64,000 nt of DNA from an uncultured Paracoccaceae bacterium (lineage in GTDB: Bacteria > Pseudomonadota > Alphaproteobacteria > Rhodobacterales > Rhodobacteraceae), in contig CAJJBH010000020.1 of the NCBI GenBank assembly GCA_905182355.1, positions 1 to 64,000 of the forward strand. The letters run 5' to 3'. The position numbers and the translations under genes were made by a program. Each line of letters opens with the position of its first letter. Position 1 is the stretch's first letter. The notes beneath the pieces are model-generated. The model did not search any database. It had not been told where the DNA came from and was given only the letters and a program-made list of their open reading frames with translations. This document shows, piece by piece, positions 1-64,000 of the stretch.

Positions 1-75
1 GCCAGTGCCAGTGCGGTCGGTTGTGACCTCGCCCTGTTCCAAAATCTCGCGCAATGCGGCGTGGTATTGTTTCAT
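1..75 (-). CDS. thyA: Thymidylate synthase, N-terminal fragment (cut by window edge)
   Basis: Only the first 25 codons are inside the window; the gene runs off its left edge. The reading begins MKQYHAALREILEQGEV and continues into TTDRTGTG, the conserved N-terminus of thymidylate synthase (dUMP to dTMP with methylene-tetrahydrofolate). I chose the ATG at 75 because family members begin at MKQY. The frame stays open upstream to an ATG at 183, which would add 36 residues with no family resemblance. The gene diverges from the lipoprotein gene at 310. The call is firm for so short a fragment because the DRTGTG motif is diagnostic. Confidence 0.85.
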   Translation of the reverse strand, partial: MKQYHAALREILEQGEVTTDRTGTG

Positions 76-309
76 GCGGGTCTCCGACGCGTTGTCCTTT
101 GGCGGATCGACAAAGGTACAGAATCTAACGACCTCCACCTTATCTAGCGTTTGGCGAATTTTGAACTGCAATATTGGGGTCATTATTTAATCACGGCTGA
201 ACATTAGAATAGCGCCACAAGGGCACGTGATCGTTGTTTTTTGATCCCAACACGCAGATTCATACACGCACGAGGCAGTAATAACGAAACCCAAAAGAGG
301 TTCGGCAGT

Positions 310-1310
310 ATGAGAAGTTATGTAAGCGTTTGCGCTTTAGCGCTGGTCGTTGGTGCGTGCAGCGTGTCCAGCCCGATTGACAGCACTGTGGTTCCCAGCT
401 CTGCCTTGGGTGCCGGAACAACCACAACGCCGACCACTCCTACGACGTCAACAACCGCCATCCCTGCTGATGTTCAAGGTTCGGTTACGTCATTTGCTTA
501 TGACCCTGCTACACAGTCACTTACCATCTCTGGTATTTCCTTTGATGCCGAAGCCATCGCGGTGTCTTACCGTCGCCGCACAGCATTAGACATTACAGCT
601 GCTGATGGCCGCATCGCTTATGAAGCTTACACAGCCCAAGATGATCCTCTTGATGAACACACAACAGCCTACGTCAAATCAATCAGCGACATGACAGCCA
701 CGGTCGCGGTGACAGGTGGCCAGCTTACGTATTATGACGGCGGCACATTGTTCAACCGAACAGGAAACATACGACCCTGTCGTGGCTGATGCAGCTAATA
801 ACACAGGCCTTGTTTCATATGCTGGTGCCTATATTGGATTGTGCAATGTAAACGGTGTAAATACCGATCTGGCCCCTACAGCAGGCACCCCCCGCAGATA
901 TTAGACCGTTTCAGGCATCCACTGTGAATGGCCGCATTTTTATCAATGTGGATTTTGCGCAAAACAGAATTGGGGGCCTTATTTACAGCCGGACATTAAC
1001 TGTACCAGACCCAACCACGGGGGCACCCGTCATTGAAAATGTACCAAACCTGATTTTAGTACCGACCAATCTGGCGGACGACGGGACCTTTACATCGACA
1101 TTACAAATCTCACCATTCACCGATGTTGGGAACTACGCAGGTGTTTTAGGTGGCTCAGATTCCGAAGCGATCGCCGGCAGCCTTTACGTTGACAACCACT
1201 TCGACGATCAGCGCGGTGGTGAAGAAGAATACGGCATCTTTGTTCTTGGCAAATGCGGTACGGCAGCCAGCAATGATCCAGCATTGTGTGCATCTGGTGC
1301 GGCGGAGTAA
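310..1310 (+). pseudogene. TbpB-like surface lipoprotein, disrupted by two frameshifts
   Basis: The product starts MRSYVSVCALALVVGAC, a lipoprotein signal with lipobox VVGAC, followed by a threonine/proline-rich linker (TTTTPTTPTTSTT) and beta-strand-rich sequence. The C-terminal part has features of the small barrel of transferrin-binding-protein-like lipoproteins (LYVDNHFDDQRGGEEEYGIF, then a GK-C ending). The reading moves from frame 1 to frame 2 at about 745-790 and then to frame 3 at a run of six C at 888-893; each piece continues the same protein and would give about 333 residues. An AGAGG ribosome site precedes the ATG. The stop overlaps the Slam-like gene, the usual arrangement for a surface lipoprotein and its assembly factor. 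The assignment by fold is an inference; the frameshifts are seen directly but could be sequencing indels. Confidence 0.6.
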
Positions 1311-2769
1311 AACGCGCATCCAGACCCTTGTTGCTGCGGGATGTGCGGTAATTTGTCTGGGTGCTGGGCAGTCCTTCAGCGCCGATTACACTGATGTCAC
1401 CCCTGCACAGATCCGTCAAATTTCACTGGATAAAGGGCGGTCACTGGCGGTTCAGGCGCTTAACAACAGCAATCCTGTATTGGCGATTGAAATCTCCCGT
1501 GCGCTTTGGGAGGCTGACAAACGCGATTCCGCGACGTATGCAATCATCGCCCTGGCTTATGCGCAGATGGACAACCACAAAGCTGCCCGTAAAGCCGCCG
1601 CGCAGGCCTATCGCTTTACCAAAGTGAAGCCGGACCGTTTGCAAATGGCAGAACTGGCCGCACGATCATCATTACGCGAAGGCCGCCCAACGCTAACCCA
1701 AATTTGGCTGCGCCGCGCCGCAATCAACACAAACGATGAAACCGCCACGCGTCAGATCGCACAAGACTACGGAAAAGTACGCCAACTCAATCCGTGGGGC
1801 TTTCGACTGTTTGGCAGCTTTCGCCCTTCTGACAACGTGAACAACGGGTCCGAAGGTGGCTTACAGGTCATTTATGGCGTCCCTTATATCGGACGTCTAA
1901 GCGGCGCAGACCAAGCGCTTTCAGGTCTTGTTGGCACCATAGACGCGGCTGTCAGCTACAGGTTGAATGTCACCAAAGCCAGCAGCACCAGCATCGGCGC
2001 GCGGGCCTACGTGAAACGTGTGGCCCTTAGCAATGCGGCCAAAATTCTGGCCACGCCAAACCCCACCCCACTGGACCCAAACCCGACGACACCAAGCAAC
2101 AGGGGGTTTGGCAGTACGTTCGCCGAGTTCTCACTAAAACACAGCCGCGAAATTGCAGGATCCAAACGCAATGCCATCGCCAATTATGGTTTGGCGCTTG
2201 ATGGGTCATGGTACGGGCACAACACCAACTATTATTTTGGACGGATCACTGCCGGACGGCGATGGAACTTGTCTGACAACACGCAGCTTAGTTTGAGTGG
2301 TGCTTTTGAAGTGCGCGATGTTCCCTCTTCAACCCTTGCGGACAGCACTATCGTCAGCCTGACGGGTGGTTTGGTTCGACACATGGCCCGCGGTGACACG
2401 TTGCGGTTCATGCTGACCTTTGCCGATACAGACAGCGACAGCAATCAACAGCGTTACAAAAGTGCAAATGTACGTGCAGATTACCAATTTAAAGATACGT
2501 TTGGGCCCAAAAGTTTGAACGCTAAAATCTCGGCAGGTTTGACCGTCGGGTATTCCGATTACGAGGCTTACGGTTTCTTCCCGGTCGCAGCACCTGGTGG
2601 ACGCCAAGAAACCTTTGTTTATGCGGATGTCACAGCCGTTTTCAAAAGCATCGACTATGCGAGGTTTGTGACTGCCGTGACAGTATGGGCGGGGCGTAAG
2701 TCATCAAACGTAAGTCGTTTCAACACTAAAGAATTGTCAGTTTCGTTGGGTATTCAATCAAAGTTTTGA
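1273..2769 (+). CDS. Slam-like outer-membrane protein (TPR domain plus beta-barrel)
   Basis: About 498 residues: a signal peptide (TLVAAGCAVICLGAGQSFSA), a helical TPR-like region over roughly residues 45-170 with repeated A-x-Y-A pairs, then a beta-barrel to the C-terminus ending in SLGIQSKF, an outer-membrane-type last strand ending in Phe. The transition PWGFRLFGSFRPSDNVNNGS matches the start of the DUF560 barrel in surface lipoprotein assembly modifiers (Slam), which move lipoproteins to the outer leaflet. Length also fits that family. The gene overlaps the end of the TbpB-like lipoprotein gene, as Slam genes often adjoin their clients. The start is uncertain: ATG 1273, GTG 1288 and GTG 1297 all leave a signal peptide. 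An unrelated TPR-porin is the alternative. Confidence 0.65.
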   Translation: MIQHCVHLVRRSKTRIQTLVAAGCAVICLGAGQSFSADYTDVTPAQIRQISLDKGRSLAVQALNNSNPVLAIEISRALWEADKRDSATYAIIALAYAQMDNHKAARKAAAQAYRFTKVKPDRLQMAELAARSSLREGRPTLTQIWLRRAAINTNDETATRQIAQDYGKVRQLNPWGFRLFGSFRPSDNVNNGSEGGLQVIYGVPYIGRLSGADQALSGLVGTIDAAVSYRLNVTKASSTSIGARAYVKRVALSNAAKILATPNPTPLDPNPTTPSNRGFGSTFAEFSLKHSREIAGSKRNAIANYGLALDGSWYGHNTNYYFGRITAGRRWNLSDNTQLSLSGAFEVRDVPSSTLADSTIVSLTGGLVRHMARGDTLRFMLTFADTDSDSNQQRYKSANVRADYQFKDTFGPKSLNAKISAGLTVGYSDYEAYGFFPVAAPGGRQETFVYADVTAVFKSIDYARFVTAVTVWAGRKSSNVSRFNTKELSVSLGIQSKF

Positions 2770-2833
2770 GAGGCGGCTGGTATCCTTGCCGCTGCGTGCT
2801 AATCTATTTGTAAGCAATGCAAAGGACTGCACA

Positions 2834-3262
2834 ATGACCCTGAAATACCTTCACACAATGATCCGCGTGGCCGATTTGGAAAAGACGATGGCCTTTTTTG
2901 AACTTCTGGGGATGAAGCAAACAAAACGCTACGACAGTGAAAGCGGTCGTTTTTCGCTGGTTTATCTTGCGGCCCCTGGTGACGAAGATTGCCCAGTTGA
3001 GTTGACGTATAATTGGGACGGCGACGACGGCCTACCGTCAGATAGCCGCCACTTTGGCCACCTCGCCTACGCAGTCGATGACATCTATGAAACCTGCCAA
3101 ATGCTGATGGACAACGGCGTCACAATGAACCGCCCGCCGCGCGACGGTAGAATGGCATTTGTCCGTACACCCGACAATATTTCCATCGAATTGCTCCAAG
3201 CTGGCGATAGTTTGGCACCCGCAGAACCTTGGACCAGCATGGAAAACATAGGCAACTGGTGA
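2834..3262 (+). CDS. Glyoxalase I-like VOC protein
   Basis: A 142-residue protein of the vicinal-oxygen-chelate fold. It begins KYLHTMIRVADLEKTMAFF, the N-terminal beta-alpha module of lactoylglutathione lyases with the first metal-ligand His at residue 6, and has the HFGHLAYAVDD segment opening the second module and ISIELLQ near the end with a Glu in the metal-ligand position. GloA detoxifies methylglyoxal as its glutathione hemithioacetal; the specific substrate here is inferred. AAAGGA precedes the ATG at good distance. The TGA overlaps a GTG that may begin the next gene, suggesting translational coupling. Confidence 0.85.
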   Translation: MTLKYLHTMIRVADLEKTMAFFELLGMKQTKRYDSESGRFSLVYLAAPGDEDCPVELTYNWDGDDGLPSDSRHFGHLAYAVDDIYETCQMLMDNGVTMNRPPRDGRMAFVRTPDNISIELLQAGDSLAPAEPWTSMENIGNW

Positions 3263-4095
3263 TCAGCTTGCGCCATACAGTGACAGGGGCAGCCGCTTCG
3301 ACGTCTGCTTCGACGGGGGCCTCTACATGCACAAATAATTTTACAGCGGCGACTGGGCGTTTCGTTTGTGGGCTAAGGGCAAAGTTCGCCTTGATGGTGA
3401 TGTTCAGTCTCTGCGCCCTACCCGCCCATGCGATTGAGTGCCGGTTGGCCCTTTTGTTGGCCATTGATGTCTCCAGTTCGGTCGATAAAACCGAAGACCA
3501 GTTGCAACGCGGTGGCTTGGTGGCTGCCCTGACCGCCCCTGAAGTCACGGCGGCGTTTTTCGCAAGCGATACACCTGTAGCATTGGCGATTTATGAATGG
3601 TCGGGCCGATACAATCAGGAGATTATCTTAGATTGGATCCTTATAAATTCACCTGCAAAGTTGTTGGGAGCCGCCGAAGTTGTGGCTGCAAGCACGCGCA
3701 GTCACAATGATTTCCCCACGGCGATGGGCTACGCGTTAGGCTATGGCGCTGGCATGTTTGAACGTGCGCCCAATTGCTTGCATCAAACACTTGATATGGC
3801 AGGGGATGGACAAAACAACGAAGGATTTCCGCCTTCTTCTGCCTATAGTGCCTTCCCCTTCTATGGCGTGACCGTTAACGGTTTAGTTGTAAACGCCGCC
3901 GACTTTGAAGCCGAAACAGAACTGATCCCCTTCTATCTGAACGAAGTTATTCGTGGGCCCGGTGCATTTATCGAAATCGCCCAAGGGTTTGAGGACTATG
4001 AAAGGGCCATGCGCCGTAAACTTGAACGCGAATTGTCATTGCGCTTTATCGGCACAATCATTCACCCAAATTCCAACCCGAAAGACGCTGGGTGA
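3259..4095 (+). CDS. DUF1194 secreted VWA-like protein (first of a tandem pair)
   Basis: Function unknown. The mature part opens IECRLALLLAIDVSSSVDK, in which DVSSS matches the metal-ion-dependent adhesion motif DxSxS of von Willebrand A-like folds, and later has LDMAGDGQNN and the FEDYERAMRRKLERE C-terminal helix typical of DUF1194. A signal peptide is visible (RAKFALMVMFSLCALPAHA). Start choice is uncertain: GTG 3259 overlaps the VOC stop (GTGA) but adds a low-complexity Ala/Ser/Thr stretch, while ATG 3394 gives a short signal without its basic residues. The stop overlaps the next gene by 4 bases. Probably an exported protein. Confidence 0.75.
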   Translation: MISLRHTVTGAAASTSASTGASTCTNNFTAATGRFVCGLRAKFALMVMFSLCALPAHAIECRLALLLAIDVSSSVDKTEDQLQRGGLVAALTAPEVTAAFFASDTPVALAIYEWSGRYNQEIILDWILINSPAKLLGAAEVVAASTRSHNDFPTAMGYALGYGAGMFERAPNCLHQTLDMAGDGQNNEGFPPSSAYSAFPFYGVTVNGLVVNAADFEAETELIPFYLNEVIRGPGAFIEIAQGFEDYERAMRRKLERELSLRFIGTIIHPNSNPKDAG

Positions 4096-4811
4096 AACGT
4101 ATCACCCCAACGTTGCTGGCCAGTTCACTATGGTTATCAGCCTTATCTTTCAGCGTCGCCGCAGAATGTAGACAGGCCTTGGCCTTAGGTCTTGATGTTT
4201 CTGGATCAGTTGACGCGCGCGAATACCGGCTTCAAATGGATGGGTTGGCACAGGCGCTGAAGTCCCCCGATGTCACCATTGCTTTACTGGCACAGCCTAC
4301 CACCCCCATAAAGTTGTTGGTCTATGAGTGGAGCGGACCAAACGACCAGCACATCGTTGTGCCATGGACAAACATTACAAGTGACAAAAGCCTTGTGATG
4401 ATTACCAAAAAATTAAATGAAACACAGCGGCGTAACGCCAGCCCCGGCACCGCGTTGGGGCAAGCCATGATTGCAGGCACCAGCTATTTAAACCAAACCC
4501 GATGCTGGTCAAAAACCTTGGATATATCTGGGGATGGTGAATCGAATTTGGGGCCACGCCCAAGGGACGTTAAACCCCTTTTGGAAACATCTAATGTCAC
4601 CATCAACGCACTGGTGATTGGGTCAGATGATGCGGTTATCGGCGACACACGTCAGGTTGAAATTTCACGCCTGTCTGCTTATTTTCGCGCAGAAGTCATC
4701 CTAGGAGCAGACGCCTTTGTCGAGACGTCCCTTGGTTTTAAGGACTACGCAGCGGCCATGACACGCAAACTATTGCGCGAAATCAAGGTGCTGCAATTGT
4801 CGATGCGCTAG
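4092..4811 (+). CDS. DUF1194 secreted VWA-like protein (second of a tandem pair)
   Basis: A 239-residue paralogue of the preceding gene. Its signal peptide is clear (MKRITPTLLASSLWLSALSF, cleaved after VAA) and is followed by ECRQALALGLDVSGSVDARE with a DxSxS motif, the cysteine pattern of its neighbour, KTLDISGDGESN and FKDYAAAMTRKLLRE at the end. It starts with GTG inside the preceding stop (GTGA), so translation is likely coupled. The biological role of DUF1194 proteins is not known to me; the motif suggests metal-dependent ligand binding in the periplasm. Confidence 0.82.
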   Translation: MKRITPTLLASSLWLSALSFSVAAECRQALALGLDVSGSVDAREYRLQMDGLAQALKSPDVTIALLAQPTTPIKLLVYEWSGPNDQHIVVPWTNITSDKSLVMITKKLNETQRRNASPGTALGQAMIAGTSYLNQTRCWSKTLDISGDGESNLGPRPRDVKPLLETSNVTINALVIGSDDAVIGDTRQVEISRLSAYFRAEVILGADAFVETSLGFKDYAAAMTRKLLREIKVLQLSMR

Positions 4812-4844
4812 CCATCAAAAATCGAAAGCTACAACCGTCCAATG

Positions 4845-5354
4845 TCAATAAATGTAGCGGATTTGATCCGTCCAATATCGTTCAACGCGTTTCAATGAGG
4901 ATGTAATGTTTTCCAACCCCTCATGGCCCAACACGCCGCGGCTTTGTAAACCTTCAGCATGGCGCTCAAACAGGTCAGTCACAACATCGCGCACCTTACG
5001 CCCTTGATCGGTCAACTTCACCCGAACGGAACGGCGATCAATCTCGCATCGTTGATGGTGCATATAGCCCATTTCAACCAGTTTTTTAAGGTTGTAGCTC
5101 ACGTTACTGCCTTGGTAATACCCGCGGCTTTTCAACTCGCCAGCCGTAACCTCGTTGTCACCGATATTAAACAACAACATGGCCTGCACCGCGTTGATTT
5201 CCAAAACGCCAACACGCTCAAACTCGTCTTTGATCACGTCCAACAACAATCGGTGCAATCGTTCCACCAGCGACAACGCCTCTAGGTAGCCCCCCATAAA
5301 TCCCGCATCTTGCGGGGTGCTTAGGGCGCGGGCAATAGGATCTTGAATACTCAT
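4845..5354 (-). CDS. MarR-family transcriptional regulator
   Basis: A 169-residue winged-helix protein. The recognition region reads NEVTAGELKSRGYYQGSNVS, followed by the wing CEIDRRSVRVKLTDQGRKV, the D-R-R-S-x-R-V-K-L-T signature of MarR proteins. The ATG at 5354 has GGAGAAG in front; the frame is open further upstream without a better signal. It lies downstream of sdhE on the same strand, 75 bases away, and may be co-transcribed with it. The layout resembles LdtR-type regulators of Alphaproteobacteria, but the ligand and targets cannot be told from sequence. Confidence 0.85.
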   Translation of the reverse strand: MSIQDPIARALSTPQDAGFMGGYLEALSLVERLHRLLLDVIKDEFERVGVLEINAVQAMLLFNIGDNEVTAGELKSRGYYQGSNVSYNLKKLVEMGYMHHQRCEIDRRSVRVKLTDQGRKVRDVVTDLFERHAEGLQSRGVLGHEGLENITSSLKRVERYWTDQIRYIY

Positions 5355-5429
5355 TCGCTTCTCCAACTCAATCTGCTCTTTCAATGCAAATTGCGTCAGA
5401 TTCACCAATAATACGTTAAAACGAGCCGG

Positions 5430-5696
5430 CTAAGCGGATTTTCCCTGCATTTGCACAGAAATCTTTGCTATCATTTGTTTAAATTTTTCAGGGGCTGGAA
5501 CCTGCCCCGTCACCCATTGGTACAAATCCTGATCGTTTTCATCCAGTAGAATATCATACAATTGGATTGTAGCCTCGTCCATCGTATCAAGGTTTTGCGT
5601 CGCATATGCGGACAATATTATATCCATCTCTTTGATACCCCGACGCATCGACCGCATGGCCAATCGCTTGATGCGATGTTCCGGCAGCTCGTTCAT
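5430..5696 (-). CDS. sdhE: FAD assembly factor SdhE
   Basis: An 88-residue all-helical protein of the YgfY/SdhE family (DUF339), which promotes covalent flavinylation of the succinate dehydrogenase flavoprotein SdhA. The diagnostic RGxxE motif is at residues 19-23 (RGIKE) followed by MDIIL, and the C-terminal half has DLYQWVTGQ, also typical. Size matches the family. The start codon overlaps the stop of the upstream XRE gene (ATGA), so the two are coupled. Confidence 0.93.
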   Translation of the reverse strand: MNELPEHRIKRLAMRSMRRGIKEMDIILSAYATQNLDTMDEATIQLYDILLDENDQDLYQWVTGQVPAPEKFKQMIAKISVQMQGKSA

Positions 5697-6100
5697 TCAC
5701 CAGTCTCCATCATTACCTGGCGCAGCCGTTTTTCCAAGCGGGCCATCTGTTCGGCGCGGGCTATCATATCCGCGCGCATCTCACGCAGCTCGTTCAAGAG
5801 CGCACGCATATCTGGTGTGACCTCACTAGTTTCAGCCGGGAAATCTATCCCCTCACCCTGGCCGTTGATCAGCCACATCATTGAAACGTTTAGAATACCC
5901 GCCATTATCGACAAGCGGTTGGCGCGGGGTTCCGATAAATCACCTTCCCAGTTACGGATGGTGCTGGTGCGCACTCCCAAACGGCGTGCCAATTCTTTTG
6001 CAGATAAGCCCGACTGTTCACGCGCGGCAGCAACCCGATCCCCAAAAGTCGCAGCATCTTGGCTGAACCAGTCTGATGTCTCTTCTTGCAGGTCTGTCAT
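5693..6100 (-). CDS. XRE-family helix-turn-helix regulator
   Basis: 135 residues. The helix-turn-helix occupies about residues 25-80: REQSGLSAKELARRLGV is helix 2, RTSTIRNWEGDLSEPRAN the recognition helix and following turn. The C-terminal 45 residues (ALLNELREMRADMIARAEQM) are strongly helical and probably form a coiled coil for dimerisation. I chose ATG 6100; an in-frame TTG at 6133 would add 11 residues. The gene heads a coupled pair with sdhE, which hints at control of respiratory or stationary-phase functions, but no target is visible. Confidence 0.85.
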   Translation of the reverse strand: MTDLQEETSDWFSQDAATFGDRVAAAREQSGLSAKELARRLGVRTSTIRNWEGDLSEPRANRLSIMAGILNVSMMWLINGQGEGIDFPAETSEVTPDMRALLNELREMRADMIARAEQMARLEKRLRQVMMETGE

Positions 6101-6186
6101 TTGATATTCCTTAATTCGGGGCCGTCCCTTCAATGCGCCTTGATCGGTAAGATATGCGCGCCTATTGTGAGAGTATGTAACCCTAA

Positions 6187-7404
<1,218 letters not shown>

Positions 7405-7417
7405 AGAGGAAACGCGT

Positions 7418-7612
7418 ATGGCAGGTGAATTGCCCGACTATTATTTCCGAGTGCGTGAAAATGGTGCTGCGGTTTTCCGAGTCGATACAGAAAACCGCCA
7501 GCGGCGTATTGAGATGGATCGAATCGCGATCATCAACATGCGCAATGGGGAAATCAAACCCCACGGTGAACGGACCTTGTCCGAGGACGACCTTGCGCGG
7601 ATTCATTCGTGA
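7418..7612 (+). CDS. Small hypothetical protein (64 aa)
   Basis: A 64-residue soluble protein of unknown function (begins MAGELPDYYFRVRENGAAVF). It is charged, with alternating beta-type segments (AVFRVDTENRQRRIEMDRIA) and an acidic C-terminus. AGAGGAAACG precedes the ATG at proper spacing. It lies 13 bases after aspC and its TGA touches the ATG of the next small gene, so it is very likely translated as part of an aspC operon. I do not recognise a domain. Confidence 0.7.
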   Translation: MAGELPDYYFRVRENGAAVFRVDTENRQRRIEMDRIAIINMRNGEIKPHGERTLSEDDLARIHS

Positions 7613-7816
7613 ATGGAAGAACGGGCAAGTGTCTTGGCGCACCGGGATATCGAAGACCTTCACCGCGCTGTCGATTACCTAAACCTCACGACGCAATGGG
7701 TGCAATCCAAAGCCTCGCCAGATCAGCTCGACTCCGTCACGGATGCATTGCTTTTGGCCATGCACGACCTTCGCAGCACTTTGGTCCGTAAAAAAGCGGA
7801 CCGCTTGATGAAATAA
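7613..7816 (+). CDS. Small helical hypothetical protein (67 aa)
   Basis: 67 residues predicted to be almost wholly helical (MEERASVLAHRDIEDLHRAV, then a second helix and basic end VRKKADRLMK). The start ATG abuts the stop of the preceding gene (TGAATG), suggesting coupled translation and perhaps a two-protein complex. No family is recognised. The dispersed intergenic repeat begins shortly after the stop. Confidence 0.65.
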   Translation: MEERASVLAHRDIEDLHRAVDYLNLTTQWVQSKASPDQLDSVTDALLLAMHDLRSTLVRKKADRLMK

Positions 7817-7833
7817 TAAGCTACGCGGCTTTG

Positions 7834-7985
7834 CGAGGATTAGGTGTAAACGAGGCTCTGCCCAGATAAGGTATAAACGAGGCTCTGCCTCGTGCTCTGG
7901 GACATTTACGGCCAAAAGAAGCTAAATGATTTATTTCTTTTCGCCGTAAATACTCTGAGAGAGTGCATTGCACGGGACAAAGCCC
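7834..7985 (+). repeat. Dispersed Roseobacter-type intergenic repeat, copy 1
   Basis: The gap between the aspC operon and the MATE gene holds a tandem duplication of the block TAAACGAGGCTCTGCC (at about 7847 and 7873), then GTGCTCTGGGACATTTACGG running into CCAAAAGAA. The last part forms a long inverted repeat: ATTTACGGCCAAAAGAA at 7904-7920 pairs with TTCTTTTCGCCGTAAAT at about 7935-7951. Related copies are at about 16389 and 60196. The convergent position after genes suggests a terminator-like or REP-like role, which is inference. Confidence 0.75.
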
Positions 7986-7993
7986 CTAAGGCG

Positions 7994-9343
7994 TCAGCCT
8001 TGCACCTCAACCCGTCCTAGGATCACACGCCAGAACCGCGCGCTGAGCAATATAGCGGCGCAGGCCAGACCAAGGACCAGACCCATCCAAACCCCAATGC
8101 CGTCATACCCCAGCACAAATCCAAAGATGTAGGAACAGGGCATCCCCACGACCCAATAACTGATGGCAGCTATGAACATAGGTACAGTTGTGTCTTGCAC
8201 ACCGCGCAGCAAGCCCAGCGCTATGGCCTGCGCGCCATCAACCAATTGGAACAGTGCGGCCATCGCAAGCAGGCCAACACCAATTGCAACTATTTGATCC
8301 CGTGCGGGTTCGCTTGATTGCATAAACACCAGCACCAGTGGTTCTGGCCAGACGAGGAAAACCACACTTGTCAGCACCGCCGTGATTAACGACATGATAA
8401 ACACAACCCGTGCGCCGCGGGCAAGGTGATCACGGTCCCCGCGCCCATATGCATTCCCTGCCCGGATCGTGGCCACGTTGCTGATCCCTAAATGCAGCAT
8501 GAACGTGATGCTGGCACATTGCAGCGCAATACCGTGTGCGGCCAATGGCACCGTGCCCAACCATCCCATCATCACAGCTGTCGCCGCAAACAATCCTGTC
8601 TCTGACAATCCCGTAAACCCGATCGGAACGCCCAGTCGGAAAACCCGGCTCAACATTTCCCAATCCGCTTTCCAAAATCGCACAAACAGCTGGTGATGGG
8701 GCAAAACGTACAAAGCGTAAGCGACGATCCCAACCATACCGATGGCCTGCGTCACCAACGACGCGGTTGCGGCACCTGCGATCCCCAACTCGGGTGCGCC
8801 CCAATTGCCAAATATCAACGCGTAATTGATCAATCCGTTGCACAGCGTCGCCAAGACCGCGATCCAAAATACCACCTGCGTCCGTTCAAGGGCGGCCAAA
8901 TAGCTTTTGACAACCATAGCAACCAACCACGGGAACATCCCGTACCCTGCAATGCGTAAATAATTCTGGGCGTCCGCCGCCACGGTTTCAGTCTGCCCCA
9001 TTAACAACAACAACGCTTCGGACCAGATCATAAACGGCATGATCACAACCGCATAGGCCAGCGACAACCACAGCCCCATGCGGGTTACGCGGCGTATGCT
9101 GATCTCGTCATCTTCGGCGTCGAACGTGGCCACCATCGGCATGACGGCAAAGGCAAACCCCGCCCCCATCAAGAACAGAACAAAAAAGTAGCTTGAGGCC
9201 AAGGTCACAGCGGCTAAAGCATCGACGCCGTACCACCCCAGCATGACCGTATCCGTGACACCAATGGCAATTTGGGCAAGATGCCCCCCGACAAGCGGTA
9301 AACCTAATGTGGTAACAGCGCGTGCGTGGGCGGGGTATGACAT
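7994..9343 (-). CDS. MATE-family multidrug/Na+ efflux transporter
   Basis: About 449 residues with twelve hydrophobic segments in two related halves. The N-terminus LGLPLVGGHLAQIAIGVTD and VTLASSYFFVLFLMGAGF are typical of NorM-like MATE exporters, which exchange cationic compounds for Na+ or H+ across the inner membrane. The preferred start is ATG 9343 (MSYPAHARAVTTLGLP); in-frame starts at 9358 and 9388 exist and none has a strong ribosome site. It stands alone, converging on the aspC operon across a repeat. Substrates are unknown. Confidence 0.9.
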   Translation of the reverse strand: MSYPAHARAVTTLGLPLVGGHLAQIAIGVTDTVMLGWYGVDALAAVTLASSYFFVLFLMGAGFAFAVMPMVATFDAEDDEISIRRVTRMGLWLSLAYAVVIMPFMIWSEALLLLMGQTETVAADAQNYLRIAGYGMFPWLVAMVVKSYLAALERTQVVFWIAVLATLCNGLINYALIFGNWGAPELGIAGAATASLVTQAIGMVGIVAYALYVLPHHQLFVRFWKADWEMLSRVFRLGVPIGFTGLSETGLFAATAVMMGWLGTVPLAAHGIALQCASITFMLHLGISNVATIRAGNAYGRGDRDHLARGARVVFIMSLITAVLTSVVFLVWPEPLVLVFMQSSEPARDQIVAIGVGLLAMAALFQLVDGAQAIALGLLRGVQDTTVPMFIAAISYWVVGMPCSYIFGFVLGYDGIGVWMGLVLGLACAAILLSARFWRVILGRVEVQG

Positions 9344-9585
9344 GAATTTTGATTGCATATGATCAGATCTATCAAGGCGTGGGCACAAGGCAATCGCGAA
9401 ATGTGTATTGATACGATTATTCTTGGGGAGCTAGCTGCACTTACCTGCTCAAAGAGGGCTCTTTCGAAAGAATCGCATTTTGAACTCTACCTAACGTGTG
9501 GAATTCCAAAGTCCGGTCTGATCCCAAACCTACAATGGCAAAATGGGAATGCAATTGACAGTCGACATGTTGATGAGGCTTACGC

Positions 9586-10703
9586 TTACACCAGCCGCCG
9601 CACCAAGAAATCGCGAACGTTGCCATATTTCATGCCCCATAACGCAGGCAGCCCTATCCCTAATACGTTTCGTTTTGAGGGTCCCAAAAGCCCCAACGCA
9701 ATCAGGCAGGACAAGAACAGAAACGCTACACAGAAACCCACGGCATTCGACATTTTGACGATTGGCAGCAGGTTCAACCAGAGATTCCCCACGCCATAAA
9801 TGAACAAAGACTGCGATCCAATCCCAGCAAGAACGTGCAGCGGTAGCTCAAAAAACCGAAAACGCTTCGCCACAAAAAGGCAGGCTGAAATTCCAATAAA
9901 CCCGAGTATGCCGACAGCATAATACCCGGGATGGTTGGTCCAACGGTTTGCAAGAAATCTACGGCCAGACTCCATCACGCCGTGCGAAAGTTCTGATCCG
10001 ACAACCACAATAGCTAGGAGAGCCATCAACACGACCAAAAGATAACTGCGCCGACCGTTCAATGCTTCGCCCAACGCGATGCCAAATCCAAGAAAAGTCA
10101 TCGCCGGGAGAAGTGCTGGGCCATAGCCGGTCCCCACGCCCAGAATGTAATTCATTAGTTAAGGTGGATCAGGAAAGGCAACGATGAAGACCGGATTCAA
10201 TAGCCATCCCAAAAGTGCAATTGCAACAATTGGTACTGAGCCATATCGCGCGATGAGAGGCAGGATGGCAATCAATATCGCGAAGAGTGCGGCATATATC
10301 AAAAGGATTTCGTCAAACCGACCCAGCCCCAATCCAAGAACTGCGCGCCATGCTGAAGCGAAGTCTAGATTGCCCGAAACAAGCGCTGCTAAGGACAGTA
10401 GGGCAGCGAGTGCCCAGAAGTGATCAGTCGGGATGCCATGCGTTCTCTTACCGACCGCATGGTTCGCCCAGCTCGCAACTTCGACAGGTAAGCAATTTCT
10501 ATCATTGCACCAAAGAGAATTATGAAACCAGGCGTTGAAAGGCGTGTCAACGGGACAAGAACATGCACATCGGTTACGAACTGAACCTTGACGTGATCAA
10601 GCATCGCCAAAATGACAGTCACGCCTCGAAGCGCGTCGAGTGTTTCAAAACGAGTAGATTGTTTTGTCCCAACTTTTAGATGGGCAGAAGAATTTTGTTC
10701 CAT
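9586..10703 (-). pseudogene. Acyltransferase-type membrane protein, broken by a frameshift and an in-frame stop
   Basis: Reading from ATG 10703, the N-terminus RFETLDALRGVTVILAMLDH carries the R-x-x-LDALRG opening and DH pair of acyltransferase-3/OpgC-like membrane enzymes. That frame ends at TAG 10389. The protein sense continues in a neighbouring frame (DHFWALAALLSLAALVSG, then hydrophobic segments and FDEILLIYAALFAILIAILP), which meets a TAA at 10159-10161. The same frame then resumes as MNYILGVGTGYGPALLPAM to the stop at 9586. So one frameshift near 10410-10430 and one nonsense codon interrupt about 370 residues with around ten membrane segments. No restored product is expected unless these are sequence errors. 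The exact substrate is unknown. Confidence 0.6.
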
Positions 10704-11300
10704 CCCGGCGGTATATGATAACTACAGACAATACCTCAAATGCCCAAATGGACGGCGAGACGATCATCGGTATCGTGTTACTATCCGATTGTGCCGCATG
10801 CTGCCGAAGGGCCAGATTTTGGCACGCCTAGCACTTAGCCCGATTGCTATTCAAGCGTTACAAATGCGTGATCTAAGACAGCGAGGCATCTATCAGAATA
10901 ATACTAACCTGAACGGCAGCTTCGTCCCGCACTGTTGAATTCGAGCATGATGCAGCAAAAGCTCGGGTTGAAATCCACCCAGATCGGTAACATTGAATGG
11001 CCACTTCCACGACGCAGGCCGCATCGCAGCAAAAGTACTGCTGCAGCTGCGAGGGAAATCTGCATCGCAATTGCTGCGCCTGCATAGATCCAGATTGTGC
11101 GGCATATCGGCCATCACGTTTATTTTTCCAAAACCCTCGCAACCAACTTTAGAAAGTTGTCGGCACTTTACCATCCAACGCCTCCACAACGCAAAGACGT
11201 AGGGTCACATCTTGATCCAAAATATTTCTGTGCCAGTGTGATGCCATACCAAGTTCCACTTCACGTTACCCCAGTTTCTTTTTCAAGATCGGAGAAAACG
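10704..11300. other. Intergenic stretch without a convincing gene
   Basis: Nearly 600 bases between the decayed acyltransferase and the hydrolase at 11301. Open frames of about 90-110 codons exist on both strands, but they lack ribosome sites, have rare-residue-rich compositions (many Cys, Arg, Gln) and match nothing I recognise. A short perfect hairpin (CAACTTT, 2-base loop, AAAGTTG) is at 11143-11158. The region may be gene debris; nothing more can be supported. Confidence 0.4.
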
Positions 11301-12611
11301 ATGACCCTACTTTCACGCGTAACAGCGTCCCTACTTGTCCCAATTTCGATAGGCGCCACCATGAGCCTTGCCACATTCGCAGCCGCCAATCCCATCGACA
11401 CGATCCGCCCTGACGCGCCTGCGCTGTCAGCATATGGCGATCACCCGATTGGTGTTCAAACATTCACGTTCACCAATGCAGGTCAGATCGACATTGTGAA
11501 CACAACCGCAGATGCTGCCCCAACTTATGACCGCCCCCTGACGGTCGAGGTCTGGTATCCAGCGGCAGACGGCACGGCCCAAGGCGGCAACTACACCGCA
11601 ATATTGCGTGACGGAAAAACCGAAGTTCCCCTCACAGGCCAAGCTGCACGCGACGCAACGCCGACATCGGGCGAAAAGTTCCCACTTGTGGTGATTTCAC
11701 ACGGCTATCCCGGCAATCGCTACTTGATGGCGCATTTGGGTGAAAACCTTGCCTCTAAAGGGTACGTGACCGTTTCGATTGACCACACAGACAGCACCTA
11801 TTCTGACCAAGGCGCGTTTGGCTCAACCTTGCTCAACCGTCCAATCGACCAACGTTTTATCATTGATCAAATGGAAGCGATGCAAGGTCCACTTGGCGAC
11901 ATTATCGACGCCAGCACCACAGGTGTAATCGGCTATTCCATGGGCGGCTACGGCGCGCTGATCTTTGGCGGCGCGGGCGTCACCCAAGGGTCTACAGAAT
12001 ATCCATGGGGCACACCAAACGGCTTGCTCACAGCCCACCTTGCTGGGTCCGACACGCATAAAGCACTGATGGATGACCGCGTCAAAGCGACAATTGCGAT
12101 CGGTCCATGGGGCAACAACGCAGGCTTCTGGGACGCGACAGGTTTGTCCGGCTTCTCCAAGCCATTGATGTTGATGGCAGGCGGCGTCGATGACGTTTCG
12201 GTCTATTCGGCTATTCGCGGCATCTTTGATGGCACCACCAGCACGGACCGCCACCTGTTGACGTTCGACAATGCCAACCACAACGCAGCCGCGCCAATGG
12301 CCCCGCCGGCCGAGGCACTTGCGATGACAGCAAAAGGCGAAAGTGGTCCTTATGACCATTACGCAGATGCTGTCTGGGACAACACGCGCATGAACAATAT
12401 TACGCAGCACTTTGCGACGGCGTTCATGAACACACACCTAAAGGCAGACACGGACATGGCCCAATACTTTGACCTGATCCCAGTGTCTGGTGAAGGCGTA
12501 ACAGCAGTAGATGATGCAGGCAAAACAACCGCCGATCACACTTACTGGAATGGGTTCCAGCCGCGTACAGCTGTTGGCCTACGTTTTGAATCCAAAGCCA
12601 AAGGCGAATAA
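11301..12611 (+). CDS. Secreted alpha/beta hydrolase (dienelactone hydrolase/PAF-acetylhydrolase-like)
   Basis: 436 residues with a signal peptide (LLVPISIGATMSLATFAAA) and an alpha/beta-hydrolase core. The region LTVEVWYPA near residue 80, FPLVVISHGYPGNRY, and the nucleophile elbow GYSMGGYG (Ser in G-x-S-x-G) are as in platelet-activating-factor acetylhydrolase and dienelactone hydrolase-type enzymes; DNANHN late in the protein could supply the catalytic His. Probably a periplasmic esterase or lipase. GGAG lies 6 bases before ATG 11301. The stop overlaps the ATG of the next hydrolase by one base (TAATG), so both are one transcription unit. Confidence 0.85.
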   Translation: MTLLSRVTASLLVPISIGATMSLATFAAANPIDTIRPDAPALSAYGDHPIGVQTFTFTNAGQIDIVNTTADAAPTYDRPLTVEVWYPAADGTAQGGNYTAILRDGKTEVPLTGQAARDATPTSGEKFPLVVISHGYPGNRYLMAHLGENLASKGYVTVSIDHTDSTYSDQGAFGSTLLNRPIDQRFIIDQMEAMQGPLGDIIDASTTGVIGYSMGGYGALIFGGAGVTQGSTEYPWGTPNGLLTAHLAGSDTHKALMDDRVKATIAIGPWGNNAGFWDATGLSGFSKPLMLMAGGVDDVSVYSAIRGIFDGTTSTDRHLLTFDNANHNAAAPMAPPAEALAMTAKGESGPYDHYADAVWDNTRMNNITQHFATAFMNTHLKADTDMAQYFDLIPVSGEGVTAVDDAGKTTADHTYWNGFQPRTAVGLRFESKAKGE

Positions 12612-13513
12612 TGCAGACCCAAACACTCTCCTTGAACGGGCGGGACTTTTTTGTCCGTTCTTGGGGGCGCCCCCATTTGCCAAAATTGATCATGCTGCAC
12701 GGCTTTCCTGAATATTCGGGGGCGTTTGACGACATAGCGCCAAATCTATCCGGCATGTTCCACTGCATTGCCCCTGACCAACGGGGGTATGGGCAAAGCT
12801 GGACACCACCTGAGGTGGCAGACTACACCACATCAAAATTAGTCAGCGATATTGTTGCGCTGATCAATTCCGACCTTGTGGGCGGAGGCCCCGTCGCTGT
12901 CATGGGACACGATTGGGGTGCCAGCGTGGCCTATGCGCTCGCAATCACCCACCCCGAATTGGTGAACCGCCTGATCATCGCAAACGGCGTGCACGCTGCC
13001 CCGTTCCAACGGGAATTGGCAAAAGGCGGTGCACAATCTGCAGCGTCACAATATATAAAATTCATCAAAACAGACACATCCCACGAGAAGCTGGCAAAAA
13101 ACGAATGTGCGCAATTGGTGCGCTTGTTTTCCGCCGACATGGGAACCGAATGGTTGGCAGGTGAACGGCTAGAAAAGTACAAAACCGAATGGCTACGCCC
13201 CGGTCGATTGCAGGGCATGACGAACTGGTATCGGGCGTCACCGCTTAAGGTCGCAGAGCCTGGCACACCGTTAAGCGACCCACCGAAGCTGCCGTTGGAT
13301 AAGTTGCGGATACACTGTGATCACCTGTTGATCTGGGGAATGAAGGACACGGCAGTGCTGCCAGAATCCACCGAAGGGTTAGAAGACTTCTGCGCAAAGC
13401 TAACACGGGTTGAATTCGCAGACGCCGATCACTGGATATTGCACCAACAACCCGATGAAGTGGCCGAAGCGATCGTCGATTGGGTGATCGGGGACGACAA
13501 TATCATTCCGTAA
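12611..13513 (+). CDS. Epoxide hydrolase/haloalkane dehalogenase-like alpha/beta hydrolase
   Basis: 300 residues, cytoplasmic. Motifs in order: oxyanion-hole LHGFPEYSGAF, DQRGYGQSWTP, nucleophile elbow MGHDWGASVAYA with Asp instead of Ser, WGMKDTAVLPES carrying the acid, and DADHWILHQQPDEV with the catalytic His. HGFPE plus GHDWG is the signature of soluble epoxide hydrolases; haloalkane dehalogenases share the Asp nucleophile. It hydrolyses C-O or C-halogen bonds by a covalent aspartyl ester. Start codon overlaps the preceding stop by one base. The true substrate is not evident. Confidence 0.87.
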   Translation: MQTQTLSLNGRDFFVRSWGRPHLPKLIMLHGFPEYSGAFDDIAPNLSGMFHCIAPDQRGYGQSWTPPEVADYTTSKLVSDIVALINSDLVGGGPVAVMGHDWGASVAYALAITHPELVNRLIIANGVHAAPFQRELAKGGAQSAASQYIKFIKTDTSHEKLAKNECAQLVRLFSADMGTEWLAGERLEKYKTEWLRPGRLQGMTNWYRASPLKVAEPGTPLSDPPKLPLDKLRIHCDHLLIWGMKDTAVLPESTEGLEDFCAKLTRVEFADADHWILHQQPDEVAEAIVDWVIGDDNIIP

Positions 13514-13540
13514 GGGTGCAATCTAGCCATCATTGCATTC

Positions 13541-13786
13541 CTAAGGTTGACCCACTGCAAGAAAGAGCAGGACATAACCAACAAGGAAAAGTGGAATGGC
13601 AAATGTTAAGCAACCATTCACTATCACAGCCACAAGATTTGACTCTACCAACCAAGTATTTGCTCGAGGGAACTTTCCATAAACTCCAGGGGACATTTGG
13701 GTATATCCAGCACGTTCCAACATAAACATAAACACGAGCACGTTTGAAAAAAGGAGCGCACTTGTAGGCATGACACCATCCGCCAA
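13541..13786 (-). CDS. Possible small membrane protein (81 aa)
   Basis: An 81-residue frame with two clear hydrophobic stretches (LLFSNVLVFMFML and VNGCLTFAIPLFLVGYVLLF) separated by a polar loop. The amphipathic pattern looks like protein, but there is no good ribosome site and no recognised family; it could be the remnant of a larger membrane gene. Between it and kynA (13787-14076), and before it to 13513, I see no other feature. Confidence 0.35.
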   Translation of the reverse strand: MADGVMPTSALLFSNVLVFMFMLERAGYTQMSPGVYGKFPRANTWLVESNLVAVIVNGCLTFAIPLFLVGYVLLFLAVGQP

Positions 13787-14076
13787 TTTAAGTTCGCTGT
13801 CGTGATAAAGCTGAGATCAATCAACACCGTAAAACTCTTTCAAGAACACAACAACGGCAGCAATAGCGGTCAGAAAAACTTCGATTCCTGAACATTACGA
13901 TGACACGCTTGCGTGACTGCCTTGACGTAATCCACAATCCTGCGCTTCTTGAATAGATTTTCTCAGACGGATGCCGCAGTTTTGCACTGTAGGGTGAAAG
14001 TGGGAACACCTTGGAAAAGAAAGTATGTTTTAAACACCCATACTCTTATGATTTCATACGAATTCGTCTTTCACCT

Positions 14077-14919
14077 CTACAACACAGTCCGCACCCGCCA
14101 CAATTCAGGAAACAGCTCAACCGCCAACATGCGCTTCAGGTAATCAACGCCGCCTGTACCACCCGAGCCACGTTTGAACCCGATCACCCGCTCAACAGTG
14201 GTGACGTGGTTGAAACGCCAGCGGCGGAAATAATCCTCGAAATCTACCAACTTTTCGGCCAATTCATAGAACTGCCAATGCTTGGACGGGTCGCGATACA
14301 CCGTTTCCCAAGCGGCCATCACACCCTCGTCAAACTCATGTGTTTTGCCGATATCACGCTCTAACACAGCCGCGGGTATCGCAAGACCAGCGCGGGCCAA
14401 AGCACGGATTGCCTCGTCATACAGCGATGGCTTTGTCAGTTCATCTTCCAACAGCGCCATAATATCAGGGCGGTGCGCATGAGGGCGCAGCATCGCATTG
14501 TTGCGGTTGCCCACAGCGAATTCAATCATGCGGTATTGGTAAGATTGAAAGCCCGAGGATTGCCCCAAATCATCGCGAAATGCGGTGTATTCACTGGGCG
14601 TCATCGTGCGTAACACATCCCATTGATTGTTCATCTGTTCAAATATCTTGGACACACGAGCCAACATTTTGAATGCTGGCGACAGATCGTCCGTGCGAAT
14701 GGCACGCCGCGCTGCACCCAATTCATGCAGGGCAAGTCGCATCCACAATTCTGACGTTTGGTGCTGGATGATAAACAACATCTCGTCATGGGTGTCGGTC
14801 TGGGTTTGTTGCGCACTTAACACCTGATCAAGACACAGGTAATCAGTGTAAGACATCTTGTTCTCAAATTTCATCTCTGCGCCCTCAGTGGACGGATCAT
14901 ATGGGGTTTTGTCAGTCAT
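14077..14919 (-). CDS. kynA: Tryptophan 2,3-dioxygenase
   Basis: 280 residues, normal for bacterial TDO. This haem enzyme opens the indole ring of L-tryptophan to N-formylkynurenine, the first step of the kynurenine pathway. Family segments include [16 protein letters not shown], the haem-pocket/substrate region [33 protein letters not shown], and [20 protein letters not shown] with the proximal-His helix and the KRGSGGTGG substrate loop. The preferred start ATG 14919 follows GGAACCGAGAAC. No kynureninase or formamidase gene is next to it in this window. Confidence 0.95.
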
Positions 14920-15058
14920 GTTCTCGGTTCCGCTGTCAGTTGCACCCAAGAACGATCACGAAGCGGGCGCATACACAAGCGCAGTAATTTGAATGACCTT
15001 AAACGACACTTCCCATAAGCGCAGCCTTGGCCCATACTCCCGTGTAAGGGGTATATTT

Positions 15059-15718
15059 ATGCATAGTTATGACATTGAAACAGCCGCATTGCTGGCCGAA
15101 GCATCTTATACCGCCGAAACACATCCAAATGTGAAACCGCTTATCAAAATGAGTATGGACGGGGAAGATGATGTCGAAGCGCATTTTTTGAAAAACGGCA
15201 TACTTCTGATCCCCGGCAGCAATTCATTGATGGACTATTTAAAATTCAATCTGCGGACTTTGAATTTGGGTGGCAAACAATACAGAATGAGCGACGCGAC
15301 CACCAAAAAAGGAGCCAGCGGTACAACATGGCACCAAGGATTTTTGGCACATGCAAAAATCATTTTCGACTGAATGGAAGAACACAACGAAAAACCAAAA
15401 TTCATCATTGGTCATTCGTTAGGTGCCGCGGCCACGCAAATCCTTAGCAAAAGCTGGCATGTGCCATGTATCGGTTTTGCAGCACCCCGCCCGCGTCGTT
15501 ATAATGTGGAACTGAAAGACGACGAATTATGCCTATGCATCAACCTCGATGACGACACGATTTGTAACCTGCCGTTTAGCTTTCATCACATGGGCAAGGT
15601 TATAGATTGTACACATTATTCGTTCCCGCTCGGGTTTCCCCACGCGATGAAACATTACCGCAAAGCGGTCAAGAAAAAGCTAGCGGCAGGCGGATTAGAC
15701 AAAAACTGGCCATCTTAG
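15059..15718 (+). pseudogene. Class 3 lipase-like gene interrupted by an in-frame TGA
   Basis: A single reading frame from ATG 15059 (AAGGGG upstream) to the stop at 15718, interrupted by one TGA at 15371-15373. The first part (MHSYDIETAALLAEASYTAE) ends WHQGFLAHAKIIFD; the second resumes MEEHNEKPKFIIGHSLGAAA with the G-H-S-L-G lipase elbow and IGFAAPRPRR. Joined, it is about 219 residues of fungal-lipase-like (class 3) fold. The TGA probably replaced TGG (Trp), a one-base change. Because ATG directly follows TGA, restart could give a separate C-terminal fragment. The N-terminal piece alone lacks the catalytic Ser. Confidence 0.65.
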
Positions 15719-15728
15719 GGTTACCTAT

Positions 15729-16337
15729 TCAGGCATGGTTCCAATCATCTGGGTCTGCCGAATTGTTCGGACTTAACCCGATCACATCCCCGACTGTTGA
15801 ACATCCAAGGCCCAAAACTGTGCGATTTGCGTAGCCAAAATATGCGCTGACCTGATTAATTTCCAAGACCTCGCCGTCGCTATACCCAACATCGCGCAGC
15901 GCCTGCACGTCTGTTTGGGCCATATTGGCCGTGTCTTGGCTCAGTTTTTGCGCATACCGCATTGCCTGATGTTGAGCGGCGTCAAGCGGAGATGCCTCGA
16001 TATCCAGCGCGTTGACCGCCACAAGAATAGCATCAGCGCGCGGATCATCCCCTAGCAATCGTTTCATTCCAGAAAAATGGTGTTGGACGCAGTAATTACA
16101 TCCATTTAATTGGCTGACCCAAACGCCCAACACTTCGAGGAACCATTTTGGGATCGTATTGCCCGAATGGTGCAGCACATATTTGTAAATCGCCATGTGC
16201 CCTTCCATCGTGTGGGGACGTAAACTGTGAGACATCATGATGTTATCCACGTTGTTGTCTGGTCCTGTGACCCGGTCGTACAACATCTTCAACTTGCCAG
16301 TGGCCTGCTCAAACGGAATGGTTTTAATCCAACTCAT
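15729..16337 (-). CDS. AhpD/carboxymuconolactone decarboxylase-family peroxidase-related protein
   Basis: 202 residues. The CMD domain contains VLGVWVSQLNGCNYCVQHHF, where C-N-Y-C plus downstream His is the redox-active CxxC-xxx-H of AhpD-like alkyl-hydroperoxidases. The N-terminus MSWIKTIPFEQATGKLKMLY and overall length are those of the peroxidase-related enzyme subfamily. It probably reduces peroxides or passes electrons to a peroxiredoxin; actual activity is unproven. AAAGGAGACACC before ATG 16337 is a strong ribosome site. It converges on the lipase gene, only ten bases away. Confidence 0.88.
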   Translation of the reverse strand: MSWIKTIPFEQATGKLKMLYDRVTGPDNNVDNIMMSHSLRPHTMEGHMAIYKYVLHHSGNTIPKWFLEVLGVWVSQLNGCNYCVQHHFSGMKRLLGDDPRADAILVAVNALDIEASPLDAAQHQAMRYAQKLSQDTANMAQTDVQALRDVGYSDGEVLEINQVSAYFGYANRTVLGLGCSTVGDVIGLSPNNSADPDDWNHA

Positions 16338-16388
16338 GGTGTCTCCTTTGTGTTGATCCAATGGTAGTTTAGATTTTGTAAAGTGAAA

Positions 16389-16470
16389 GAACATTCCGCT
16401 ACGCGGCATGCTGGAGGCGCGACCTCCAGACCTCCGGGATATTTTTGGCCAAAAGAAACAGCGATGGCGT
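16389..16470 (+). repeat. Dispersed intergenic repeat, copy 2
   Basis: Between the AhpD-like gene and parE. It shares with copy 1 the block GCTACGCGGC and with copies 1 and 3 the core TTGGCCAAAAGAAA after GACCTCCGGGATATTT. An internal inverted repeat (CTGGAGG / CCTCCAG) is at about 16421-16439. The shared blocks in three separate gaps show a dispersed family rather than chance. Confidence 0.65.
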
Positions 16471-16536
16471 CTTTCACCATATCGTTTGCTCTGGCATACT
16501 TGATTCTAATCAAAACCAATAAAACCGAGCATGTGT

Positions 16537-18498
16537 ATGTCTAACGATCTTCTTTCCAGTGCAACAAGCAGCCCTGACGATTATGACGCGTCTTCCATCC
16601 AAATCTTGGAAGATATGGAACACGTTCGTTTGCGCCCTGGTATGTACATTGGCGGCAAGGATGATCGTGCGTTGCACCACATGGTGGCTGAAATTATCGA
16701 TAACTCAATGGATGAAGCTGTGGCAGGTCACGCCACGTGGATCGAGGTTGAGTTGCACGAAAACGGGCATGTGTCCGTGCGTGACAACGGGCGTGGTATT
16801 CCGACCGGACCGCACCCCAAGGATCCTGAAAAATCCGCGTTGGAGATCATCTTTTGCACATTGAACGCGGGCGGTAAATTTTCGGGCGACAGCTACGAGA
16901 CATCGGGTGGTTTGCACGGTGTTGGATCATCGGTTGTGAATGCATTGTCCGATCATTTGCGCGTCGAAGTTGCCCGCAACAAAGAACTGTTCGCGATGGA
17001 ATTTTCGCGTGGTGTCCCCCAAGGCAAACTGGCCAAGATCGGCGCAGCCCCCAACCGTCGCGGCACAGCTGTTACCTTCCATCCAGACCCTGACATCTTC
17101 GGATCGTTAACCCTAAAACCTGCCCGCCTGTTCAAGATGTCCCGTTCCAAAGCCTACCTATTCTCGGGCGTCGAAATCCGTTGGAAAACCGCAATCAACG
17201 ACGGCGAAACCCCGCAAGAAGCCAAATTCCACTTCCCGGGTGGCCTCGCCGATTACCTTAGCGAAACGTTCCAAGGCGCAACAACCTACACCGAAGCCCC
17301 CTTCGCAGGGACCGTCAGTTTCGAAAAATTCAAGGTCCCCGGCAAAGTCGAATGGGCCATCAACTGGACCCCTGCGCGCGACGGCTTCATCCAATCCTAC
17401 TGCAACACGGTCCCCACACCCGAGGGCGGAACACACGAGGCTGGCTTTTGGGCTGCAATCCTTAAGGGTATCAAAGCCTACGGCGAACTGGTCAGCAACA
17501 AAAAAGCCGCCACAATCACCCGCGAAGACCTGACCACAGGCGCCGGTGCACTGGTGTCCTGCTTCATCCGCGAGCCAGAATTCGTCGGCCAAACCAAGGA
17601 TCGATTGGCCACGGTCGAAGCACACCGCATGGTCGAAAATTCCGTGCGCGACCACTTCGACAACTGGCTGGCCGCCGATACAAAATCCGCAGGCGCCATC
17701 CTTGATTTCCTTGTGCTGCGGGCCGAGGAACGCCTGAAACGCCGCCAAGAAAAAGAAACATCGCGCAAGACCGCTACTGCCAAACTACGCCTGCCCGGCA
17801 AACTGACTGACTGTTCATCGAAATCCCGCGAAGGGACCGAGCTGTTTATCGTGGAAGGGGACTCTGCTGGCGGCTCTGCCAAAATGGCGCGTGACCGCAA
17901 GACCCAAGCGCTGTTGCCTTTGCGCGGTAAAATCCTGAACGTGCTGGGCGCTGCCTCAAACAAACTGGGCAGCAACGCCGAAATCTCTGACCTGACCCAA
18001 GCGCTTGGCGTTCAGCTGGGCAGTAAATTCAACGTCGACGATCTGCGCTATGAAAAGATCATCATCATGACCGACGCGGACGTCGACGGGGCGCATATCG
18101 CCGCCCTGCTGATGACGTTCTTCTTCACCCAAATGCGGCCCATGATCGACGCGGGCCACCTGTATCTTGCCTGCCCGCCGCTGTTCCGGATCACGCAAGG
18201 CGCCAAACGGGTCTACTGCATTGACGAGGCGGAAAAGGATCGCTGGCTCGAAAAAGGCATCGGCGGTAAGGGCCGGATCGATCTGTCGCGGTTTAAGGGG
18301 TTGGGGGAAATGGACGCCAAAGACCTTAAGGACACAACGATGAACCCCGCCACGCGCAAACTGATCCGCGTGACAATTGACGATGACGAGCCGGGCGAAA
18401 CCGAGGATTTGGTCGAACGTTTGATGGGTAAGAAGCCCGAGATGCGCTATCAGTATATTCAAGAGAACGCGCGGTTTGTTGAGGAACTGGATGTTTAA
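16537..18498 (+). CDS. parE: DNA topoisomerase IV subunit B
   Basis: About 653 residues. GHKL ATPase motifs: EIIDNSMDEAVAGHA, DNGRGIPTGPHP, and GGLHGVGSSVVNALS; the TOPRIM domain has EGDSAGGSAKMARDR, LPLRGKILNV and IMTDADVDGAHI, the acidic Mg2+ site. With ParC it decatenates daughter chromosomes. The TOPRIM insert and length (around 650 rather than 800) separate it from GyrB. I prefer ATG 16537 because the sequence CCGAGC is well spaced; ATG 16531 is in frame. The stop is directly followed by the ATG of the next gene. Confidence 0.96.
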   Translation: MSNDLLSSATSSPDDYDASSIQILEDMEHVRLRPGMYIGGKDDRALHHMVAEIIDNSMDEAVAGHATWIEVELHENGHVSVRDNGRGIPTGPHPKDPEKSALEIIFCTLNAGGKFSGDSYETSGGLHGVGSSVVNALSDHLRVEVARNKELFAMEFSRGVPQGKLAKIGAAPNRRGTAVTFHPDPDIFGSLTLKPARLFKMSRSKAYLFSGVEIRWKTAINDGETPQEAKFHFPGGLADYLSETFQGATTYTEAPFAGTVSFEKFKVPGKVEWAINWTPARDGFIQSYCNTVPTPEGGTHEAGFWAAILKGIKAYGELVSNKKAATITREDLTTGAGALVSCFIREPEFVGQTKDRLATVEAHRMVENSVRDHFDNWLAADTKSAGAILDFLVLRAEERLKRRQEKETSRKTATAKLRLPGKLTDCSSKSREGTELFIVEGDSAGGSAKMARDRKTQALLPLRGKILNVLGAASNKLGSNAEISDLTQALGVQLGSKFNVDDLRYEKIIIMTDADVDGAHIAALLMTFFFTQMRPMIDAGHLYLACPPLFRITQGAKRVYCIDEAEKDRWLEKGIGGKGRIDLSRFKGLGEMDAKDLKDTTMNPATRKLIRVTIDDDEPGETEDLVERLMGKKPEMRYQYIQENARFVEELDV

Positions 18499-19105
18499 AT
18501 GGAAGAGCTGAACCATTTCGATCCTACAGATTGGAAAAAAGCCAAAAAAATCACTTCTTTTGACAGCTTGCACCACAATTGCTTTCGCAACGATTAATAT
18601 CACATCTGATACATTTTCTTTTTATGTATTTGAGGTCGAAGTTAATCAAGAAAAACTGATTATAGCAGGCCAGATTACTACCGGAATTGTCTTGGCCCTT
18701 TTTTTACTGAAAGTTGCGCCAGATATCTTTGATCGCCTAGCGAAAACCACAGCTGCCAGAATGGAAAAAAGACATGCTTTTGATAGGCAAAATCTAGCGT
18801 ATGAACTTGGATGGTCAGAGGAAGATCGCGACTATTCTGGATCACCGCAAGACGACATAGATGATCAAGAAAGTTCCCACAAACGCGAAAAGTTGTTAGC
18901 TGAGAATTTTTGGAATAGCGTTCAAAGTTATAGCATGTTTGTAATATCTCTTGTTCAAGACTTTACACTCCCAATTTTTATTGGATTTCTCGGAGTTCTA
19001 GCTCCCGAAATACCTAGCCGCAAAATCGATCAATTTCTTGAGACGGCAGCGTTAATCGCACCAATACCCCCAGTGATTAATACCAACGATAACAAGGAAC
19101 AGTAG
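18499..19105 (+). pseudogene. Membrane hypothetical gene with frameshift at an A7 run
   Basis: An ATG immediately follows the parE stop (TAAATG) and reads MEELNHFDPTDWKKAKK. At a run of seven A (18544-18550) the sense passes to the next frame: SLLLTACTTIAFATINI is a natural membrane segment after the basic KKAKK. The protein then has VNQEKLIIAGQITTGIVLAL, a charged middle (EEDRDYSGSPQDDIDD), and a third membrane segment (FTLPIFIGFLGVLAPEI), about 200 residues. Family unknown. One fewer A restores the frame, so this is either sequence error, a real lesion, or transcript slippage at A7. Composition is A/T-richer than parE, suggesting acquisition. Confidence 0.55.
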
Positions 19106-19148
19106 GCGGGCCGCCCTCACTACATGAACGCTGAGAGTCCGTCTTGCA

Positions 19149-19167
19149 TTTGATCCAGGGGATCAAA
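19149..19167. terminator. Possible hairpin after the convergent genes
   Basis: A perfect inverted repeat, TTTGATCC with 3-base loop and GGATCAAA, sits between the post-parE gene and the end of the L,D-transpeptidase frame, overlapping the latter's stop. There is no T-run, so the terminator role is only plausible from position. Confidence 0.3.
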
Positions 19168-19916
19168 TCAGGCCAAAGAAGGCGATAGCCTCGGGGGTGT
19201 CAAAGACGCCCCCGCCCATGGGGGTGGTCGGGGGGGGCGTTTCCGCGAAATCCGTAGGGTGGATGCAACCCACCGCACTAACACCTAATTCATCATAAAC
19301 GGTGGGTTTCACCCACCCTACGGATCGACCCGTCACACTCGTAGGATACATAACCACCCGCGAATTCATCGGTACGCGGTCATACAACTCGATCATCTGG
19401 TTGTTGATCAAACGGGCACAGCCGTTCGGCACACGCCCCCCAATCGTCTTAGGAAAATGCGTGCCATGAATCCGCAAGAACGTGTCCCCGATCCCCGGCT
19501 GAAACAGATACAACCCACGTGAACCAAGTGGAATTTCCAATCCTCCCGGCATCCCGCCCACGAACTTTTTATAGGCCCCCAGATTGCGTTTGCATCATGT
19601 CAGGCGTCGGCGTCCAGCTTGGCCACTCTTTCTTTGCGCCCACATAAAACTCACCAGACTCGTACAAACCGGGCCGTCCAATCCCAACCGCATAACGGAT
19701 CGCCTTGCCATCTGGCAGCGTCCAATAAAACGCATGTTGGCCCGGGTCGACGTGGATTTCGTATGGGGCCAAATCGTTCTTGATCTTCACTTCGCGCGGC
19801 AAAAATTCTCCCGGCATAATGTATTCCAGCATCTTGTCGTCAAAGGCAAACGCAGGTGCCGCCCCCATCACGGCAATCCCTGCCCCGATCTGCTGGATGA
19901 ATGAGCGTCTTTGCAT
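19163..19916 (-). pseudogene. L,D-transpeptidase (YkuD) gene with a frameshift
   Basis: From ATG 19916 (GGAGG ahead) the protein opens MQRRSFIQQIGAGIAVMGAA, a twin-arginine-like signal, then EIHVDPGQHAFYWTLPDG and WPSWTPTPDMM, hallmark YkuD-family sequence for enzymes that cross-link peptidoglycan. At a run of five G on the coding strand (19576-19580) the frame breaks; the next frame continues AYKKFVGGMPGGLEIPLGS, HGTHFPKTIGG and VPNGCARL with the catalytic Cys and His. The usual Ser two residues before Gly-Cys is Pro. The C-terminal 45 or so residues after RVVMYP are encoded by an inverted-repeat insertion (19251-19324). Non-functional unless the frameshift is a sequence error. Confidence 0.75.
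19251..19324. repeat. 24-bp imperfect inverted repeat inside the transpeptidase 3' end
   Basis: Left arm 19251-19274 (begins TCCGTAGGGTGGATGC) and right arm 19301-19324 (ends CACCCACCCTACGGA) are inverted copies differing at two positions, around a 26-base centre. This GTAGGGTGGGTT palindrome resembles mobile REP/MITE-type elements known from many bacterial genomes. It begins right where normal YkuD proteins end, so it seems to have landed at the gene's end and extended the frame. Confidence 0.75.
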
Positions 19917-20057
19917 TTTGGCCTCCACAGCATTTAATCTTTTTCAACTAAGATGCCGTGAATTCACCGGCTTTGCGACAACAAAAATTATCGCTCTCCT
20001 TTTCGTGAAGGCGCGTCCGGCCGCAGCCTTACTGCGCAAATCTTGAAAATCCCAAAA

Positions 20058-20453
20058 TTATTCCACATGGACACTTTCCAAATAAATCAACAACGCTGCC
20101 AATTTTCGCGGTACTGGCGTCAGAACGCCATCCACCTCGATTGGAACTGTCTCGCCACCCAAGAACAAACCAAATTCTGGCATCTCGTGCCCTTCAAGCG
20201 GCGCGCGGGTGAAACCATCAATTGTTGACAACACCGATGCGCGATCAAATCCACGTGCATATAGCCCGGTCAAATCCGGCGGCGCACGGCCCAACGCTGG
20301 CGGCCATTTTTTTCCACCCTTTGCATCACCCTGATGACACTGCGCACAATTTTCGACAAACAACGCCCGGCCTTCGGGCGCTTCGGGCATTTCGTTCACG
20401 GCACAGGCTGCAACCAAAAAGGCCAGACCAAACCATATCATCATCAACCGCAT
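20058..20453 (-). CDS. Small c-type cytochrome lipoprotein
   Basis: 131 residues. The N-terminus MRLMMIWFGLAFLVAACAVN has a lipobox (VAAC), so it should be membrane-anchored on the periplasmic side. A single haem-attachment motif CAQCH lies about residue 36 after GRALFVENC, and MPEFGLFL supplies the likely axial Met. It resembles class I cytochromes c used as electron carriers. GGGAGAG precedes ATG 20453. It is 140 bases or so from the inverted repeats in the divergent gap with the thioesterase gene. The redox partner is unknown. Confidence 0.85.
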   Translation of the reverse strand: MRLMMIWFGLAFLVAACAVNEMPEAPEGRALFVENCAQCHQGDAKGGKKWPPALGRAPPDLTGLYARGFDRASVLSTIDGFTRAPLEGHEMPEFGLFLGGETVPIEVDGVLTPVPRKLAALLIYLESVHVE

Positions 20454-20583
20454 CGTTTCTCTCCCAACTGTTCCCAACACAGATAGTATGGCATGCACAT
20501 TTCTGCCGTGACATAGATCAAGATCAAAATATCTATTATTTCATCCAAGTGATTAACCACATTTCACCTGGGGTTTCTCAAAA

Positions 20584-20684
20584 TGTACAATTCAGTGGGG
20601 TCATTTGTACAACTCCCGAATAATTCGCCAAAAGCAGCGCACATCCAAACCCCAAAACGTACAATTCGCGCACCCAATTGTACG
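20584..20684. promoter_or_regulatory. Cluster of GTACAATT-type inverted repeats
   Basis: The 380-base gap between the cytochrome and thioesterase genes (20454-20835) holds two inverted pairs of the same element. One is TGTACAA at 20584-20590 with TTGTACA at 20605-20611; the other is CGTACAATT at 20658-20666 with AATTGTACG at 20676-20684, a perfect 9-bp pair with a 9-bp spacer. Four related half-sites within 100 bases of a divergent promoter region suggest a protein-binding array or RNA hairpins. No known regulator is assigned. I see no gene in this gap. Confidence 0.5.
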
Positions 20685-20835
20685 AAACAAGGCATACGCC
20701 CCTGTAGAAAAGCATCAAGTTTCACCTATTACTAAACCGGATGGTGTGAACATTTCGTATAAACAATCACGCTTCTTCATAGCATTCTGGTCACCACAGC
20801 TTGCGTCGCGCCAGTGAACCCGTAAACTCAGATGA

Positions 20836-21264
20836 ATGAAAGATTCAGGCCCCATGACCCCCGCATTTGTGCAGTCCATATTAGACGAAAATTTCGCCCC
20901 TTGGGTCCTGGCTTTGAAACCCAAAGTCACCGCGGCTGACGCGTCTGAATGTGTGTTGGAGATACCCATTACCGACCAGATCACCCGCATGGGAGACATC
21001 GTATCTGGCCAAACTATGGCCGCCCTAGCAGACACAGCTATGGTATTGGCATCATTAGCAAAATTAGGTAAAATGGAGTCAATTTCGACCGTCACATTGG
21101 ACACTCAATTTCTGCGGCCCGGCGTCGGCGACACCCTTGTCGCAACCGCCCGCGTCACCCGCGCAGGCCGCGCCATGATCTTCGCCAATTGCACCCTCAC
21201 TACGCACCCATCTGGCAAGGATGTCGCCTTTGCCACAGCGACTTTCGCAAGGCCTCCTGCATGA
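20836..21264 (+). CDS. PaaI-family hotdog thioesterase
   Basis: 142 residues. The hotdog fold is indicated by QITRMGDIVSGQTMAALADT, in which the D/G-x-x-x-G-Q-x-x-A-A-x-A-D pattern places the catalytic acid at the start of the long helix, followed by STVTLDTQFLRPGVGDTLVA. Such enzymes hydrolyse acyl-CoA thioesters. Start may be ATG 20836 or ATG 20854 (MTPAFVQS); neither has a good ribosome site. The TGA overlaps the ATG of the next gene (ATGA). Confidence 0.87.
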   Translation: MKDSGPMTPAFVQSILDENFAPWVLALKPKVTAADASECVLEIPITDQITRMGDIVSGQTMAALADTAMVLASLAKLGKMESISTVTLDTQFLRPGVGDTLVATARVTRAGRAMIFANCTLTTHPSGKDVAFATATFARPPA

Positions 21265-21938
21265 TCCGCCTTCTGCTTGCGCTGACGCTACTGACGGCCT
21301 GCGGACGCCCCCTTACCTCAAACGAGATCGCATTCGCCGCGACGATCCACGGAGATGAACTCAATACCAGCCGCGTCCGCCTGCACGATGGAGCCCCCAC
21401 CCGCGCCGTCACCTTCCGCCGCAAGGCCCGCCCCCGCACCACATGCCGCGAACTCATCCTTCCACCGGCAACTACAAAAATAGTCACTGCTAAGCCCGCT
21501 GCGGTTGCTTTATGGAACACTGTTTTATTTGATAGGGATTGGTTTCTAGACGACTATCTTCCTGATTATCCTGATGAAATTGGATTGATAGCGGCGATGC
21601 TCTTAAGCCATGAACTGACACATGTGTGGCAATGGCAGAACCGTCGTGAAACCGGATATGGTCCATTGCGCGCTGCTGCAGAACACTCGCCTGGTATCGA
21701 TCCTTACCTTTTTGACATAGCAAAAGATGTTCAATTTTCGGACTTCGGATTTGAGCATCAAGGGTCGATCGTGGAGGAGTTCGTTTGCTGTCGCGCCTTA
21801 GCTCCACAAGCCCCACGCACCAAACGACTGCACAAATTGATTGCTGGTGCGATGCCTGTCGCATCCCTCCCCCAGTCGCCACAACACGATGTACGCTTGC
21901 CTTGGGACGGTGTGCAGCTGAATAATATCTGCGGATAA
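21261..21938 (+). CDS. Lipoprotein with HExxH zincin motif, function unknown
   Basis: 225 residues. It begins MIRLLLALTLLTACG, a lipoprotein signal with lipobox LTAC. The central helix MLLSHELTHVWQWQNRR contains HELTH, the HExxH zinc-binding/catalytic motif of zincin peptidases, with HVWQ as seen in proteins with DUF4157-like cores. A third ligand might be the Glu in SIVEEFVC, about 55 residues downstream. The region ALWNTVLFDRDWFLDDYLPD precedes the motif. ATGA overlap with the thioesterase gene shows coupling. Peptidase activity is an inference from the motif. Confidence 0.7.
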   Translation: MIRLLLALTLLTACGRPLTSNEIAFAATIHGDELNTSRVRLHDGAPTRAVTFRRKARPRTTCRELILPPATTKIVTAKPAAVALWNTVLFDRDWFLDDYLPDYPDEIGLIAAMLLSHELTHVWQWQNRRETGYGPLRAAAEHSPGIDPYLFDIAKDVQFSDFGFEHQGSIVEEFVCCRALAPQAPRTKRLHKLIAGAMPVASLPQSPQHDVRLPWDGVQLNNICG

Positions 21939-21989
21939 AGTCACCCCACTTACAAGCTGTGCGGGCCGCGCACCATTTTGGAGAACACG

Positions 21990-22424
21990 ATGACACAATA
22001 TGCCCTGACGATGTTGCTGGCTGGTATTGGCATCCCGCTACTTGCTGGCTTGAACGCCGCATTGGGGAAGTACATTGGCTCACCTGCAACGGCGGCAACC
22101 ATATTGTTCCTTGTGGCCTTAAGCATCAGCTTGGTGGTCATGGTGCTCACTGGCGCTGAAGGGCTATCGCGGCTTGCCACTGCCCCAAAACACCTATTTC
22201 TAGCAGGCGGTTTTGTAGCGTTTTACGTTTTGACCGTCACCTACATTGCACCACATTTCGGTGTGGGCAATGCGGTGTTCTTTGTCCTGTTGGGTCAATT
22301 AGTCAGTGCTGCCGCCATTGATCATTTCGGACTGTTTGGCGCACAGGTTTCGCCATTGGGCCTTTCCCGTGCTGCAGGAATTTCGATGATGGCTGTTGGC
22401 GTTTGGCTTACGCAATTGGCTTAA
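21990..22424 (+). CDS. DMT-superfamily transporter of the YdcZ type
   Basis: 144 residues with about five membrane helices (LAGIGIPLLAGLNAALGKYI and GNAVFFVLLGQLVSAAAIDH). The GIPLLAGLNAALG and LLGQLVSAAxIDHFG patterns are typical of the DUF606/YdcZ half-size DMT proteins. GGAG lies eight bases before ATG 21990; an in-frame TTG at 21978 is less likely. It converges on the dehydrogenase gene with a 4-base overlap of the stops. Substrate unknown. Confidence 0.8.
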   Translation: MTQYALTMLLAGIGIPLLAGLNAALGKYIGSPATAATILFLVALSISLVVMVLTGAEGLSRLATAPKHLFLAGGFVAFYVLTVTYIAPHFGVGNAVFFVLLGQLVSAAAIDHFGLFGAQVSPLGLSRAAGISMMAVGVWLTQLA

Positions 22425-23410
22425 GCTTTCAATAACCCTGAGAGGTCCATCGCTTGCGCCCAAACTACGTCAGGCACATCGACTGGGTCACTTTCAGTGC
22501 GGCCTTGGCCCGGCATACGCGCGCCTTCGTCAGCACTGATCGCGTCAGAGATGCGGGCCAACTTATCCGCAAACCCATCCGAAACGCCCGGATCAATGAT
22601 CATATAATATTGGCCCAAATCGTGATGTGGGCCCTCAGGTGCCTTCAACGGTTTCACATCTTGGCTTAGGATTGAGCCAGTCATACCCGCGGCCAAAACC
22701 TCGGCCATCAGACCCAGTCCCCACCCTTTGTATCCGCCCATCGACACCAGTGATCCTGTCAGCGCTGCCGCTGGATCCGTGGTCGGGTTGCCATCCTTGT
22801 CTACAGCCCAACCTTCCGGGATCGACGTGCCTGCAGCTTTGGCCATCGTAATCTTACCCAGCGCAACTGTGGTCGTGGATTGATCAAACTGCATCGCCAG
22901 ACCGCCGTGTCCGTCAGGTACAGAAAAAGCAATTGGGTTGGTTCCGATCACGCGGGTTTTGCCACCCGGTGGAGCCACGATGGGGGATGCGTTCGTTAGG
23001 CCAAACGCGATAAATCCAGCACGGGCGATTTGTTCGGTAAAATACCCAAGCGAAGTACAGGTATGCGCATGTCCAATTGCCAGCGTTGCAGTGCCAAATT
23101 GACGGGCGGCATCTAATGCGGGTGCCAAGCCATAAGCAAATGCGGGTTGGGCAAATCCAAATTGCGCGTCTACATGAATGGTGGCTGGGCGTGGGGCTGA
23201 GACAATCGGGGATACCGTCCCTTTTACGCGGCCTGTGCGCAATTGTTGGCAATAGCTTTCAAGGTAATACAACCCACAAATACGATTTCCGTGTGCTTCG
23301 GCTTTACGCACCGCACGTGCAACTTCTGCTGCAGGAAACGCATCGGCCCCATGCGCAATCAATGCCGCCTGAACAACACGTTCGATTTCATCTAAACTGA
23401 TATGTGGCAT
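22421..23410 (-). CDS. Malate/L-lactate dehydrogenase-family NAD(P)H oxidoreductase
   Basis: 329 residues of the LDH2/MDH2 (AllD/YlbC/DpkA) family, distinct from classic LDH. Typical segments: DAFPAAEVARAVRKAEAHGN, AIGHAHTCTSLGYFTEQIAR, GTNPIAFSVPDG, the VDKDGNPTTDPAAAL hinge and GGYKGWGLGLMAEVLAAGMTG. Family members reduce or oxidise 2-oxo acids, ureidoglycolate or cyclic imino acids (piperideine-2-carboxylate, pyrroline-2-carboxylate). Which of these applies cannot be read from the sequence; no gene for proline-type catabolism is adjacent. Start ATG 23410 has AAGAGAG in front. Confidence 0.87.
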   Translation of the reverse strand: MPHISLDEIERVVQAALIAHGADAFPAAEVARAVRKAEAHGNRICGLYYLESYCQQLRTGRVKGTVSPIVSAPRPATIHVDAQFGFAQPAFAYGLAPALDAARQFGTATLAIGHAHTCTSLGYFTEQIARAGFIAFGLTNASPIVAPPGGKTRVIGTNPIAFSVPDGHGGLAMQFDQSTTTVALGKITMAKAAGTSIPEGWAVDKDGNPTTDPAAALTGSLVSMGGYKGWGLGLMAEVLAAGMTGSILSQDVKPLKAPEGPHHDLGQYYMIIDPGVSDGFADKLARISDAISADEGARMPGQGRTESDPVDVPDVVWAQAMDLSGLLKA

Positions 23411-23482
23411 CAAAAATACTCTCTTAGGGTCCGGCGTTTACTCTGATCCGAGAGAGGCAAAAACGTCAAGCGTCAATATTAT

Positions 23483-24092
23483 CAGGCAGTTGTATCAATA
23501 ATTACAAATGCATCTGCTGGAACAAGTGCATTGACACCGTCCAAACCAATCGTGGCACCCGTGTTTAGGTGATAACCAATGTTCCTGCCTCTACAGCTTG
23601 TAAGGCTACTGTCACGGACAGTTATTGGTGTTGCGTGAATAATCAAGCTGCCTTCGGCAGCGTTATAATCAGTGACTGTTATAGCCCCGTGACACCACCA
23701 CGCGAAATGAACTGGTCTGCACCTTCGCCGCCGGTACCTGTTTCTTGCGCACCTAAGAAGAGTTGGTCAAGATCTGCACCACCATCCAAAACATCGGCTT
23801 CTAGATCTGGCGTAGCGGCGAAATCTTGACTGGTCCCAAACAACAGATCATCGCCAGCACCACCAGCAAGTACATCGTTGCCATCGCCGCCCAGCAACGT
23901 GTCAGCGCCGCCCAACCGCTAATGCTGTCATTGCCAGCCGCACCCTGAAGAAGATCGTCTACGCCGTAAGTTCCGGTAGGTATCTCGCCTTCAACAACTC
24001 GCGGTTCTACTGGGTTTCCCTCAGCGGGTTCGTCATCCGATCCAATGAAAATTGGTCATGATAGGACCAACCGAAACCATCAACATTACCAT
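23483..24092 (-). pseudogene. RTX-like calcium-binding repeat protein, several frameshifts
   Basis: Reconstructed on the minus strand from ATG 24092: a short hydrophobic start (MVMLMVSVGPIMTNF), an acidic stretch (GSDDEPAEGNPVEP), then GG-x-G-x-D nonapeptide repeats (DDLLQGAAGNDSISG, GGADTLLGGDGNDVLAGGAG), characteristic of hemolysin-type Ca2+-binding beta-rolls, and a C-terminal domain AITVTDYNAAEGSLIIHATP to the stop at 23483. At least three frame changes are needed: near four A at 24048-24051, near 23908-23917, and at four C at 23685-23688. About 200 residues when joined. The repeats are unmistakable; the lesions indicate decay, or poor sequence here. Confidence 0.65.
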
Positions 24093-24132
24093 TAACGCGG
24101 ACATACAAACTCACCAAAAGACGGAAATACAC

Positions 24133-24149
24133 GTTAACCGCTGGTTAAC
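24133..24149. promoter_or_regulatory. Palindrome with a CtrA-type box (TTAA-N7-TTAA)
   Basis: GTTAACCGCTGGTTAAC is a perfect palindrome apart from its centre base and contains TTAA, seven bases, TTAA, the full-length recognition pattern of the alphaproteobacterial response regulator CtrA. It lies 41 bases upstream of the start of the RTX-like pseudogene, the position expected for a promoter-bound activator. CtrA control is an inference. Confidence 0.55.
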
Positions 24150-24200
24150 TTGCAATAAACAGCCCAGTTGGCGGCAGACAGTTGCCAAAACCGCGGCAAT

Positions 24201-24881
24201 CTAAGTGCGCAAGGTGCCCGCATCCAAACGTACAACGCGGTCCATACGTGCGGCCAAATCAAGATTATGGGTCGCAATCACAGCCGCCAGCCCAGTTGAT
24301 CGCACCAAATCCATCAAGGTTCCGAACACCTGATCAGAGGTGGTCGGGTCAAGATTTCCGGTCGGTTCGTCACCCAAAAGAAGACGTGGTCCATTCGCCA
24401 AGGCCCGACAGAAGGCCACGCGCTGCGCTTCTCCGCCAGACAATGCTGCCGGCCGATGTTCAGCCCGACCCGCAACACCAACACGATCCAATAGGTCCAT
24501 CGCACGATCTTGCGCTTCTTTACGTCCAACTCCAGCGGCAAGCTGCGGCAGTACCACGTTTTCAACTGCGCTAAATTCGGGCAGCAAATGATGGAATTGA
24601 TAGACAAACCCCACATCATCACGCCGCAGCCCTGTCCGTTTTGTATCACTCAGGCCATTCATATTTTGACCTGCAAAGACCACATCACCCGTATCAGGCG
24701 TGTCCAGTAATCCTGCCATGTGCAGTAGGGTCGATTTGCCCGCACCTGAAGGGGCGACCAAGGCCACAACTTCACCCGCAGTAACCGCCAGATCAACCCC
24801 GCGCAGCACCTGCACTTCATTTGGCAGGCCCGCATTGTAGGTCTTGCTGACCCCGCGCAGCTCTAGCACCAGATCACTCAT
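24201..24881 (-). CDS. lolD: Lipoprotein-releasing ABC transporter ATPase LolD
   Basis: 226 residues. Walker [10 protein letters not shown] at 43-51, Q-loop at [18 protein letters not shown] (about 92-109), signature LSGGEAQR at 147-154 and Walker [13 protein letters not shown] at 167-178. The [11 protein letters not shown] segment is specific to LolD within the MacB/LolD group. With the permease it extracts outer-membrane lipoproteins from the inner membrane for LolA. Its start overlaps the end of the permease gene by 8 bases, so both are one operon. Confidence 0.94.
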
Positions 24882-26160
24882 ATCGAAGCGCCTCTACAGG
24901 GTTCATACGTGCGGCGCGGCGCGCAGGAAATATCGTAACTATGAAGGACAATCCAAGGGACAAACCGACAGCCGACATCACATCGTTGAAATGCAGTTCG
25001 GCTGGCAGGGCGTAAATTCCACGAATGGCAGGGTCCCATACACCACCACCCATTATCCAGTTTACCGTGCTGAAGATCGGGTCAATATAGATCGCGAAAA
25101 GACACCCAAGTAGCACGCCCAGCGCCGTACCAATGATCCCTGTAAACGCCCCACAGATAAAGAAAATGCGCAATACCGATCCTTCGCTAAATCCCATCGT
25201 GCGCAAAATTCCAATGTCACGGCCTTTATTTTTTACCAGCATTATCAAACCACTGACGATGTTCATGGCCGCGATCAACACAAGGATCGAAAGGATCACG
25301 AACATCACGTTGTCTTCCACCTCAAGTGCGCGCAAAAAACCGCCCGATGCCTCTAACCACGTGAAGGGCAAGGCGCGATCCCCTGCTGCAGTCACGATGG
25401 CAGGTATCAGCGCGTCAACCTCTTCGGGGTTTTCGACCATCACTTCCAATTCAGTCGCAGCACCCTCACGGTTGAAGAAGGTTTGTGCGTCAGCAATTGG
25501 CAAATAAGCGCGTGTCCGGTCAATATCATAACGCCCTGCGCTGAAGACATAAACAACCTCGTAGGCATTCACCCTTGGGCTGGTGCCAAAGGCAGTCTTG
25601 ACGCCATTGGGCGATATAATTTTTATCCGGTCCCCAACGCTGGCACCCAGCTCACGCGCAACACCTGAACCAATCGCGATCCCCTGCTCAAACCGTGTTA
25701 TGTCGCCATAAGATGTGTCAGGGTTGGCGATCCTTGGAATGGTCAAAAGGTCTGCGGCGGCAATGCCGTAAATCTCTACCCCCGAATTGGATTGGCGCAG
25801 ATTTGCCATTGCCTGTGCCCGAACCAAAGGGGCGACGCGGGTCACGCCTTCAATCTTGGCAACCCTTGCAGCCATTTCAGTATAATCTTTGATTGTGCGG
25901 TCGATCTGACCGGTGTCCTGGATTTCACCCATGTTATAAACAGTGACGTGGGCGTTTGAGCCAAGGATTGTACCGACAAATTCCGCCCGAAACCCGGAGC
26001 GCACAGCCAATGTGACGATCAATGCAAAAACCGCCAATGTAATGCCAACCAGACTGATCACGGTCATCACGCTGACGCCACCCTCAGCGCGGCGTGCACG
26101 CAAGTATCGCCATGCTATCATCCACTCAAACGGGGCAAATGGGGCGGGAGTTTTGGCCAT
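24874..26160 (-). CDS. lolC: Lipoprotein-releasing system permease (LolC/LolE)
   Basis: 428 residues. N-terminal helix after [20 protein letters not shown], a large periplasmic domain (about residues 45-265), then three C-terminal helices of the FtsX fold: [40 protein letters not shown], and [20 protein letters not shown], ending NPVEALRYE. The basic coupling segment [15 protein letters not shown] contacts LolD. Alphaproteobacteria usually have one LolC/E-type permease that forms a homodimer, consistent with a single gene here. Works with LolD in the inner membrane. Confidence 0.93.
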
Positions 26161-26223
26161 TGTTGGCGCTTTCTTATTTTGGTCGCTCGATTGTGGGCAA
26201 CCTGCGGGGTTTCCCGTCTGGGG

Positions 26224-26715
26224 TCAAGCTGTGCGGCGACGGAACGACCAGCGAAGAACCGCCAACAAACCACCAATACTGAACAATCCCGCAAAGAACC
26301 CGAAGCTTGCAAAAATCGCCCCTGTCAGGTTCAAAGGAACGGCGGGTTCGTAGGCATCCCATGCGGCCTTTGCCACATCTCCATCTGTAAAGCGTGCGCC
26401 GTGATAGGCACGCATGAAGGGACCCGCGTCGGTCAACAGCTTCAAGTCTTCACTTAGAACCGTATGTCGATCAAACGTGCGTTCCATATCAACACGGCGG
26501 CGTTCGATGAAATCGGCCCCTGTCATCTGAACAAGGGCCTGATCCCGCGTTAGACCCTCTGCAGCGGCAGACCTATCGAAATCCGCAACAACCTCGCCCA
26601 AAGCATCAACAGCGCCGCCCAAACGCTGGGCATATTGTTGCGAAAATTCGGGGAACTGCGAAGCACCAGCGCCCACGGCCAATCCACCAGCTAAAGTTAT
26701 GGCACGAATGATCAC
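26224..26715 (-). CDS. DUF2937 membrane-anchored protein
   Basis: 163 residues of unknown function. Hydrophobic N-terminus (IIRAITLAGGLAVGAGASQF), a helical extracytoplasmic middle (FSQQYAQRLGGAVDALGEVV, DFDRSAAAEGLTRDQAL) and one strong C-terminal membrane helix (LTGAIFASFGFFAGLFSIGG) with a basic tail RWSFRRRTA. The pattern FPEFxQQYxQRLGGAxDEL is what I know as DUF2937. It sits between proS and the lolCD operon on the same strand and may be read with them. Confidence 0.78.
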   Translation of the reverse strand: MIIRAITLAGGLAVGAGASQFPEFSQQYAQRLGGAVDALGEVVADFDRSAAAEGLTRDQALVQMTGADFIERRRVDMERTFDRHTVLSEDLKLLTDAGPFMRAYHGARFTDGDVAKAAWDAYEPAVPLNLTGAIFASFGFFAGLFSIGGLLAVLRWSFRRRTA

Positions 26716-26742
26716 TCAAGCATCGCCTCGCAGTTAATTCCG

Positions 26743-28080
26743 TTAATGAGCCGCGTAAATATGTGCAACCTTCTGAACCGCCAACTCTGGCGTCATCTCT
26801 TCGCTCTCGCCCGTCCGGCGCGAGGTCAATTCAACCACACCGTTTTTCAAACCCCGTGGGCCAACTGTAATGCGCCAAGGCAACCCGATCAAATCCATCG
26901 TAGCGAATTTGCCGCCAGCGCGTTCCTTGCGGTCATCATAAAGCGGCTCAAGACCCAAAGCGGTCAATGACTTGTACAACGCCTCGCAGGCGGCATCTGC
27001 TTCTTCATCACCCTGCTTTAGGTTGACGATACCACAGTGATACGGCGTCACACCTTCCGGCCAGATAATACCTTTGTCATCATGACTCGCCTCAATAATC
27101 GCGCCCAACAACCGGCTGACACCAATCCCGTGTGACCCCATGTGTACAGGCACAGGTTTGCCGTCCGGGCCCTGAACAGTGGCCTTCATCGCTTCAGAAT
27201 ATTTTGTACCAAAGTAGAAAATCTGACCCACTTCAATTCCACGGGCCGTCATGCGGCGTTCCTCGGGTACTTCGTTGAACAACTCTGAATCGTGGGTTTC
27301 GTCAGTGCGGGCATATTTGCTGGTAAATTCTTCCATCACACCCGCGCACTGGGCGACATCATCATAATCAATCTCGCGGTCGCCAAATGTCAGGTCAGTG
27401 ACGGCACTGTCATAGAACACCTCGGACTCGCCCGTTTCGGCCAGAACCAAAAACTCATGCGTGTCATCGCCACCAATCGGGCCAGAATCTGCACGCATCG
27501 GGATCGCCTGCAATCCCATACGTTCGTAGGTGCGCAGGTAGCTGACCAAATGACGGTTGTAGGCATGCATTGCGTCTTCTTTGGTCAAATCGAAATTATA
27601 GCCGTCTTTCATATAAAATTCGCGACCCCGCATCACACCAAAACGGGGACGGCGTTCATCGCGGAATTTCCACTGGATTTGATACATCGTCAAAGGCAGG
27701 TCTTTGTAGCTACCAACGTGGGCGCGAAAAATGTCGGTAATCATTTCTTCTGCCGTTGGGGTGAACAGCATATCGCGATCATTGCGATCTTTCATGCGCA
27801 GCATTTCTTCGCCGTAATCATCGTAGCGGCCACTTTCACGCCAAAGATCCGCCGATTGGATGGTGGGCATCAACATCGGCATGTGACCCGCACGCTGTTG
27901 TTCCTCGTGAACGATATCTTCAATTTTGCGCAGAACCTTAAAGCCAAGCGGTAACCAAGAATAAATTCCGGCGCTGGACTGTTTGATCATGCCAGCCCGC
28001 AACATCAGGCGGTGGCTGACAATCTGCGCCTCAGCAGGGTTTTCCTTTAGAACGGGCAGAAAATAACGGCTCATACGCAT
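26743..28080 (-). CDS. proS: Prolyl-tRNA synthetase (alphaproteobacterial short type)
   Basis: 445 residues; the length is that of the ProS class lacking the large editing insertion. It charges tRNA-Pro. Class II motifs: [19 protein letters not shown] near residue 30, motif 2 [20 protein letters not shown] with its Arg, and motif 3 [13 protein letters not shown]. The C-terminal anticodon-binding domain follows. I chose ATG 28080 ([15 protein letters not shown]), where homologues start; the frame is open for 28 more codons upstream. It diverges from the AI-2E-family gene. Confidence 0.95.
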
Positions 28081-28285
28081 GGCGCGGCTTCCTTGAATAA
28101 TGTTTCCTGCCTGATTAGGCCAATCTGTCTGCCCTCGCAACGCCCCCTTAACATGTTCAGTCATTTCCCAAGGTCATTTTACAAAATATACACAGGGTAA
28201 CGATGCACAACTGCCGGGGCCAAAGCCCTCTTGAATTTTAAGTTCAATTGCGCGATCTCTAGAACATATCCAATGGGAGAAGAAA

Positions 28286-29416
28286 ATGGGCCTGCCAGTA
28301 CGTGATCAACTGAAATACTGGGGCCTCACCGCCGCCATTTTCTTCGTTCTACTGTGGGTTTTGGGTGATGTACTGCTGCCCTTTATCCTTGGTGCGGCCA
28401 TCGCCTACTTTCTTGATCCGGTCGCAGACAAACTTGAGGCACTTGGTGCCAGCCGTGTTTTGGCCACAGCAACGATCACCATCACTGCCATCCTCATCTT
28501 TGTGCTTGTGGCCTTGCTGGTTATACCAACGCTGGTCAACCAAACCACTTCCCTGATTGCCAGTGCGCCCCAATATGCCACTGATCTTGCCGCGTTTTTG
28601 ACTGAACGTTTCCCCGCGTTGTTGGACGAAACATCCACGCTTAGCCAATCCCTAAGCAAGGTTGGTGAGGCGATCCAGAACCGCGGCGGCACTTTGCTTG
28701 AAACCGCACTTAGCTCTGCAGCCTCCCTTATCAGCATCATAACACTGTTTGTTATCGTCCCCGTTGTGTCGGTCTATCTGTTACTAGATTGGAACCGAAT
28801 GATCGTACGGATTGATGAACTGATGCCACGTGATCATGCACCCGTAATTCGCCAACTGGCTAGTCAAATAGACAGGACATTGGCGTCATTCATCCGTGGC
28901 ATGGGCACAGTTTGCTTAATCCTTGGTACTTATTACGCGTTTGCGCTGATGATTGTCGGGCTCCAATTCGGGTTGGTTGTTGGCTTCATTGCTGGCATCG
29001 TCACGTTCATTCCCTACCTCGGAGCGTTGGTTGGCGGGATTTTGGCCATCGGCCTTGCCTTGTTCCAATTTTGGAATGGGATCGAAATCGTTACCGATGG
29101 CGTCACAACATACGCAACAGATTGGATGCGCATTGGACTGGTCGGGGTTATCTTTGTTATCGGCCAGGTCATCGAGGGCAACTTCCTGACGCCAAAACTT
29201 GTTGGTAACAGCGTTGGCCTCCACCCTGTTTGGCTACTGTTGTCCCTATCCGTTTTTGGGACCTTGTTTGGATTTGTTGGCCTGCTGGTTGCGGTGCCAC
29301 TTGCCGCAGCAATTGGTGTCATCATACGGTTTGTGGTCGGACAATATAATTCGAGTCTTTTATACCAAGGGCACAGCGTAGCTGCGCACAAAAATGGCGA
29401 CGACAGCAACGTATGA
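28286..29416 (+). CDS. AI-2E-family (PerM-like) membrane transporter
   Basis: 376 residues with about eight membrane helices and a central extracytoplasmic region (residues 80-140). Characteristic segments: LPFILGAAIAYFLDPVAD near the N-terminus, VYLLLDWNRMIVRIDELMPR and the C-terminal GNSVGLHPVWLLLSLSVFG plus GLLVAVPLAAAIGVI. Members include the AI-2 exporter TqsA and Na+/H+ antiporters, so substrate is open. GGGAGAAG precedes the ATG. The stop overlaps the hdaA start by four bases (ATGA), a conserved arrangement with hdaA. Confidence 0.9.
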   Translation: MGLPVRDQLKYWGLTAAIFFVLLWVLGDVLLPFILGAAIAYFLDPVADKLEALGASRVLATATITITAILIFVLVALLVIPTLVNQTTSLIASAPQYATDLAAFLTERFPALLDETSTLSQSLSKVGEAIQNRGGTLLETALSSAASLISIITLFVIVPVVSVYLLLDWNRMIVRIDELMPRDHAPVIRQLASQIDRTLASFIRGMGTVCLILGTYYAFALMIVGLQFGLVVGFIAGIVTFIPYLGALVGGILAIGLALFQFWNGIEIVTDGVTTYATDWMRIGLVGVIFVIGQVIEGNFLTPKLVGNSVGLHPVWLLLSLSVFGTLFGFVGLLVAVPLAAAIGVIIRFVVGQYNSSLLYQGHSVAAHKNGDDSNV

Positions 29417-30084
29417 GCCAACAACTTAGCTTTGACCTACCAGCCATACCGGCTTTGGGGCGTGACGATTTCATGATTGCGCCCAGCAACGCCGTGGCAG
29501 TGGCGATGATTGAAGTCACGCACAATTGGGTGGGTGGAAAGTTGGTGTTATGTGGACCCACAGGATCAGGTAAAACACACCTTGCGCATGTTTGGGCAGG
29601 TTCACAGAATGGCCAAATCATCGCCGCGGCTGATCTGGTAGACGCAAACATACCCGCCCTTGCATCAACTGCTTTAGCTATCGAAAACCTACCTGATATT
29701 GCCCAAAATCACGCCGCACAAACTGCCCTATTTCATCTGCACAACATGATGCAAAGCAATGGCCATCTATTGTTAATGACGGGCAGCGGCGCGCCAAACC
29801 ACTGGAGCATGAGCCTCCCTGACCTGCAAAGCAGAATAGACGCTGCTGGTGTCGCAACATTGAAAGCCCCTGATGACACACTTTTAAGTGCCGTCATTGC
29901 CAAACAATTCAACGACCGCCAATTGATGCCACGGCCCGATGTGATCCCATACCTTGTTTTAAGGATAGATCGTTCTTTTGCCGCGGCGCGGGACGTCGTG
30001 GCGGCAATGGACGAGCACAGTCTTTCACGACACAAACCCCTTACCCGTGCGTTGGCGGCACAGGTGCTGGACAATTTTGGCTAA
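29413..30084 (+). CDS. hdaA: DnaA regulatory inactivator-like protein HdaA
   Basis: 223 residues, a short DnaA-type AAA+ ATPase without the DNA-binding domain. The N-terminal MSQQLSFDLPAI is the clamp-binding motif (QL-S-F) through which Hda binds the beta sliding clamp. Walker A GPTGSGKTHLAHVW is near residue 48-61, and AIENLPDI stands for Walker B. It stimulates ATP hydrolysis by DnaA after initiation. Start overlaps the preceding permease stop. Confidence 0.9.
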   Translation: MSQQLSFDLPAIPALGRDDFMIAPSNAVAVAMIEVTHNWVGGKLVLCGPTGSGKTHLAHVWAGSQNGQIIAAADLVDANIPALASTALAIENLPDIAQNHAAQTALFHLHNMMQSNGHLLLMTGSGAPNHWSMSLPDLQSRIDAAGVATLKAPDDTLLSAVIAKQFNDRQLMPRPDVIPYLVLRIDRSFAAARDVVAAMDEHSLSRHKPLTRALAAQVLDNFG

Positions 30085-30096
30085 ACGGCGCAACAT

Positions 30097-30114
30097 CTGT
30101 CACTTAACTGTCAT
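30097..30114 (+). promoter_or_regulatory. Pho box in front of ppk
   Basis: CTGTCAC-TTAA-CTGTCAT: two direct 7-base repeats separated by four A/T bases, the canonical 18-bp PhoB-binding site, ending 22 bases before the ppk ATG. This implies PhoB-dependent induction at low phosphate. Confidence 0.8.
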
Positions 30115-30136
30115 AATTCGTTGATATTGAAAACTT

Positions 30137-32308
30137 ATGTCACACGCCGACTTCCTAACTGCGCCGTTTGATGCGCCCACAGATTTGCCAGATTTGGACC
30201 CGACAAGCGCGAGCCGTTTCTACAATCGTGAACTCAGTTGGCTGGGGTTCAATTGGCGTGTTTTACAAGAAGCCGAAAACCCGCGTGTTCCCTTGTTGGA
30301 ACGCTTGCGGTTCTTGTCGATCAGTGCAGACAACTTGGACGAATTTTATACTGTACGTGTCGCGGGTTTACGTGAATTAGCGCGTGCTGGGAACATAACA
30401 CCGGGCATTGATGGATTATCACCAGCCGAACAACTGGTGCTTATCAACGAAAACGCACGCAACCTGATGCACACGCAACAACGCGTGCTTGGCGAACTTC
30501 ATCAGCAGATGGAGGCGGAAAACATAAAGATCCTAGAACTTGACGACCTGACAGATGCTGATCGCGTTTTTCTAAAGGAATTCTTCCTGACCCAAGTGTT
30601 CGCCGTTTTGTCGCCACTGGCCATTGATCCCGCCCATCCGTTTCCGTTCATTCCAAACACCGGGTATGCGCTGGCCCTGCAACTTCAACGTAAACGCGAC
30701 AAAAGAAATTTGCAGGCACTGTTGCCGATCCCTGCGCAAATCGATCGTTTTATTTCCGTTCCCAGCGAGACTGAGCATAGGTTCCTTCCTTTGGAAGCGC
30801 TTTTGGTCCTCAATATCCCAGGCCTTTTTCCAGGATATGAACTTAAGGGACATTTCGAATTCCGCGTCCTGCGTGACAGCGATCTCGAGGTCGAAGAAGA
30901 AGCAGAAGATTTGGTGCGTGAATTTGAAGTGGCCCTGAAACGGCGCAAACGCGGCGAGGTCGTGCGCATCAGTATTTCGACAGGTGCCCCTGAAAAATTG
31001 AAATCTGTTGTTATGGCCGAACTTGGTGTTGGCGATGATGAAATGATCGAAATTGACGGAATGATCGGCATCGACGATTTAAGCGAACTGGTATTGGAAG
31101 AACGGCCGGATCTGTTGTGGCCCACATTCACTCCACGTGTCCCTGAACGTGTGACCGACTTTGAGGGTGATATGTTCGCAGCTATTCGCCAAAAAGACAT
31201 GCTACTGCACCACCCTTATGAAACTTTTGACATGGTCGTTCGGTTCTTGCAGCAAGCTGCGCGTGACCCAAACGTGGTCGCGATCAAGCAAACGCTTTAT
31301 CGCACCTCCAAACGTTCCCCCATTGTCGAAGCTCTTTGTGAAGCAGCGGAAGACGGCAAATCGGTCACGGCTTTGGTCGAATTAAAGGCGCGTTTTGACG
31401 AGGCTGCCAATATCCGTCAATCGCGCCGTTTAGAACGCGCTGGTGCACATGTTGTCTACGGATTCATCGACCTAAAAACTCATGCAAAGATCAGCACAGT
31501 TGTGCGTCGCGAAGGAAGTGAACTGGTAACCTACACCCACTATGGCACGGGCAATTACCATCCCATCACCGCACGTATTTACACCGATCTTTCATTGTTC
31601 ACTTGTGATGCAAAACTCGGACGTGACGCGACAAAAGTGTTCAATTACCTATCTGGCTACGCCCCACCTGAAAACCTAAGCAACCTCGCGATTTCACCCG
31701 CCAATCTGAAAACCCGCCTGCTCGAGATGATCGCGGCCGAGGCAGAACACGCCCGTGCTGGACGGCCCGCCGAAATTTGGGCAAAGATGAACAGCCTGAT
31801 CGAAAAGGAAATCATTGATGCGCTATATGCAGCGTCCCAAGACGGTGTGAAAATCAGCCTTGTTGTGCGCGGAATTTGTGGCTTGCGCCCTGGCATCACA
31901 GGATTGTCTGAAAACATCCGCGTAAAATCAATCGTTGGCCGTTTCTTGGAACACTCGCGCATTGTCTGTTTTGGCAACGGCCATGGCCTGCCCCATAAAA
32001 AAGCACGGGTGTTCATTTCATCTGCCGACTGGATGAGCCGCAATTTAAACCGCCGTGTCGAAATACTGGTCGAGATCAAGAATGCAACGGTTAAGGCACA
32101 AATCGTGTCCCAAATCATGGCCGCAAACTTGGCCGATGTGGCCCAAAGCTGGGTTATGGCCCCAGACGGAAGCTTTACCCGCCCGCCCGTTGAAGAAGGC
32201 ACATTCGAATTTAATTTGCATCGCTTCTTCATGGAAAACCCATCCTTGTCGGGCCGCGGCTCCGCAGGGGCATCCGACGTTCCCAAGTTGACACATACCA
32301 AAAACTAA
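30137..32308 (+). CDS. ppk1: Polyphosphate kinase 1
   Basis: 723 residues. Domains in order: N domain ([20 protein letters not shown]), head domain, and two phospholipase-D-like catalytic domains. The autophosphorylated His lies about residue 449 in LKTHAKIS and the second essential His about 606 in [11 protein letters not shown]. It polymerises the terminal phosphate of ATP into polyphosphate at the membrane. A Pho box lies just upstream, and ppx follows 82 bases downstream, giving a synthesis/degradation pair. Full length, no lesion. Confidence 0.96.
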
Positions 32309-32390
32309 CACACTAAGCGCGCGTGTTGACCCGGCCTAATCCTTCAGGGCAGGCTGGCAACAAGCCACCCACACAAGGGAATTTCCGGAC

Positions 32391-33932
32391 GTGCAAACTG
32401 AACCCTCGGCAAACGACACTGGCACCTTCGGCCTGTCCCTATTCGACGATCCAAGTACCCGCGCGCTGTCGCGCGTCGGGGTAGTTGATGTTGGATCAAA
32501 TTCAGTCCGAATGGTCGTGTTTGATGGTGCGGCCCGCAGTCCCGCATATTTTTACAACGAAAAAATTATGTGCGCCTTGGGGGCAGGGGTTTCAGAAACG
32601 GGACAGTTAAGCCCCTCTGGGCGCAAACGTGCTTTGGCCGCTATGATCAGGTTCAAGCACCTTGCAGATGGCATGGGATTGTCTGAGTTGACAGTTGTCG
32701 CCACTGCCGCTGTGCGCGATGCAGATGACGGGCCAGATTTCTGCGCCGATGTCTTGCGCGACACAGGCCTGAAGATTTGGGTCATTGACGGCAAGGAAGA
32801 AGCGCGGCTTTCGGCCCAAGGCGTATTGCTGGGCTGGCCAGGTGCTTATGGATTGATTTGTGACATCGGTGGTTCATCTATGGAACTGGCAGAAATTTCC
32901 GAAGGACGGGTTGGCAAGCGGGTCACGTCCAACCTTGGCCCGCTTAAATTGCAAAGCATCAAGGGCGGGCACAAAGGGCGCAAAGAACATATCAAAGCAA
33001 CCATCGCTGAATTGGTTGAACAAATGGGTGCGCAACGCGATCGCCTGTTTTTGGTCGGTGGCAGTTGGCGTGCAATAGCGCGGATAGACATGCATCGACG
33101 TGGATATCCCCTGCATGTTTTGCACGAATACCGCATGAGCCCAGCGAATGTGTCGCTCACCGCCAAGTTTATTGCTGACGCTGACATACAAGAACTGCGC
33201 AATGCCTGCGGTATTTCGTCTGCCCGTATGGTGTTGGTTCCATTGGCCGCTTTGGTTTTAAAACAACTGGTTAAAGCGTTCAAACCCAAGGATATCGCGA
33301 TCAGCAGTTATGGCATCCGCGAAGGCATGCTTTATGAACAAATGCCACAAAGATTGCGCGATCGTGACCCCTTGATCGAAGCTTCAAAGTTCGCGGAAGC
33401 CAAAGATGCCCGAATGCCCGGATTTGGCAAATCTCTTTATGAATTTGTCCTGCCGCTTTTCAAATCGGCACCCGATACACGTAAACGATTGGTCAAAGCC
33501 GCATGCCTATTGCACGATGTCAGCTGGCGTGCCCATCCCGACTACCGGGCTGAAATCTGTTTTGACAATGCAACACGTGCCAATCTGGGCGGGTTAAAAC
33601 ATTCCGAACGGATATTCCTAGGGCTCGCATTGCTGCACCGATACTCCAACTCCCGCGAAGGGACGCGTTTTGAAGAACTTTATACGTTGGTCGATGACAA
33701 AACCCAACTTGAAGCCGAAGTATTGGGCAAAGCAATGCGCTTTGGCGCAATGTTGTGGATGGAAAAAGGGGCCGAACGGGCGACATTCAAATGGTTCCCG
33801 AAGAAACGCCTGCTTGAATTCCAACTCACCCGTGACGCTTTGCCGCTTTACGGTGAAGTCGCTGAGGTTCGATTGCAATCGCTTGCCAGTTCGCTTGATG
33901 CTGAACTTAGCGTAAAAATACGCAAAGCGTGA
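32391..33932 (+). CDS. ppx: Exopolyphosphatase/guanosine pentaphosphate phosphatase
   Basis: 513 residues. ASKHA fold: phosphate-1 motif VVDVGSNSVRMVVFDG near residue 30, VVATAAVRDADDGPDF, the second glycine-rich loop ICDIGGSSMELAEIS, and a C-terminal HD-like region (LVKAACLLHDVSWRAHPDYR). It removes terminal phosphate from polyphosphate and may convert pppGpp to ppGpp. Starts with GTG after AAGGGA. It follows ppk1 on the same strand, probably co-transcribed. Confidence 0.94.
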   Translation: MQTEPSANDTGTFGLSLFDDPSTRALSRVGVVDVGSNSVRMVVFDGAARSPAYFYNEKIMCALGAGVSETGQLSPSGRKRALAAMIRFKHLADGMGLSELTVVATAAVRDADDGPDFCADVLRDTGLKIWVIDGKEEARLSAQGVLLGWPGAYGLICDIGGSSMELAEISEGRVGKRVTSNLGPLKLQSIKGGHKGRKEHIKATIAELVEQMGAQRDRLFLVGGSWRAIARIDMHRRGYPLHVLHEYRMSPANVSLTAKFIADADIQELRNACGISSARMVLVPLAALVLKQLVKAFKPKDIAISSYGIREGMLYEQMPQRLRDRDPLIEASKFAEAKDARMPGFGKSLYEFVLPLFKSAPDTRKRLVKAACLLHDVSWRAHPDYRAEICFDNATRANLGGLKHSERIFLGLALLHRYSNSREGTRFEELYTLVDDKTQLEAEVLGKAMRFGAMLWMEKGAERATFKWFPKKRLLEFQLTRDALPLYGEVAEVRLQSLASSLDAELSVKIRKA

Positions 33933-33947
33933 CCTACAAAATACGTC

Positions 33948-34973
33948 TTAAATATTGACGTCCAAAGTAACCGGAAAATGATCCGAGGCCGTAACCAATG
34001 CATCCTGCAATTCAGGCGTATTCCAGCATTTGGGATCATCCAAAGGATGCCAAATGCGCCATTCTGCATCGCGTTCCTGAATCTGTGGGGACACCATGAT
34101 GTAATCCAGCAGTGCTTGTAAAAATCGCTTTTGCGGTCGAATGAAAAACCGCGACGTTGTTGGAGTTGCCGTTAACTTTCGGGACAATGCCATACGCGCA
34201 TGGGGTTCAAACAACTGCGGCATTCCTTCTCCACCCAGCAAAATCTCCACTGAGGAACGACCAAAAAGGTCTTCGTATTCGTCTAATCCAGGTCCATCAT
34301 TCATATCCCCAACCACGATCAAGGGTGTTCCAATGTCCAGATGGTCAGTGATCCGTTGACGCAGCCAGATCGCCTGCGCCAGCTGTTTGCGGCGGTTGGC
34401 TATGGAATAGCGCATCACCTCATCACGGTTTTGGGCACCGTGCGGGGCTTTTGATTTCAGATGTGCTCCTATCATTTGCAGGTCGAACCCAGCTTTGGTT
34501 TTGATAGACAACTCCAATGGCGGCTTGGAAAAGCGCACTAGATCCTCGACTTCATCAACGTCCAGGTCGATGCGAAATGCGCCATCAAAACGGGGAGCAT
34601 TGCGTCCACCTGTTTCCCCCAAATCGTCGCCACGCGGATCATGATGAACAGTCATCGCATCGGGATCATACAACATCGCAATTTCTTGCTGGGTGTTGTT
34701 GCCAAAACCTATGGCCGCTTTGCGCGCCCGCAATTTAAAACGGGCGGCAAAATTCTCAAGCGCCAGAACCGTATCACGTTGCTTGCTATGGTCTGGGGCT
34801 TCGATGATCATCACCGCGTCGGCATCCATCGCCTTGAACACAACGCCCAAAGCATGGGTTTGTTGCTTGCGAGTAACGTCATAACGTCCTGACCATCCAT
34901 CGTTGTTCAGCAGCGCACCATGCTGGTCAAACAGCCGATCCATCCACTCAACGTTATATGTTGCAAACCGCAT
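33948..34973 (-). CDS. Endonuclease/exonuclease/phosphatase-family protein
   Basis: 341 residues. EEP fold: RFATYNVEWMDRLF with the metal-side Asn, MIIEAPDHSKQRD with Glu, IGAHLKSKAPHG, VVGDMNDGPGLDEYED with the catalytic D-x-N, and the terminal SDHFPVTLD with Asp-His. These enzymes cleave phosphodiester bonds of DNA, RNA or lipids; here the target is unknown. No signal peptide, so cytoplasmic. It shares one base with the start-side gene DjlA-like (34973) and converges on ppx. Confidence 0.88.
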   Translation of the reverse strand: MRFATYNVEWMDRLFDQHGALLNNDGWSGRYDVTRKQQTHALGVVFKAMDADAVMIIEAPDHSKQRDTVLALENFAARFKLRARKAAIGFGNNTQQEIAMLYDPDAMTVHHDPRGDDLGETGGRNAPRFDGAFRIDLDVDEVEDLVRFSKPPLELSIKTKAGFDLQMIGAHLKSKAPHGAQNRDEVMRYSIANRRKQLAQAIWLRQRITDHLDIGTPLIVVGDMNDGPGLDEYEDLFGRSSVEILLGGEGMPQLFEPHARMALSRKLTATPTTSRFFIRPQKRFLQALLDYIMVSPQIQERDAEWRIWHPLDDPKCWNTPELQDALVTASDHFPVTLDVNI

Positions 34974-35653
34974 TATGCGTGCTCTTTTTGGATGTCATCC
35001 CACGCACGATTAATATCGCGCATCCGTTTTCCTGCCAACACAATCGCCTCCTCGGGAATGCCTCGTGCTATCATCGCGTCGGGATGATTTTCACGTGCCA
35101 GCTTGCGCCATGCCTTGCGCATTTCATCAAAACTCATATCCGGGTTCAGACCTAAAACAGTGTAAGGGTCTGTATCTGCATCTGGAACAAAACGGGCGCG
35201 CATCCCTTTAAATTCGTGTTCGTGGACTTCAAATATTTCAGCCACACGTTCCAAGAATGCATCTTCATTTGGATGATAAAACCCATCGGCCATCGCAATA
35301 TGAAAAAGACCCTCCATCAAATCCTTCAATGTACAAGGATCTTCATGAAACATCTTGTAGATACGGGTTGCATAGCTTTCAAATCCGGCCACATCAGTAC
35401 GTGCCATATTGAAAACACGGGCGGCACCTGCCTCGTCCTGCGCGGCGATACTGAACACTTCGCGAAAGGCCGTAACCTCGTCGCGGGTTACCTGACCATC
35501 CGCTTTGGCCATTTTGGCACCCAGCGCGATCACCGCAATCGCAAACGCGACCGTGCGTTCAGGAGGGCTGCGCAGCTTGTCAAAAACTGACGACAGCGCC
35601 TCGCCCGAGGTGAGAGCAGAAAGGGCTTCAGCTATGCGAGACCAAATAGACAT
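34973..35653 (-). CDS. TerB plus J-domain co-chaperone (DjlA-like)
   Basis: 226 residues. Residues about 30-150 form a TerB-like helical domain (AVIALGAKMAKADGQVTRDE, FHIAMADGFYHPNEDAFLER with its acidic pairs) and the C-terminal 65 residues a J domain (DPYTVLGLNPDMSFDEMRKA, HPD in ENHPDAM) that stimulates DnaK ATPase. DjlA has the same order, but the N-terminal membrane helix is weak here, so location is uncertain. The start follows the nuclease gene's start by overlap of one base. Confidence 0.88.
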   Translation of the reverse strand: MSIWSRIAEALSALTSGEALSSVFDKLRSPPERTVAFAIAVIALGAKMAKADGQVTRDEVTAFREVFSIAAQDEAGAARVFNMARTDVAGFESYATRIYKMFHEDPCTLKDLMEGLFHIAMADGFYHPNEDAFLERVAEIFEVHEHEFKGMRARFVPDADTDPYTVLGLNPDMSFDEMRKAWRKLARENHPDAMIARGIPEEAIVLAGKRMRDINRAWDDIQKEHA

Positions 35654-35684
35654 GGATGCACCCTAACCTTTGCGCAAAGAAGTG

Positions 35685-36170
35685 TCAGCGCGTTTCCAAG
35701 GTTTTCTGCATTAATATCAAATCATGCCATTCGCCATTTTTTCGGCCAACTTGGGGCATATGGCCCACCTGCTTAAACCCTAGTTTATGATGAAAATTTA
35801 AAGCATCCAAGTTACCACCACTGATCGCACCAACCATGACGTGGTGGCCCATTTCCAGGGCAACCCTTGTTACTTCATCTAACAACAAGCGCCCTATGCC
35901 TTTGCGTTTCACATTTGCGGCTATGTAGACTGAATGTTCCGCCGTATGCGCATATCCTGGGCCATTTCGGAACGGGCCAATCAATGCGAATCCCGCAAAG
36001 ATTCCATCAACTTCCGCAATCATTACGGACCGCATTGGATCAGAAATCATAGCCTCGACATCAGCACGCAATTTCAATTCTGTTGTAAACGTCACAGCCG
36101 TCTCTAGGATCAAGGTGTTCCAAAGCGTGGTAATCTCAGCCGCGTCGCAGCTCAGCCCAGACCGGATCAC
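35685..36170 (-). CDS. GNAT-family N-acetyltransferase
   Basis: 161 residues similar to phosphinothricin/methionine-sulfoximine acetyltransferases. Acetyl-CoA-binding motif VKRKGIGRLLLDEVTRVA (R-K-x-G-I-G-x-x-L), preceded by EHSVYIAANV, and the C-terminal ALNFHHKLGFKQVGHMPQVG. It acetylates an amino group of a small molecule; substrate unknown. Its start overlaps the stop of the VOC-like gene (ATGA), so they form a coupled pair. Confidence 0.88.
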   Translation of the reverse strand: MIRSGLSCDAAEITTLWNTLILETAVTFTTELKLRADVEAMISDPMRSVMIAEVDGIFAGFALIGPFRNGPGYAHTAEHSVYIAANVKRKGIGRLLLDEVTRVALEMGHHVMVGAISGGNLDALNFHHKLGFKQVGHMPQVGRKNGEWHDLILMQKTLETR

Positions 36171-36775
36171 AACTGGCGTATCCCATGCGGTGTTTCGAAT
36201 TCTGCCCTCAATTCAGGTGCACCCTGTTCAAAAACAATCCGATTATCAACCAACGCACGACACACCGAAACCTCTAGATCTTTCGCCTGCGGATGCACCA
36301 CAATAAGGCGGCGTAATCGGCACCCCGAAGATGCCAACCCATCGGAGGGATGGGTAGAGGTTTGCCACTCAATCAATGCGGGACACATATTATCGAAGGG
36401 CAATCTGCCACTTGACGGCACAACCATCTGCCAACGCAAATCACGACGATTTAGCTGAACCGCCTCGCCAACCCCATCAGGTAACGCCGCGACATCCTGA
36501 TCCAACGTTGTGCTGCGGCAAATCCAATTTGTCAGACGTGCATCACCTGTAAAATGATCCAGATCAAACCACCTGGGACGATCGGGTTCGGGGGCATCAG
36601 GGTTAATCGCAATTGCCTCAAGGTACAAACCGTCAGCCAATCCCATCAACTTATTATGAGTATGGAACACGGCGTGTTCGCCCCCCCCTTGCATGGGAAC
36701 ACCCAATGCCTCTTCGACAAAATTTTGGGCCGCTTCTAAGGTTTCGCCGGATACGGCCAAATGATCTAACAACAT
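36167..36775 (-). CDS. Glyoxalase-like VOC protein
   Basis: 202 residues, opening LLDHLAVSGETLEAAQNFVE, the beta-alpha start of the glyoxalase-like domain (PF13468 type), with GEHAVFHTHNKLMGLADGLY and EAIAINPDAPEPDRPRWFDL as in that family. The C-terminus is longer than simple glyoxalases. Enzymatic role unknown. Coupled to the GNAT gene downstream; the terminator hairpin of mcm lies between it and mcm. Confidence 0.82.
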   Translation of the reverse strand: MLLDHLAVSGETLEAAQNFVEEALGVPMQGGGEHAVFHTHNKLMGLADGLYLEAIAINPDAPEPDRPRWFDLDHFTGDARLTNWICRSTTLDQDVAALPDGVGEAVQLNRRDLRWQMVVPSSGRLPFDNMCPALIEWQTSTHPSDGLASSGCRLRRLIVVHPQAKDLEVSVCRALVDNRIVFEQGAPELRAEFETPHGIRQL

Positions 36776-36818
36776 TCTATTGCTCCAATTTCACTCGTTG
36801 TCGCAAAACGCTAAAGTC

Positions 36819-36844
36819 GATTGGGGGTCCGTGTACCCCCAATC
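36819..36844 (-). terminator. Hairpin terminator candidate after mcm
   Basis: A perfect 10-bp inverted repeat, GATTGGGGGT and ACCCCCAATC with a 6-base loop, directly after the mcm stop and before the VOC gene. No T-run follows, so an intrinsic terminator is likely but not classic. Confidence 0.55.
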
Positions 36845-36847
36845 CAA

Positions 36848-38977
36848 TTATTTACGTGTGTTTTGAATGATCTCAAGTATATCTTGCGCTGCTTTTGGGA
36901 TGTTCGTCCCCGGACCAAATATTGCTTTAACACCATTATCATACAGGTATTGGTAATCTTGCTGCGGAATAACACCCCCGCAAATGACAATAATATCGTC
37001 AGCACCCGCGTCCTTTAACGCCTGCACAAGTTGCGGGGCCAGCGTTTTATGACCCGCCGCTTGTGAACTGATACCGATGACATGAACGTCATTGTCGACC
37101 GCATCTTGCGCCGCTTCCGCGGGTGTCTGGAACAATGGCCCAACATCCACATCAAAACCAATATCTGCAAACGCGGTTGCGATCACCTTTGCGCCACGAT
37201 CGTGCCCGTCTTGACCCATCTTCACAACTAACATCCGAGGGCGGCGACCTTCAACTTCTGCAAAATCTTCGACCGATTTTTGGATTGCTGCAAAGCCCTC
37301 GTCACCAGCATAAGCTGCTCCGTAAACGCCTGACAACATCTTGACTTCAGCGCGATGGCGTCCGAACACGTTTTCCATAGCCATACTGATTTCCCCCACA
37401 GTTGCACGCGCACGCGCGGCATCAACTGCAGCTTCCAAAAGGTTACCGCCCTCGCCCGCGCGGCGCGTCAGTTCAACCAAGGCCGCCTCGCAAACGGCGC
37501 TATCACGGCTGGCACGAATGCCTTCCAAACGCGCGATCTGGCTGGTGCGTACTGCATCATTGTCGATGTCCAAAATGTCGATTGGGTCTTCTTTGTCCAA
37601 ACGATATTTATTAACCCCAACGATCACTTCTGTGCCACGATCGATATTGGCTTGACGGGTTGCAGCCGCCTCTTCAATCCGCAATTTTGGCATGCCAGAG
37701 GCTACGGCCTTGGTCATACCACCAAGCTCTTCAACCTCTTCGATCAGCTTCCATGCCTCTTCCGCCAAATCATGGGTCAGCTTTTCTACGTAATAGGAGC
37801 CCGCCAATGGATCGACCACATTGGTCACACCTGTTTCCTCTTGCAAAATCAGCTGTGTGTTACGGGCAATTCGGGCAGAAAAGTCGGTGGGCAAAGCAAT
37901 CGCTTCGTCCAGCGCATTGGTGTGAAGTGACTGTGTGCCACCCAAGGCTGCTGCCATAGCTTCATATGCGGTGCGGACCACGTTGTTGTAAGGGTCTTGT
38001 TCTTGCAACGACACGCCAGAGGTCTGGCAGTGTGTGCGCAACATGGACGATTTTGGGTTCTTCGGTTCAAATTCTGACATGATACGGTGCCACAGCAAAC
38101 GGGCGGCGCGCAATTTGGACGCCTCCATAAAGAAGTTCATACCAATGGCGAAGAAAAAGCTAAGGCGAGGCGCAAATTTATCAACGTCCATGCCCGCAGC
38201 AATCGCAGTGCGTACGTATTCGCGCCCATCAGCCAAAGTGAAAGCCAGTTCTTGAACCAAATTCGCGCCAGCTTCTTGCATGTGGTAGCCAGAGATCGAG
38301 ATCGAGTTGAATTTCGGCATCTCATTCGCCGTGAATTCAATGATGTCTGAGACGATCCGCATCGATGGTTCAGGTGGATAAATGTATGTGTTGCGGACCA
38401 TAAATTCTTTCAGAACGTCGTTCTGAATTGTTCCCGCAAGAACTGACTTATCGTGACCTTGTTCTTCACCCGCGACTATAAAACTTGCCAAGATTGGGAT
38501 TACTGCACCGTTCATAGTCATCGACACTGAAACTTTATCCAGCGGAATACCGTCAAACAGGATTTTCATATCCTCAACGCTGTCGATAGCAACACCAGCT
38601 TTGCCAACATCACCCACCACCCGTTCGTGATCACTGTCATAGCCACGGTGGGTGGCTAGATCGAAGGCAACGGACACACCTTGCTGACCCGCGGCCAATC
38701 CACGGCGATAGAAGGCGTTGGATTCCTCGGCCGTGGAAAAGCCTGCATATTGGCGAATGGTCCAGGGACGACCCGCGTACATTGTTGCCTTTACGCCGCG
38801 CGTATACGGTGCCACACCGGGGATCGTCCCAAGGTGATCAACACCTTCCAAATCTTCTTCGGTATAGATCGGCTGAACATCAATTCCCTCAAGGGTTTTC
38901 CACGTCAGATCATCTATGGGCCGGCCACGCAGTTCACTTTCAGCGATGCCCTGCCACGTATCTTTCTTGTTTGTCAT
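36848..38977 (-). CDS. scpA: Methylmalonyl-CoA mutase
   Basis: 709 residues, single-chain type. N-terminal TIM barrel: [20 protein letters not shown] and [13 protein letters not shown] contact the CoA substrate. C-terminal B12-binding domain has [20 protein letters not shown] with base-off His592 of D-x-H-x-x-G, plus GISSQAAGH and ICGGVIP. It isomerises (R)-methylmalonyl-CoA to succinyl-CoA with adenosylcobalamin, downstream of PccAB. Its start lies inside the end of the sulfotransferase-like gene (38-base overlap). The stop is followed by a hairpin. Confidence 0.96.
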
Positions 38978-39923
38978 GTTCTTGTCCTTTGCTCAGCGAA
39001 CCAAACGGCGGGATGTTTCCCGTTCCTGTTTGATCCCAATCTTCTGTCATTATGTCTTGTGTCAGTGTTTCTTGTGCCAATGTCGCCAAACCGTCTGCGC
39101 CTGAAATCAGCCAGTGCATGTCGTCGGCATATGCTTCGCGCAAAGAGGCGCATTGTTCTTCGTTAAAGGGCACCCAGCGTGACCTACCTAAGTCTGTGCC
39201 CAAAACCCTAAGGCCCGAGATTTCACCACGTTCTGCCAAGATTTGGCGCAACGCTTTTACGTTTGGAGCGCGATTCAACCATTCGGCATCAGTATTGATT
39301 GGTGCACGTTCATCAATGCAAGTTGCCAACATCATTTCTGGGCGGCCTTGATACCGCTCAAAAGGAAGGACGCAAATTTCAGTGTTAGGGAGTGCACAGG
39401 ACAAATCAGTGATTACATCGCGCCATGTGCGACGGGACGCCACCAAATTTTCGAACCCCTCGACTGGCAGCATTCGATGTCCACGCGCCACGCCGTATGC
39501 CATCGCAGATGACCAATACAAGTCCTGCGCACGAATATTCAAAACAATACGGCATACTTGTCCATCAAAGGCGCTGGCGTACCGCGCCATACGTTCACCA
39601 ATTGCTGGATAAAGCGCGCGGTTGCGCAAATTGTGACGCACCGAACCAATCATGTTTTCGTCGCTCACCACCAGCTTGCGCGCACCGTTTCGGGCCGCAC
39701 GGGTCAATTGAATTTGCACGCGACCTTCGGCGCGTGTCGGCGGCTTGTGGCAAATATTCAGGTGTGGCGCAGGCATCAAACCTGCAAACAACCCTTGTCG
39801 TGTGCGTTGTGGCCCCCAATATCCAAGTCCACGTTCCGACAATTGCGTATTGGATCGGCGCATATAGCTTTGAAAGGTGGTGCTGCCTGTTCTATGCGCA
39901 CCAAGGTGCAAAATAACGTCCAT
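38940..39923 (-). CDS. Sulfotransferase-like protein
   Basis: 327 residues. The N-terminus [20 protein letters not shown] matches the PAPS-binding P-loop (G-x-x-R-T-G-S-T-T) of sulfotransferases, and [15 protein letters not shown] and [17 protein letters not shown] correspond to the 3'-phosphate-binding Ser region (R-x-x-x-x-x-x-x-S). Substrate is unknown. I preferred ATG 39923, where the P-loop starts; a longer frame begins at 39989. It is on the mcm strand and overlaps mcm by 38 bases, which suggests an operon. Confidence 0.75.
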
Positions 39924-40088
39924 ACTACGGCCTGCTCTTTGTCTTAAGGCCGCCCCGTTCGACCATGATGCGGGGATCACACCCGTCATGGCATCACACC
40001 TGTTGCTATCGCTTTAACGTAACAATTGCGTCTTTGTCGGGTCGCAATCGCTGGCAAACCCACTATGTTAAGTCCAACAGGAGACCCC

Positions 40089-40544
40089 ATGAAACTTATA
40101 TTACCCTTTGTAATCGCAGCTTTATTTGCAAGCCAATCTATGGCCCAAGACACCACAGAAACAGCGGAAAACACAGTGTTTTCACAGGATGCAGATGCTG
40201 ATTTAAAACAATTTGTATGGAAAAAGAGGCCGATTGTGGTCTTTGCCGACAGCGATGCTGACCCGCGATATGCCGAACAGATCGAATTGTTGATGGCCAA
40301 CCTGCCAACTTTGGAGGAACGTGATGTGGTTGTTTTGACCGACACGGACCCCAGCGCAAGGTCTGCATTACGTCTAAAGCTGCGCCCACGCGGGTTTATG
40401 TTGGTCATTATCGGACTGGACGGCGATGTAAAATTGCTCAAACCTTTCCCTTGGGACGTGCGCGAGATTAGCCGCAGCATAGACAAGATGCCATTGCGCA
40501 AACGCGAACTGCGCGAGAAAAAGCGGACCGTCAGCGAAAACTGA
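40089..40544 (+). CDS. DUF4174 exported protein
   Basis: 151 residues. A signal peptide (MKLILPFVIAALFASQSMAQ) is followed by the DUF4174 domain: WKKRPIVVFADSDADPRYAE, RDVVVLTDTDPSARSALRLK and FMLVIIGLDGDVKLLKPFPW, a thioredoxin-like alpha/beta pattern. The family's function is unknown. CAGGAGACCCC precedes ATG 40089. It is the one plus-strand gene within the mcm-pcc region, converging on pccA and diverging from the sulfotransferase-like gene. Confidence 0.85.
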   Translation: MKLILPFVIAALFASQSMAQDTTETAENTVFSQDADADLKQFVWKKRPIVVFADSDADPRYAEQIELLMANLPTLEERDVVVLTDTDPSARSALRLKLRPRGFMLVIIGLDGDVKLLKPFPWDVREISRSIDKMPLRKRELREKKRTVSEN

Positions 40545-40596
40545 CGGCCTGCATCTTTAACCGCAAGCAGTGTTGCATTTGCCTTTTCCATGACCC

Positions 40597-42642
40597 TTAT
40601 TCGAACTCCATGATGATTTCATCCACCGCTAGGCTGTCGCCCGCGCTGGCGTTGATCTTGGATACTGTGCCCTTCTTCTCGGCCTTCAAGATGTTTTCCA
40701 TCTTCATCGCCTCGATCGTGCACAGGGCTTGGCCTTCTTCGACTTCCTCGCCCTCTTCGACACTCACCTTAACCACCAATCCCGGCATTGGGCAAAGCAA
40801 CAGCTTAGACGTGTCGGGTGCAATTTTTTCAGGCATCAACAACGCCAATTCGGCTTGACGCGGGGTACGCACGTGCACTTTCAAATCAGCGCCACGTGTC
40901 CGAATACGGAAGCCCCCGCTAATTTTCCCAACTTTTAGAACCAGCGGTGCACCGTCCACCGTCATCGCTGCCAGTTGATCACCCGGCGTCCAATCACCAG
41001 TGACGCGCATACATGTGCCATCATCAAAGGTAACGTTTGCCCCATCGCGATCCGCATCTATCACCATATCAAGCCAGATATTTTGCAGCGCTACATTCCA
41101 ATCCTTACCCACCTTACGTTCGTGGTTGTCCATGCGGCCAGACACACGCGCACGACGGATTTCCATCACGCGGTTCATTGCAGCGGTGGCAGCAGCAATG
41201 CGGCGCAGGTCAACATCTGGCAAGGTCACACCTTGGAAACCTTCAGGATACTGTTCTTCGATAAAGGCCGTAGTCATTTCGCCAGCAATAAAAATCGGGT
41301 GGTCCATCACAGCAGACAAGAAAGGCAAGTTGTGGCCAATACCCTCAACCTCAAAGCTATCAAGCGCCACGCGCATCGCTTCAATCGCGGCTTCACGTGT
41401 TGGGGCCCATGTGCAAAGCTTAGCAATCATAGGGTCATAATACATGCTGATCTCACCGCCCTCGTAAACGCCAGTGTCATTGCGGATGGCAACAGGACCG
41501 GCAGCCGCGTCGCCCTGCCATTTGTCATTGTCCAGCAATGGGCCAGCAGCTTGCTCAGCCGGTGGACGGTAGCGCGTTAACCGACCGATGGATGGCAAGA
41601 ACCCGCGATATGGGTCTTCCGCATACAGACGGTTCTCAATCGCCCAACCTGTCAGTGTCACATCATCCTGAGTGATCGACAGCTTTTCGCCATTGGCCAC
41701 ACGGATCATCTGTTCAACCAAATCAACGCCCGTGATCAATTCCGTCACAGGATGTTCCACCTGCAAACGTGTGTTCATCTCTAGGAAAAAGAAATTCTTG
41801 TTGCCGTCGACAATAAACTCAACCGTGCCAGCAGATGCGTAATCAACAGCCAATGCCAATGCGACAGCCTGTTCACCCATTGCTTTTCGCGTGGCTTCGT
41901 CCAAGAACGGCGATGGCGCTTCTTCGACAACCTTCTGCTGACGGCGTTGGATCGAACACTCACGTTCGCCCAGATAGATGCCATTGCCGTGGCTGTCACA
42001 CAGAACCTGAATTTCAATGTGACGTGGCTGTGTAATAAACTTCTCGATGAAAATGCGATCATCGCCAAAGCTGTTTGCGGCCTCGTTCTTGGAAGACTGG
42101 TAACCCTCTCGGGCCTCGTCATCATTCCACGCGATGCGCATCCCTTTGCCACCGCCGCCAGCGGACGCTTTCAGCATCACGGGATATCCAACCTTGTTGG
42201 AAATCTTAACCGCCTCATCCGCGTCCTCAATCAGCCCCATATGACCAGGAACAGTGGAAACACCCGCTTCTTGGGCGATCTTCTTGGACGTGATCTTGTC
42301 GCCCATCTTTTCAATCGCGCCAACTGGAGGGCCAACAAACGCAACGCCTGCATCCGCCAAGGCTGAGGCAAATTTCGAATTCTCGGACAAGAAACCATAT
42401 CCTGGGTGAACCGCCTGTGCACCAGACTTCTTCACCGCCTCCATCACCTTATCAATGACAATATAGGACTGGTTGGCAGGGGGCGGGCCAATGTGGATCG
42501 CCTCGTCAGCCATTTGCACATGCAAGGCCTGCTTGTCCGCGTCGGAATATATGGCAACGGTGCCAATGCCCATTTTACGGGCTGTCTTGATAACACGGCA
42601 AGCAATCTCGCCACGGTTGGCGATTAGGATCTTGTTGAACAT
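40597..42642 (-). CDS. pccA: Propionyl-CoA carboxylase, alpha subunit (biotin carboxylase + BCCP)
   Basis: 681 residues. Order of domains: biotin carboxylase (FNKILIANRGEIACRVIKTA at the start, ATP-grasp with KASAGGGGKGMRIA, EMNTRLQVEHPVTELITG), a BT linker region, then a biotinyl domain with biotinylated Lys647 in EAMKMENI. It carboxylates biotin with ATP and bicarbonate; PccB transfers the group to propionyl-CoA. It follows the string of tiny lipoproteins on the same strand as pccB, 4 kb downstream. Confidence 0.96.
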   Translation of the reverse strand: MFNKILIANRGEIACRVIKTARKMGIGTVAIYSDADKQALHVQMADEAIHIGPPPANQSYIVIDKVMEAVKKSGAQAVHPGYGFLSENSKFASALADAGVAFVGPPVGAIEKMGDKITSKKIAQEAGVSTVPGHMGLIEDADEAVKISNKVGYPVMLKASAGGGGKGMRIAWNDDEAREGYQSSKNEAANSFGDDRIFIEKFITQPRHIEIQVLCDSHGNGIYLGERECSIQRRQQKVVEEAPSPFLDEATRKAMGEQAVALALAVDYASAGTVEFIVDGNKNFFFLEMNTRLQVEHPVTELITGVDLVEQMIRVANGEKLSITQDDVTLTGWAIENRLYAEDPYRGFLPSIGRLTRYRPPAEQAAGPLLDNDKWQGDAAAGPVAIRNDTGVYEGGEISMYYDPMIAKLCTWAPTREAAIEAMRVALDSFEVEGIGHNLPFLSAVMDHPIFIAGEMTTAFIEEQYPEGFQGVTLPDVDLRRIAAATAAMNRVMEIRRARVSGRMDNHERKVGKDWNVALQNIWLDMVIDADRDGANVTFDDGTCMRVTGDWTPGDQLAAMTVDGAPLVLKVGKISGGFRIRTRGADLKVHVRTPRQAELALLMPEKIAPDTSKLLLCPMPGLVVKVSVEEGEEVEEGQALCTIEAMKMENILKAEKKGTVSKINASAGDSLAVDEIIMEFE

Positions 42643-42775
42643 GGGATGTCCTTTTGAATTTGGGAAGACTGAGTTTGAATTGGAAAACGCGAGAAGCCGC
42701 CCCGCTGATGCGGGACGGTCGATGCGATGTAATTGCTGTGATGCGCCGTGACGCGCGATCTGGCTACTTGGTCAG

Positions 42776-42913
42776 TTAATTGTCGGTTAGTGGAGCCAAA
42801 AGTAGTGGAGCCGAAAGCGAAATTTTTCCACGGCTTGATACCTCGTCGTGCTTCGCACACGCACCGGCCAGAATTGTGCCTTCTGCTGCAAAAATGCAGA
42901 TTACTCGTTTCAT
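42776..42913 (-). CDS. Tiny putative lipoprotein (45 aa)
   Basis: 45 residues, MKRVICIFAAEGTILAGACA with lipobox LAGAC and a short tail. A strong ribosome site, GAGAGGTAGTTATT, precedes the ATG. The tail (KISLSAPLLLAPLTDN) is less convincing and may be out of frame, so the true end is uncertain. It belongs to a set of small lipoprotein genes between pccB and pccA. Confidence 0.45.
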   Translation of the reverse strand: MKRVICIFAAEGTILAGACAKHDEVSSRGKISLSAPLLLAPLTDN

Positions 42914-43200
42914 AATAACTACCTCTCGATTGGGCTGTATTCGCCCATTGAGATAACCGTAGCACAAATTGACGCTGTTTAACATCAGGTAAAGTAAAAA
43001 TTGACGGACGTTGCACGCCCACCTCAGTTCGAGGCATAGGTGTAACTGTACAACCGCTACAGATGGCGCGCCAATCGTGCCCCACAATTAAACCTGAACG
43101 GAAACGCGATACGCCATTTTTACGTGGCATAGGGCGTGAAAATGTCAGGCGCGGCCCTTTCGTTACCAGATCATTTGATCTAGCAGACCGATCTGTTGTC

Positions 43201-43401
43201 TTAGTTGCATTTTCCTGGGTTTGCTCTGCAATAGACCACGTTGGCGCCTGCCCCGATGGCCGCGCCAGTAAGAACACTACCGCTCGCGACAACGGCCACG
43301 CCAACGCCTGCGGCACTGCCAAGCAACGCTTGATCGGTGACCGTATCACCGCAGGCCGCAAGGGTCCCACAGACCGCCACGATGGCGCATGATTTAAACA
43401 T
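43201..43401 (-). CDS. Small glycine-zipper lipoprotein (66 aa)
   Basis: 66 residues. The signal MFKSCAIVAVCGTLAACGDT has lipobox LAAC; the mature part has a glycine/alanine zipper (GSAAGVGVAVVASGSVLTGA and AIGAGANVVYC) typical of membrane-associated helical hairpins, ending in YCRANPGKCN with two Cys. AGGTAAATTT precedes ATG 43401. It could insert in a membrane or form oligomers; function unknown. Confidence 0.7.
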   Translation of the reverse strand: MFKSCAIVAVCGTLAACGDTVTDQALLGSAAGVGVAVVASGSVLTGAAIGAGANVVYCRANPGKCN

Positions 43402-43759
43402 AAATTTACCTGGTTTTGTGTGTGATATTGATTGCCTCCTGCCTCTTTCTTCAAAAATAAGGGATACCAGTACCCCCAGAGATACGACACACATCCGCGG
43501 CACCTCACATAGGCGGCAAAACCTTGCCTGACCATACTTCCAATCGGCGAAAAAGCGGGCAGCATAGCGTCATAAGACGCCAGCCGCCCGCGAGGGGAAG
43601 GGGTACGGAAATGAGCGCTATCACCAATATGGTGACGGTGTGCGGGATCCGTACTATTCGCGTCGCACAGCTGCCCACCATTGGCCAAGCCACATGCAGA
43701 AATGGCGCTGAAGTCGGCCATCCCTTGCTTGTTTTGGGTGATGGAAAGCAGCATTTCGC
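43402..43759. other. Gap between a small lipoprotein gene and a hypothetical gene
   Basis: 358 bases. Minus-strand frames up to about 60 codons exist but have no ribosome site or recognisable sequence. A short palindrome, TCACCA / TGGTGA, is at 43621-43635. Probably a 5' leader and promoter region for the small lipoprotein gene at 43401. Confidence 0.35.
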
Positions 43760-44107
43760 CTATTCCCCAAATGCTTCGGGGAAACTTGCGCGCGCCATTG
43801 AGACATCAATGACCAACAAGGCCTCGTAGTCTTCTGGATCGAAGGTATCTTCTGCCGCGACCACTTCGCGTCCAAACAACCACGACAATCGGCCCGCATC
43901 TAGATTGCCACGTTCAAACGGGTGTTCGCCAAACTGTTGCCAAAGCGCTTCCATAAATCCTGCGTCCGCGCGACGATCCGCTGGCTTGCGGTCATTCTTG
44001 CGCTCACGACGCGAGATTGGTGTCGCACCCTTTGGGTTGGCACGGCGTAACGTAAATTGGTAATCTGTGCTTTTAAGGCGCCCAGGGAACCCGCGATGTT
44101 TCAGCAT
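43760..44107 (-). CDS. Hypothetical protein of the pcc cluster (115 aa)
   Basis: 115 residues, soluble: a basic N-terminus (RRANPKGATPISRRERKNDR) and an acidic, helical C-terminus (GRLSWLFGREVVAAEDTFDP, YEALLVIDVSMARASF). I do not recognise a domain, but the composition and length are those of a true gene. It lies on the pccB/pccA strand between two tiny lipoproteins and is probably part of the same transcript. Confidence 0.7.
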   Translation of the reverse strand: MLKHRGFPGRLKSTDYQFTLRRANPKGATPISRRERKNDRKPADRRADAGFMEALWQQFGEHPFERGNLDAGRLSWLFGREVVAAEDTFDPEDYEALLVIDVSMARASFPEAFGE

Positions 44108-44185
44108 GTCGCTGCCCCCCCAGCCATATGGCCATCAGAAAAGGGGATGGTCAGGGTGGGCGCAAACGCCCACCCTGTAAGTGTA

Positions 44186-44332
44186 TTACTTGTATTTGCC
44201 TGTGTGTACTGGCTCAACCGAAATTGGGGCTGGGTCCAAAACGACAAATTCTTCGACCTGCTGCTCGCGCGCACAGGCAGCAACAACAGCGATAAAGCCG
44301 AATGTTGCCAATAGTTTGATGCTCTTTGACAT
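44186..44332 (-). CDS. Tiny lipoprotein (48 aa) of the pcc cluster
   Basis: 48 residues, found by reading the minus strand: MSKSIKLLATFGFIAVVAAC is a lipoprotein signal with lipobox VAAC, followed by an acidic tail AREQQVEEFVVLDPAPISVE ending VHTGKYK. AACAGGAGACATAG precedes the ATG, a near-ideal ribosome site. The short mature part (about 28 residues) suggests a small membrane-anchored accessory protein. Function unknown; I believe it is conserved next to pcc genes in relatives, but this is recollection. Confidence 0.8.
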   Translation of the reverse strand: MSKSIKLLATFGFIAVVAACAREQQVEEFVVLDPAPISVEPVHTGKYK

Positions 44333-44546
44333 CTATGTCTCCTGTTACTTTTAAATGAATGCTTGGACACGGGATGTGCCGTCGCATCTGTACTCAAGGT
44401 AAGGGCTTCTTGGGAAATCCTTGAAGGGAACATAGTGGAATCCTTGTCCATAATATATCCATCCCGTTGCAATGGGCGGAAATGTGACTCTAAAGCCTCA
44501 GAACGGGCTTTAATTGGGGGCTGTGCCGCAACATGTTGTGTTAGCA

Positions 44547-44954
44547 TCAAAAAGCCTCCCAGATACAGGTCATATTTTTGACCCTAAATGCGTCAAAAAA
44601 TTGGGTGGCGTCCTGATTAGGTGTACCGAATTCAGTTTCTTGGTCTGATAAAGATATAACAACCAAATCACTTTGAAGCTCATATTCGGACATGTAAGGC
44701 ACAGCGACAGACGCACACAGGTGCTCCATATCCGCAGCCGCGTCACCATAAGTTATGTCACCACCAACCCGTGCAATACGCGGTGCGATAAAGCGAAAAC
44801 GCAACCAGCTTTGATTGTCAACGGCGTCGATTAGAACCTCATGCAGTGTGATAGACTGACCAGACGGCACGTCTCGAGCCGCGCTTGAGGACGCAAATCT
44901 GACAGTGCCCAAACCGACAACAGCACCGACGCAATACCGACGTAATACCGACAT
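44547..44954 (-). CDS. Hypothetical protein (DUF6497-like)
   Basis: 135 residues. A basic/hydrophobic start (MSVLRRYCVGAVVGLGTVRF) suggests export, followed by GQSITLHEVLIDAVDNQSWL, RFRFIAPRIARVGG and DMEHLCASVAVPYM. The pattern recalls a family annotated DUF6497 in Rhodobacteraceae, from memory. The start overlaps the stop of the upstream gene by one base (TAATG). Part of the pccB to pccA gene string; function unknown. Confidence 0.65.
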   Translation of the reverse strand: MSVLRRYCVGAVVGLGTVRFASSSAARDVPSGQSITLHEVLIDAVDNQSWLRFRFIAPRIARVGGDITYGDAAADMEHLCASVAVPYMSEYELQSDLVVISLSDQETEFGTPNQDATQFFDAFRVKNMTCIWEAF

Positions 44955-45307
44955 TATACCGATCCCTTAGATCTTTGATATTGTGCACATTTTAGCCAAC
45001 GTGAACGATTTTTTGGGTTTTCCAAAACCGCTAAGATTTCTGCCTGCAGATTTGCCGTGACTTTGCCCATGACGCGCCCACCGGCTTGCACATTCAGAAC
45101 ACCGTCCACGGGTGTTATCTGGACCACAGGGGAAAAGCCGCGCAGGTTCTGCAAGGCCCGCCACAAATCCTGTCTGATCTGCGTCGCAAGGCGCACAGCG
45201 TTGCCACCCGCCAACTGCGTGGTCGCAGCAACGTCAAAACGGGCAGGAAGCTGACGTGAGACCGTCACCTGCCCATCTTTTTTAGTGATATGCCAGCCCT
45301 TAGTCAT
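44954..45307 (-). CDS. Hypothetical protein following pccB (117 aa)
   Basis: 117 residues with a good coding pattern: GWHITKKDGQVTVSRQLPAR, then helical VRLATQIRQDLWRALQNLRG, then FSPVVQITPVDGVLNVQAGG. No domain recognised. It starts 3 bases after the pccB stop and overlaps the next gene by one base, so it is in the pccB operon. A role in the carboxylase complex or its regulation is possible but unproven. Confidence 0.7.
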   Translation of the reverse strand: MTKGWHITKKDGQVTVSRQLPARFDVAATTQLAGGNAVRLATQIRQDLWRALQNLRGFSPVVQITPVDGVLNVQAGGRVMGKVTANLQAEILAVLENPKNRSRWLKCAQYQRSKGSV

Positions 45308-45310
45308 CGA

Positions 45311-46843
45311 TCAGAGCGGGATATTGTCGTGTTTTTTCCACGGGTTCTTCAGGGACTTACCGCGAAGTGACGCAAATGCACGACTCACGCGTTTACGAGT
45401 TGAGCGCGGTTGAATCACCTCATCAATAAACCCACGTTCAGCCGCCACAAACGGATTGGCAAAACGCTCTTCATAATCGGCAGCGTGCTGCGCGATCTTT
45501 TCAGGGTCACCCAAATCGGCACGGTGAATGATTTCAGTAGCGCCTTTGGCCCCCATCACCGCAATTTCCGCTGTTGGCCACGCATAGTTAAAGTCCCCGC
45601 GCAGGTGTTTGGATGACATAACATCATACGCCCCACCGTAAGCTTTACGAGTAATGACAGTGACTTTCGGCACCGTTGCTTCACCATAGGCAAACAACAA
45701 CTTGGCCCCGTGTTTAATGACGCCGCCAAATTCTTGACTGGTTCCTGGCAAGAAGCCTGGCACGTCCACCAGCGTAAGAATTGGGATTTCAAACGCATCA
45801 CAAAACCGCACAAAACGGGCAGCTTTGCGCGAACTATCAATGTCTAGACATCCCGCCAAAACCATCGGCTGGTTGGCAACAACGCCAACAGTTCCGCCTT
45901 CAAGGCGAATAAATCCGGTCAGGATATTCTTAGCGTATTCCTCTTGGATCTCGTAGAAATCGCCTTCGTCCGCAAGCTTATGAATAAGCTCTTTCATATC
46001 GTAAGGGGTATTGGCGTTTTCGGGGATCAATGTATCAAGCGATGCCTCAACCCGACCCGGTTCATCGAAGAATGGACGCACTGGCGGCTTCTCACGATTG
46101 GACAGCGGCAGGAAGTCCACAAGGCGGCGTACTTCGGCCAATGCCTCTACATCATTTTCAAACGCGCCATCCGCAACAGATGACTTTTTGGTATGGGTCG
46201 ATGCCCCACCCAATTCTTCGGCGGTCACAACCTCGTTCGTCACAGTCTTAACAACGTCCGGTCCGGTCACGAACATATAAGACGTGTCCTTTACCATAAA
46301 GATAAAGTCGGTCATCGCAGGGGAGTAAACAGCACCGCCAGCACATGGGCCCATTATCAAACTAATCTGTGGCACAACGCCAGACGCCAAAACATTGCGT
46401 TGGAACACCTCGGCGTAACCCGCAAGCGACGCGACACCTTCTTGGATTCGTGCACCACCGGAATCATTAATGCCAATGATTGGCGCACCATTCTGGATTG
46501 CCATATCTTGGATTTTGCAAATCTTCTGAGCGTGGGTTTCAGAAAGTGACCCACCAAAAACCGTAAAGTCCTGAGAGAACACATAGACCATGCGACCATT
46601 GATTGTGCCCCAGCCTGTGACAACCCCGTCACCTGCAGGCTTTTGATTTTCCATACCAAAATCGGCACAGCGATGGGTGACAAAAAGATCGAATTCCTCG
46701 AACGAATCCTCATCCAGTAACAATTCAATGCGTTCACGCGCTGTTAACTTGCCTCGTCCATGCTGTGCATCGATACGCTTTTGACCACCACCAAGGCGCG
46801 CAGCCTCGCGGCGATCGTTCAGTTCTGTCAGAATATCTTTCAT
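45311..46843 (-). CDS. pccB: Propionyl-CoA carboxylase, beta subunit (carboxyltransferase)
   Basis: 510 residues, typical for PccB. N-terminal half: [20 protein letters not shown] and [20 protein letters not shown] (acyl-CoA oxyanion site); C-terminal half: [20 protein letters not shown] and [20 protein letters not shown]. It moves CO2 from biotin on PccA to propionyl-CoA. Start ATG 46843 (a second ATG is one codon upstream). Its promoter region carries the TTTGCAAA-type repeats shared with the divergent MFS gene, so the ScfR protein coded nearby is the likely regulator. Confidence 0.96.
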
Positions 46844-46854
46844 CATCGGCCCCG

Positions 46855-46868
46855 TTTGCAATTTTGCA
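46855..46868. promoter_or_regulatory. ScfR/PccR-type half-site pair next to pccB start
   Basis: TTTGCAATTTTGCA: two TTTGCA half-sites within 14 bases, lying 12 bases before the pccB ATG, so it would overlap the ribosome site or promoter. Part of the TTTGCAAA family recognised by short-chain acyl-CoA regulators. Confidence 0.55.
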
Positions 46869-46914
46869 CATGTATATCAATACATAGCGGCAGACCAAAG
46901 CATCAACTGGAATA

Positions 46915-46964
46915 TTTGCAAACACTTTTCAAAGCCTGTTTTGCAAATTGCAAACTTGCAAAAC
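46915..46964. promoter_or_regulatory. Array of TTTGCAAA-type repeats (ScfR/PccR operator)
   Basis: In the gap between divergent pccB and the MFS gene: TTTGCAAACACTTTTCAAAG at 46915-46934 and TTTTGCAAATTGCAAACTTG running to 46964 as CAAAAC, i.e. at least four TTTGCAA/TTGCAAA elements in 50 bases. The direct TTTGCAAA repeat with a short spacer is the known target of PccR, the propionyl-CoA-sensing ScfR regulator in Rhodobacter, and its gene is 1.3 kb away. Confidence 0.75.
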
Positions 46965-47023
46965 TTCATATCGACGTAACGACCCATATGGACAACCTTC
47001 AATCGGGTCCATACCCATTACAC

Positions 47024-48253
47024 ATGCAGAACAAACCCACTATCCGCTTTCTGGATCGCACAACCCCGCCTCATATTTTTACACTGATCGTTTTGGCAGG
47101 GATGTCCGCGATGGTGATGAATATGTTTTTGCCAAGCCTGCCACAAATGGCACAACATTTCGGGGTCACTGATGGCGTCATGGCACTTTCAGTGCCGCTT
47201 TTTCTATACGTCAGCGCGGTCCTGCAAATATTCATAGGACCCATTTCAGATCGCTTTGGCAGACGCTCTATAATATTGATTGGCATTGCGATTTTCATGT
47301 TTGGAACAATCGGCTGCATCCTCGCCACAGACGCGACGACGTTCCTGATCTTTAGGATGGTCCAAGCCGGAGTTGCCGTTTGCATGGTCCTTAGCCGTGC
47401 AGTCATTCGCGACTCATTTGACCAAGAACAATCCGCATCCATGCTTGCTTATGTCACGATGGGCATGGCCGTAGTGCCGATGATCAGCCCCGCAATTGGT
47501 GGACTGTTAGATGAATTTTTTGGATGGAAAGCCAACTTTTGGATGTTCTTGCTGGTTGGCGGCGCGTTGTTTACCCTTGTGTGGCGTGATCTGGGCGAGA
47601 CCGTTAAGCCCTCGGGATTAACCCTAACCCAACAATTTAAAGAATACCCTGAATTGCTGCGCTCCCCTCGTTTTTGGGGCTATTGCCTAGCTTCAGCCTT
47701 TAGTTCCGGCGCCTTCTTTGCCTACCTTGGCGGCGGACCATTTGTAGGTTCCGTGGTCTTCGGAATGTCGCCCAAATGGGTTGGTATATTCTTTGGCGCT
47801 CCTGCAGTCGGCTACTTTGCAGGCAACTGGTATACGGGGCGGAATGCTCAGCGGTTGGGCGTTAACAAGCTTATATTGTGGGGCGCACTCGCGGTGAGTG
47901 CTGGAACCACATTGATGCTCGTTATCTTCTGGATCGGCTTCGGGTCTGCCACCACGTTTTTTGGGCTTATGACAATAATCGGACTTGGTAACGGCATGGT
48001 TATCCCGAATGCGACTGCGGGCATGTTGTCTGTCCGGCCCCATCTTGCTGGCACTGCATCCGGTTTGGGTGGCGCAATTATGATCGGTGGCGGTGCCTGT
48101 CTAGCGTCCCTTGCGGTCTTCCTCTTAAAGCCAGAAACAGGGGCCTACCCGCTGATCTTGATCATGATGTTCACATCGATGGCCGCCGTCGTTGCCATTC
48201 TAAGTGTTTACCGCCGCGAGGCGCGCCTTAAGGTAAGTGGCACCAAACACTGA
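47024..48253 (+). CDS. Bcr/CflA-type MFS efflux transporter
   Basis: 409 residues and twelve helices. TIVLAGMSAMVMNMFLPSLP is like the first helix of Bcr/CflA exporters; the family motif GPISDRFGRRSIILIGIAIF follows helix 2, and AVIRDSFDQEQSASMLAYVT and LSRAVIRD fit motif B. It exports small molecules by proton antiport; substrate unknown. Starts at ATG 47024 or 46988 are both possible and lack a clear ribosome site. It shares the TTTGCAAA-rich divergent promoter with pccB and is upstream of pccR. Confidence 0.87.
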   Translation: MQNKPTIRFLDRTTPPHIFTLIVLAGMSAMVMNMFLPSLPQMAQHFGVTDGVMALSVPLFLYVSAVLQIFIGPISDRFGRRSIILIGIAIFMFGTIGCILATDATTFLIFRMVQAGVAVCMVLSRAVIRDSFDQEQSASMLAYVTMGMAVVPMISPAIGGLLDEFFGWKANFWMFLLVGGALFTLVWRDLGETVKPSGLTLTQQFKEYPELLRSPRFWGYCLASAFSSGAFFAYLGGGPFVGSVVFGMSPKWVGIFFGAPAVGYFAGNWYTGRNAQRLGVNKLILWGALAVSAGTTLMLVIFWIGFGSATTFFGLMTIIGLGNGMVIPNATAGMLSVRPHLAGTASGLGGAIMIGGGACLASLAVFLLKPETGAYPLILIMMFTSMAAVVAILSVYRREARLKVSGTKH

Positions 48254-48270
48254 CCACTTGCGTGTCGAAC

Positions 48271-48310
48271 TTTGCAAAGCTACGCTAATATATCTGCAAA
48301 GTTGCAAAGG
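48271..48310 (+). promoter_or_regulatory. TTTGCAAA-type sites before the pccR gene
   Basis: TTTGCAAAG at 48271-48279 and TGCAAAGTTGCAAAGG at 48295-48310, ending 7 bases before the ATG. These suggest autoregulation by the ScfR protein; the second site also supplies the AAAGG ribosome-binding sequence. Confidence 0.6.
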
Positions 48311-48317
48311 TGACATT

Positions 48318-49718
48318 ATGGCGACGCAAAAATTATATGCTGGCGCAAAGTTGCGCGAGTTGCGCAAGCGCATTGGTCTGACGCAAAAGGACTTTGCCGC
48401 CAAGCTTGGCGTGTCCTTGCCGTATTTGAACCAGATGGAAAACAACAACCGGCCCGTTAGCACCACTGTGGTTCTAGCATTAGCCCGCGAATTTGGCATG
48501 GATGTTACCGAATTAAGCGTTGGTGACAGCGAACGACTGGTCAGCGATTTGCGCGAAGTCCTGTCCGATCCAGTCTTTTCAAGTGACATGCCCCCGATTG
48601 CTGATCTGCGCCTTGCAGCGTCCAACGCCCCGTCCCTTGCGCGGGCCTTTATCCAATTGCACCAAAGTTACCGACAGACCCACGAACGCCTTGCTTCACT
48701 GGACGAGGCGTTAGGGCGCGAAGACGCGCGGACCCGCCCTAGCCCATGGGAGGAAGTGCGTGATTTCTTTCATTATTGCGACAACTACATCGATGCGATG
48801 GACCGCGCAGCCGAGCATTTTGCCAATTCAGCAGGGCAGAACGCGACCATACGCATAGGTGCTGTTGCAGCGCTTGATAGCGTTGGCGTTAAGGTCGAAT
48901 TCATCGATCACGACCGTATTCGAGACTATGATCCCACGACTAAAATCTTGCGTATATCAACCCGCGCAACGCCTGAAACACAAACCTTCCAAATCTTGTT
49001 ACAGGTCGCATTGATCCGCCAAAATGCGTTGCTTGAAGCAACCCTTGATTTGGCCCGTTTCCAGACATCCGAAGCGCGTGGGATCGCCAAAATCGGTCTT
49101 GCCAACTACTTTGCAGGCGCAGCTTTAATGCCCTACACAGCCTTTCTGGCCTCGGCCCAAGAAAACCGCCACGACGTTGAATTGCTGGCTGGCCTTTTTG
49201 GGGCATCCATCGAACAGGTCGCGCATCGCCTTTCAACGCTGCAACGCCCTGGTGCAAAAGGTGTACCCTTCTTTTTTGTTCGTGTGGATCAGGCTGGAAC
49301 CATCACCAAACGCCATTCGGCAACACGCTTTCAATTCGCACGATTTGGTGGGGCTTGCCCCCTTTGGAATGTCCACCGCGCCTTCGAATTGCCTGGTCAA
49401 TTCCTGCGCCAATTGGCCGAAACGCCAGACGGTGTACGTTATATCAGCTTGGCCCGCGATGTCTCAAAGCCAGCGGGACGTTTCGGAGCACCGGTGCGCC
49501 GCTTCGCCATCGCTTTGGGTTGCGAAGTTGAACACGCAAGTTCACTGGTCTATGCCGAGGGAATGGATCTGAACCGCGCCGATGCATTCGAACCCATTGG
49601 GATATCTTGCAGAATTTGTGAGCGTACAACCTGTCATCAACGCTCGGTTCCACCGCTGGAACGCAAATTACTAGTGGATACCGACACCCGCGATACGTTG
49701 CCCTACCGTGTCACTTAA
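48318..49718 (+). CDS. pccR: Short-chain fatty acyl-CoA regulator (ScfR family, PccR)
   Basis: 466 residues. HTH of the XRE type at residues about 8-62 (LRELRKRIGLTQKDFAAKLG, then YLNQMENNNRPVSTT), a long middle domain, and a C-terminal DUF2083-type domain with conserved Cys: GISCRICERTTCHQRSVPPL. PccR senses propionyl-CoA and controls pccB in Rhodobacter; the combination of family, neighbourhood and TTTGCAAA sites supports the same role here. RamB-type sequence near the C-terminus supports acyl-CoA binding. GCAAAGG precedes ATG 48318. Confidence 0.88.
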   Translation: MATQKLYAGAKLRELRKRIGLTQKDFAAKLGVSLPYLNQMENNNRPVSTTVVLALAREFGMDVTELSVGDSERLVSDLREVLSDPVFSSDMPPIADLRLAASNAPSLARAFIQLHQSYRQTHERLASLDEALGREDARTRPSPWEEVRDFFHYCDNYIDAMDRAAEHFANSAGQNATIRIGAVAALDSVGVKVEFIDHDRIRDYDPTTKILRISTRATPETQTFQILLQVALIRQNALLEATLDLARFQTSEARGIAKIGLANYFAGAALMPYTAFLASAQENRHDVELLAGLFGASIEQVAHRLSTLQRPGAKGVPFFFVRVDQAGTITKRHSATRFQFARFGGACPLWNVHRAFELPGQFLRQLAETPDGVRYISLARDVSKPAGRFGAPVRRFAIALGCEVEHASSLVYAEGMDLNRADAFEPIGISCRICERTTCHQRSVPPLERKLLVDTDTRDTLPYRVT

Positions 49719-49742
49719 CTAGGCCATTTTATCGCTATTGTT

Positions 49743-50396
49743 CTAACGGCGGGCTTTTCGCCAACCTGCTTTGACAGCTTCATCCGAACTACAGAACCAG
49801 CGTTCACCTTTGTTCGTGTTGATACCCGTTTGTTCGTAAAACCGCTGCCCGGCGACATGGAAAATCCGTTCACCACTGGACGAGATATTGCCTTTGATCA
49901 CACAGTTTCGATCTGGTGGAATACGCCCCTTAGCACGTGTCTTTCGATACTGTTCGGGGCTGTGCAAACGGCTGGCATGCAGACCACGACCATTCACCAC
50001 AGCCCCTTTTTCATCCAGATCATAAGCCATCGAATATTTGCGATATGCAAACGCCAACCCTTCGGATACCAGCGTTTGCCCTACATCTTCGCCATTAACC
50101 TTACAGGTCGCAACGACACGTCCGTATTTGTCAATTTCAACGCGCTTACACGTCGCCCATTGCCCCTGAAATCGTGCACGAACTTGGGCCCTGACCCACA
50201 CTCCACATGCCCAAAGCTGAACTTGTTCCGTGGTGCATTTCTGCCCGTTTTCTGGCGCATCAATTCCGTGAATACGCACACGCACGTCACCCACATCAAT
50301 GGTGTCTCCATCAATCACAACAACACGGCCCGAAAAATCAGCCATTGTTAGGGAAGGTAAACAAAAAAGAACGAACAGTGCACAAAGTCTTAACAT
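49743..50396 (-). CDS. Exported thermonuclease-like (SNase) protein
   Basis: 217 residues. A signal peptide (LRLCALFVLFCLPSLTMA) precedes the staphylococcal-nuclease domain: VVVIDGDTIDVGDVRVRIHG, IDAPENGQKC, YGRVVATCKVNGEDV and LVSEGLAFAYRKYS, with Asp and Arg in active-site positions. A C-terminal extension (about 70 residues) contains CVIKGNISSSGERIFHVAGQ and YEQTGINTNKGERWFCS, as in proteins combining SNase and an excalibur-like tail. It degrades nucleic acid or acts as a Ca2+-dependent nuclease in the periplasm; specificity is not known. Confidence 0.85.
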   Translation of the reverse strand: MLRLCALFVLFCLPSLTMADFSGRVVVIDGDTIDVGDVRVRIHGIDAPENGQKCTTEQVQLWACGVWVRAQVRARFQGQWATCKRVEIDKYGRVVATCKVNGEDVGQTLVSEGLAFAYRKYSMAYDLDEKGAVVNGRGLHASRLHSPEQYRKTRAKGRIPPDRNCVIKGNISSSGERIFHVAGQRFYEQTGINTNKGERWFCSSDEAVKAGWRKARR

Positions 50397-50482
50397 AGAC
50401 CCACAAATGCAGGCTGCTGCCCCTCAATTCAAGAAGATTTGGTCATAAAGATTAACAGGGACCTAACTTTATGACCAATTAT

Positions 50483-52141
50483 TTACCGTTGCTTGGTTTC
50501 CCAATCAGGATGCAACCACGGTTCATCATTCGATCGCGCCAGTGGATCAAGACCCAAAATATGATCTGACATTTTTTCGCCCACCATGATGGATGGCCCG
50601 TTCAAGTTGCCATTTGTGATACGTGGGAAAATACTACTGTCAGCAACGCGCAGCCCTTCAACGCCAATTACTTTGCCAGTCGGATCGACAACGGCATTTG
50701 GATCGTCACGACGCCCCATTCGGCAGGTGCCACAAGGGTGGTATGCGCTTTCTACATGTTCAGAAATAAACGCATCCAATTCTGCATCTGTTTGCACATC
50801 TGCACCTGGTTGGATTTCATGCTTAACGAAGGGTTCGAACGCGTCTTGGGCAAATATTTCACGGGTGAGGCGGATACAATTGCGGAAATCTTCCCAGTCA
50901 GATGGATCAGACATGTAGTTAAACAAGATTTTCGGATCATCTGTTGGATCATTCGAACGCAGCGTGACTGACCCACGTGAGACTGATCGCATAGGACCAG
51001 TGTGTGCTTGGAACCCATGGCCCTCTGCCGCTACCTTACCATCATACCGCACAGCAATAGGCAGGAAATGGTATTGAATGTCTGGATAGTCGACGCCAGC
51101 ACGAGACCGGATAAAGGCTGCGCTCTCGAATTGGTTAGACGCCCCAAGACCTGTTTTTAAAAACAACCAGCGTGCGCCGATCAAAGCTTTCGACATCAAA
51201 TTCCAATACTTATAAAGCGTAACAGGTTTGCTGGCAGCCATCTGGATGTAAAGTTCAAGGTGGTCTTGAAGGTTTTGGCCAACACCGGGTCGATCAACGA
51301 CAACATCGATACCATGTTCTTTTAAATGCGCAGCGGGTCCAATTCCTGACAACATCAGTATTTTGGGCGAGTTGATCGACGACGCCGCAAGGATCACCTC
51401 GCGTTTCGCCGTGACCGTTTTTCCGCCTGAAAGGGCAACGCCCGTCGCACGACCATCCTCAATAACAACGCGCTCGACCAAACCATTGATCAACGTGCAA
51501 TTCTCGTGCTTTAGAGCTGGGCGCAGATAAGCATTGGCTGCGGACCAACGACGGCCTTTATGAACAGTTTGTTCCATCGGGCCAAAGCCCTCTTGTTTCT
51601 GACCGTTATAATCGGCTGTCGCCTCATACCCCGCTTGTTTTCCGGCATCGACAAAGGCTTTGAACAATGGGTTGTCACGCGGCCCACGGGTGACGTGTAA
51701 GGGGCCATCATTGCCGCGCCATTCAGGATCGCCGCCATGCCCATTGTCGTCCCATGCTTCCATGCGTTTATAATAGGGCAATACATCTGCATAAGACCAA
51801 CCATCCGCGCCGCTTTCAGCCCAGTGGTCAAAATCTTTGGCGTGTCCACGCACGTAAACCATGCCGTTTATCGACGATGATCCTCCAATCACCTTACCCC
51901 TTGGGCAGGCTAATTTGCGCCCCCCCAAATGCGGTTCAGGTTCGGATTCATATCCCCAATCATACATCTTCATGTTCATAGGGTAGGACAACGCCGCCGG
52001 CATTTGGATCAGTGGGCCTGCGTCAGTGCCACCGTGTTCAACGACCAAGACGGACTCTCCCGCTTCGGCCAATCGATATGCAATGGCACAGCCTGCGCTG
52101 CCCGCGCCGACGATAACATAATCAGCTTCGTAATTGGCCAT
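50483..52141 (-). CDS. betA: Choline dehydrogenase
   Basis: 552 residues of the GMC oxidoreductase family. Dinucleotide-binding motif [20 protein letters not shown] at residues 8-27, GMC signature 1 [19 protein letters not shown], signature 2 [20 protein letters not shown], and active-site His in [15 protein letters not shown] and Asn in [17 protein letters not shown]. It oxidises choline to betaine aldehyde with FAD, passing electrons to the respiratory chain. Its start overlaps the stop of betB by one base. Confidence 0.95.
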
Positions 52142-53598
52142 TAGAACGGTGCCTCGACATCGCCCATACGTACATAGACTGATTTCAATTGGGTATAATA
52201 GTTGATCGCAGCCTTGGAGTTTTCACGGCCAACGCCCGAGGATTTTGATCCACCAAACGGTGCTTCAACTGGGGCATCATTGTAGGAGTTGATAAAGCAT
52301 GTGCCTGCTTCAAAATTTGCTGCGACGCGGTGCGCACGGGTAAGATCTGCGGTGAATACGCCAGCGGCCAATCCAAATTCGGTATCATTGGCACGGGTCA
52401 TCACGTCGTCTTCATCCTCAAAATCTAGGACTGCCATAACAGGGCCAAAGATTTCTTCACGCGCGATTACCATGTCGTCTTGGACATCGGCAAAGACGGT
52501 TGGTTCCAGATAAAATCCATCACGTTCAATGCGGTTGCCGCCGTAAACCAAACGCGCACCTTCAGCTTTGCCTTTTTCGATGTAGCCCATAACGATATTT
52601 AATTGGCGTTCGCTAACCATAGGGCCAAAATTTGTCTCTGGCACCTGCGGATCACCAATGACCGCCGTGGCAAGGCGTTCAGCTAGGCGCTTCAAAAATG
52701 CGTCCTTGATGTTCTTATGCACAAACACCCGTGTCCCGTTCGAACACACCTGACCAGATGAATAGAAGTTGCCCAAAATTGCACCACCCACGGCGTTTTC
52801 AATATCAGCGTCATCAAAAACGATCATCGGGGATTTGCCGCCCAATTCCATCGTGACATGTTTGATACCAGCTGCTGCAGCGGCGTATACTTTTTTACCC
52901 GTCGGGACAGACCCCGTTAGGGACACTTTGTCCACGCGATCATCAGCAACCAGCGCAGCACCTACATCGCCCAAACCTTGGATCACGTTGTAGATGCCTA
53001 CGGGTAGCCCCGCTTCAACCAGAATTTCAGCTACCTTAAGCGCACAAAGTGGCGTCATTTCAGAGGGCTTAAACACCATCGAATTGCCGCAGGCCAACGC
53101 AGGTGCACCCTTCCAGCACGCGATCTGTGTCGGGTAGTTCCACGCGCCAATGCCGACGCAAACACCCAGCGCTTCGCGGCGGGTGTACACCCAGTCTTCA
53201 CCCAATTGGATGTGTTCGCCTGTGATCGTCGCGGCCATTCCACCGAAATACTCCAGCGCATCGGCACCCGATGTGGCGTCAACTGCGATAGTTTCTTGAT
53301 AGGGTTTGCCAGTGTCAAATGTTTCCAAAACGCTTAGATCATGGTTCCGCTCACGCATCATATCAGCGGCACGGCGCAGAATACGACCACGTTCAGTCCC
53401 GCTTGTCGCGGCCCACGCTGCTTGCGCCGATTTAGCCGCATCAAGCGCTTGTGCGATAATCGCGGGGGTTGCGGAATAAACCATCGCTATTTTTTTACCT
53501 GTTGCGGGATAGATCACGTCAATCGGTGTGCCAGCGGTGTCTTCGACGTATTGACCGTTGATAAAATGGCTGGCTGTTGGTTGTGTTGGATAGGTCAT
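52141..53598 (-). CDS. betB: Betaine-aldehyde dehydrogenase
   Basis: 485 residues of the aldehyde dehydrogenase superfamily. NAD-binding region [18 protein letters not shown]-type segment (actual [10 protein letters not shown]), [14 protein letters not shown], catalytic Glu251 in [10 protein letters not shown] and nucleophile Cys285 in [11 protein letters not shown]. It oxidises betaine aldehyde to glycine betaine. The N-terminus [20 protein letters not shown] follows ATG 53598; the frame is open 28 codons upstream. It is followed by betA with a 1-base overlap. Confidence 0.95.
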
Positions 53599-53688
53599 AG
53601 TGTCGTTCGCCTCCGGCGTATGAATGTCAGAACTAGGGTCGTACCGCGCCGCGGCAATCGGCGGCGCGGACAGTGTTTTCAATACCTT

Positions 53689-54870
53689 TTACTCAGCTGG
53701 CAAACGGTTCCCGTCAACGCCCGAAAGCGTATCCCGTTTGACCAGCAGCACGTAAAGCAAGCAGGCTACGTACATTCCAATGACCACGGTGCCTACCCAT
53801 TGAATTTGCAACCATTGGGATTGGAACAACAACGTCAGCACGAACAGCAGAGCTGTGTTGCCACCGATGTAAACCGCCTTACCGAACCGCTCGACCGTGA
53901 GGCTAAGGTTGTCGGTATAAAGCCGGATCAACGAGTCAAACGAGTTGATTACAAAGGTGATGCCTACAATTGTCATGGCCCAGTTTGCAATTCCAGCCGT
54001 TGGGATGCTCTCAAGGTGGTAATAGTACAGCACTGTGAACCACATCCCCAATGGGATCGACGGAATCACCATGAGCGCTAGAAGCAACTGCCATGTGGTT
54101 AATCCGCCAATAAAACGGGACGTAAATTGTCCAATCATGATTGACCATGCAAACCACCAGAACAGGTAGAACTCATGGTAATCGGTCAGCGGTATGATGA
54201 ACTTGTGAATATTGCTGAAGTAGCCCCCAATATTGCTGGCCGTCGATGCAAATTCACCCAGCCCCATCCCTGCGTTGGCCCACATAAACAGGATCAGCGC
54301 AAGAAACAGGAAGGTTGAGGCAACCGACAATACCTTGACGTATTTGATGTCTGTTGAGGACATCACTGCCACCAATATCACCAAGAAACAGATGACATAG
54401 AAGGCGGGAATAATCGTCTCTCCATCGCCTACCTCAGCGATGTAATAAGGCATATAGATCAGGAACAACGCCCCTGTGAACGCGCAGGTTGTGATGATCA
54501 CAAGGTTGTTCAGCAATTTGACCACGGGGATCTTAAAAAACTGAACCCGTGGTTCGATGGCGCAAAAATAAAACGCTGTTAGGAAATAGAACGCCCAAAT
54601 CAAAAAGCCCCAGAACCCGAATTCTAACGCCAGTGGGTTGGTAAACCCATAAGCAGGCTCGGTGGCGACATCAGCATACAGCGTATAATCAAACGCCAGT
54701 GGGAACATGATCAGGCCCACATCCAATCCAGACGTGAACAAGATTGCGATGAAGGTGAATAGGCTAACCGGCGTTGGCCCAGTCAACCTTAGATTCCACC
54801 ATTTGATAGTGCAGAAGATCACCAACGCGAACGCCAGTAAAACTCCGAATGAGATGATCGTTGTCATCAT
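53689..54870 (-). CDS. betT: BCCT-related choline transporter
   Basis: 393 residues and about eleven helices. The diagnostic helix-8 region FYLFWWFAWSIMIGQFTSRF corresponds to the BCCT W-x-x-A-W pattern, although the protein is shorter than classic BetT (over 500 residues) and lacks a long C-terminal tail. FTFIAILFTSGLDVGLIMFP and MFTVLYYYHLES-like sequences follow the family. Within the bet cluster the substrate is probably choline or betaine. GAGGG precedes ATG 54870. An atypical, shortened subfamily. Confidence 0.8.
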   Translation of the reverse strand: MMTTIISFGVLLAFALVIFCTIKWWNLRLTGPTPVSLFTFIAILFTSGLDVGLIMFPLAFDYTLYADVATEPAYGFTNPLALEFGFWGFLIWAFYFLTAFYFCAIEPRVQFFKIPVVKLLNNLVIITTCAFTGALFLIYMPYYIAEVGDGETIIPAFYVICFLVILVAVMSSTDIKYVKVLSVASTFLFLALILFMWANAGMGLGEFASTASNIGGYFSNIHKFIIPLTDYHEFYLFWWFAWSIMIGQFTSRFIGGLTTWQLLLALMVIPSIPLGMWFTVLYYYHLESIPTAGIANWAMTIVGITFVINSFDSLIRLYTDNLSLTVERFGKAVYIGGNTALLFVLTLLFQSQWLQIQWVGTVVIGMYVACLLYVLLVKRDTLSGVDGNRLPAE

Positions 54871-54980
54871 GTTTGGTCCCTCTTTGGTGCCCGTTTTGGG
54901 CATTTTTTTGGCGCATTTGATCGACCGCCTAAGGCTGCACCAGCTTTTTCGTTAAAAGCGCCCTAAACGGTTACTGACAG

Positions 54981-56489
54981 CTATTCCCCTCGGGGGAACC
55001 TTGCGTCGCCTTCAACGTTATTAAGGTCCATGTGGTTGCGCATGTAGCGTTCAGACGCTTTTTGCAGCGGCTGATAATCCCACGGATAGTACCCGCCTTC
55101 CCGCAAGGCCTCGTAGACCACCCAACGCCGCGCTTGGCTTTGGCGCACATCAGCGTCGTACTTGTTCAGGTCCCAACGTGCTTCAGACTTGGCGCGCAGT
55201 TGATCAAGTGTCCCTTGATGGGCGGGCGCGTCCGCAAGGTTAGTTAACTCATGCGGATCAGCCTCAAGATCGAACAATTGATCGGGGTCCAGCTTGCACC
55301 GATTGTATTTCCACTTGCCGTAGCGCAGCGACACCATCGGCGCATATGACGCTTCGGCTGCGTACTCCATCGCGACAGGTTCTGTGCGTTCAACGCCCTG
55401 CCCCATTGGCTTTATGCTTTGGCCGGTTGTCCACGGCTCAACTTCGGACATATCCACGCCTGCAAGGTCGCAAAGCGTAGGGCAAACATCGATGTTGGAC
55501 ACTGGTGTTGTGATCAAACCTGCTTCCATATCTGGCGCACAGATCATCATTGGCACACGTGCTGATCCTTCAAAGAACGACATTTTGAACCAAAGGCCCC
55601 GTTCACCCAGCATGTCGCCGTGGTCTGACACGAACATGATAATCGCTTCTTGGCGCGTCGCTTCTAAAGCTTCCATCACTTCACCAATTTTGTCATCCAG
55701 ATAGCTGATGTTGGCGAAATACGCGCGGCGGGACCGCTTGATATCATCTTCAGAAATATCAAAGCTGCGCCAATCGTTCGCGTCAAAGATGCGTTTAGAA
55801 TGGGTATCGTGATCCTCGTATTTCATTGCAGGAACAGTGGGCAGCAGGTGCTCGCAATCCTCGTACAAATCCCAATATTTTTTGCGGGCCACGTAAGGGT
55901 CATGGGGATGGGTAAAGCTGACAGTCATGCACCACGGGCGGTCATCTTTGCCACGAGAGTAATCGTAAACCTTGCGGGTTGCATTATATGCCACCTCGTC
56001 ATCGTATTCCATTTGGTTAGAGATTTCAGCGACACCGGACCCCGTGACCGACCCCATATTGTGATACCACCAATCGATCCGCTCGCCAGGCTTGCGGTAA
56101 TCAGGCGTCCAGCCAAAATCAGCGGGATAAATGTCTGTTGTTAGGCGTTCCTCGAACCCGTGCATCTGGTCTGGGCCGACAAAATGCATCTTGCCAGACA
56201 GGCAGGTTTGATATCCCGCACGGCGCAAATGGTGGGCATAAGTCGGGATGGACGCGGTAAATTCCGCGGCGTTATCATACACGCCAGTCGCTGACGGCAA
56301 CTGCCCCGACATAAATGCCGCCCGCGCAGGTGCGCACAAGGGTGACGCGGTATAGGCGTTTTGAAAGCGCGTAGAGCGGGCAGCCAGCTTTTTCAGGTTG
56401 GGCGCGTGCAACCAATCGGCAGGTCCATCAGGAAACAACGTTCCATTCAACTGATCGACCATAAAGATAAGGATGTTTGGTTTGGTCAT
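54981..56489 (-). CDS. betC: Choline-sulfatase
   Basis: 502 residues of the sulfatase superfamily. TKPNILIFMVDQLNGTLFPD supplies metal-ligand Asp residues, and Cys52 in SPLCAPARAAFMSGQ (C-x-P-x-R) is the residue converted to formylglycine. FVSDHGDMLGERGLWFKMSF contains the second metal site D-H. It hydrolyses choline-O-sulfate to choline and sulfate, feeding BetA. Start overlaps the betI stop (ATGA). Probably cytoplasmic, since no signal peptide is visible. Confidence 0.95.
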   Translation of the reverse strand: MTKPNILIFMVDQLNGTLFPDGPADWLHAPNLKKLAARSTRFQNAYTASPLCAPARAAFMSGQLPSATGVYDNAAEFTASIPTYAHHLRRAGYQTCLSGKMHFVGPDQMHGFEERLTTDIYPADFGWTPDYRKPGERIDWWYHNMGSVTGSGVAEISNQMEYDDEVAYNATRKVYDYSRGKDDRPWCMTVSFTHPHDPYVARKKYWDLYEDCEHLLPTVPAMKYEDHDTHSKRIFDANDWRSFDISEDDIKRSRRAYFANISYLDDKIGEVMEALEATRQEAIIMFVSDHGDMLGERGLWFKMSFFEGSARVPMMICAPDMEAGLITTPVSNIDVCPTLCDLAGVDMSEVEPWTTGQSIKPMGQGVERTEPVAMEYAAEASYAPMVSLRYGKWKYNRCKLDPDQLFDLEADPHELTNLADAPAHQGTLDQLRAKSEARWDLNKYDADVRQSQARRWVVYEALREGGYYPWDYQPLQKASERYMRNHMDLNNVEGDARFPRGE

Positions 56490-57061
56490 TGGTCACTCGC
56501 AATCAAAAGTTGAAGAGTTTGAAGGGCGGCATTGCACGCCCCTTTAGGATCGCAGGCCTCAGACAAGGCCGCACGCAGATACAGCCCGTCAATTAGGGCG
56601 GCCAATCTCTGTGCATCCTGTTCTGGATGGCGGCTTAGCGGGCGCAAGGCATGTGTCAGGTTCGAATGCAGACGCCACTGGTACAGCCTTAACAACCGCT
56701 TCGTTTCGGGTTGCGTTTGGGCCTGCGCATAGAATGTCATCCACGCGCTGATGGTTGCTGGCGCGAAACATGACGGGGCAAAGCTGGATCGAATGATCGC
56801 ACTGGCGCGGGCGTAAGGCGTGGTGGCTGACGCCAAGGCCTGCAATACCTCTGCCCTGTATTCCCGCAGGATATGGCGCATCGCAGCAAAGAATATTTGA
56901 TCTTTACCACCAAAATAATGATGAGCAAGTGCGGTGGACATGCCTGCCCGTTTGGCAATTTGACCAACGGTGACATCTAGGCTTCTAGCCGCACCGATTT
57001 CCGCGATTGTTGCTTGCACCAACGCCGAGCGTCGGATTGGTTCCATCCCAACTTTAGGCAT
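56486..57061 (-). CDS. betI: TetR-type choline-responsive repressor BetI
   Basis: 191 residues. The N-terminal HTH is clear: DVTVGQIAKRAGMSTALAHH, then YFGGKDQIFFAAM, and MPKVGMEPIRRSALVQATIA opens the protein as in BetI. The C-terminal helical part binds choline or its aldehyde and releases DNA. It heads the bet cluster, coupled to betC by ATGA overlap. An operator-like palindrome 44-65 bases upstream fits self-regulation. Confidence 0.92.
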   Translation of the reverse strand: MPKVGMEPIRRSALVQATIAEIGAARSLDVTVGQIAKRAGMSTALAHHYFGGKDQIFFAAMRHILREYRAEVLQALASATTPYARASAIIRSSFAPSCFAPATISAWMTFYAQAQTQPETKRLLRLYQWRLHSNLTHALRPLSRHPEQDAQRLAALIDGLYLRAALSEACDPKGACNAALQTLQLLIASDQ

Positions 57062-57104
57062 GTGCAATTCCCCTTAGTAGTTAATGGGACTAATAAACAT
57101 CGCG

Positions 57105-57126
57105 TTATTGACTCGTCAATCAATAA
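57105..57126. promoter_or_regulatory. BetI operator-like palindrome
   Basis: A 22-base palindrome upstream of betI: outer arms TTATTGA and TCAATAA (57105-57111 and 57120-57126), containing the inner pair TTGAC / GTCAA. TetR-type repressors bind such sites; position before the bet cluster supports BetI, though the true target must be shown. Confidence 0.6.
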
Positions 57127-57133
57127 AAACCAA

Positions 57134-58039
57134 CTACACCTTGGTACTGTTGGTCGTTGGTGTAATCGGACGACGATTTAACACCGCTTCACGCCACGTG
57201 ATGAAGCTGACAGAGGCAAGGATAAGGAGCCCGCCAAAGACCACCCAGATATCGACCGGTTCGCCAAAAACTAAGGCCCCTAGCAACACAGCCCAGACCA
57301 ATTGCAAAAACGTCACGGGTTGGGTCACGGTGACAGGTGCCGCCGCAAAGGCGAGAGTCATCGCGTAATGGCCAGCCGTCGCAAAGCAGGCGACAATGAA
57401 CAATAAACCGATGTCATTCATCGTTGGTGTGATCCACGTCATAAACGCAAAGGGTGCCAATCCGATTGTCACAAAAATCGATAGCATCGCAACAACCACT
57501 GTCGGTTTCACCTCATCTGCCATAATTTTCGCTGTGAGGTAGGACCCTGCAAAAACAACAGCGGTTACCATCATCGCCAGATGCCCTGTCGATATTTCAC
57601 GAAATCCAGGACGCAGAATTATTGCGGCCCCAACAAGGGCAATGATCACAGCCGCAATGCGGCGCATGGCCAGACGTTCGCGCAAAAAGATGACGGCACC
57701 AATTGTAACAAAAACCGGAGATAGATAATTAATCGCCGTAACATCCGCGATTGGAATACGGGTCATCGCATAAAACCACAGCATAACACCAACAGAATGA
57801 AAAAGACCGCGCATCCCAAACAGTTTCCATTGGCGTGGTGTCAAATGCGCTTCGCGTACGTCTTTCAGCATCGGCAAAAGAAATACCAAGCCCAATAAAT
57901 ACCGCAAAAACGCTGACTCGGCGGGCGGCAAGCGTGTGCCCATGTGTTTGACGATGGCAGTTACACCAACAAAACATATGCCCGCGAAAAGCATCCAGAA
58001 GATGCCCGAGCGATGGCGTGAAGATGTGGATTGGATCAT
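57134..58039 (-). CDS. DMT-superfamily (EamA) permease
   Basis: 301 residues and ten helices in two EamA halves: RSGIFWMLFAGICFVGVTAI opens helix 1; AINYLSPVFVTIGAVIFLRE ends the first half with its conserved P and E; QPVTFLQLVWAVLLGALVFG-type sequence ends the second. GHLAMMVTAVVFAGSYLTAK follows the middle loop. Substrate is unknown; EamA proteins move amino acids, nucleotides or drugs. Start ATG 58039; a TTG six codons upstream is less likely. It lies just upstream of betI, same strand, but separated by the operator region. Confidence 0.87.
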   Translation of the reverse strand: MIQSTSSRHRSGIFWMLFAGICFVGVTAIVKHMGTRLPPAESAFLRYLLGLVFLLPMLKDVREAHLTPRQWKLFGMRGLFHSVGVMLWFYAMTRIPIADVTAINYLSPVFVTIGAVIFLRERLAMRRIAAVIIALVGAAIILRPGFREISTGHLAMMVTAVVFAGSYLTAKIMADEVKPTVVVAMLSIFVTIGLAPFAFMTWITPTMNDIGLLFIVACFATAGHYAMTLAFAAAPVTVTQPVTFLQLVWAVLLGALVFGEPVDIWVVFGGLLILASVSFITWREAVLNRRPITPTTNSTKV

Positions 58040-58078
58040 AGGTCCATCAACACCCAAAGTGGGGCGATCTACAAGGGA

Positions 58079-58678
58079 TCAAGACAAAATTAGTTTAGCA
58101 GCAATGGCCCACATGGTTACGGCAATTAGCGCATCCAGCACCTGCCATGCCCGTGGGTTGGCAAAAAGGGGACGTAACAATCGCGCACCATACCCCAACA
58201 TAAAGAAAAACGTCATGCTGGCCGTGACCGCGCCGAATCCGAATGCAACGCGATTGTCATATTGGGAAGAAATGGAACCAATCAACACAACTGTATCCAG
58301 ATAGACATGCGGGTTTAGCAGTGACAGCGCGACCAACGTAAGGATCGCTGATGAAAGTGTTTGCTGGTCGTCCTCTGCAGCTTCAAGCGCGGAACCGCCA
58401 CGCCACGCAGACACCGCATTGCGCCAGCCATACCAGATCAAAAACGCAGCGCCGCCAAAGCGCATGGCCGCTTCGAACCACGGTACAGCCTGCGCCAAAG
58501 CCCCAAAACCAGCGATGCCCGCAACAATTAAAACGGCATCAATCACACCGCAGATCAGGCAGATCCAGAATACATGCGCCTCGCGCAAGCCCTGACGCAA
58601 AACAAATGCATTCTGCGCACCAATCGCCAAAATCAGCGTAATGCTTAGGGCAAACCCTTGAACAAAGGTAATAAACAT
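58079..58678 (-). CDS. argO: LysE/ArgO-type amino acid exporter
   Basis: 199 residues with six helices. The signature ITLILAIGAQNAFVLRQGLR near residue 14 is that of the LysE superfamily, and LSLLNPHVYLDTVVLIGSIS carries the second conserved N-P-x-x-x-D motif. ArgO/LysE proteins export basic amino acids, chiefly arginine or lysine. It is 10 bases from the DMT gene start region and divergent from the small gene at 58841; palindromes in the gap (58759-58770, 58803-58812) might be operators. The specific substrate is inferred. Confidence 0.9.
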   Translation of the reverse strand: MFITFVQGFALSITLILAIGAQNAFVLRQGLREAHVFWICLICGVIDAVLIVAGIAGFGALAQAVPWFEAAMRFGGAAFLIWYGWRNAVSAWRGGSALEAAEDDQQTLSSAILTLVALSLLNPHVYLDTVVLIGSISSQYDNRVAFGFGAVTASMTFFFMLGYGARLLRPLFANPRAWQVLDALIAVTMWAIAAKLILS

Positions 58679-58840
58679 AAAATCTGTCCTAGATTCCTAC
58701 GCCTGTTTGCTAACCCGACCAGACCAAAACCACAATCTCGACGAAAAATCAGTAAAACCACATTGATGTGATCAAAGGTCATTGGCTTCTGCGACTTTAG
58801 TTACCATATGGTCAAATAAGCCGTTAAAGGACGCCGACAC

Positions 58841-59089
58841 ATGTTAGATCAGACCAAGTCTTTGAAGTTTTCTGAGCACGATTTAGAGGTTATTGAAGAG
58901 GCTCTTTTTACCCAGGAAAAAATCCTTTCTGTGCAAAGTCGCGCCGGTGGCAACGGTGCCAAGACACGCCTGAACAAGTTGCAAGGCTTGTTGCAGCGCA
59001 TCCGTCTTCAACGTGTTCACAGAACGGATCAAAAGTCAGGTCACCGCATCGGCCTTTGGGGACAGTTCACCCGTATGTTAAGTTGCTAG
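58841..59089 (+). CDS. Small conserved-looking hypothetical protein (82 aa)
   Basis: 82 residues: an amphipathic helical N-terminus (KFSEHDLEVIEEALFTQEKI), a Gly-rich turn (QSRAGGNGAKTRLNKLQGLL), and a basic C-terminus. AAAGGA lies ahead of ATG 58841. A strong bidirectional terminator follows 30 bases later, which supports a real gene. No domain recognised. Confidence 0.65.
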   Translation: MLDQTKSLKFSEHDLEVIEEALFTQEKILSVQSRAGGNGAKTRLNKLQGLLQRIRLQRVHRTDQKSGHRIGLWGQFTRMLSC

Positions 59090-59118
59090 CCCTCCCAACA
59101 ACAGGGTTCTTCACGAAA

Positions 59119-59147
59119 AACGCCGCCCCTTTAAAAAGGGCGGCGTT
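59119..59147. terminator. Bidirectional intrinsic terminator
   Basis: AACGCCGCCCCTTT and AAAGGGCGGCGTT form a G/C-rich stem with one bulged C and a 2-base loop, with T-runs on both strands (TTTTC on plus, GAAAAA giving T5 on minus). It stops the small gene at 58841 and the yebC gene, which ends at 59176. Confidence 0.85.
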
Positions 59148-59175
59148 TTCTATTTCATACTGGAAATCGAAGGTG

Positions 59176-59916
59176 TTACAGTTGTTCCATCACTTCATCG
59201 CTTGCTTCAAAATTGGTTGTGACGCGCTGAACGTCATCATCATCTTCAAGCGCATCGATCAGGCGCATCAGTTTTTCCATCGCCTCTAAATCCATCTCGG
59301 TTGTGATGGTGGGTCTCCAAATCAACTTTGTTGAATCGGATTCACCCAAATCAGCTTCGAGGGCGTTTGATACATCATTCAAATCGGTATCGGCACACCA
59401 GATCACGTGATCTTCTTCTGAGCTTTCAACGTCTTCGGCACCCGCCTCGATTGCGGCCATCATCACCGTATCAGCATCGCCAACGCTCAAAGGATAGGTC
59501 ACAGCACCTTTGCGGTCGAACATGAACCCAACGCTGCCAGTCTCCCCCAGATTACCACCACATTTGGTGAAGGTTGAGCGCACAGTTGATGCTGTACGGT
59601 TCCGGTTGTCGGTCATCGCTTCGACAATCACAGCCACACCATTGGGGCCATAACCTTCATAACGGATTTCTTCGTAATCTTCGCCTTCGCCCACTTGGGA
59701 TTTCTTGATCGCGCGATCAATAACCTCTTTAGGGACAGAACTTGATTTGGCTTCTTTAACCGCCATGCGCAGACGCGGATTTTTATCCGGATCAGGATCG
59801 CCCATTTTGGCGGCAACAGTGATCTCTTTCGCCATCTTGGAAAACAGCTTAGCGCGCAGTTTGTCCTGACGCCCTTTGCGGTGTTGAATATTAGCCCATT
59901 TTGAGTGGCCTGCCAT
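59176..59916 (-). CDS. yebC: YebC/PmpR-family DNA-binding/translation regulator
   Basis: 246 residues. The conserved N-terminus [20 protein letters not shown] (the KWANIQHRK motif) and [20 protein letters not shown] are diagnostic. The second and third domains follow ([20 protein letters not shown] and [16 protein letters not shown]). Members act as transcription regulators and, in recent work, relieve ribosome stalling at proline runs. Single gene ended by a bidirectional terminator. Confidence 0.95.
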
Positions 59917-60384
59917 CGGAGCCTCCAGCGTTATTTACAGAATTATCTTTGGGAAATACTATAGTTCACCCGACGGCCATAGGGCAAGCCCGCAGGTCCA
60001 ATCACATTTTGGTTTAAAGTGTATTACGTCCAAATATGCGCAGTCTTTCTTCACCGTTCGCTAGCGATTTTTTAACTAAGTAAGCTAAGTACGAAACCAA
60101 TTAGCGACAGCACGATTTCCATACCCCAATTCTGAATTGTTCAAGCAATGTGAGCGTTTAGAGTTATAGGCCATCCTGCCAATAATATGTGAATATGCGA
60201 GGCTCTGCCTCGCGCTCCGGAATACTTACGGCCAAAAGAAACTATAAGAATTAAAATTCTCTTGACCAGAAACACTCAGGGAACACGCTTGTATACGAGG
60301 GCAGAGCCCCGGTGTTTTATCAAACCGACAGACAGCTTAAAAATGGTACTGGCCCCCATCTAACCCACCGCCTAATGTGCCCAA
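59917..60384. other. Long gap between yebC and the SLC13 gene
   Basis: About 470 bases. The first 270 bases contain no gene or motif I can support. From about 60196 the dispersed repeat (separate entry) fills most of the rest, and the last 70 bases hold the promoter region of the SLC13 gene. Confidence 0.4.
60196..60314 (+). repeat. Dispersed intergenic repeat, copy 3
   Basis: Contains GCGAGGCTCTGCCTCGCGCT, itself a palindrome (GCGAGGC / GCCTCGC), then CTTACGGCCAAAAGAAA and, after an A/T-rich stretch, the degenerate returning arm TTCTCTTGACCAGAAACACT. A closing CGAGGGCAGAGCCCCGG at about 60296-60312 inverts the opening CTCTGCC block. The same order (GAGGCTCTGCCTCG, then TTACGGCCAAAAGAA) as copy 1 at 7834 defines the family. 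Confidence 0.7.
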
Positions 60385-62157
60385 ATGAGCACAGATCAAA
60401 TCATCCTATTCTCTCTTTTTGGCGCCGTCTTCGGTTTGTTACTTTGGGGCCGGTTGCGTTACGATATCGTCGCTTTCTCGGCCTTGATGGTTGGTGTTGT
60501 CCTTGGTGTTGTCCCACAAAAAGACGCATTTTCCGGCTTTGGCCATCCAGCGACATTGGTTGTCGCATTGGTCCTTGTGGTTTCCGCGGGTTTGGTGCGT
60601 TCTGGTGCAGTCTTCTTGATCACCCGCACACTCGTCGATGCAAGCCGCTCGCTTGGCGCGCACATCACGCTGATGGGTGCAATTGGCGGAGTGCTATCCG
60701 CATTCATGAACAACGTCGCAGCCCTTGCCTTGTTGATGCCGGTGGACGTGCAAACCGCACGCAAGGCGGGTCGCAACCCTGGGCTTTCGCTGATGCCACT
60801 TAGCTTTGCTACCATCCTTGGTGGGATGGTCACGTTGATCGGGACGCCGCCAAATATTATCATCGCAGCGATCCGCGAAGAAAGCCTTGGCGCGCCGTTC
60901 AAGATGTTTGATTTCGCCCCTGTTGGGGGGATCGCAGCCATCGCTGGTTTGACTTTTGTTGCCCTTGTTGGTTGGCGTTTGATACCCCCGCGTGACGACG
61001 AAGGATCAGCGTCCGAAGAGCTTGCCCAATACATCGCCGAGCTAACGGTTCCCGAAGGCTGCAAGCAAATTGGCAAACGCCTTTCGGAACTTGAGGACGA
61101 AGCAGAAAAAACAGATGTCGCAATCCTTGGTCTGATCCGCGATGGCAACCGCCGCTACGGTCAGGCGCGCAACACAGCCCTGAAGGCAGGTGATGCACTG
61201 GTCCTTGAAGCCACCCCAGATGCGTTGGACGAATTTAGAGCCGCCCTGAATTTGGCGTTGTCCGACGTTGAACGCACCGAGCAGTTGCATGCTGCAGGCG
61301 AAGGGGTCGAGGTGATTGAGGTGGTTGTAACAGAGAACAGCCGTTTGGTTGGACGCACAGCGCAAATAGTTGGGCTTGCTTGGCGTCGCAGCACTGTTTT
61401 GATGGGCATCTCACGCGGTGGCAAACGCATTTCAAACCAAGTGCGCAAAACCCCCATTTTGGCGGGTGACATTCTATTGCTGTTGGTCCCGCGTGACAAA
61501 GGCAGCGACGTCACAGAATGGCTTGGCTGCCTGGCCCTTGCTGATCGTGGACTGGCCGTCACCGAGAACAGCAAAGTATGGCTCGCCATTGGGATGTTTG
61601 CCGGGGCCGTGATAGCCGCCAGCCTTGGCTTGATCTATCTTCCTGTTGCTTTGGGCCTTGTTGTCATTGCCTATGTTTTGACCCGTATTGTGCCCTTGTC
61701 CGAACTTTATACCCACATTGAATGGCCCGTTATTGTGTTGTTGGGGTCCATGATCCCACTGGGCGCAGCACTTGAGACCTCAGGTGGTACTGAGCTGATT
61801 TCAGGCGCTTTGCTTGGATGGACTGCGGGTATGCCAGCGTGGGCTGTATTGACGATCCTGATGATTGTCACGATGACCCTGTCTGATGTTTTGAACAATA
61901 CCGCGACAACGATTGTGGCAGCCCCTGTTGCAATCCAGATGGCGCAAACTTTAGGTGTGTCCCCTGATCCGTTTTTGATGGCTGTTGCAGTGGCAGCATC
62001 GTCGGCGTTCCTGACCCCGATTGGCCACAAAAATAATACGCTGATCCTTGGGCCCGGTGGCTATTCCTTTGGGGATTACTGGCGCATGGGTCTGCCGCTA
62101 GAGATCATAGTCGTTGCTGTTTCGATCCCCGCAATCCTTATGTTTTGGCCGCTTTAA
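60385..62157 (+). CDS. SLC13/DASS-type permease with two TrkA-C domains
   Basis: 590 residues. Two membrane halves flank two TrkA-C (RCK-C) domains, at about residues 205-290 (TVPEGCKQIGKRLSELEDEA, DALVLEA) and 300-385 (VVVTENSRLVGRTAQIVGLA). Hairpin motifs: FMNNVAALALLMPV and LIGTPPNIIIAAI in the first half, SDVLNNTATTIVAAPVAIQM and AFLTPIGHKNNTLILGPGGY in the second, as in Na+-coupled anion transporters. The substrate may be sulfate, a carboxylate or another anion. Start ATG 60385 lacks a strong ribosome site. Confidence 0.9.
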   Translation: MSTDQIILFSLFGAVFGLLLWGRLRYDIVAFSALMVGVVLGVVPQKDAFSGFGHPATLVVALVLVVSAGLVRSGAVFLITRTLVDASRSLGAHITLMGAIGGVLSAFMNNVAALALLMPVDVQTARKAGRNPGLSLMPLSFATILGGMVTLIGTPPNIIIAAIREESLGAPFKMFDFAPVGGIAAIAGLTFVALVGWRLIPPRDDEGSASEELAQYIAELTVPEGCKQIGKRLSELEDEAEKTDVAILGLIRDGNRRYGQARNTALKAGDALVLEATPDALDEFRAALNLALSDVERTEQLHAAGEGVEVIEVVVTENSRLVGRTAQIVGLAWRRSTVLMGISRGGKRISNQVRKTPILAGDILLLLVPRDKGSDVTEWLGCLALADRGLAVTENSKVWLAIGMFAGAVIAASLGLIYLPVALGLVVIAYVLTRIVPLSELYTHIEWPVIVLLGSMIPLGAALETSGGTELISGALLGWTAGMPAWAVLTILMIVTMTLSDVLNNTATTIVAAPVAIQMAQTLGVSPDPFLMAVAVAASSAFLTPIGHKNNTLILGPGGYSFGDYWRMGLPLEIIVVAVSIPAILMFWPL

Positions 62158-62309
62158 GAAGCACCTTATGCTTGCTTAAATACCTACGCCCCGTCTAGAT
62201 TGAAAATTAGTGAAGGTGACGGAACCTTTAAACTTATCCCTTGTGGTATAGTCGAATTTTGCCGCCCCATCTTTCGTGATTTGGTGTCGCAGAACATAAG
62301 GAAATCGTT

Positions 62310-63968
62310 ATGGATCAAGCAGATGCAATCATTGTTGGAGGCGGCCTTGCGGGTCTAACAGCCGCTGCGGAATTGGCGGATCTCGGAAAATCAGTCATCA
62401 TTTTGGATCAAGAGCCGCGCAGTTTCTTAGGCGGTCAGGCCTTTTGGTCGTTGGGCGGGTTGTTCATGGTCGATACACCCGAACAACGGCGCATGGGGAT
62501 CAAAGACAGCCCCGAACTTGCGATGCGCGACTGGATGGGGTCAGCCCAGTTTGATCGCCCCGAAGATGCAATGCCGCGCAAATGGGCCGAAGCGTATTTA
62601 GACTTTGCGGCAGGGGATATGCGGCCATGGTTACACGAGATGGGACTGCGGTGGTTTCCTATCGTGGGATGGGCTGAACGCGGTGGGTCATACGCGGACG
62701 GACACGGCAATTCGGCTCCACGGTTTCACCTAACTTGGGGTACTGGCGAGGGCATCATCAAACACTTTGTACGCCGCTGTTTGGAACATGAAAAGACAGG
62801 TCTGATTACATTCAAATTCCGCCATCAGGCCGACCGGATCGAGATGGAAAATGGGGCTGCCAAGGGTGTTTCCGGTACGGTTCTGGTAGAAGACAATTCC
62901 TTGCGTGGCCAAAAAACAAACCGCGACGTCGCGGACGAATTTAGCCTGCGTTCCCAATCCGTTATCGTCACGTCCGGCGGCATTGGTGGCAACTTCGAAA
63001 TGGTACGCAAGGCCTGGCCAACCGACCGTTTGGGCCCTGCCCCAAAGGAGATGATCGCAGGTGTTCCTGCCCACGTAGATGGACGCATGATCGCCATTTC
63101 TGAAGCGGCGGGTGGCCACGTGATTAACGGCGACAGAATGTGGCACTATACCGAGGGCGTAAAGAACTGGGATCCGATCTGGCCCGCGCACGGTATTCGC
63201 ATTTTGCCAGGCCCATCATCCATGTGGTTCGATGCTGTCGGCAATCGGTTTGCCCCCCCGAATTTACCCGGGTTTGACAGCATGTCGACACTGCGCGAAA
63301 TTTTGGCCACAGGCTATGATTACAGCTGGTTTGTTTTGTCCCAGAAGATCATCGAAAAGGAGTTTGCGCTTTCGGGATCGGAGCAGAATCCAGACCTCAC
63401 ATCCGGCAAATGGCTTGAGGTGATCAAGGCGCGTTTATTGTCTGGTGGCGGTGCCCCCAAACCAGTCCAAGCGTTTATGGATAAGGGCGAAAATTTCGTT
63501 GTGGCCCAAACGCTTGAAGAGTTGGTCTCGGGTATGAACAGGGTTGGCGACGGTGACCTGATTAAGATCGAGAAACTGCGCGACCAGATTGAATCTCGTG
63601 ACGCGCAGATGGACAATAACTTCACCAAAGACGCCCAAGTTATGGCGATCCACGCCGCCCGAAATTACAAAGGGGATCGCCTGGTCCGCACGGCAAAACC
63701 GCACAAGATTTTGGACCCAAAAAACGGGCCATTGATTGCGGTTAAACTGAACATTCTAACCCGTAAAACACTGGGTGGTTTGCACACGGACTTGGACAGC
63801 CGCATGATCGGTGCGGACGGCGAAATCGTCCAAGGTTTGTTTGCCGCGGGCGAAGTCGCGGGCTTTGGAGGTGGCGGATATCATGGGTACAATGCGCTGG
63901 AAGGAACATTTCTTGGCGGATGCATTTTCTCTGGTCGAAATGCAGGGCGATCCAAATCGATTGCTTAA
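62310..63968 (+). CDS. FAD-binding dehydrogenase (ketosteroid dehydrogenase/fumarate-reductase-like)
   Basis: 552 residues. N-terminal FAD fold: MDQADAIIVGGGLAGLTAAA (G-x-G-x-x-G) and ILDQEPRSFLGGQAFWSLGG. The C-terminus has GGLHTDLDSRMIG and GLFAAGEVAGFGGGGYHGYN, then GTFLGGCIFSGRNAGR, matching the KstD/flavocytochrome c group whose long C-terminal FAD motif G-G-G-Y-x-G is visible. Annotated in relatives simply as FAD-binding dehydrogenase; substrate not known. AAGGAAATCGTT precedes ATG 62310. Confidence 0.9.
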   Translation: MDQADAIIVGGGLAGLTAAAELADLGKSVIILDQEPRSFLGGQAFWSLGGLFMVDTPEQRRMGIKDSPELAMRDWMGSAQFDRPEDAMPRKWAEAYLDFAAGDMRPWLHEMGLRWFPIVGWAERGGSYADGHGNSAPRFHLTWGTGEGIIKHFVRRCLEHEKTGLITFKFRHQADRIEMENGAAKGVSGTVLVEDNSLRGQKTNRDVADEFSLRSQSVIVTSGGIGGNFEMVRKAWPTDRLGPAPKEMIAGVPAHVDGRMIAISEAAGGHVINGDRMWHYTEGVKNWDPIWPAHGIRILPGPSSMWFDAVGNRFAPPNLPGFDSMSTLREILATGYDYSWFVLSQKIIEKEFALSGSEQNPDLTSGKWLEVIKARLLSGGGAPKPVQAFMDKGENFVVAQTLEELVSGMNRVGDGDLIKIEKLRDQIESRDAQMDNNFTKDAQVMAIHAARNYKGDRLVRTAKPHKILDPKNGPLIAVKLNILTRKTLGGLHTDLDSRMIGADGEIVQGLFAAGEVAGFGGGGYHGYNALEGTFLGGCIFSGRNAGRSKSIA

Positions 63969-64000
63969 GATCGAACGCTGGAGTTAATGCATCGTGCGCT

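Follow-up and report, generated by a model that had tools for sequence, protein, structure and literature searches.

At the start of a contig from an uncultured Paracoccaceae bacterium, a gene for a putative outer-membrane protein (OMP) overlaps the end of a lipoprotein gene that is spread over three reading frames. The arrangement raises the question of whether the two encode a translocator and its surface-anchored cargo and, if so, what has become of the pair in this organism. The window analysed here comprises 64,000 nucleotides from the start of a 77 kb contig; the assembly holds 2.74 Mb in 100 contigs and is 87% complete. The locus is very probably a marine "cluster 3" T11SS (Slam) pair of the Roseobacter/Rhodobacter group, whose cargo would be surface-anchored in intact relatives and is broken, as assembled, in the window, fitting a decay of the pair that extends through the genus.

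A locus of the same synteny was published in 2025 as the marine Roseobacter/Rhodobacter cluster 3 T11SS (PMC12282271), so that a Slam in such a host is not the surprise for which the first-pass annotation of this DNA had taken it. The synteny was described in 11 strains, ten of which have a predicted barrel lipoprotein, while over 145 cluster 3 OMPs a TbpB-type domain is rare (8 loci), DUF1194 adjoins 102 and TonB neighbours are rare (PMC12282271). The survey left the client open, asking whether the marine translocators keep a barrel lipoprotein as cargo, use DUF1194 proteins, or use neither and have changed function (PMC12282271).

The locus and its neighbours

From left to right, the window carries thyA (5' end only, minus strand), the lipoprotein gene in three frames, the OMP gene, a glyoxalase gene and two DUF1194 genes (Table 1). 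The minus-strand open frame at 1-183 contains MKQYHAALREILEQGEVTTDRTGTG, the same as in thyA of relatives. With the thyA 5' end, gloA and two DUF1194 genes in place, the window has the synteny of the marine cluster 3 T11SS. It shares with the published Rhodobacteraceae/Roseobacteraceae locus (Fig. 8 of PMC12282271) a thymidylate synthase, an 8-strand-barrel lipoprotein, a T11SS OMP, a lactoylglutathione lyase and DUF1194 side by side, but here thyA takes the place of the flavin-dependent thyX upstream, and the cargo gene is broken. The locus thus belongs to an already described kind, with the cargo gene broken as assembled.

Table 1. Features at the left end of the window
Feature	Coordinates	Strand	Remarks
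thyA (thymidylate synthase), 5' end	77..183 (bounds approximate)	-	truncated by contig start; conserved upstream neighbour
Cargo lipoprotein, piece 1	310..789	+	lipobox signal peptide, Thr/Pro linker, N-terminal domain; stop ends frame
Cargo lipoprotein, piece 2	755..904	+	second frame, homologous part
Cargo lipoprotein, piece 3	891..1310	+	third frame; most of C-terminal barrel, two conserved Cys
Slam/T11SS OMP	1273..2769	+	TPR domain and 14-strand barrel; alternative starts possible
gloA-like glyoxalase	2834..3262	+	conserved downstream neighbour, whether the pair is present or not
DUF1194 (PF06707) gene 1	3229..4095	+	neighbour of gloA; annotated start uncertain
DUF1194 (PF06707) gene 2	4092..4811	+	Pfam match

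The window's genus, like some other members of the family, has thyA (with folA) at this locus, whereas most of the remainder have thyX. Ten other open reading frames surveyed in the window are ordinary metabolic genes; an alpha/beta hydrolase at 11097-12608 has a PETase-like Pfam match (PF12740, 8.4e-14).

A Slam-type outer-membrane protein

An open frame of 539 codons (1150 to 2769) holds the OMP, with plausible starts at an ATG (1273) and two GTG codons (1288 and 1297), every one of which overlaps the end of the lipoprotein frame. Taken alone, the window protein reveals little. It has no PF04575 match at E<=1 in a Pfam search; Pfam, NCBIfam and PDB sequence searches returned nothing useful, the PDB sequence matches being to TPR proteins only and to no Slam; and as sole query it found no relative in the search for related loci, which succeeded when a closer alignment served as query. 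The OMP homologues share 20-49% identity, and among the 19 proteins of the same alignment 16 match PF04575 (SlipAM, DUF560; E<=0.1, best 1.9e-10) and ten match TPR_19. An AlphaFold2 model of the window OMP built from 17 sequences (mean pLDDT 79) predicts an N-terminal TPR domain of seven helices at residues 45-165 followed by a C-terminal barrel whose 14 strands lie within residues 168-490. The top PDB matches of this model in Foldseek are the TPR-plus-barrel exporters BcsC and PelB and the 14-strand porin OmpG, with no solved Slam among the matches listed. Since the protein's own sequence lacks a PF04575 match, its family membership rests on its relatives, the alignment and the model, and by these computations it is a member. 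The Slam-like translocator recognized at first pass is thereby borne out, by the profile matches of its relatives and by the TPR-plus-barrel model.

The lipoprotein gene is broken as assembled

The lipoprotein frame begins at 310 with MRSYVSVCALALVVGAC, which includes a lipobox whose Cys is invariant in 15 relatives, continues into a Thr/Pro-rich linker and is closed by the stop codon at 787-789. The homologous sequence then moves to a second frame (within 713-901), followed by a third (within 861-1307, stop at 1308-1310). Because the three pieces match the intact 309-residue cargo of a relative (L048) collinearly, over residues 1-138, 134-180 and 180-306 at 42, 43 and 46% identity, the window gene contains two frame changes, one near 765 and one near 890 within a run of six C; the two frameshifts reported at first pass are indeed in the sequence. 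The cargo gene that adjoins the OMP is therefore a broken copy as assembled and, as read, would encode a stub of just 159 residues that lacks most of the barrel. Programmed frameshifting was considered and rejected, since relatives have one uninterrupted frame there and no conserved slippery site.

In relatives, the cargo and OMP genes overlap or are separated by 2-20 bases. If translation of the OMP is coupled to that of the overlapping cargo end, the stop at 787-789 might also uncouple the two. Near the C-terminus of the cargo lie two cysteines, C294 and C305 in L048 numbering, that do not vary among 15 Roseobacter relatives and that the third window piece also has; a disulfide between them is possible.

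The cargo has the fold of known Slam clients

Pfam and NCBIfam searches of the window pieces gave nothing useful, PDB sequence searches gave no TbpB match, and PF01298 matches two of 15 cargo relatives (best 6.2e-7). The structure was modelled on the intact L048 cargo rather than on the broken window copy. The model (pLDDT 82) contains a C-terminal 8-strand TbpB-like barrel, the counterpart of which is split across frames in the window, and its first matches are the TbpB C-lobe and fHbp. In VIA-align comparisons it scored Z 17.0 against fHbp (163 residues, 2.4 A), 14.2 against apo hemophilin (7rea; 201 residues, 3.5 A), 12.3 against HpuA (204 residues, 4.0 A) and 11.8 against the TbpB C-lobe (191 residues, 4.4 A). 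Hemophilin (HphA) is itself a T11SS cargo; the likeness to it is one of fold, and unlike it the cargo here carries a lipobox. Slam is known to have TbpB, fHbp and HpuA among its clients (PMC5449769).

The locus has in common with Neisseria Slam1 and Slam2 (PMC5449769) a TPR domain joined to a 14-strand barrel and a TbpB-like 8-strand-barrel lipoprotein as (here putative) client, often adjacent. It differs from them in that the window OMP alone has no PF04575 match, no TonB receptor was found in the genome and the cargo has a single barrel.

The lipoprotein, not DUF1194, follows the translocator

A full-length OMP is present in about half of 199 family genomes. Profiles built in this analysis were run against a collection of 80 OMP loci. 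The cargo gene lies upstream of the OMP in 78 of the 80, the two others being L118, where the OMP stands at another locus, and L124, in which thyX abuts the OMP. Cargo is thus almost always present beside such an OMP in this sample, whereas the domain search of the earlier survey found it rarely (PMC12282271). Whole-genome searches with the cargo profile detected none in 32 genomes without this OMP (28 family genomes, some of which have distant, weak OMP matches, together with G003, G004, G006 and G008), and the sole match among 35 genomes searched was in G070, whose OMP has an internal stop. These counts are non-independent, the cargo profile having been seeded from OMP loci and the genomes being related. 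Adjacency of cargo and OMP, and their joint loss, are direct results of the computation.

The DUF1194 genes behave differently. That their products are the client in place of the barrel lipoprotein, a possibility raised in the earlier survey, might seem attractive given their place beside 102 of 145 cluster 3 OMPs (PMC12282271) and the two copies in the window. However, DUF1194 occurs within 1.5 kb of gloA about equally with the OMP (56/75 loci) and without it (18/28; Fisher P=0.33), and none is found at 22 of 78 testable OMP loci, including that of a congener with an intact pair (G002). Because cargo tracks OMP presence while the frequency of DUF1194 at gloA does not, cargo follows the OMP and DUF1194 follows gloA, and a DUF1194 client is most improbable. 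The barrel lipoprotein is the likely client, judging from these sequence comparisons; its TbpB-like barrel, suspected at first pass, is upheld by the fold matches, the PF01298 matches in relatives and the adjacency. With a wider sample and a dedicated profile, the client question left by the survey is sharpened, the barrel lipoprotein being favoured and DUF1194 appearing as a neighbour of gloA.

We know of no experiment on any cluster 3 T11SS. The experimentally verified T11SS cases all belong to cluster 1 (PMC12282271), and it is by analogy with Neisseria and other cluster 1 Slams that translocation is proposed here. On this model, Sec would export the lipoprotein of intact relatives; once lipidated, it would thread the Slam-type barrel, guided by its own C-terminal 8-strand barrel, to become anchored at the cell surface. 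In the window the translocator frame is still open, alongside the two frame changes in its cargo.

Decay of the pair in the genus

The state of the pair varies among congeners. It is intact in G002, G005, G009 and G011; the cargo is broken and the OMP open in the window, G001 and G010; and G007 (L065, 3599-5415) has a pseudogene pair, in which the cargo has lost a large internal segment and shifts frame close to its start and the OMP is split. In G006, G003 and G004 (L045, L046 and L047) both genes are cleanly gone between thyA and gloA, with the last ~25 OMP codons remaining at the same junction. The lesions are of different kinds and fall at scattered positions in a tree built from gloA, aatA and a MarR-like gene, and only G003, G004 and G006 share a junction. 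For these reasons a common origin of all the damage in one ancestral lesion was rejected. Broken cargo occurs in four of eight OMP-bearing genomes of the genus versus 2 of 71 elsewhere (about 70 testable loci; P=0.0006), a comparison in which the genus assemblies are the poorer. From the sequences of these loci, the pair is decaying in the window's genus, where it is found intact, with cargo broken, with both genes broken, or with both excised. By the route that these states suggest, the cargo would often break while the translocator stays open, and one group would have deleted both together.

The two cases of broken cargo outside the genus are in G024 and G070. In G024 (L040, 4349-4504) the cargo frame shifts at a C7 run just past the lipobox. 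The near-complete genome G070 (L114) appears to have both genes damaged: an A7 run puts the start of its cargo gene out of frame, and a TGA interrupts its OMP.

Considering that the window comes from a metagenome bin in 100 contigs, that one of its two frame changes sits in a C6 run, and that its three pieces bear no further lesion and are collinear with intact relatives, the changes could be sequencing or assembly errors in a cargo gene that is intact and working in the organism. We regard this as a serious possibility, if somewhat short of an even chance. No second clearly split gene was seen in the 64 kb when the tiling of open reading frames was judged by eye, and the cargo is broken far more often in the genus than elsewhere, although assembly quality differs between the two groups. 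The damage in G007 and the excision shared by G003, G004 and G006 are hard to explain as read errors. A different reading of the same lesions is that the gene is phase-variable, toggled on and off by slippage in short runs, as the C6 run in the window, the C7 run in G024 and the A7 run just past the start codon in G070 might suggest. This is improbable: the runs are short and not conserved in position, the lesions of L063 and L064 lie outside such runs, and G007 and G070 have additional OMP damage. Decay of the pair accommodates these lesions, and we infer that the two frame changes in the window are more likely real than not.

A possible surface function without TonB receptors

The fold common to TbpB, HpuA and hemophilin suggests a nutrient-capture protein, a haemophore or metal binder, that passes its ligand to a TonB-dependent receptor, and a nutrient-capture role had been proposed at first pass. 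Genomes were searched for such receptors with the Plug and barrel models (PF07715 and PF00593), both of which match in control genomes. Neither model detected one in the window's genome (G000; 2.74 Mb, 87% complete). Among 28 OMP-bearing genomes tested, receptors were found in 18 and were undetectable by both models in ten, six of which (G018, G081, G134, G136, G199 and G230) have intact cargo and a completeness of at least 99%. Since ten of the 28 have no detectable receptor, handover to a TonB receptor is not the general role of the cargo. The rarity of TonB neighbours in cluster 3 (PMC12282271) likewise speaks against nutrient capture. So does the closest fold match, which is to fHbp. fHbp is not a nutrient receptor.

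The nutrient-capture proposal is thus weakened to an unlikely one, although a receptor-coupled role may apply in the 18 genomes that have receptors. A TonB-independent surface function such as binding or adhesion appears the better fit, and the existence of intact pairs where no receptor is detectable points to a role different from that of the haem and transferrin pairs known in pathogens. Tentatively, the marine T11SS pairs might carry a class of TonB-independent surface lipoproteins that is repeatedly disappearing from some Roseobacter lineages, in many cases starting with the cargo. Intact pairs are carried by cultured isolates of Leisingera, Tropicibacter and Seohaeicola.
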